Part shown: positions 1-24,347 of the stretch, one piece after another | Position numbering within the stretch: position 1 is the stretch's first letter | Layout of the letters: every line of letters starts with the position of its first letter | IMG/VR virus record: IMGVR_UViG_3300017528_000106 | Span: 1 to 24,347 of that record | Source of the DNA: a virus | Length of the DNA: 24,347 nt | Direction: 5' to 3' (one strand) | Made by a program: the position numbers and the translations under genes | The notes under the pieces: generated by a model | What the model saw: the letters and a program-made list of their open reading frames with translations, nothing else | Told to the model about the DNA's origin: nothing | Database searches by the model: none

Positions 1-94
1 CCAGGCACGGGCGGACGCGCCGGAACCCGTGGCCGCGGGCGCAGCGCGCGCACAAGAGCGGCGATTCGCCTTCGGGCGGGAGGCGGTTCGTCAT
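1..94 (-). CDS. Partial small Cys-containing protein, cut by the left window edge
   Basis: An ATG at 94 overlaps the stop of the upstream gene as ATGA, like most starts in this operon, and the frame stays open for 31 codons to the window edge, so the 3' end is missing. The visible residues include a CARC knuckle (Cys15, Cys18) and Cys30, which suggests a small zinc-binding fold. No family is recognised. The call rests on the overlap pattern and the open frame; the protein is too short here for more. Confidence 0.55.
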   Translation of the reverse strand, partial: MTNRLPPEGESPLLCARCARGHGFRRVRPCL

Positions 95-411
95 GGCTTC
101 CTCTTGAGCACCACGTCACCGCACTGCATGCAGACCGTCTGATTGGACTGCAAGCGGCCGTGCGTGCCGCGCCGGTGTGCTGGATGGTTGCACGCGTGGC
201 CCTTGTCCTCGTTCGGATCCCACTGCATGCCGCACGGCACCTTGCCGGCGTCATCGTAATCCGCGGCGTGCGGCCTGGTGTCGAAGCTCCACTCGTCGGG
301 CGCGACCCTGGCGACGCAGAGCAGCGAGAGCGCGGGTGACGCGTCGGGCTCGCCGTTGCTCTGGATGAACCTGGGATCGCGGTTGCCGCAGTGTGGGCAC
401 TGGCGGGTCAT
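91..411 (-). CDS. Hypothetical phage protein with paired CxxC motifs (106 aa)
   Basis: Start chosen at the ATG at 411, which overlaps the upstream stop as ATGA; the frame is open further upstream, but that extension would run inside the neighbouring gene. The protein begins with CPHC (Cys5, Cys8) and ends with CMQC (Cys94, Cys97), with further Cys at 32, 60 and 74 and several His between. This is the arrangement of a small zinc-ribbon protein, in which the two outer knuckles could bind one metal. The function is unknown. It sits in a chain of small leftward genes typical of phage early or accessory regions. Confidence 0.75.
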   Translation of the reverse strand: MTRQCPHCGNRDPRFIQSNGEPDASPALSLLCVARVAPDEWSFDTRPHAADYDDAGKVPCGMQWDPNEDKGHACNHPAHRRGTHGRLQSNQTVCMQCGDVVLKRKP

Positions 412-725
412 GGCTTGGCCTTTGCGCGTTTGGTCTTTGCTTGGCGAGGTTGCAGTTTCATGGCGGGCCGCTTGTTGATCGGATCGCCCCATCCCGGTTC
501 CCCGGGTTGGGCTCGCTGCTCTTCCTCCTCGATGTCGAAATCCGGCCACTCTCCGTCGACCTGTTCCAAGACGCTGCCGAGATCATCACAGAGCGCCAGC
601 AGGTCTGATGTGTCAGTGAGCAGTGTACGGCGAGCGCGAATCACCGCGTTGCGGAGCACGCGGCGTGCCTCTGTGTCATTCGCGATCCCGGCACGGCTGA
701 ACCTGCGAAACATCAAATCGCTCAT
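408..725 (-). CDS. Hypothetical small helical protein with basic tail (105 aa)
   Basis: The ATG at 725 overlaps the upstream stop as ATGA and its own stop overlaps the next start in the same way, so it is translationally coupled on both sides. The first half is rich in Arg, Leu and Ala and looks helical; the middle is acidic (a run of Glu near residue 67); the last 20 residues are strongly basic (Lys/Arg), as in nucleic-acid-binding tails. No family is recognised. A longer frame opens upstream to 836 but lies inside the neighbouring gene and is rejected. Confidence 0.7.
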   Translation of the reverse strand: MSDLMFRRFSRAGIANDTEARRVLRNAVIRARRTLLTDTSDLLALCDDLGSVLEQVDGEWPDFDIEEEEQRAQPGEPGWGDPINKRPAMKLQPRQAKTKRAKAKP

Positions 726-997
726 GGCTTGCCCTTCCACGTTGTCAGCTGACCCTCGGTAGCATGGTCGCCCGTGTGACCCGCGGGCAGCGCGCATCGG
801 TAGCCAGCCTCCGCACTGCCCCGGCGCGACGGGCACAGGGCGGCGTCCGAGACGAGCGCTTGCTCGACGAAATCAGCGATGTAGCTGACCAACAGCGAGC
901 GGGGCATGATCCCGATCGTATCGTGGTCGGCCGCTTCCAGGCCGCGGGCGATGGCGGCCTCGAGGTGGTGTCGGCTCTTGAGCTTGCCGTCGGCCAC
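722..997 (-). CDS. Hypothetical phage protein with CCHH-type C-terminus (91 aa)
   Basis: GTG start at 997, preceded on the minus strand by GGAG about nine bases upstream. The N-terminal half is helical and hydrophobic. The C-terminal part has Cys55, Cys68, His74 and His78 followed by a Trp at 87. The spacing CxxxPxGHxGxH is a motif I know from many short phage proteins of unknown function, probably zinc binding. It lies 3 bases after the stop of its upstream neighbour and overlaps the next gene by ATGA. Confidence 0.75.
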   Translation of the reverse strand: MADGKLKSRHHLEAAIARGLEAADHDTIGIMPRSLLVSYIADFVEQALVSDAALCPSRRGSAEAGYRCALPAGHTGDHATEGQLTTWKGKP

Positions 998-1000
998 GGG

Positions 1001-1357
1001 CTAGATCTCCACCGGGGGCAGGGACGAGATACACGCGTCTTGACACTTGTCCGCGCCGACGAGCGCAGCCACGCTTTTGATCGCTCCCACCACGTACTCG
1101 CCCTTGTCGAGCACGATGCCCGCGCGCCGGTTGTGCTCGCCCTCCCATCGCGTGTTCAGGCCGCCGTAGACGATGACCCGGCCGTCGGCATGCTGGCGGA
1201 CCTTGAGCCACCACACGCGGGTCGCGTCGCACTCGTGGCGCTCCACGTACCAGGTCGATTGCGCGATGACGGGCCAATCTGCGTCGCGGATCCGGACCGG
1301 CGCCGCGTCGGTGAGGGTGATGGTTCGTGACTTGGATTCTGAGTCTGTGGTTGTCAT
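1001..1357 (-). CDS. Conserved hypothetical phage protein (118 aa)
   Basis: ATG at 1357, with AGGACAGGA sequences upstream on the minus strand as ribosome binding site. The N-terminus (TITLTDAAPVRIRDADWPVI) and the following WWLKVRQHADGR segment resemble a protein often seen in the small-gene regions of proteobacterial phages and prophages. It is beta-rich, with repeated Trp and a conserved 'ISSLPP' end. No function is known to me for that family. The gene is preceded by a 24-base gap, so it starts a new translational unit rather than being coupled by overlap. Confidence 0.75.
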   Translation of the reverse strand: MTTTDSESKSRTITLTDAAPVRIRDADWPVIAQSTWYVERHECDATRVWWLKVRQHADGRVIVYGGLNTRWEGEHNRRAGIVLDKGEYVVGAIKSVAALVGADKCQDACISSLPPVEI

Positions 1358-1381
1358 TGTCGTATCCTGTCCTGTCTGTGG

Positions 1382-1699
1382 TCATCCATACTTGATCTCT
1401 CCGAAGCACGCGATCTGGACCAGCACGTCCGCGGTCACGGCGTCGCCGTAATCGCCGACGAGGTTGGCAAAATGGCGCGGCGCCTTGGTGGCCATGGTCG
1501 CCAGGATGCGCGGCCAGTCGGACGCGACGAACGCGTGCCGCGTGCCTGGGTGTGGTCCCTCGTTCTCAAAGAACGTGATGTTGAGCCGGTCAGCCGAGCC
1601 GCGTTCGGCGCTCCGACACCAGTAGTTGATGCCGCCTTCGAGGGCCGTGATGATGGTGTCGGTGACCAGTTGGTCGGGGACGTCGATGGTGACGATCAC
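1382..1699 (-). CDS. Conserved hypothetical phage protein, 'GGINYW' family (105 aa)
   Basis: GTG start at 1699 with an excellent AAGGAG five bases upstream; the start also overlaps the upstream stop as GTGA. The sequence contains TALEGGINYWC at residues 18-28, a motif I recognise from short proteins of phages, prophages and plasmids whose role is not known. The rest is a mixed alpha/beta domain ending in an aliphatic helix. Length is normal for the family. It belongs to the leftward operon fed from the promoter near 2270. Confidence 0.75.
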   Translation of the reverse strand: MIVTIDVPDQLVTDTIITALEGGINYWCRSAERGSADRLNITFFENEGPHPGTRHAFVASDWPRILATMATKAPRHFANLVGDYGDAVTADVLVQIACFGEIKYG

Positions 1700-2004
1700 G
1701 ATTGCTCCTTGGCCTGGGTGGCGTCGGTCGCGCCTTGCTCGTAGTCGCTGACGACGTACCGCCGCCTCCCACGGGCGCCATCGGCGAGCTTGCTCTCGAC
1801 CATGCCGCGGAACGCCATGATCTCGGCTGCGGTCAGCTGCATGGTGCTGTCAACGGTATCGGCGACGCGGATCGTGTCCATCACCACGGAGTCGATGATG
1901 GCGCGTCGGATTTCCTGGCCGAACAGGTCCCATGCGCCCGCCAGCTCCGTGCCGGCGAAGTCTTTGGCTATCTGCTTGGCGTGCTCCTCGGTGTAGCGCT
2001 TCAC
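1696..2004 (-). CDS. Hypothetical protein, helical (102 aa)
   Basis: GTG start at 2004 in a GTGA overlap with the upstream stop; the ribosome binding site is poor, so translation probably depends on coupling. The protein is mostly helical with many Ala, Ile and charged residues and a basic patch (GARGRRRY) near residue 78. I recognise no domain. It is the second gene after the promoter at 2244-2300. Confidence 0.65.
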   Translation of the reverse strand: MKRYTEEHAKQIAKDFAGTELAGAWDLFGQEIRRAIIDSVVMDTIRVADTVDSTMQLTAAEIMAFRGMVESKLADGARGRRRYVVSDYEQGATDATQAKEQS

Positions 2005-2207
2005 GAGGTGACCCCCGTCAGGGCCGCAGCGAGGAACTGCTTCGCCGCGTCGATCGCGTCGATCAGGCTTGCATCAAGGTCAGTGTCAGTTTCGCAGGAC
2101 TCGGCACACGTGAGTGCGTCAGAGATCTGCTTGGCCAGCGTGACCAGGTCGGATACTAGCTCGACGCGGGTATCCCGGTTCGCGGCTGTGGTAGCGGTGA
2201 TTTTCAT
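2001..2207 (-). CDS. Small helical hypothetical protein, first gene of a leftward unit (68 aa)
   Basis: ATG at 2207, about 30 bases downstream of the predicted transcription start of the promoter at 2244-2300; ACGAAAG upstream is a weak ribosome binding site also seen before the gene starting at 5617. The protein is Ala/Asp/Leu-rich and helical, with two Cys (about residues 34 and 38). Function unknown. The competing frame 2204-2434 on this strand runs through the promoter and into the next gene and is judged a shadow. Confidence 0.65.
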   Translation of the reverse strand: MKITATTAANRDTRVELVSDLVTLAKQISDALTCAESCETDTDLDASLIDAIDAAKQFLAAALTGVTS

Positions 2208-2312
2208 GATTGGCTTTCGTGTCTGGTGTCTGACTGAGTCTCTACAGTACCTCGTGCGAGGTAGACCTGCAACAAGAGAATTGCGAGCTGTGAGGTAGCG
2301 GGGCTCGCAGCG
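2208..2312 (-). other. 105-base intergenic control gap
   Basis: The gap between two leftward genes holds a minus-strand promoter (listed separately) and a near-perfect palindrome TACCTCG-TG-CGAGGTA at 2248-2263 inside the -35/-10 spacer, the usual place for a repressor operator. A GACACCAGAC sequence at 2221-2230 recurs before three other leftward genes. No terminator for the upstream transcript is visible. Confidence 0.5.
2244..2300 (-). promoter_or_regulatory. Leftward promoter, copy 1 (upstream GGTAGCG box)
   Basis: Read on the minus strand: -35 TTGCAG (2267-2272), 17-base spacer, -10 TACTGT (2244-2249). A box reading GGTAGCG on the plus strand lies at 2294-2300, centred about 60 bases before the expected transcription start near 2237. 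By hand alignment 40 of 54 bases match copy 2 at 4014-4067 without any gap. The start codon at 2207 follows after about 30 bases. The -35 and -10 match the sigma70 consensus poorly, which fits a promoter that needs an activator. Confidence 0.5.
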
Positions 2313-2549
2313 CTACAGGCCCAGTTTGGCGACGTCGGCGAGTACGGCCCTGGCGACCGCCGAGTCAAACGGTTCGCCAAGGTTCTTGCACGTGAACCAG
2401 CGCCGGTAGGTCCGGTTGGCGTCGCGGATCTCAATGAATTCGGCGCCGTGGCGCTTGGCGATCGCGGCCAGTCGCTTGCGCTCGGCCGGCGGCGTGGGCT
2501 TGTCGCTGTTGCGCGCGCCGAACATGTAGGGGCCGCTTGGCATGCTCAT
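2313..2549 (-). CDS. Hypothetical small basic protein (78 aa)
   Basis: ATG at 2549 overlapping the upstream stop as ATGA. The protein has a basic helical middle (PPAERKRLAAIAKRHGAEFI) followed by a YRRWFTCKNLGEPF segment that looks like a small folded domain, and an Ala/Val helix at the end. Similar short proteins that end shortly after a 'RWFxCxNxGxPF' motif occur in phages, but I know no function. It is the last gene before the control gap at 2208-2312. Confidence 0.7.
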   Translation of the reverse strand: MSMPSGPYMFGARNSDKPTPPAERKRLAAIAKRHGAEFIEIRDANRTYRRWFTCKNLGEPFDSAVARAVLADVAKLGL

Positions 2550-2791
2550 GGCTGCTCCTCAGCTGCGTTGCTGTCGAGCACGGCGCTGCAGCGTGGCTCC
2601 GTGTTGTCGTCGATATCTGACCAGTCGGCCAGCGCCAGCTCCGCGTGGACGTAGTTACCTCGCCCCGCGGTCCCGGTGTGGATTGGCCCGATCAGCTGCT
2701 CGACGACGTAGACCTGGCCATCGTCGCCGGCCACGAATTCGCCGACGTCGGCCAGGCCGTTGCCTCGCTCCTCGATAGTGGCGCGGGTCAT
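2546..2791 (-). CDS. Hypothetical acidic protein (81 aa)
   Basis: ATG at 2791 coupled by ATGA to the upstream gene. The protein is acidic with a beta-rich centre (DDGQVYVVEQLIG, then GRGNYVHAEL). Short beta-rich acidic phage proteins of this type include some inhibitors of host enzymes, but nothing in the sequence ties it to one. No family is recognised. Confidence 0.65.
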   Translation of the reverse strand: MTRATIEERGNGLADVGEFVAGDDGQVYVVEQLIGPIHTGTAGRGNYVHAELALADWSDIDDNTEPRCSAVLDSNAAEEQP

Positions 2792-3000
2792 GGCGTCACC
2801 TCATCGAGGACCGCGTAGCCGGCGCGCCGCAACGCGGTCACGATGTCGGTCGTGGTCCCGCGCATGATCTGCTCCTCGCCGTCGAGATCGTACGCGACCG
2901 AGCGCGTCGTCGCGGGTATCATGATCGCGATGCCGGCGACGCGTAGATCGAATCCGACACCGATCGGCAGCACGGACAGATCAACGTGTTCGCTGCTCAC
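2788..3000 (-). CDS. Hypothetical protein (70 aa, GTG start)
   Basis: I take the GTG at 3000, which forms a GTGA overlap with the upstream stop, rather than the longer frame to 3072 that lies wholly within the neighbouring gene. The product begins SSEHVDLSVLPIG, has a hydrophobic beta segment (GFDLRVAGIAIMIP) and ends with a short helix and strand (ALRRAGYAVLDE). It is not recognised. The hydrophobic stretch is too short and broken to be called a membrane helix. Confidence 0.65.
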   Translation of the reverse strand: MSSEHVDLSVLPIGVGFDLRVAGIAIMIPATTRSVAYDLDGEEQIMRGTTTDIVTALRRAGYAVLDEVTP

Positions 3001-3242
3001 GGCGCCACCTCGTACGCGATGCCCACGACCGCGCACCAGTCGCCGTTGCTGGCGACCATGAGATCGGCGCACGCCGGGGTGACGGTGACGCGGACCGCGC
3101 CGTTGTGCGGGTACACGCCGCGGTTACCGCCGTCGGTGTGCGCGTCGCGGTGCCGTACCGGCATGAACTCGACGAGCACGCTCGGCGGCTCGGACGAGCC
3201 GCATGGCTCGCCGCTCCATTGACTGCACTGACAGCGGGTCAC
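2997..3242 (-). CDS. Hypothetical Cys-containing protein (81 aa, GTG start)
   Basis: The GTG at 3242 overlaps the upstream stop as GTGA. The N-terminus carries Cys4, Cys6 and Cys14, and further Cys lie at 58 and 70. The body includes VEFMPVRHRDAH, a segment typical of a family of short phage proteins that I know only as hypothetical. A metal-binding role is possible from the Cys/His content. The longer frame to 3332 is rejected because it lies inside the upstream gene. Confidence 0.7.
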   Translation of the reverse strand: MTRCQCSQWSGEPCGSSEPPSVLVEFMPVRHRDAHTDGGNRGVYPHNGAVRVTVTPACADLMVASNGDWCAVVGIAYEVAP

Positions 3243-3700
3243 GAGCGCACCTCGCGCGCGTGGCGGACCCAGATACAGCAGCACGTGCGCGCGCCGTCGT
3301 CGTCGGCGCAGGTCGCCTTGTCGGTCCAGCACAGCGTGCGCTCGCCGCCGGCTGCGATGTCGCCGTCGTGGCCGATCTCGGTATCGGCGCCGTAGACCGT
3401 ACGCACCGCGGAGACGGCCTCGTCGTAGCTGTCGTAGTTGTCGACGCGGCAGGTGTGGGTGTGCGTGACCTTGTAACCGATGATGTCGGTGGTCGGTGTT
3501 CTCGTGGTCACGGTGTGGGGCTCATCTCGGATAACGATGACTTTGTGCGTGGACCCGATGCGCTGCGCTTCCTCGCGACGCTGTGTTGCGAATCGCTCGG
3601 CCGCTTCCTGGTCTCGGTCGAAGTATTGGCGGTGGACTGGGGCGAGTCCGCCGGAAACGTAGGTCTCAACGCGGTAGGTGATATAGGGCTTGACGGTCAT
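3239..3700 (-). CDS. Hypothetical protein with Cys-rich C-terminus (153 aa)
   Basis: ATG at 3700, preceded on the minus strand by GAGG ten bases upstream within GAGGACACCAGAC. The largest of the central leftward genes. The N-terminal half is beta-rich with a charged helix (RDQEAAERFATQRREEAQRI, about residues 29-48), the middle is Thr/His-rich, and the C-terminal third has six Cys including a CCC cluster near residue 143. No domain is recognised. It is separated by 30 bases from the gene upstream and overlaps the gene downstream by GTGA. Confidence 0.75.
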   Translation of the reverse strand: MTVKPYITYRVETYVSGGLAPVHRQYFDRDQEAAERFATQRREEAQRIGSTHKVIVIRDEPHTVTTRTPTTDIIGYKVTHTHTCRVDNYDSYDEAVSAVRTVYGADTEIGHDGDIAAGGERTLCWTDKATCADDDGARTCCCIWVRHAREVRS

Positions 3701-3730
3701 GGTCTGGTGTCCTCGTCGTGGATGGCTTGG

Positions 3731-3970
3731 CTAGGCGGGGCAGCGGGCGAGGCGTTCAGCCTCGATTGCGGCTGCGACGATGCGCGCCGCAACATCGCGT
3801 GCTTCGGTCGCTGACATGCGCAACGATGCGACCACGCTCGGGATGCCGAATACATCCAGCGCGGAGATCATGGTCATCACCTGCGGCATGCCCTGATCAG
3901 TGACACCGGGAGAGCTTGCGACCTGCGCGGCAGGGATTCCGGTGACCTTGGCTAGAGTCTTGACGTACAT
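3731..3970 (-). CDS. Small helical hypothetical protein, first gene after promoter copy 2 (79 aa)
   Basis: ATG at 3970 with AGGA about ten bases upstream, and about 34 bases from the predicted transcription start of the promoter at 4011-4067, which decides this start over the ATG at 4042 that lies upstream of the promoter's start point. The sequence is helical, with LAKVTGIPAAQVAS reminiscent of a helix-turn-helix segment, but the match is too short to claim DNA binding. The end is Ala-rich. Confidence 0.65.
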   Translation of the reverse strand: MYVKTLAKVTGIPAAQVASSPGVTDQGMPQVMTMISALDVFGIPSVVASLRMSATEARDVAARIVAAAIEAERLARCPA

Positions 3971-4010
3971 GTGGCTGATGTCCTGGTCTGGGTTTCGGGG
4001 GTCTGGTGTC

Positions 4011-4067
4011 ACGGTACCGCTCGCGAGGGCGGACTGCAACAACGCAAGAGCGAGCGGTGGGGTAGCG
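4011..4067 (-). promoter_or_regulatory. Leftward promoter, copy 2 (upstream GGTAGCG box)
   Basis: Read on the minus strand: -35 TTGCAG (4034-4039), 17-base spacer, -10 TACCGT (4011-4016). The spacer contains the palindrome CTCGCGAG (4020-4027), matching in place the CTCG..CGAG dyad of copy 1. GGTAGCG lies at 4061-4067, at the same distance as in copy 1. The gene starting at 3970 follows the expected transcription start (about 4004) by roughly 34 bases. Confidence 0.5.
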
Positions 4068-4068
4068 T

Positions 4069-4356
4069 CTACCGGTTACGGTCGCGGTCGGCCTGTGCCT
4101 GCTCGCTGTAGGAGCCAAGCAGGTGATCCTCGTCGGTTTCGCGCAGCGGTCGGTCGTGGCTATCGTGCGAGTCGGCGGCGTCACTCGAGCCAGGCACGTT
4201 TGCCCAGTCGGTCACCGTTGCCGCGTCAAGCGGCAAGCCAGCGGTGCCGAACGCGTCGCGGATCGATCCGTGGTCAAGCAGTGCCTGTGCATGCGCGGCC
4301 ACCTGCTCGGGGTCTTTATCGCTCTCGATGAGTAGTTCAAGCTTGATAAGGGTCAT
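4069..4356 (-). CDS. Hypothetical acidic protein (95 aa)
   Basis: ATG at 4356 with AGGAG upstream (spacing 13). The N-terminus (MTLIKLELLIESDKDPEQVA) predicts a beta strand then a helix; the second half is highly charged and rich in Asp, Ser and His and probably disordered. No family is recognised. The frame remains open upstream to 4569, but that extension crosses the hairpin at 4413-4431 and the next gene, so it is left out. Acidic, partly disordered small phage proteins can be DNA mimics; that is only a possibility here. Confidence 0.65.
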   Translation of the reverse strand: MTLIKLELLIESDKDPEQVAAHAQALLDHGSIRDAFGTAGLPLDAATVTDWANVPGSSDAADSHDSHDRPLRETDEDHLLGSYSEQAQADRDRNR

Positions 4357-4412
4357 GGTCACGGGGCTACTCCTGTCTGGTGTCTCGGGTCTGTGGTCGT
4401 GGCGTCGGTCAA

Positions 4413-4431
4413 CGCAGCACGGCGTGCTGCG
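4413..4431 (-). other. Perfect 8-bp hairpin in a leftward intergenic gap
   Basis: CGCAGCAC-GGC-GTGCTGCG is a perfect inverted repeat with a three-base loop, lying in the 97-base gap between the stop at 4454 and the start at 4356. On the minus strand it is followed by GTTGACC, not by a U-run, so it is not a textbook terminator. It may attenuate transcription, stabilise the mRNA end or bind a protein. Confidence 0.45.
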
Positions 4432-4453
4432 GTCGATGGGCGCCATGCCCTGG

Positions 4454-4750
4454 TTACTTGCGGAAGATGCCGTTTGTGCCGCGCCGGTCTTGCACCGCCT
4501 GCCATTGTGCGCGGGCTTGCTCGGTGCCTTCGTCGGCAAGTGCACCAATACCGTGTGCGAACGCTGCATGCGGATGCGTCGCGGTGCCTGCCAGGCGATC
4601 GGCGCGGTAGATCGCGGCGAACGCAGCGCTGCGGCCCCTGGCGAACGCGGCGTCAGTCATGCGCGTGCAGCGCACGAACGCCAGTGCGGCGGCGGAATTG
4701 GCGACGCGGACAAGTTCGTCGCGGGTCAATGGCGCCCTGGGTTTTGCCAT
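4454..4750 (-). CDS. Hypothetical Ala-rich helical protein (98 aa)
   Basis: ATG at 4750, four bases after the stop of the upstream gene. The N-terminus is basic (MAKPRAPLTRDELVRVA) and the rest is an Ala-rich helical protein with several Arg. The frame continues upstream to 4858 inside the neighbouring gene and is not used. No family is recognised. Confidence 0.65.
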   Translation of the reverse strand: MAKPRAPLTRDELVRVANSAAALAFVRCTRMTDAAFARGRSAAFAAIYRADRLAGTATHPHAAFAHGIGALADEGTEQARAQWQAVQDRRGTNGIFRK

Positions 4751-4754
4751 GGGT

Positions 4755-5159
4755 TCACCAGGTCTCGACGGATTCAGCGGATTCGGGCACGGATTCGAGC
4801 GACGGCGCCTCGCGGACAGCTGCGACGGCTCGGGGGTAGTACTTCGCGCGCGTGACACACGCGAGGTTATTGATTTCTAGCCACGCAACGCCCACCTCGT
4901 CGAGGTACCACAGGCGATTGAGCGCGCTCGCGACGCGGCCTGTGCGCATGTCGTCGAGCAGGCTCAGCGTGTGCGCCTCGCAGCTGTCGCGCAGCGCGGC
5001 ACAGAGCTGGCGCGACGTCAGCGGCCCACCTCGCAGCGCCACGAGCACGGCAACGGCGCGCGGTTTCAGCGACCCAGGCGTGCGCTCGACGGTGGTCGCA
5101 GCGTCGAGCGTGAACGCGTCGAAATCGGCAGTGGTGAGCGGCTTGCTGCGGTCGGTCAC
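4755..5159 (-). CDS. Candidate winged-helix DNA-binding protein (134 aa)
   Basis: GTG start at 5159 in a GTGA overlap with the upstream stop; the same frame runs open to 5558 but through two other genes. Residues about 37-55 form a helix-strand start (LKPRAVAVLVALRGGPLTSR), then QLCAAL and, after a short insertion, RVASALNRLWYLDEVGVAWL. The pattern 'plT..qL...l....V..aLnrL...G.v' is that of a winged-helix domain, with the second part as recognition helix and wing. This is inference from pattern, not from a recognised family. If correct, it would be the only visible regulator in the window and could act on the promoters here. Confidence 0.6.
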   Translation of the reverse strand: MTDRSKPLTTADFDAFTLDAATTVERTPGSLKPRAVAVLVALRGGPLTSRQLCAALRDSCEAHTLSLLDDMRTGRVASALNRLWYLDEVGVAWLEINNLACVTRAKYYPRAVAAVREAPSLESVPESAESVETW

Positions 5160-5344
5160 GCTTGCCTCTCTACGCGCGCATCGGCCTGTGCGTCGAGTAC
5201 GATCTCGCGCACGTCGGCGACTGTGCACGCGGAGCTGTCGTGCATGGCCAGATCGACCACAGTCGCGAGGGTGCCAGCGCCATCGTCGAGATCTGCTAGT
5301 GCGGTGAGGAGGTGTGCGCGGAGAGTGATTGCGGTGTCGGTCAT
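5156..5344 (-). CDS. Small acidic hypothetical protein (62 aa)
   Basis: Two ATGs lie six bases apart (5350 and 5344). AAAGGA upstream is only two bases from the first but eight from the second, so I choose 5344. The product is a helical acidic protein rich in Ala, Asp and Thr with no recognised motif. It overlaps the next gene by GTGA and is preceded by a 12-base gap. Confidence 0.6.
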   Translation of the reverse strand: MTDTAITLRAHLLTALADLDDGAGTLATVVDLAMHDSSACTVADVREIVLDAQADARVERQA

Positions 5345-5356
5345 GGTCATTGTCCT

Positions 5357-5617
5357 TTACGCGCCTAGCGAGATGCACACAGGCTCGACGGTGTGCGGCG
5401 CCTCGTAGGAGGAGCGCTCCCACAGCTCGCGCACGGCGCTGGCGATTTCCTGCGCGGTCGCGTGGTAGGCGGCCTTGCGAATCGTGGTGGAGCCATCGAC
5501 GTTGCACCATGGGTGCGAGCCCATGCCTGCAAGCGTGACCTCGGAGGCGTACACGCAAAAGCGGTACGTGCGGCTGTCGTCTACGGTGAGGTCGATTGTG
5601 TGTCTGACTTGGCTCAT
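5357..5617 (-). CDS. Hypothetical protein, first gene of the leftward block (86 aa)
   Basis: ATG at 5617. The upstream minus-strand sequence ACGAAAG resembles that before the gene at 2207. The N-terminus is beta-rich (RHTIDLTVDDSRTYRFCVYA), the C-terminus helical (ATAQEIASAVRELWERSSYE). No family is recognised. A GTG at 5716 in frame would add 33 residues but shows no ribosome binding site. The gene is the promoter-proximal member of the whole minus-strand block, about 294 bases from the predicted start of promoter copy 3. Confidence 0.65.
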   Translation of the reverse strand: MSQVRHTIDLTVDDSRTYRFCVYASEVTLAGMGSHPWCNVDGSTTIRKAAYHATAQEIASAVRELWERSSYEAPHTVEPVCISLGA

Positions 5618-5712
5618 GGGGCGGCTTTCGTTAAAGGTTTGCGGTTCGGTAGCTGGTAGTAGGCGCCACCTGTAAGTGAGTGGTGCGCACTGCCAACCTG
5701 CTACGGTTGAGG

Positions 5713-5725
5713 CCACCCTGGGTGG
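5713..5725. promoter_or_regulatory. 13-base perfect palindrome, possible operator
   Basis: CCACCC-T-GGGTGG is perfectly symmetrical and lies in the leader between the leftward promoter and the gene starting at 5617. It may be an operator, or a short hairpin in the leader RNA. There is no second copy in the window, so the call is weak. Confidence 0.25.
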
Positions 5726-5850
5726 TGTACTGTCGTAGCTTGCGATTGTGGGGCTCTGACCTCGGCGAGCGTATCTGGTACTGGTCTAGGCGGATGGCCT
5801 ATAACGGTCGCAGCGCTGTGCAAGGTCTCGGCTATTCGGTTGTCAGTGAG

Positions 5851-5880
5851 CGGTCGGTCGGTCGGTCGGTCGGTCGGTCG
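5851..5880. repeat. (CGGT)7 tandem tetranucleotide repeat
   Basis: Seven exact CGGT units followed by CG, in the non-coding leader of the leftward transcript (ACCG units in that RNA). It lies about 30-60 bases downstream of the predicted transcription start near 5911. Such runs change copy number by slipped-strand mispairing. The frames through it (RPTD or SVGR repeats) are not convincing proteins. Confidence 0.85.
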
Positions 5881-5917
5881 TCTGCTGTCCCCTCCCTCGG
5901 CTCCAACCCACAAACAG

Positions 5918-5984
5918 AAGATAGGGGATCGACGACTCCCTGGCAACAAAAGAAGTGCGACCAAGGGACATCGATGGGGTAGCG
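5918..5984 (-). promoter_or_regulatory. Leftward promoter, copy 3 (strongest -35/-10)
   Basis: Read on the minus strand: -35 TTGCCA (5941-5946, five of six consensus bases), 17-base spacer, -10 TATCTT (5918-5923, four of six). The sequence just upstream (GCAACAA then AGAAGTGCGA on the plus strand, from 5943) matches copy 1. GGTAGCG is at 5978-5984, exactly 10 bases farther out than in copies 1 and 2. It probably starts the main leftward transcript near 5911, which would give a long leader of about 294 bases. Confidence 0.55.
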
Positions 5985-6231
5985 AGTCCCAGGTAGCAGT
6001 GGCGATTGAGACTCTGGCCTCGGGTGCCTGCAGGGTAGCGCCAGCGGTGAGCGATTGTAAAGCTGTAGTTGACAGCGCGTGCGGAACCTGTCACGCGCGC
6101 CTGCGTTCACTTCTGGTCGCGCTCGCGGCGCGGGCTCGTTTCCCTCGGCCACCTGGGGCGTCACCTCGAGACCAGCGACGCCAGCGGGGACAGCTCGGGG
6201 CCACGGGGCAGCGCCACAGATTCAGCGCTGG

Positions 6232-6271
6232 GATTCCGCCGCGGCTGCACAGCGCTAGCGACGGCGGAATC
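6232..6271. other. 10-bp perfect inverted repeat ahead of the late operon
   Basis: GATTCCGCCG (6232-6241) and CGGCGGAATC (6262-6271) are exact reverse complements around a 20-base loop. As RNA this is a strong hairpin; it is followed by UAGUUGCAG, not a U-run. It lies about 65 bases before the first rightward gene. It may be an operator, an antitermination (put-like) RNA or an insulator between the divergent units. Confidence 0.55.
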
Positions 6272-6274
6272 TAG

Positions 6275-6303
6275 TTGCAGCTCTAGTCCGGCGGCTGATT
6301 GTC
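6275..6303 (+). promoter_or_regulatory. Weak candidate rightward promoter
   Basis: TTGCAG (6275-6280), a 17-base spacer and ATTGTC (6298-6303). The -35 is identical to that of leftward copies 1 and 2, but the -10 is poor. It is placed properly for the gene at 6336 and directly follows the inverted repeat. This is offered only because the late operon needs a promoter here and nothing better was found. Confidence 0.2.
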
Positions 6304-6335
6304 TCAACCGCCCGGTCAGGTTACGTCGCCTGTAG

Positions 6336-6953
6336 GTGTCACTCTACCAGCTCCGCAAGGAAACCGGCGTGTGTACCAGCTGCGGCGGGCCGCCAGCGCC
6401 GGATTCGCTGCTCTGCGAGACCCACCGCGATGCCGCGCGCGCGTCCAAGCGCCGGTGGTGGCGCAAGGCGACGAGCCGCTACCGCCGGGCCAAGGTCTGC
6501 GTCCACTGCGGCGGGTCGCGGCTCCGGGGTGACACCTCGTGCCTGCGCTGCCGCGTCGTCCGCAACCGGCTGTCCAAGGTCACGCCGCCCGAGGCTGTCA
6601 CCGTCGCCAAGTCCGTACGGCTTGCCGCCGCAACCCGCACCCACGCGGATGGCCGCGAGCGCTACCACGGCCAGCAGCGCCGCGGTCAACAGACCCACGC
6701 GGCGCTGAACCGCCAGGATATCCAGATGGCCAGTGAGTCGTTCGCCGCATTCCGGACCGCGCTCGCGCTGCTCGACAGCGACGAGGCCAAGGCATGGCCG
6801 CGTGGCGAGCGCCAGCACTTCGCCGCGGCGGCGGCGAGCCACGGCGAGCGGGTCGGCCGTCACCTTGATGACGTACTCGAGCGGATCGGGCACTTTGGCC
6901 AGGTCGCGGCGCCGCTCGCCGTGCCCGGCAAGTCGCGAAAGCTCGGCGCGTAG
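6336..6953 (+). CDS. Zinc-ribbon protein at the head of the packaging operon (205 aa)
   Basis: GTG at 6336 is chosen because the N-terminus SLYQLRKETGVCTSCG fits the usual start of this type of phage zinc-ribbon protein. A GTG at 6369 has the better ribosome binding site (AAGGA) but would remove that segment. Two Cys clusters are seen: CTSC...C near residues 13-27 and CVHC...CLRC near 55-72, with basic linkers (SKRRWWRK). The C-terminal half is helical. It is not an HNH nuclease: no HNH or HNN signature is visible. Its place before the terminase, with stop and start overlapping as TAGTG, suggests a role in DNA recognition or packaging, which is inference. Confidence 0.7.
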   Translation: MSLYQLRKETGVCTSCGGPPAPDSLLCETHRDAARASKRRWWRKATSRYRRAKVCVHCGGSRLRGDTSCLRCRVVRNRLSKVTPPEAVTVAKSVRLAAATRTHADGRERYHGQQRRGQQTHAALNRQDIQMASESFAAFRTALALLDSDEAKAWPRGERQHFAAAAASHGERVGRHLDDVLERIGHFGQVAAPLAVPGKSRKLGA

Positions 6954-7582
6954 TGCCGGTCAAGCCCAAGGCGGTAGCGCTCGATCCGTCGCGGCGGATG
7001 ACCGCCAATCCGCGCCAGGCGTTCGGTATGCGCGAATTCGGCAACCCCGAGCGTATGCAGTTCGCGATCGACTGCTACGTGAAGGATTGCCGCGGCGGCG
7101 GCTCGGAGATCATGCGCTCGGCACGTGTCCGGCATGCCGTGCGCGAGCGCTTCCATTGTTCGATATCATGCGCCGAGCGGACGTGGATCTCGGTCCGAAA
7201 CTTCCTCGCCGCGCAGTTCATGCGGGAATTGCCCGCGATCAAGGTCGGCTTGATCGAGCGGTTCACCCGGATCGCCGCGTCGGCCGAAGAGGAACACGAC
7301 TACGGCGGCGCCGTGGCGGCATTGCGCGAGTACGGCCGCTTGGTCGGGGCGTATGCCCCGCAACAGGTCGAGATCTCGGCCGGCGTGACCGCCGCGCCCC
7401 AGCTCCGTGAGCTGGTCGCCGTACTCGATGATCGCGATCGCGCAGATCTCGAGCGCATCCTCGCCAACGTCGAGGCGGCCAAGGTGGCCGGGCGGTTAAC
7501 CGACGAGGCCGTGGGCAACGTGATCGACGTCGAAGCTGACGACGCGATCGATGCGCCCGACGACGTGCCCGGGGGTAACTGA
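6953..7582 (+). CDS. terS: Putative terminase small subunit (209 aa)
   Basis: GTG at 6953 overlaps the previous stop (TAGTG). The protein is helical; after a basic N-terminus it has a helix-rich middle and the segment ALREYGRLVGAYAPQQVEIS (residues about 123-142), which resembles the C-terminal oligomerisation part of small terminases where 'GAYAP' is common. The end is acidic. Small terminase binds the packaging site on phage DNA and passes it to the large subunit. The call relies on this motif and on position directly before the large subunit, coupled by TGATG. Confidence 0.7.
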   Translation: MPVKPKAVALDPSRRMTANPRQAFGMREFGNPERMQFAIDCYVKDCRGGGSEIMRSARVRHAVRERFHCSISCAERTWISVRNFLAAQFMRELPAIKVGLIERFTRIAASAEEEHDYGGAVAALREYGRLVGAYAPQQVEISAGVTAAPQLRELVAVLDDRDRADLERILANVEAAKVAGRLTDEAVGNVIDVEADDAIDAPDDVPGGN

Positions 7583-9252
7583 TGCTGTCGGCCGCTGCCG
7601 TTTGCCATTTGCTGGCGGATCCTGCGGCGACGCGATTGGAGCTAGCGCGGCTCCGCGCGGAGCTACACCTGATCGATTTCGTGGAGCTGATGTGGCCGGT
7701 GATCGATCCTGGCCAGCCGTTCGTTCGGACGTGGGTGCAAGAGGCGATCTGCGCCCATCTCGAAGCGGTCAGCAATGGCAAGATCACCAAGCTGTTGATC
7801 ACCGTGCCGCCGGGTTTCACCAAATCGCGGCTGGTGAACGTCATGTGGCCAGCGTGGGAGTGGGGGCCACGGAATCGGCCTGACCTGCGTTACATGAGCT
7901 GGTCGTATTCCGATTCGCTATCCGAGGAGCAGAACGGCGACTGTCGGCGCGTGATCGAGAGTGAAGTGTATCAACGGTTCTGGGGTGACCGATTCCAGAT
8001 CGAGGGTCACGGTAAGGCCAAGAGCTACTACAGGAATAGCCATGGTGGCTGGCGCCGATCGTCCTCGGTGCGCGGGCAGGCAACCGGGTTTCGGGCCGAT
8101 CGGTTGTTATTCGATGACCCGCATGCGGTCAAGGATGGCGACTCGCAGGCCGCGCTCGCGATGGGAACGCGCTGGTTTGCACGCACGCTGCCGACCCGCG
8201 TACGCAACGCCAGCGGCACGGTCAACGTGCGAGTCCCGTTCTGGGTCCGTGACGTCCACGGGCGCAAGCTCGACATCGATCCCGACGACGATCGGCCGAT
8301 CGCGGCCAGCGCGACGATCGGCATTATGCAGCGCATTCACCTGCACGACATCGCCGGAGTGATCCTGAAAAACCCGGCGCTGGGCTACGAGCTGCTCCTC
8401 ATCGAGATGCGTTACAAGGGCGCCGATCATCCGGCGCGGCGCTCACCGGCCTGGCGACCAAGCTCGATCGGTTACGTCGATCCGAGACACGACTTTGGCG
8501 AGCTGGCCGACCCGATCCGGTTCCCGCTCGACAAGGTCGACGAGATGGAAGCGCAGATGATGATCGACGGCGGTTCCGATGCCGTCTGCGCGCAGCACGA
8601 TCAATGGCCACTCGAGGAGTCCGGCTCGTGGTTCAAACTGGAATGGCTCCCGATCATCGAGCCCCATGAGGTGCCGCTTGGCGTCGGGGTCGGGAAGCGC
8701 GGTTGGGATCTCGGCGGTGGTGGGGTGTCGGCCAAGGCCGATCCGACGGCGTCCGCCAGGCTCGCGCGCGGGCCCGATAAGCGGTTCTACCTCTGGGATA
8801 CACAGACCAAGCGGGGCTCGCCGGGCGACGTCGAGGCGTTCATCAAAAAGCAGCACGTTGACGACCCGCTGAGCGTTGACTGGTCGATCCCCGAGGATCC
8901 CGGCACTGGCAAGCTGTACGCGACCTACATCAAGCGTGAGTGCGCGGTGGGTCGCTATGCGTCGTCGTCGCCTGAAGCCAAGGACAAGGTCACCCGCGCC
9001 AAGCCCGTGTCAGGTCAGGCGCAGGCGCAGAACTTCGCGATCGTGCGGCACCCGGGCTGCGAGCTGGCGCAGCGCGAGCTGATCGATTTCCCCTACGGCG
9101 ACCACGACGATATCGTAGACGCGATCTCGCGCGCGTTCACGGCGGTCGTGCGCTGCCCCGATCTGCCGGCGGATCACGGTGGCTATGGCGGGATCATTGT
9201 CGACGAGCCCGAGATCACGGGCGAATCGACCCTGTCCGACTGGAGCGCCTAG
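7582..9252 (+). CDS. terL: Terminase large subunit (556 aa)
   Basis: The DNA-packaging motor ATPase and headful nuclease, which acts at the portal of the empty prohead. The ATPase half has Walker A PPGFTKS (residues 76-82; the usual form is PPRHGKS, so it is a variant), Walker B LLFDDPH (175-181) and the coupling segment ATIGIMQRIHLHD (from 244). The C-terminal RNase H-like nuclease has GWDLGGGG with Asp376 and a closing DHDDIVDAI with Asp509, Asp510 and Asp513. Length is normal. The ATG at 7582 overlaps the small-subunit stop as TGATG. No inactivating change is seen. Confidence 0.95.
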   Translation: MLSAAAVCHLLADPAATRLELARLRAELHLIDFVELMWPVIDPGQPFVRTWVQEAICAHLEAVSNGKITKLLITVPPGFTKSRLVNVMWPAWEWGPRNRPDLRYMSWSYSDSLSEEQNGDCRRVIESEVYQRFWGDRFQIEGHGKAKSYYRNSHGGWRRSSSVRGQATGFRADRLLFDDPHAVKDGDSQAALAMGTRWFARTLPTRVRNASGTVNVRVPFWVRDVHGRKLDIDPDDDRPIAASATIGIMQRIHLHDIAGVILKNPALGYELLLIEMRYKGADHPARRSPAWRPSSIGYVDPRHDFGELADPIRFPLDKVDEMEAQMMIDGGSDAVCAQHDQWPLEESGSWFKLEWLPIIEPHEVPLGVGVGKRGWDLGGGGVSAKADPTASARLARGPDKRFYLWDTQTKRGSPGDVEAFIKKQHVDDPLSVDWSIPEDPGTGKLYATYIKRECAVGRYASSSPEAKDKVTRAKPVSGQAQAQNFAIVRHPGCELAQRELIDFPYGDHDDIVDAISRAFTAVVRCPDLPADHGGYGGIIVDEPEITGESTLSDWSA

Positions 9253-9261
9253 CGTCGGCTC

Positions 9262-10788
9262 GTGGGATTGTTCGGATCCGTCGGTAAAGCGCTGTCGAGC
9301 TTTTTCACGGCCGGTGCGCGTCCGGCCTCGAACGCGACCGCCAACGGAGGCGACGGGATCCAATCCTACGGCGGCTACCTGCAATCGGACGAGCGCCGGT
9401 CCGAGTTGCAGGGCAAGGCCAAGTGGGTCACGTACGCCAACGCTGCCAACACCGGCATCGTCGCGACCGGTCTGCGTTATGCGGGTGGGTTGCTCGCCGG
9501 CACCGCGTGGCATGCCGAGCCTAACGAGCGCGGCGGTGCGGATGCCGATCGCGGTGTCGAGATCGTTACCGAGGGCCTGATCAACGCGCGCATGCCCAAG
9601 CCGTTCTCGACGATCGTGCGTCGTACGGCGCTCTACAAGTATTTTGGCTACTCGCTGCACGAGTGGTCTGCGACCCGTCGCGCCGACGGGATGATCGTGT
9701 TCAGCGACATCGCGCATCGGCCACAGCATACGATCGAACGCTGGGACAAGCCCGACGATCGTTCGCCCTGGCAGGCTGTCGGTCAGCTGGGCGCTGGTGG
9801 CGTCCGGTACGTGATCCCTCGTGGCCGGCTGCTCTATGCGGTCGACGATACGCTGACCGACAGCCCCGACGGCGTGGGCCTCATGCGCCACGTCGTCGAG
9901 CTGGTGCGCCGGCTAGGCGTACTCGAGGGACTCGAGGGGCTGGCGTACGAGACCGATCTGCGGGGCATGCCGATCGGCCGGGCCCCGATCGTCGATCTCA
10001 AGGCCGCAGCGCAGACCGAGGTCGGGAACGACAAGGCCAAGATCGAGGGCTACGTTTCCGAGCGGACGCAGAAGCTACGCGAGGCGCTGCAGGGGATCGT
10101 CAAGTCGCCTGAGAAACTGCAGTATCTGCTCCTCGACTCGGGCACCTATCGCAATGCTGATCAGTCCTCGATCACCGCGGTCCAGAAATGGGCCTTCGAG
10201 CTGCTCCGCGGCGACGCGAACGGCGTCGATGCCGTGGCTGCGGCGATCGGCCGGTTGCAGCTCGAGATCGCACGCGTGCTTGGGATCGAATTCGCGATGA
10301 TCGGCGGCGGCAATTCGGCCGGGACCTACGGCATGCACGATTCCAAGGTCTCGGTATTCGCGACGAGCTTGCAGACCACGCTCAGCGAGATCGCAGCGTT
10401 CGCCGAAAACGATCTGGCGCGCGTGCTCGTCGGGCTTAACGGGCTCGATCCTGATACCTGCACTCCCAAGCTCGTTGCTGAGCCAATCAGCACGGACGCG
10501 ATCGAAGGCGTGTGCATTGCGCTGTCGCACCTTGCACAAGCGGGGCTGCAGTCCGATGACGAGGCGATCGCGGTGATTCGCCGACGGATGCGCCTGCCGC
10601 CGCCGCCGGAACCGTCGGCCGAGCTACTTGGCGCGCTTGGTGAGCCGCGTGGTGCGTTGCGTCTACCGCCGCCTGGCATTGACGCTGCAGCGCCAGCCCC
10701 GGTCGATCCGGCCCAGGGCGAGGTCGATATCCCGGTCGACGATCTGGGCGAAAAACCCTCCAAGCCAAAGGCCAAGGTCAAGCAATGA
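9262..10788 (+). CDS. Portal protein (508 aa)
   Basis: Forms the dodecameric ring through which DNA enters and leaves the head. GTG start nine bases after the terminase stop. Recognisable portal-family segments are ALYKYFGYSLHEWSATRRADG (near residue 115-135; the family has 'F.GfS..Ew..rr.dG'), the RPQHTIERW segment, LLYAVDDTLTDSPDGVGLMR (about 192-211) and YETDLRGMPIGRAP (about 231-244). It belongs to the portal group related to SPP1 gp6/Mu gp29. The last 70 residues are Pro-rich and basic and likely disordered. The stop overlaps the next start as ATGA. Confidence 0.9.
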   Translation: MGLFGSVGKALSSFFTAGARPASNATANGGDGIQSYGGYLQSDERRSELQGKAKWVTYANAANTGIVATGLRYAGGLLAGTAWHAEPNERGGADADRGVEIVTEGLINARMPKPFSTIVRRTALYKYFGYSLHEWSATRRADGMIVFSDIAHRPQHTIERWDKPDDRSPWQAVGQLGAGGVRYVIPRGRLLYAVDDTLTDSPDGVGLMRHVVELVRRLGVLEGLEGLAYETDLRGMPIGRAPIVDLKAAAQTEVGNDKAKIEGYVSERTQKLREALQGIVKSPEKLQYLLLDSGTYRNADQSSITAVQKWAFELLRGDANGVDAVAAAIGRLQLEIARVLGIEFAMIGGGNSAGTYGMHDSKVSVFATSLQTTLSEIAAFAENDLARVLVGLNGLDPDTCTPKLVAEPISTDAIEGVCIALSHLAQAGLQSDDEAIAVIRRRMRLPPPPEPSAELLGALGEPRGALRLPPPGIDAAAPAPVDPAQGEVDIPVDDLGEKPSKPKAKVKQ

Positions 10789-11387
10789 CGATCTTTCTGG
10801 CGAGCATCACCGGCGTGACCCCGAGTGTCGAGATCTATGCCGGGCTTACGGCGGCGATCGCCTTTGTCGGCAGCATGTACGATCCAGCTGCGACCAAATG
10901 GCTCGGGCTGGCGGCGGATGATCAGGCTCGAACGCTGACGACGGCAACGCGGTTTCTCGATGCACAGGCATGGAGCGGTGACCCGACGCGTCTGGTCGGT
11001 GCCAGCATCACCACGCTGGCGTTTCCGCGCACCGGCCTACTGCGTGACGGCATTCCAGTCGACAGCACGACGGTACCGCACGAGATCGTGCAGGGCGCGT
11101 GTCTCTTGGCAGTCGCGATCGCGACCAAGCCGTCGGTGGTGACCGTCGCCGATCAGGGATCGAACCTGGCCTCAGTCAACGCCGGTGGCGGCGTCGGGGT
11201 GACCTACTTCGCGCGAACTTCGGTCGCGCTGGGCACCGCGACGCGGCTGCCGTTCGCGGTCCAGATGCTTGTCGGTCGGTTTCTGGCGATGCCGGGCGAC
11301 GGCGTTGAGGGCGGCTGGGGGTCGGCCGGGAAATCGTGCTCGTCGTACGCAAGTCACCGCCAGTTCGTCGTGGTCGAGGACAAGTAA
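10785..11387 (+). CDS. Head-tail adaptor-like protein, DnaT-like family (200 aa)
   Basis: ATG overlapping the portal stop. The N-terminal half matches the pattern of phage proteins annotated as 'DnaT-like ssDNA-binding', now generally seen as gp6-type head-tail connectors: a YxxL-like start, KWLGLAADDQARTLTTATRFLDAQAWSGDPT split by short loops, then PRTGL...G and IVQGACLLAVAI. Such proteins sit under the portal as the first connector ring. The C-terminal part is Gly-rich. Position after the portal supports the connector reading over ssDNA binding. Confidence 0.7.
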   Translation: MTIFLASITGVTPSVEIYAGLTAAIAFVGSMYDPAATKWLGLAADDQARTLTTATRFLDAQAWSGDPTRLVGASITTLAFPRTGLLRDGIPVDSTTVPHEIVQGACLLAVAIATKPSVVTVADQGSNLASVNAGGGVGVTYFARTSVALGTATRLPFAVQMLVGRFLAMPGDGVEGGWGSAGKSCSSYASHRQFVVVEDK

Positions 11388-11771
11388 ATGGGGCTGCTCG
11401 ACGGCGACATCGCGCAGCTGGTGTCTGATGCGCTGGTCGGTGCCGGGATGTCCTTGCCTGTTACGCTCACCAAGATCGTTCACGGTGTTCGCAATCCGGG
11501 CGCGCTGACCGAGGGCCGCACCCGCACGATCATGGACTACGCCGCGCAGGGCATCGTCTCGACGTACAGCATTTACGTCACCAGCAGCAGCGCAGGTGCA
11601 CAGATCCAGGTCGGTGACCGCAGCATCAAGCTCTGGGCAGCCTCGATCGAGAGTGGCGCGATCCCAGAGCCCGGAGATCGAATTTCGATCGCAGACGGCA
11701 CGTATACGATCGTCGAAGCCGGCGTTCAGCGCGACGCGGCCAGCGCGGTCTACACCTGTCAGTGTCGGTGA
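11388..11771 (+). CDS. Head-tail stopper-like joining protein (127 aa)
   Basis: ATG directly after the previous stop. The protein is beta-rich with a C-terminal pattern EPGDRISIADGTYTIVEAG then DAASAVYTCQCR, which is characteristic of small phage head-tail joining proteins, where 'GDrv.i.g..y.i..v..DpaaA.Y.cq.R' recurs. These close the portal channel after packaging and dock the tail. Length is normal. The family is assigned from this pattern and from the neighbour; no exact family number is claimed. Confidence 0.65.
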   Translation: MGLLDGDIAQLVSDALVGAGMSLPVTLTKIVHGVRNPGALTEGRTRTIMDYAAQGIVSTYSIYVTSSSAGAQIQVGDRSIKLWAASIESGAIPEPGDRISIADGTYTIVEAGVQRDAASAVYTCQCR

Positions 11772-11775
11772 CGCG

Positions 11776-13581
11776 ATGGACGCTGACGCGATGGACGCAT
11801 TACTCACGAGATCTGAGGGCCGGCTACGACGCGATTGGGTCTCGATGCTGGCTCACCTGCGCGACGAGAACGGTATTGATGCGATTACGGCGCGGCTTGC
11901 GACCGGAGGTCATCACGATGTGCTTCCTGATCTCGAGGCGACAGCCGGCAAGTTTGCCGCGAGTGAGCATGCGGTATACGTGACTGCAGCACAGGCGGCC
12001 GCGAGGTGGCTCAACGGGCAATTTCAGAAGGTCGAAAAGAAGTTTTCAGTATTCGACGTGTCGGATCCGCCTGCACTGAAATGGGCACAGCAGAACCAGC
12101 TCAAGCTGATTCGCGAGATCAGCGACGAGCAGCGCGAGGTGATCCGCGGTGTGCTTGAGGACGGTGCCCGAACTGGTGTCGGGCCACGCGCGATGGCCAA
12201 GGAGATCCGCGAGTCGATCGGGTTGACCTCGTATCAGCGCGACGTGGTGCAGAACTACCGGCGCGCGCTTGAGGCTGGAGACCTCAGCGGCGCGCTTGCA
12301 CGCGAACTGCGTCATGGCGGCTACGACGCGAGTCTGCGCACCGCGATTCGCGATCGGCAACCGATCCCCGCTGACCGGATCGACAAGATGGTCGACGCGT
12401 ATCAGCGGAACTTTATCGCGCTGCGTGCCGAGACGATCGCGCGGACCGAGGGCCTACGCGTTGCGCATCAGGGTAGTGAGGAGCTGTACCGTCAGGCGGT
12501 CGCGAGCGGCGATCTGCACCCTGATCAGATTGTGCGTACCTGGAACCACTCGCCAGGCGCGAAAAACAAGAACAACGAGCGGTCGTTTCACAAGTCGATG
12601 CACGGCCAGGTTCGCGCGTTTGGCGAGCTGTTTACCAGTGGCATCGGGGGCCGCTTGCGTTTCCCAGGCGACCCTGATGCTGGGCCAGGCGAGACGCTCA
12701 ATTGTCGCTGCGCGGTGTCGACGCGTGTCGTGGTCGCCGCAGGACGAGCGGCGCGGCCATCGATCCCGACCGTGCCGCCGATCCACATGCCGCCGCCGGT
12801 CCCCATTGCGCCGCCGGCACCACGAGTGCAGCTGGAGACGATGCCGCCGTCATCTGAGGCGATCGCGGGTCGGCAACAGCAACAGTTGCAGCAAGCGCAG
12901 CAACGCCTTGCGGAGCATCGAGTCGCGCTGGATCTCGCGCGCGCGGATGCTGAGCGCATAGCGGCCGCGCATGCTGCGGTCGAGGCCGAGGTAGCGCAGC
13001 TCGAAGAAGGGTTCCGGATCGGCGTCGCGAGCGAGATCGCGGGCGGCGCGAACGACATCGTGCCGGCGCTCGCCGGGCCGCGCGTTGCGGTGAGACCGCC
13101 GCCCGTGCTTGCACCGCCGCGACGAATGGCGCCGCCTACCGCGCTCACCGGCGACCCGTACCGAACACCGGGATCGACCGGCATCGAGATCGTACCGACT
13201 GACCGACCGGCACCGGTTGGCTATGAGGCGGCCGACTACCAGGGCCAGACGCTCTATCGGCACCGGGTATCTGGGCAGACGTACACCGCCGCGCAGGTCC
13301 AGATGCGACAGGGGGACAGCTACCATTTCGAGGTTACGGGGCCTGAGGCCGGGACGGTGCCGGGGTTCGTTACGCTTGAGGTCAGGGAGCCGCACATGCC
13401 GCATAGCGAATTGCGCTACCGCAGCGTTGTGTCGGGCACGGTCTACACCGCTGATCAGATTGCGAGCGGCGAAGCCATCGAGCTTGAGCGCTGGTTGGTT
13501 GCCTTTGAGGCCAAGGAAAACCAGCGGCCGGGGTTTCTCGCCAGATTGGGCGCGCTGCTTACCGGTGGTCCTCGCGGCTGA
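11776..13581 (+). CDS. Mu F-like minor head protein with long C-terminal extension (601 aa)
   Basis: ATG at 11776, five bases after the preceding stop; the frame is open back to 11596, but that part overlies the stopper gene. Residues about 1-315 are the SPP1 gp7/Mu F head-morphogenesis domain: RAETIARTEG near 217, then WNHSPGAKNKNNERSFHKSM, RFPGDPDAGPGE and the terminal LNCRCAV near 309-315, all hallmark segments. The protein binds the portal inside the head and can be ejected with DNA. After it come a Pro-rich linker (about 325-355), a Gln/Ala-rich coiled coil (about 360-415), a second Pro-rich region and a duplicated beta module (YRHRVSGQTYTAAQ near 492, YRSVVSGTVYTADQ near 546). The extension is unusual for the family. 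Confidence 0.9.
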   Translation: MDADAMDALLTRSEGRLRRDWVSMLAHLRDENGIDAITARLATGGHHDVLPDLEATAGKFAASEHAVYVTAAQAAARWLNGQFQKVEKKFSVFDVSDPPALKWAQQNQLKLIREISDEQREVIRGVLEDGARTGVGPRAMAKEIRESIGLTSYQRDVVQNYRRALEAGDLSGALARELRHGGYDASLRTAIRDRQPIPADRIDKMVDAYQRNFIALRAETIARTEGLRVAHQGSEELYRQAVASGDLHPDQIVRTWNHSPGAKNKNNERSFHKSMHGQVRAFGELFTSGIGGRLRFPGDPDAGPGETLNCRCAVSTRVVVAAGRAARPSIPTVPPIHMPPPVPIAPPAPRVQLETMPPSSEAIAGRQQQQLQQAQQRLAEHRVALDLARADAERIAAAHAAVEAEVAQLEEGFRIGVASEIAGGANDIVPALAGPRVAVRPPPVLAPPRRMAPPTALTGDPYRTPGSTGIEIVPTDRPAPVGYEAADYQGQTLYRHRVSGQTYTAAQVQMRQGDSYHFEVTGPEAGTVPGFVTLEVREPHMPHSELRYRSVVSGTVYTADQIASGEAIELERWLVAFEAKENQRPGFLARLGALLTGGPRG

Positions 13582-13617
13582 TTCGCCCCGCGTGGCTGGC
13601 GCTGTGAGCCTTACCGG

Positions 13618-15057
13618 GTGACAGCACCCAGGCGGTTCAAGCTCAAGCTCTCAAAACTGGACTTTGTTTCCCTGGTCGACCAACCGGCGCAGGAGACTGC
13701 GAGTATCCGGCTGATCAAGCGCGCGGTCGATGCGCGCGAGGCCGACGAGATCCAGGCGCAGGCGACCGCACGTGTGGTCAAGATCGGCGACGGCGATAAC
13801 CCGCTGGTCCACTGCTGGGCATTCACCTGCACCGACGAGACCGGGCAACCGTATCACGATCTCCAGGGCGACGCGATCGGGGCGGATTTCATCAAGGCCG
13901 CGGAGACCTTCATGCATTCGGGCGCGGCAGTCGACGAGATGCACGACGGTCAGCAGACCTCGCGCGTGGCCTTCGCCTATCCGATGGATTCGGATGTCGC
14001 GCGCGCGATGTTTGGCAAGGCCGTCGGTGATGGGGTGAAGACCTCGGGCCTCATGGTCGCGATCCGGCCGTCGCCTGAGGCGCTCGGCAAGCTCCGCTCC
14101 GGCGCCTATACCGGGGTGTCGATCGCGGGGCTTGGCACTCGAGAGCCGGTCGACAAGGCCATGGCGATGCCCATGACCAAGTGTGCGGACTGCGGGGCCA
14201 TGTGTGGGGCCGACGACGCGTATTGCGCCGCGTGCGGGGCCAGGCAGGCCGCGAAGCAAGGGGCCAAGAAAGCGCTGAGCGCAGCAGCCCCCGTCGCCAT
14301 TTCGACCCCTCTCGTAGCGGTCCCTACCGTCAAGTCACAGGAGCAATCGATGCCCACCGAGCAAGAGATCAAGATCGCCGAGCTGACCAAGACGGTGGCG
14401 CGGCTCGAGCAAGTCGCGTCACTGAGCGATGCACAGCGCGCGCACCATGCCACGCTGCGCGGTCAGGACGCTGAGGGCTTCCTGGCAAAGTCGCAGCTCG
14501 AGCGCGATGCGGTGCTCAAGGCCGTCGGTGACGCCGATGCGCCGATCTACAAGACTGCGAGCGGGATCGAGATCCGGCGGTCGGACGGCAGCGTAGCGCT
14601 GCAGCTGGCCAAGCAGTCGGATGCCGCCGCGGTCGTGCAGGCGACGCAGGCCGAGGCGCTCGCGAAGTCTCAGGCGCTCGCCGAAACGCAAGCGTTCGAA
14701 AAGCGCGCGGCGACCGATCTGTCAGCGTTCGCCAAGACCATGCCGGTGCACATCGCGATCATGCGCGCACTTGACGCTATCCCAGACGAGACGATCCGCA
14801 AGGAAGCGCTCGAAGCGATCAAGGCGGCCAACGTCGCCATGGTCGCGCTTGGCAAGGCACACGGCACCTCGAACGGGTCGCCGCTCGAAGCGGATGCTCT
14901 CGAGGAATTCGAAAAGGCGCGCGCGGCATTCGCCACGATCCGCAAGATCGCCGATCCGATCGACGCGACCGGCGCATTTCTCGCCACGGCCGAAGGCCGA
15001 GCGCTCAAGGCTGCGTACGACGCGACCCGCGGCTACGCGGCCGGCCCAGCGTCGTAG
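13618..15057 (+). CDS. XkdF-like prohead protease fused to scaffold (479 aa)
   Basis: GTG start 36 bases after the Mu F-like gene; its ribosome binding site is weak. Residues 1-180 are an XkdF-type head maturation protease: FVSLVDQPAQ, DLQGDAIGADFIKAA (from 81), a candidate catalytic His109 in DEMHDGQQ and candidate Ser168 in YTGVSIAG. Then comes a small zinc ribbon with Cys189, Cys192, Cys203 and Cys206. From residue 245 the protein is a long, Ala/Glu/Lys-rich helical scaffold that shapes the shell and is normally cut away. An internal start makes the scaffold alone (see separate entry). Confidence 0.85.
   Translation: MTAPRRFKLKLSKLDFVSLVDQPAQETASIRLIKRAVDAREADEIQAQATARVVKIGDGDNPLVHCWAFTCTDETGQPYHDLQGDAIGADFIKAAETFMHSGAAVDEMHDGQQTSRVAFAYPMDSDVARAMFGKAVGDGVKTSGLMVAIRPSPEALGKLRSGAYTGVSIAGLGTREPVDKAMAMPMTKCADCGAMCGADDAYCAACGARQAAKQGAKKALSAAAPVAISTPLVAVPTVKSQEQSMPTEQEIKIAELTKTVARLEQVASLSDAQRAHHATLRGQDAEGFLAKSQLERDAVLKAVGDADAPIYKTASGIEIRRSDGSVALQLAKQSDAAAVVQATQAEALAKSQALAETQAFEKRAATDLSAFAKTMPVHIAIMRALDAIPDETIRKEALEAIKAANVAMVALGKAHGTSNGSPLEADALEEFEKARAAFATIRKIADPIDATGAFLATAEGRALKAAYDATRGYAAGPAS
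14339..14343 (+). promoter_or_regulatory. Internal ribosome binding site AGGAG for the scaffold
   Basis: AGGAG lies six bases (CAATCG) before an in-frame ATG at 14350 within the protease/scaffold gene. It is one of the best Shine-Dalgarno sites in the late operon, far better than that of the full-length GTG start at 13618. Confidence 0.7.
14350..15057 (+). CDS. Nested scaffold protein from an internal start (235 aa)
   Basis: The in-frame ATG at 14350, with AGGAG at ideal spacing, falls exactly where the protease and zinc-ribbon part ends and the helical scaffold begins (MPTEQEIKIAELTKTVARLE, a coiled-coil start). This mirrors lambda gpC/Nu3, in which scaffold is made from a start inside the protease gene. 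The short product would be the bulk scaffold, and the long one would carry the protease into the prohead. Evidence is from sequence only. Confidence 0.7.
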   Translation: MPTEQEIKIAELTKTVARLEQVASLSDAQRAHHATLRGQDAEGFLAKSQLERDAVLKAVGDADAPIYKTASGIEIRRSDGSVALQLAKQSDAAAVVQATQAEALAKSQALAETQAFEKRAATDLSAFAKTMPVHIAIMRALDAIPDETIRKEALEAIKAANVAMVALGKAHGTSNGSPLEADALEEFEKARAAFATIRKIADPIDATGAFLATAEGRALKAAYDATRGYAAGPAS

Positions 15058-15108
15058 TCGACCGCGCTTCGTTTACCCGCTCACGATCTGAAACAGGAGA
15101 CATTTCAC

Positions 15109-15834
15109 ATGGCGATCGACAGCAGACCAATCACCATTCCAGCAGCGGGCAATCTGACCGCGAACTTTCGGCGTTTCGGCAAGATGTCCGCGACCGGGCT
15201 CACCGTGTGCACGGTGGCCGGTGAGCGCGCTGACGCAGTGATCGGCGCGCATTACACCAAGGTCCCCGTCGTGGGCGATGCCGTCGACGCGTACGTCGAG
15301 CGCGTATTCGAGCTGATCGCCGGCGGAACGGTCACGCGCGGCGACGCGATCACCACCGACAGCGTGGGTCGTGGCGTCACGGCGGTCGCTGGCAATGCCA
15401 CCAACGGGCTTGCGCTGACCTCGGGCACCGTCGGCTCGATCATCGAGTGCTTCATGCCTCTGAGCCGAGCCGGAGTGTCCGCGCTGGTCTCTGACACTGC
15501 GCTGACCGCTGGCCAGGAAGGCGTCTACGTGTTCGCGATTCCCGACGCCGCGACCGCTGACTACGACAAGGTGATCGCCGAGAAGGTCGAAGTGATCGAC
15601 GTCTGGGTGATCAAGAGCGGCGCAGGCGCCGCGAACACCGCGCAGCTCAAGCACGGCGCGACCGCGGTCAGTGACGCGATCGCCGCGGCGGTCGACAAGG
15701 CCACGACCAGAGCTGCGACGCTCGATCCGGCGCAAACCGTATTCGCGATCGGCGACACGATGCGCGTGACCTTCACTCGCGCAGCCGGCAGTGGTCTCGC
15801 CAACGTCTACGTCCGCGCCATCCGGCGCGCGTAG
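15109..15834 (+). CDS. Capsid decoration-like protein with extra C-terminal domain (241 aa)
   Basis: ATG with AGGAG nine bases upstream. Residues 1-125 resemble small capsid-stabilising proteins found just before the major capsid gene (DUF2190-like), beta-rich with repeated 'V.GDA....' and 'GDAI.TDSVGRGVTAV' segments. Residues about 140-241 form a second domain (DVWVIKSGAGAANTAQLKHG, later FAIGDTMRVTFTRAAG), probably a jelly-roll or knob that protrudes from the capsid. It would bind the shell after expansion. The assignment is from pattern and position. Confidence 0.7.
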   Translation: MAIDSRPITIPAAGNLTANFRRFGKMSATGLTVCTVAGERADAVIGAHYTKVPVVGDAVDAYVERVFELIAGGTVTRGDAITTDSVGRGVTAVAGNATNGLALTSGTVGSIIECFMPLSRAGVSALVSDTALTAGQEGVYVFAIPDAATADYDKVIAEKVEVIDVWVIKSGAGAANTAQLKHGATAVSDAIAAAVDKATTRAATLDPAQTVFAIGDTMRVTFTRAAGSGLANVYVRAIRRA

Positions 15835-15882
15835 CTCGAGCTTTTCCGACGACCCCGACAAGGAAACTAGGAGCAATACGCG

Positions 15883-16929
15883 ATGCCATTCACCGGACCC
15901 AACTACTACGTCGACGCCATCCAAACCGGAGTAGCGGTCCGGCGGTTTCAGACCGAAGCGAATTTCATCGCACCGTTTCTGGCGCCGCGCCAGAACGTGC
16001 AGAAGCCCTCTGGGCTGTACACGGTCTGGACGATGGACGATTTCAACCGCAACGAAATGGAAGTACGCGGGCCGACCGCGCTGCCCAAGGTTGGAACGTT
16101 CGCTCGAGCAACTCAGCGCTTCGACACCGATGCGCAGACGCTGGCATACGATCTCAATGACGCTGCACAGGCCGCGAGCGACATCGATTCGAATCCCAAT
16201 ACGATGATCCCGCGCGCGCTGGCGTACAAGGCGTTGCTCAGCGCGGAGTTTCGCACCGCGAAGGCATTTTTCGCGCCGGGTGCGGCATCGCCGTGGTATC
16301 GCACCGTCACCGGTGGCGCTGCCGACGCGATCAGCTCAGGCAACGCGACCGGCGTTCGGCGCTATGTCGACGACGCAACCAACGATCCGGTGGCGTGGTT
16401 TGCTGACGAGCGCAGCCAGCAAGGCAAGCGGACCGGTCAGAAGCCGAATGCGGCCGTGTTCGGCGACACCTTCTGGCAAAAGCTGCGCAATCATCCGCTG
16501 ATCCGCGCGACGCTCACCACGGGCAGCTTTCCGGTGGTTCGCAACCAGATGGCGTCGCTGACGGATATTGCAGGTCTGCTTGAGCTGCAGTATGTCGGCG
16601 TGTCGAGCGCGATTCTCAATACCGCGCTGCCGGGGCTTGCGGCGACCAACAGCTACATCGTGCCGGCCGATGGCGCGCTGCTCTACTACGCACCTGGCGC
16701 AGGCAGCGCCAACGCTGACGCAAGCCTCAACATCGCCACCGATCAGCCGTCCGCCATGGCGCGCTTCGTCTGGACGTCGATGGCCCCCGACGGTATGCAG
16801 ATCCGGCGCTACCGCGAAGAGAATGCCGGACCGGGCGGCTCGTGGCGGTCGGTGATGGACATGTACAACGGTTACGGGATCGTCACGGCGGATATGGGTA
16901 CCTTGTTCCGCGCGATGATCACGCCGTAG
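15883..16929 (+). CDS. Major capsid protein (348 aa)
   Basis: ATG with TAGGAG ten bases upstream. Position after protease/scaffold and decoration protein, length, and the sequence pattern of HK97-fold capsid proteins of this group support the call: an N-terminal arm, TMDDFNRNEMEVRGP, the long spine helix region around IPRALAYKALLSAEFRTAK, a mid-protein ADERSQQ-GKRTGQKPNAAVFG segment, DTFWQKLRNHP and a C-terminal P-loop-like sheet ending in DMGTLFRAMITP. It forms the icosahedral shell. No long N-terminal scaffold domain is present, in keeping with a separate scaffold gene. Confidence 0.85.
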   Translation: MPFTGPNYYVDAIQTGVAVRRFQTEANFIAPFLAPRQNVQKPSGLYTVWTMDDFNRNEMEVRGPTALPKVGTFARATQRFDTDAQTLAYDLNDAAQAASDIDSNPNTMIPRALAYKALLSAEFRTAKAFFAPGAASPWYRTVTGGAADAISSGNATGVRRYVDDATNDPVAWFADERSQQGKRTGQKPNAAVFGDTFWQKLRNHPLIRATLTTGSFPVVRNQMASLTDIAGLLELQYVGVSSAILNTALPGLAATNSYIVPADGALLYYAPGAGSANADASLNIATDQPSAMARFVWTSMAPDGMQIRRYREENAGPGGSWRSVMDMYNGYGIVTADMGTLFRAMITP

Positions 16930-16937
16930 GCGCTCGC

Positions 16938-17165
16938 ATGAACAACCGGGTGCCGTTCAGCTTCACTCAGCCGTTCGCGGTGAGCCATGATCTGGCAGTC
17001 GCGGGCAAGCGCTACGCGGCGGGCGCGCCGTTCCCCTGGCGTGAGCTGGGGCTCGATGAGCGGGGCATCTGGGATCTGTGGCGAACGTTCGCAGTGCACT
17101 GCGTCCCCGGCTCGGCCAAGACAGCGCAGCAGAGCAAGTCACAGCAATCGCCGCATCGTCGGTAG
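16938..17165 (+). CDS. Small protein after the capsid gene (75 aa)
   Basis: ATG at 16938, eight bases after the capsid stop; the frame is open upstream but only inside the capsid gene. The protein starts RVPFSFTQPFAVSHDLAVAG and has FPWRELGLDERGIWDLWRTF, then a polar Ser/Gln/Arg tail. Proteins of this size and position are common in siphovirus head modules and usually unassigned. A connector or neck accessory role is possible. Confidence 0.7.
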   Translation: MNNRVPFSFTQPFAVSHDLAVAGKRYAAGAPFPWRELGLDERGIWDLWRTFAVHCVPGSAKTAQQSKSQQSPHRR

Positions 17166-17168
17166 CTT

Positions 17169-17615
17169 ATGGCCGACGACCAGGCCGCCGCGGTTACGCA
17201 GCAGTTGCTGTTACAGATCGCGCGCGCGGCATCGGCGATCACTCTCGAGGTCACGGCGAATCTTGTCGAGGCGTGTCCGGTCGACACCGGGCACGCGCGC
17301 GCAAACTTCGTCCCCGGGATCGGGTCGCCGGTGACTGGCGACGCCGACGGCGCGGGCCCGCAGCAAGCGGGTACGGCGGCCGTGCTGCGGTATCGGCTCG
17401 GCGACGGGCCACTCAACATCACCAACAACGTGCCGTATATCGGTCGGCTGATCGGCGGCTGGTCCAAGCAGGCGCCGGCGGGCTGGGACATCGCCGCGAT
17501 CGATGCCGGCGTTGCGACGATTCAGGCGCAGTACGACCACCTGAAGATCGAGGTCACGCGCGGTGACTCTCCGTCAGTAACGGTGACCCCGCGTACGCCG
17601 CACGGTGAGTCGTGA
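17169..17615 (+). CDS. HK97 gp10-like neck/tail-completion protein (148 aa)
   Basis: ATG three bases after the preceding stop. Hallmarks of the HK97 gp10 family are seen: ACPVDTGHARANF (about residues 35-47, 'tPVDTG.lr.n'), a beta strand NITNNVPYIGRLIGGWSKQA (about 83-102, 'i.N.v.YA..ie.G.skqap') followed by PAGW and a C-terminal helix. This protein joins the connector to the tail tube. Length is normal for the family. Its stop overlaps the next GTG as GTGA. Confidence 0.85.
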   Translation: MADDQAAAVTQQLLLQIARAASAITLEVTANLVEACPVDTGHARANFVPGIGSPVTGDADGAGPQQAGTAAVLRYRLGDGPLNITNNVPYIGRLIGGWSKQAPAGWDIAAIDAGVATIQAQYDHLKIEVTRGDSPSVTVTPRTPHGES

Positions 17616-18037
17616 CAGAAGCGCAGATGCGCAAGGCGGTGTCGGCGGCGTTCGTGGGGGGATGGGCAACTGCGGAGCCTGGCGCGCCGCTGGTGCTCGA
17701 GAACGAGAGCCTGCCGCTCACCGACACGTTCGCGCTCTTGACGATAAACCTCACGACCTCGTCTCAGACCACGATGGGCCGGGCGGGCATGCGTCGCGTG
17801 CGACGCGATGGCTGGTTCACGGTCAAGCTCTGGACGCCGGCCGATCACGGGGCACATGGCGCGGCGGCGCTTGCGGACCTGTGCCGCGATTTGCTCGAGA
17901 TGATCGACATCGCTTCGCCGGCCCCGAACGACGAGCCGCTTACAACGGGTGCGGGCTACACGCAGCCGGTTGGGATCGGTGGCGACTCGTACATGTGTCT
18001 GGTGCGGGTGCCGTTCTGGTACGTCGAGACCAAGTAG
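17612..18037 (+). CDS. Tail terminator-like protein (141 aa)
   Basis: GTG start coupled by GTGA to the gp10-like gene. Small alpha/beta protein: an N-terminal helix (QMRKAVSAAFVGGW), a strand with LPLTDTFALLTIN, a loop, RRDGWFTVKLWTPADHGAHG, a helix LADLCRDLLEMIDI and a last strand MCLVRVPFWYVE. This layout and position match the tail terminator (gpU/gp17-type), which caps the tail tube and interacts with the neck. The fold is inferred, not a motif match. Confidence 0.7.
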   Translation: MTEAQMRKAVSAAFVGGWATAEPGAPLVLENESLPLTDTFALLTINLTTSSQTTMGRAGMRRVRRDGWFTVKLWTPADHGAHGAAALADLCRDLLEMIDIASPAPNDEPLTTGAGYTQPVGIGGDSYMCLVRVPFWYVETK

Positions 18038-18050
18038 GCGGTCTCCGAGT

Positions 18051-18094
18051 CTCAGCGTAAATCGCCCCGATCGGGCGCCGCGCTCGACGCTGAG
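18051..18094 (+). other. Nested hairpin directly before the tail tube start
   Basis: CTCAGCG (18051-18057) pairs perfectly with CGCTGAG (18088-18094); inside lies the palindrome CCCGATCGGG (18066-18075). The outer arm ends three bases before the ATG at 18098, covering the place where a ribosome binding site should be. It may control translation of tail tube or act as an RNA processing site; there is no U-run for termination. Confidence 0.4.
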
Positions 18095-18097
18095 CGC

Positions 18098-19600
18098 ATG
18101 TCGAACCTGCCTGCCTCCAACGCTGAATCTGCCGGACTCCTGATCGCGCCGGAGGTCACGCTTGGGCTGCAGCCGGTCGCGAACTGGCGAACGATGGAGC
18201 CCGATCAGGATCAGATCGGCGACTTCTACCTGCAGGTCAAGCCGATCTCGCCGTCGCCGATCTCACCCGAGCGACAGCAGCGAGCGCCCGAGATTGTCGA
18301 CGCGGACGTGATGCCCAAGCTCGGCATGGATCTCACGTGCGATCTACTGAGCCAGGTTGGCGAGGGCATGCTCCTGGCCAGGGCAAAACATGCCGGCGGC
18401 ACCGGGCAAAGCTTCTTTGTCCCGACCGCACGCACCACGACCGACTATACGGTTGCCGCGCTCGGGGCGTTACCGGTCGGGCTTCTGGTGCACGCCAAGG
18501 GCTGGCTCAACGCGGCCAATAACGGCCTGTTCGTCGTCGGCGCGGCCTCGACGGCGACCGCGGTTAAGGTCGCGGGCGGCGTGGCCGAGACGCCGTCCGG
18601 TTACCTGGCCACACTCGAGGTCGCAGGATGGCGCGGCGCCGCAGGTGATATCGGGCTCGACGCGAACGGTAACCTGACCAGCACCGTCGCGGATTTCACG
18701 ACCATGGGCCTGGTCGCGGGTATTGAGCTGTATATCGGCGGCGTGCCGGGCACCGCGTTTGCGTTCGCGACGACTGGCTACGGTGGCCCGGCCGAGGTTG
18801 CCACCGTCGCGGCGCACCTCGTCACGCTCAAGCGTCGCGCATGGACGGTCGCCGCGGCCGACACCGGCGCGACCAAGACGATCGACATCTACTTTTCGCG
18901 CTGGCTGCGCAACGTCGCGACCACGAGCGCCGACTACCTGGAGCAGAGCTATCAGATCGAGCTGGCGATGAACCGGATCGGCGCCGGGGTCGTGACCGAG
19001 TACGTCTATGCGCAGGGGCTCATGGTGGGCGGTTTTGACATCACCGCGCCGGCCGCGGCGCTGGTCAAGACGTCGCTAAGGCTCATCGGAACCTTTGTCA
19101 CCGATCCATCGACTACTCGAGCCGCGGGCGCGTCGACCGCGCCAGTGCCGCTGGCCGTGGATCGCTTCAACACCACCACCAAGCAGCCGTATACCAAGAT
19201 CCTGAACGCCGCGACCGAGGCCGAGGTCGCGACCGACATCACGAGCTGGGCGCTACACTTCGACAACGGGATCAGCGGCCAGAAACAACACGGCACGTTT
19301 GGCAACAAGCGGATGATCGTCGGCAAGGTTGCCGCGACGCTTGATATGGATCTGGTCGTGACCCAAGACGACGCGATCAAGGCGTGCACCGCAAACACGA
19401 CGCTGTGCTTCGGAACGCTTTTGCGTAACGCCAACGGCGGCGTGTTCGTGAATTTGCCGGCGCTCAAGTTCACCGGTGCGGTGCCGAAGTTTCCCGCGAA
19501 CGGCTCGGTCACGATCAGCCCCAAGGGCGGCGCGTTCATCGAAGCAGTCGGCCGTTACACGCTCGGGCTCTCGGTGTTTGCCTACCTGCCAGCCTCGTAA
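18098..19600 (+). CDS. Major tail (tube) protein (500 aa)
   Basis: ATG at 18098. It lies between the tail terminator and tail chaperone, which is the fixed place of the tail tube gene in siphoviruses. The N-terminus (LLIAPEVTLGLQPVANWRTM) and the repeated beta segments match phage tail tube proteins, as does a C-terminal half with SYQIELAMNRIGAGVVTEYV, DITSWALHFDNGIS and KRMIVGKVAATLDMDLV. At 500 residues it is longer than the common 150-250; the middle (about 110-270) looks like an inserted Ig-like or surface domain. Confidence 0.8.
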   Translation: MSNLPASNAESAGLLIAPEVTLGLQPVANWRTMEPDQDQIGDFYLQVKPISPSPISPERQQRAPEIVDADVMPKLGMDLTCDLLSQVGEGMLLARAKHAGGTGQSFFVPTARTTTDYTVAALGALPVGLLVHAKGWLNAANNGLFVVGAASTATAVKVAGGVAETPSGYLATLEVAGWRGAAGDIGLDANGNLTSTVADFTTMGLVAGIELYIGGVPGTAFAFATTGYGGPAEVATVAAHLVTLKRRAWTVAAADTGATKTIDIYFSRWLRNVATTSADYLEQSYQIELAMNRIGAGVVTEYVYAQGLMVGGFDITAPAAALVKTSLRLIGTFVTDPSTTRAAGASTAPVPLAVDRFNTTTKQPYTKILNAATEAEVATDITSWALHFDNGISGQKQHGTFGNKRMIVGKVAATLDMDLVVTQDDAIKACTANTTLCFGTLLRNANGGVFVNLPALKFTGAVPKFPANGSVTISPKGGAFIEAVGRYTLGLSVFAYLPAS

Positions 19601-19635
19601 TCGCCCCGATTGCTCGTCGCGCGCGAGGCTTGGGC

Positions 19636-20109
19636 ATGAAGGTTTCACTCCGGCACGCAAGCATCCCCGTCGAGGCGACGAGAGAATACGACGTCGGGAT
19701 CTCGACCGAGCCGGGTCAGCCGTCGATGGTGCTGCGAGTCAAGGTCGTAGGTGAAGGCAATCGGCCGTACTGGAACGCCATGTTTAAGCGACTGAACGCT
19801 GCGCCGGTCACGCCGTCGAGGCCGGTCGGGGCGATCGAGCCGAAGTTCTCTCCTGAGCAGCTTGAGCGCGGTCGGGTCGATGCAATCGACATCTACGCGC
19901 ACCACATCGTGGTCGGCTGGCGCAATGTCACCGAGGACGGCAAGCCGGCTGCGTGGTCGCCTGCAGCGACAGTAGATCTCTTGACCGCGCTCGTCGCGCC
20001 GCCGCCTGACGGCAGGCCGGACTTGTTCGATGCAATGCGACGGTTCTGCGAGACGGCCGACAATTTTACCGCGGCGACCGTCGAGGCGGCCGAGCTGGGA
20101 AAAGTGTAG
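19636..20109 (+). CDS. Tail assembly chaperone, G-like short product (157 aa)
   Basis: ATG at 19636 with GAGG seven bases upstream; a TTG at 19630 is an alternative but weaker start. The product has a beta-rich first half and a helical second half ending in AAELGKV. Position between tail tube and tape measure, and the frameshift signal at its end, identify it as the lambda gpG analogue: a soluble chaperone that coats the tape measure and recruits tube subunits. Sequence similarity to lambda gpG is not evident, as is usual for this group. Confidence 0.85.
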   Translation: MKVSLRHASIPVEATREYDVGISTEPGQPSMVLRVKVVGEGNRPYWNAMFKRLNAAPVTPSRPVGAIEPKFSPEQLERGRVDAIDIYAHHIVVGWRNVTEDGKPAAWSPAATVDLLTALVAPPPDGRPDLFDAMRRFCETADNFTAATVEAAELGKV

Positions 20110-20480
20110 CCGCGTGGCTGGCGTGGCAAGAGGCGCACGCGGCGACTATCAAGGCGCTCACCGTTGCGCTCGACAGAAAGACCGGTGCTGCGCTGGCCGT
20201 CGTCGAGCGCGATCTCGCTGCGATCTATGCGCAGGAGCCGCCTCGCGACCTCGCGATGGCGATCTGCATCAACGCGTGGCACGAGCTGAGCACCTGCCGG
20301 CCGATCGGGATGGCGGTCGGCGCGATCCCGGTGACTGCAATCCTTGCGTGGTGCGAGGCCGAGGAATTTGACAGAGAGGCGACCCGAATCATGAAACACG
20401 TCATCCGTCAGCTTGATAACGATCACGCCGAGCGTGAAGCCGCGGCGCATATACGCGGCCGAATCATGGGTGGTGGCTGA
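19636..20480 (+). CDS. Tail assembly chaperone fusion, G-T product by -1 frameshift (281 aa)
   Basis: The slippery heptamer GGGAAAA at 20097-20103 is in the right phase (G GGA AAA). Ribosomes slipping back one base continue from AGT at 20103 in an open frame to the TGA at 20478, adding 125 residues to the first 156. The T part has no good start of its own; its first in-frame ATG (20256) lacks a ribosome binding site. The extension contains LSTCRPIGMAVGAIPVTAIL and AWCEAEEFDREATRIM, which resemble a conserved phage tail-chaperone C-terminus. The frame ends in TGATG with the tape measure start. Frameshifting itself is inferred. Confidence 0.85.
20097..20143 (+). promoter_or_regulatory. Programmed -1 ribosomal frameshift signal
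   Basis: Slippery GGGAAAA (20097-20103), a five-base spacer GTGTA, then a perfect 8-bp GC-rich stem GCCGCGTG (20109-20116) with CACGCGGC (20136-20143) around a 19-base loop. The zero-frame stop TAG lies at 20107-20109, between site and stem. All parts match the classical arrangement. Confidence 0.85.
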
Positions 20481-23400
20481 TGGCGTTTCTTCTGACGGTA
20501 AACGTCGACGATGGCAACGCGCCGGCCAAGGTCGCCGCGATCGGCGCGGCGCTCGGCAAGACCACCGAGTCGGCCGACAAGGCCCGAGACGCGATGGGCC
20601 GCTTCGTGGGCAACGCCACAGGGCTTGCCAGTCTCGCGGCAGCCTGTGAAAAAGCGGCGACCTCGACCAAGCACCTGGCCGACGAGGCGACCGTAGGCAC
20701 CGGCACATCAGACAAGCTCAAGGCAGCGTACGAGGCCATGCTCGGCACGCTCGCGCGCGAGGCCGACATCATTGAGCGGGTCCGCGGGCCGATGCGCGAG
20801 TACCGCGCCGACATGGATGCGCTCGAGTCACTCTACAAGCGCAACAAGCTCAGCGCGGCCGAGTACGACGACGAGCTGCAGCGGCTGATCAAGACGCAGG
20901 GCACGATGCACGGCCCGACGCAGGAGCAACAGAAAGCAGGCGGTCCAAGTGTGGCTGGCGTCGCCGGTGGATTCGCCTCGGGCGGGATTCAAGGCGCGCT
21001 GACCGCGCTCCCTGGTATCGGGATGCTGATGGGGGCCGTCGGGCAGATACGAGAAATGGTCCAAGCGTACAAAGAGTTGCAGGACGAATACACGACGCTG
21101 ACGAACAACGCGATGAAGTTTGTGGACGCTGGCCACTCGGTCAACGTGGTGATCGATGAGCAGGTAGCGATGAGCGCGAAGCTCCACGCGAAGCTCGCGA
21201 CGACGATCGGCCTCTATGATTCTGTCCGCGACGGCACCGACAGTCTGAATGTCTCGCATGCTGAACAGAACCGCTTACTGCAGTCGATGGGCGAGGCATT
21301 CATCTTGGCCGGCAAGGGGGTCGAGAATGCAGGCGGGCTGATGGAAAAGTTCAGCTACGCGCTGTCATCGGGAAAGATGGAGACGCGTGAGCTGAAAGGC
21401 ATCATGCGCGAGGTGCCGGAGATCGCCGACATCTGGACTGAGCACTTCGGGATGACTCGCGTAGAGCTGACCAAGGCGCTCGCGTCGGGAAAGATTGGTA
21501 CCGAAGACCTAATGCAGGCAATCCTCGCGGAGACATCTGCACTGGACGCGAACTACGCCAAGCGCAAGGCGACGAACGCTGAACTTGAGGAAGAATTCCG
21601 CCAAAAGGAACGGATCATTACTCAGCGACAGGGAATAATGCCAGGGAGCAGTGGTGGCGCCGAGGGCAACGAAGGCGAGATCTACAGTCGAGCACAAGAC
21701 GAAGCCATCGAGCGAGAGAAGGAGCGGGTGGTCGCACTCAAGGCTAAGCGCGATGAGATGACCAAGATGGTCGGCACAGCGCTCGAGCAGAACGCAGCGC
21801 TTGCGGCTACCGCTGCAGCGGCGGAGCGTGCGGGCATATCGATCGGCGAGTACGACCAGGGCGCGGCAGACGCCACGTCGAGAACGAAGATCTTCCTGGA
21901 GTCTGTCGGAGTCGCGATGCCCAACGCATTTAGCGAGGCCAGGAATCGCGCCGCGCAGCTCAACATCGAGGTCGGCAAGGTCGCCGAATCAAAGGTCGCC
22001 GAGAAGCTTGCCGAGGACGTGCACAAGCTATGGCGCGAGCTGAACAACGTCAACGATGTGCTTGTCGCTCAAAAGAAGCATTGGGACGATATATCGGATC
22101 ACGCCGGCCAGCTGAAGCAGGCAGTGGCGAACAGCCCCGGAGCCCAGCTCCTCGCTCGTGGCTTGCCATCCGGCATGATGGGTATCACCATCACGCGCGA
22201 CGATGCCGAGAACGTGCGGGCGTTGCGTGCACAGACGCTGGAGCTGGACACGGCAAACAGTCAGTTCGGCAAGACGATCAACGAGGCCAAGACCCGCACG
22301 AACGAGCATCGCGATGCGGTCAACGATCTCAAGGGCGCGTACGCGGCGCACGGGATCACGTTCAAGGAGTACACCGACGGCCTCAAGGCGGCAGGCGTTG
22401 AGGAGTCGGCCGCGGCTAAGCTGCTACACGATCTCAATGAACCGGCCAAGCAATGGGGCATCACGCTGGGTGCTCTCGGCGTGTTGCTGCAAGGCCGCAC
22501 CATCGACGCCGCCAAGTACAACGATGAGCTACTGAAGCTTATCAAGTCGCAGGCAGCTGTGAGCGAGGCGGCGAACCTGCATGGGATGGCGGTAGGGCCG
22601 CGCAAGATCGGCGGGATGGAGGTGTCGGTCGCGTACGAGCCGCCGGACCTGAAACAGATCAAGGAGGTCGCTCGTTCGTTTGCCGAGATGGGCATCGAAG
22701 AGAGGCAGGCAACGGCCAGCGAAAACGAATTCACCTGGGCGTTCGACAAAGGCATCGCGACGCAGCTGAAGGCTGTAGATGCGCAGGCACAAGTAAAAAA
22801 GCAAATGCTTGAGACGATTGGTGGGCCACAGAAGCAGTATATGGCGCAGCTGCAGGCGCTCGACGATCTGCTGCGCGAGCAGACCATCGGCACCGACGAC
22901 TATGCGCGCACGTTGGCGGTCCTCCGCGAGAAGCTGCTCGAAGCCAAAAAAGCAGCGCATGAGCTGACCGGAAACGAAGAATTCAGGCTGGCGCTTCGAG
23001 ACTGGGCCAAGGCGGCCGAGGATCTCGGTAGCGCGATCGGCGCTCAACTGACCGGTGATCTTGAGAAGTTCAACGCCGCGATTGTTACCGTCGCCAACGG
23101 CGGGAAGGTCGCCTGGGGTGAGATGGTGATCTCGATGATCGAGGACATCGAAAAGCTCATGTTGAAGTGGCTTGAGGCCAAGGTTGTCATGGGAATTATC
23201 GATGCCGTAGGCACCGGCGCCGCGGCCAGTGCCAGTAACACTGCGGGCACCGATTTCGCTGCGGGGGCCGTGAGTGGTGCGTCGGCCGGTGTTTCGCGCG
23301 TGGCCTCGGTTGGTGCATACCCGTACAGCTCGGCGACCGGTGGCGTGAGCCAGACCGCGGCGGCCAGACAGGCGCCGGTCGTGGTCCAGATCCACAACCA

Positions 23401-23500
23401 CTACGACGAATCCGTCGTGCACGCGGCGATGAACAGCCCCAAGGGCGCGCTCATCATCGCGAACCAGCAACGCGCCAACGCCGGGAGCTTTCGCCGATGA
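20480..23500 (+). CDS. Tail tape measure protein (1006 aa)
   Basis: ATG at 20480 overlaps the chaperone stop as TGATG. The longest gene in the window, mostly helical and Ala/Lys/Glu-rich. A Gly-rich hydrophobic segment lies at about 155-190 and may become membrane-associated on ejection. Residues about 293-350 (ALSSGKMETRELKGIMREVP, then LTKALASGKIGTEDLMQAIL) are the conserved tape-measure N-terminal domain signature. The C-terminus has VQIHNHYDESVVHAAMNSP. No lytic transglycosylase or peptidase motif is seen. It sets tail length; at the usual 0.15 nm per residue, about 150 nm is expected. It is translationally coupled to the lipoprotein gene. Confidence 0.95.
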   Translation: MAFLLTVNVDDGNAPAKVAAIGAALGKTTESADKARDAMGRFVGNATGLASLAAACEKAATSTKHLADEATVGTGTSDKLKAAYEAMLGTLAREADIIERVRGPMREYRADMDALESLYKRNKLSAAEYDDELQRLIKTQGTMHGPTQEQQKAGGPSVAGVAGGFASGGIQGALTALPGIGMLMGAVGQIREMVQAYKELQDEYTTLTNNAMKFVDAGHSVNVVIDEQVAMSAKLHAKLATTIGLYDSVRDGTDSLNVSHAEQNRLLQSMGEAFILAGKGVENAGGLMEKFSYALSSGKMETRELKGIMREVPEIADIWTEHFGMTRVELTKALASGKIGTEDLMQAILAETSALDANYAKRKATNAELEEEFRQKERIITQRQGIMPGSSGGAEGNEGEIYSRAQDEAIEREKERVVALKAKRDEMTKMVGTALEQNAALAATAAAAERAGISIGEYDQGAADATSRTKIFLESVGVAMPNAFSEARNRAAQLNIEVGKVAESKVAEKLAEDVHKLWRELNNVNDVLVAQKKHWDDISDHAGQLKQAVANSPGAQLLARGLPSGMMGITITRDDAENVRALRAQTLELDTANSQFGKTINEAKTRTNEHRDAVNDLKGAYAAHGITFKEYTDGLKAAGVEESAAAKLLHDLNEPAKQWGITLGALGVLLQGRTIDAAKYNDELLKLIKSQAAVSEAANLHGMAVGPRKIGGMEVSVAYEPPDLKQIKEVARSFAEMGIEERQATASENEFTWAFDKGIATQLKAVDAQAQVKKQMLETIGGPQKQYMAQLQALDDLLREQTIGTDDYARTLAVLREKLLEAKKAAHELTGNEEFRLALRDWAKAAEDLGSAIGAQLTGDLEKFNAAIVTVANGGKVAWGEMVISMIEDIEKLMLKWLEAKVVMGIIDAVGTGAAASASNTAGTDFAAGAVSGASAGVSRVASVGAYPYSSATGGVSQTAAARQAPVVVQIHNHYDESVVHAAMNSPKGALIIANQQRANAGSFRR

Positions 23501-23889
23501 CGGGCACGTCGCGGCTGCTGGTGCTGCTGCTGGTGCTCGTGACCGGCTGCGATGCCCCGTGCATCGCGCCAGACGCGCGCGAGACCGCGCCGCATGACCT
23601 GGTCACGAACTGCGACCCGACCTGGTGGCCGGCAGGCGGCTCGCCGGGGCTGTGCGAGTTTGCCTGTTGGCTCAGGCCGAGCGCTGACCCCAGGCGGTGT
23701 ACCGGCGACCGGCCCTGTATCGATGCCACGATGCCTTGTACGTTCGCCATGCACCCGACCCAGGCCCCAACGGATTGCGCGGCTACGTTTGCCCTGGTCG
23801 ACGGTAGACGTGCGTGCTGTAACCTGCGCCGGCTCCCGGTCACGCCGCCGCTCGAAGTGCCGACGCTCTACGTCTGCGCGATCGAGTAG
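23497..23889 (+). CDS. Small Cys-rich lipoprotein in the tail operon (130 aa)
   Basis: ATG overlapping the tape-measure stop as ATGA. The N-terminus is a short lipoprotein signal: a basic start (TGTSRL), a hydrophobic core LLVLLLVLV and lipobox VTGC with Cys18 as the lipidated residue; Asp19 at +2 would retain it in the inner membrane under the E. coli rule. The mature part has 11 more Cys (22, 39, 53, 57, 68, 74, 81, 94, 107, 108, 127), many probably in disulfides in the periplasm. Phage lipoproteins of this size can block superinfection, but those usually lie elsewhere, so the role is open. No family is recognised. Confidence 0.75.
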   Translation: MTGTSRLLVLLLVLVTGCDAPCIAPDARETAPHDLVTNCDPTWWPAGGSPGLCEFACWLRPSADPRRCTGDRPCIDATMPCTFAMHPTQAPTDCAATFALVDGRRACCNLRRLPVTPPLEVPTLYVCAIE

Positions 23890-23987
23890 CGGCGGCAGCG
23901 GGCGAGCGAATCGCCCCGGCAGCTCGGCCAGCGCGATCGTTTGGTCGTGATGTCATCCGTTCTCGCGCACGTGACCGGGGGTCGGTA

Positions 23988-24329
23988 ATGGCCACACCCA
24001 CACTCGCCCTGGTCGCCGGAATCGCCCGCACGTGGTGGCGCGAGGGCAGGCCGCACAAGCTCGACGTGCTGCGCGCCCGGGTCGCGGCGCTGTGGACCGA
24101 TCCCCGCACCTCGGTGCGGATCGACATCGTCAACGTGCCGCCGTGGACCCTGACCGTGACGCTTGAGACCCGCAACGTGTCCGGTGTCGTCACCAACACG
24201 ATCACCAGGTCAGCGACGAAAGCCGATCTCGATAACACGATCGTCGAGGACTTCGACGATATCGTCGACGACACCAGCAGCTCGGCCATCGAGCGGGCCG
24301 CGATGCCGCCGCCGGGACAGGTGCCCTGA
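23988..24329 (+). CDS. Hypothetical tail-region protein (113 aa)
   Basis: ATG at 23988 after a 98-base gap that includes the AATCGCCCCG element at 23909. The N-terminal half is basic and helical (IARTWWREGRPHKLDVLRAR), the centre is a beta-rich segment RIDIVNVPPWTLTVTLETRN, and the end is acidic and Pro-rich. Its place after the tape measure suggests a tail or tail-tip accessory, but no family is recognised. The stop overlaps the next start as TGATG. Confidence 0.6.
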   Translation: MATPTLALVAGIARTWWREGRPHKLDVLRARVAALWTDPRTSVRIDIVNVPPWTLTVTLETRNVSGVVTNTITRSATKADLDNTIVEDFDDIVDDTSSSAIERAAMPPPGQVP

Positions 24330-24347
24330 TGGCGACGGTCAACAAGA
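24329..24347 (+). CDS. Start of a further tail gene, cut by the right window edge
   Basis: The ATG at 24329 overlaps the preceding stop in TGATG, as at two other junctions in this operon. Only six codons (MATVNK) are visible. By position a distal-tail or tail-tip protein is likely. Confidence 0.45.

Follow-up and report, generated by a model that had tools for sequence, protein, structure and literature searches.

The locus studied here raises the question of how a phage reads two overlapping open reading frames that lie between its tail tube and tape measure genes, the arrangement of the lambda G/GT type. The window, the whole stretch of 24,347 nucleotides that was analysed, is a virus record of IMG/VR that probably represents a fragment, from a soil-type tailed phage, and all features described below are on its plus strand. 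The upstream neighbour of the two frames is the major tail tube protein gene (18098..19600), which matched Pfam Phage_tube_2 (E 1.8e-6) and PHROG 290 (E 1e-26). The first frame, G (19636..20109, with its ATG at 19636), encodes a G-like short tail assembly chaperone of 157 aa with the C-terminus ...ELGKV (PHROG 313 tail assembly chaperone, E 2e-6). The second, T (20103..20480), is a T-like extension of 125 codons plus a stop in the -1 frame, which would be read only as part of a 281-aa G-T fusion, and it matched Pfam Phage_TAC_18 (PF23812, E 9e-8) and PHROG 3817 (E 2e-16). Its Phage_TAC_18 score of 32.6 bits is above the gathering cut-off of 27, and the conceptual G-T fusion is colinear with PHROG 8233, a 271-aa chaperone profile, over residues 84-269. 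The tape measure protein gene follows (20480..23500; Pfam TMP_3, E 5e-24, and Tape_meas_lam_C, E 2e-8). The gene order proposed in the initial annotation, namely tail terminator, tail tube, G, T and tape measure, was found to be correct. Searches of Rfam and NCBIfam gave no match, PDB sequence searches returned no convincing relatives, and the AlphaFold model of G (pLDDT 47) was too poor for use.

We then inspected the junction of the two frames, where the initial annotation had listed an in-phase heptamer, a spacer, a stem, a loop and an open -1 frame, and each of these elements was recovered in its place. The 0-frame reads ...CTG GGA AAA GTG TAG, in which the slippery heptamer G GGA AAA (20097..20103) is in phase and the TAG stop (20107..20109), read from the translation, lies one codon past it; nearly all near homologues have this TAG too, placed inside the -1-frame codons GTA-GCN. 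A 5-nt spacer, GTGTA (20104-20108), separates the heptamer from a hairpin with a perfect 8-bp stem, whose 5′ arm GCCGCGTG (20109..20116) pairs with the 3′ arm CACGCGGC (20136..20143) across a 19-nt loop (20117-20135). From 20103 the -1 frame is open for 125 codons, and its TGA stop (20478-20480) overlaps the tape measure ATG at 20480 in the sequence TGATG. Six in-phase XXXYYYZ heptamers occur in the genes of the window, GGGAAAA at 20097 among them. Only behind this heptamer does the -1 frame stay open for long, with 125 codons versus 3-29 behind the other five. Perfect Watson-Crick 8-bp stems at a spacer of 5 were found at 0.08% of window positions, or at 0.4% when spacers of 4-9 were allowed. 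However, the -1 frame is open for at least 125 codons at 133 of 2647 in-gene positions (5%), and the anatomy alone is suggestive but not conclusive, because long open -1 frames are not rare in the GC-rich DNA of the window. The deciding support for a frameshift site at this position is comparative and comes from the sequences of its relatives.

No matches were obtained when the fusion's own peptides were searched in IMG/VR, and close relatives were retrieved from this database with the tape measure and tail tube proteins. In four relatives (L003, L004, L005 and L007), GGGAAAA stands at the same codon, the 0-frame ends 1-5 codons further on, and the -1 frame is open and starts with [SR][VA]AAWL.W. 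Some members of the near set came from a search by DNA pattern, in which GGGAAA and the Ala-Ala-Trp codon positions were fixed and the third positions used for covariation were left free, and therefore we claim heptamer conservation only from a set that was blind to the heptamer. This set was collected with the T-frame alignment alone as the query and comprises 21 viral loci and two genome contigs, 23 relatives in total, of which L077 and L078 are near-identical. Homologues without the heptamer had been named in the initial annotation as evidence against its reading, and this check did not refute it: all 23 relatives have the upstream gene in a frame other than that of T and keep an in-phase slippery motif at the junction. 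This motif is GGGAAAA or GGGAAAC in the near group, and AAAAAAC, GGGAAAC, AAAAAAG or, in L086, GGGGGAA in the distant relatives. In-phase heptamers are likewise present in six annotated phages, S0112, RcSimone-Hastad, BcepGomr, RDJL Phi 1, BL5 and AN14.

Three further observations were made on these relatives. The GGGGGAA of L086 (L086:2869-2875), which stands at the same junction, is not of the XXXYYYZ form and matches the 'fivetwo' motif that recurs in the chaperone genes of actinophages; GGGGGAA recurs in annotated actinophage frameshifts (PMC10885494). In distant relatives (L095:1920-1929, L097:1851-1860, L099:2402-2411 and similar loci) the 0-frame stop, unlike that of the window, abuts the heptamer, AAAAAAC being followed by TAA or TGA. 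The chaperones of L093 and L094 are close relatives that lie on contigs binned as Deltaproteobacteria and as a Thermoleophilaceae (Actinomycetota) MAG, and these contigs may be misbinned phage.

Without a frameshift, T might be made as a separate protein by reinitiation at an internal ATG. Such a codon, the first ATG inside the -1 frame, exists at 20256, and a separate 'tail chaperonin' is annotated in several public records. However, inspection of the sequence before ATG 20256 revealed no ribosome-binding site of the Shine-Dalgarno kind, and the slippery sites are kept in all relatives. Moreover, T codons 1-51, which lie upstream of this ATG, are conserved (AAWL.W...EP..D), and two helices confidently predicted from the slip site onwards (T residues 2-25 and 28-43; pLDDT 81-95 over the block) bring the conserved domain up to the slip codon. 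A protein begun at 20256 would therefore miss part of the T domain, and we consider reinitiation very unlikely. The ORF at 20256..20480 is likely a false gene of the kind that gene callers produce, as the initial annotation had warned, and the records of relatives show similar truncated genes with internal starts. S0112, BcepGomr, BL5 and AN14 (L095, L097, L099 and L100) have T annotated as a gene of its own with an internal start, named as a 'tail chaperonin' or chaperone, no T is annotated in the record of RDJL Phi 1, and RcSimone-Hastad is the only one of the six annotated phages in which T is given as a join; no paper describing a frameshift in this phage was found in a literature search. 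The separate T genes of these four phages are likely misannotations, since an in-phase heptamer joins T to the upstream gene, and T is to be annotated as a joined CDS. A switch of frame by transcriptional rather than ribosomal slippage would also call on the A runs at the junction, and AAAAAAC in the distant relatives would suit it. Yet the window has no more than four A in a row, and the switch is kept with GGGAAAC (three A) and with GGGGGAA; we consider this explanation, too, very unlikely. Half-proteins in two frames on a metagenomic contig could finally reflect a sequencing error, or a decayed gene cut by an indel, but the identical split recurs at the same junction in the 23 heptamer-blind relatives, nearly all of them from different samples. 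These homologues refute such an origin, and we give it practically no weight.

Taken together, the tail-assembly-chaperone domain of T, with the -1 linkage and slippery site in all 23 heptamer-blind relatives and in the six annotated phages, supports the G/GT-type frameshift proposed in the initial annotation. We hold it to be very probable that the site directs -1 programmed ribosomal frameshifting of the lambda G/GT type. The anatomy, the homology and the conserved frame switch and slippery site are shown here, whereas slippage in vivo, how efficient it is and what its products do are inferred. In this mechanism, most ribosomes would stop at the TAG (20107-20109) and release the short G chaperone. 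In a minority, the tRNA-Gly on GGA and the tRNA-Lys on AAA would slip back by one base to GGG and AAA, after which reading would continue as ...LGK-SVAAWLAW... to give the G-T fusion. The hairpin (20109-20143), about 5 nt past the heptamer, would most likely stimulate this slip. By analogy with lambda, G would coat the tape measure protein, with the recruitment of tail tube subunits falling to the T domain, and the ratio of short to fused chaperone may be set at this site.

Even if the frameshift is real, the hairpin could be a mere by-product, formed because GC-rich codons encode the conserved peptide AAWL.W...HAA, and could have no role in slippage; we therefore weighed the stem separately. 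The single-sequence tests do not favour selection: the 57-nt local fold of the window was no more stable than its dinucleotide shuffles (z +0.73), and 11% of synonymous -1-frame recodings formed a stem of equal stability at the proper distance (p 0.11). In the family, the stem is missing from the AT-rich L043 and is weak or shifted in L050, L062, L066 and L093, and its inner two pairs are poorly kept among homologues. The initial annotation was right that the stem has eight perfect base pairs at this place, but taken alone the stem is not statistically striking, and it is not universal in the family. A rival 7-bp hairpin in the window (GCCGCGT/GCGTGGC, loop 5) was rejected, being absent from the best stems of the other homologues.

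In contrast, comparison among the homologues argues against a by-product. In 14 homologues of the same length, 85.7% of the stem cells are paired, versus 22-57% in slid registers, and in five relatives that are one codon shorter the stem re-forms with a shorter loop. Synonymous-recoding p-values over 20 homologues gave a Fisher-combined p~1e-5, a value that ignores relatedness among homologues that are not independent. In the alignment of homologues, covariation was found at the pair 20111-20141, where two Ala codons pair through their third positions: eight of the 14 homologues have C-G, five have G-C and one is an exception. Both sides have changed in this wobble compensation (GCC...GCG versus GCG...GCC), and the tree requires at least two independent changes, because supported branches place L005 (C-G) within a group with L062 and L071 (G-C). 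The covariation is confined to this one pair position and to two independent events, and the formal independent-pairs test had two pairs only, too few to reach significance. Overall, the compensatory change at the wobble pair, seen in at least two lineages, and the combined recoding value lend support to the stem at the sequence level and favour selection beyond coding; we take the stem to be probably under selection, acting as a moderate stimulator and not as an invariant element, and we regard a by-product as unlikely.

We further lean, with some reserve, towards a wider reading, in which the whole wider TAC_18 family keeps the G/GT switch unchanged but swaps its heptamer freely (GGGAAAA, GGGAAAC, AAAAAAC, AAAAAAG, GGGGGAA), and in which the short/fused chaperone ratio of a largely uncharacterised clade would depend on a hairpin that lies within the most conserved peptide of the chaperone and is kept by matched silent changes. 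The family supplies natural heptamer swaps and silent stem compensations, which are useful for testing how the tail-chaperone ratio is tuned.

The -1 site of E. coli dnaX consists of the heptamer A AAA AAG with an upstream Shine-Dalgarno sequence and a downstream hairpin. The site in the window shares with dnaX-type sites the layout of heptamer, short spacer and GC-rich hairpin, and differs in the gene that carries it. A Shine-Dalgarno-like GAGG (20083-20086) lies 10 nt upstream of the heptamer, which is the distance of the stimulatory sequence in dnaX; as an upstream stimulator it was rejected, since it is not conserved among the relatives. The T domain, the -1 switch and the in-phase slippery site are shared with the chaperones of PF23812 (Phage_TAC_18), PHROG 3817 and PHROG 8233, including those of the Rhodobacter phage RcSimone-Hastad, Xiamenvirus, Yuavirus, BcepGomr and Shewanella phage S0112. 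These phages differ in having AAAAAAC or GGGAAAC as the heptamer, often abutting the stop, most of them are without a comparable stem, and sequence identity is around 30%.

Lambda gpG is a binding partner of the tape measure protein, and T recruits tail tube subunits, with a ratio of about 30:1 (PMC5009743). Conservation of G/GT frameshifting is widespread among long-tailed phages, and its known sites include GGGAAAG and GGGAAAC (PMC5009743). As in lambda G/GT (GGGAAAG) and its counterparts in long-tailed phages, the site described here lies between the tail tube and tape measure genes. As in lambda, too, an in-phase XXXYYYZ heptamer stands near the end of G, the -1 extension ends at the tape measure gene, and the layout provides a short and a fused chaperone, the fusion being predicted here. 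In contrast to lambda, the heptamer is GGGAAAA or GGGAAAC, the stop of G lies one codon past it, the downstream stem has comparative support, and T is of the TAC_18 family. The lambda G/GT type of -1 frameshift is already known; what is new is the phage group in which it is described and the comparative evidence for its stem.
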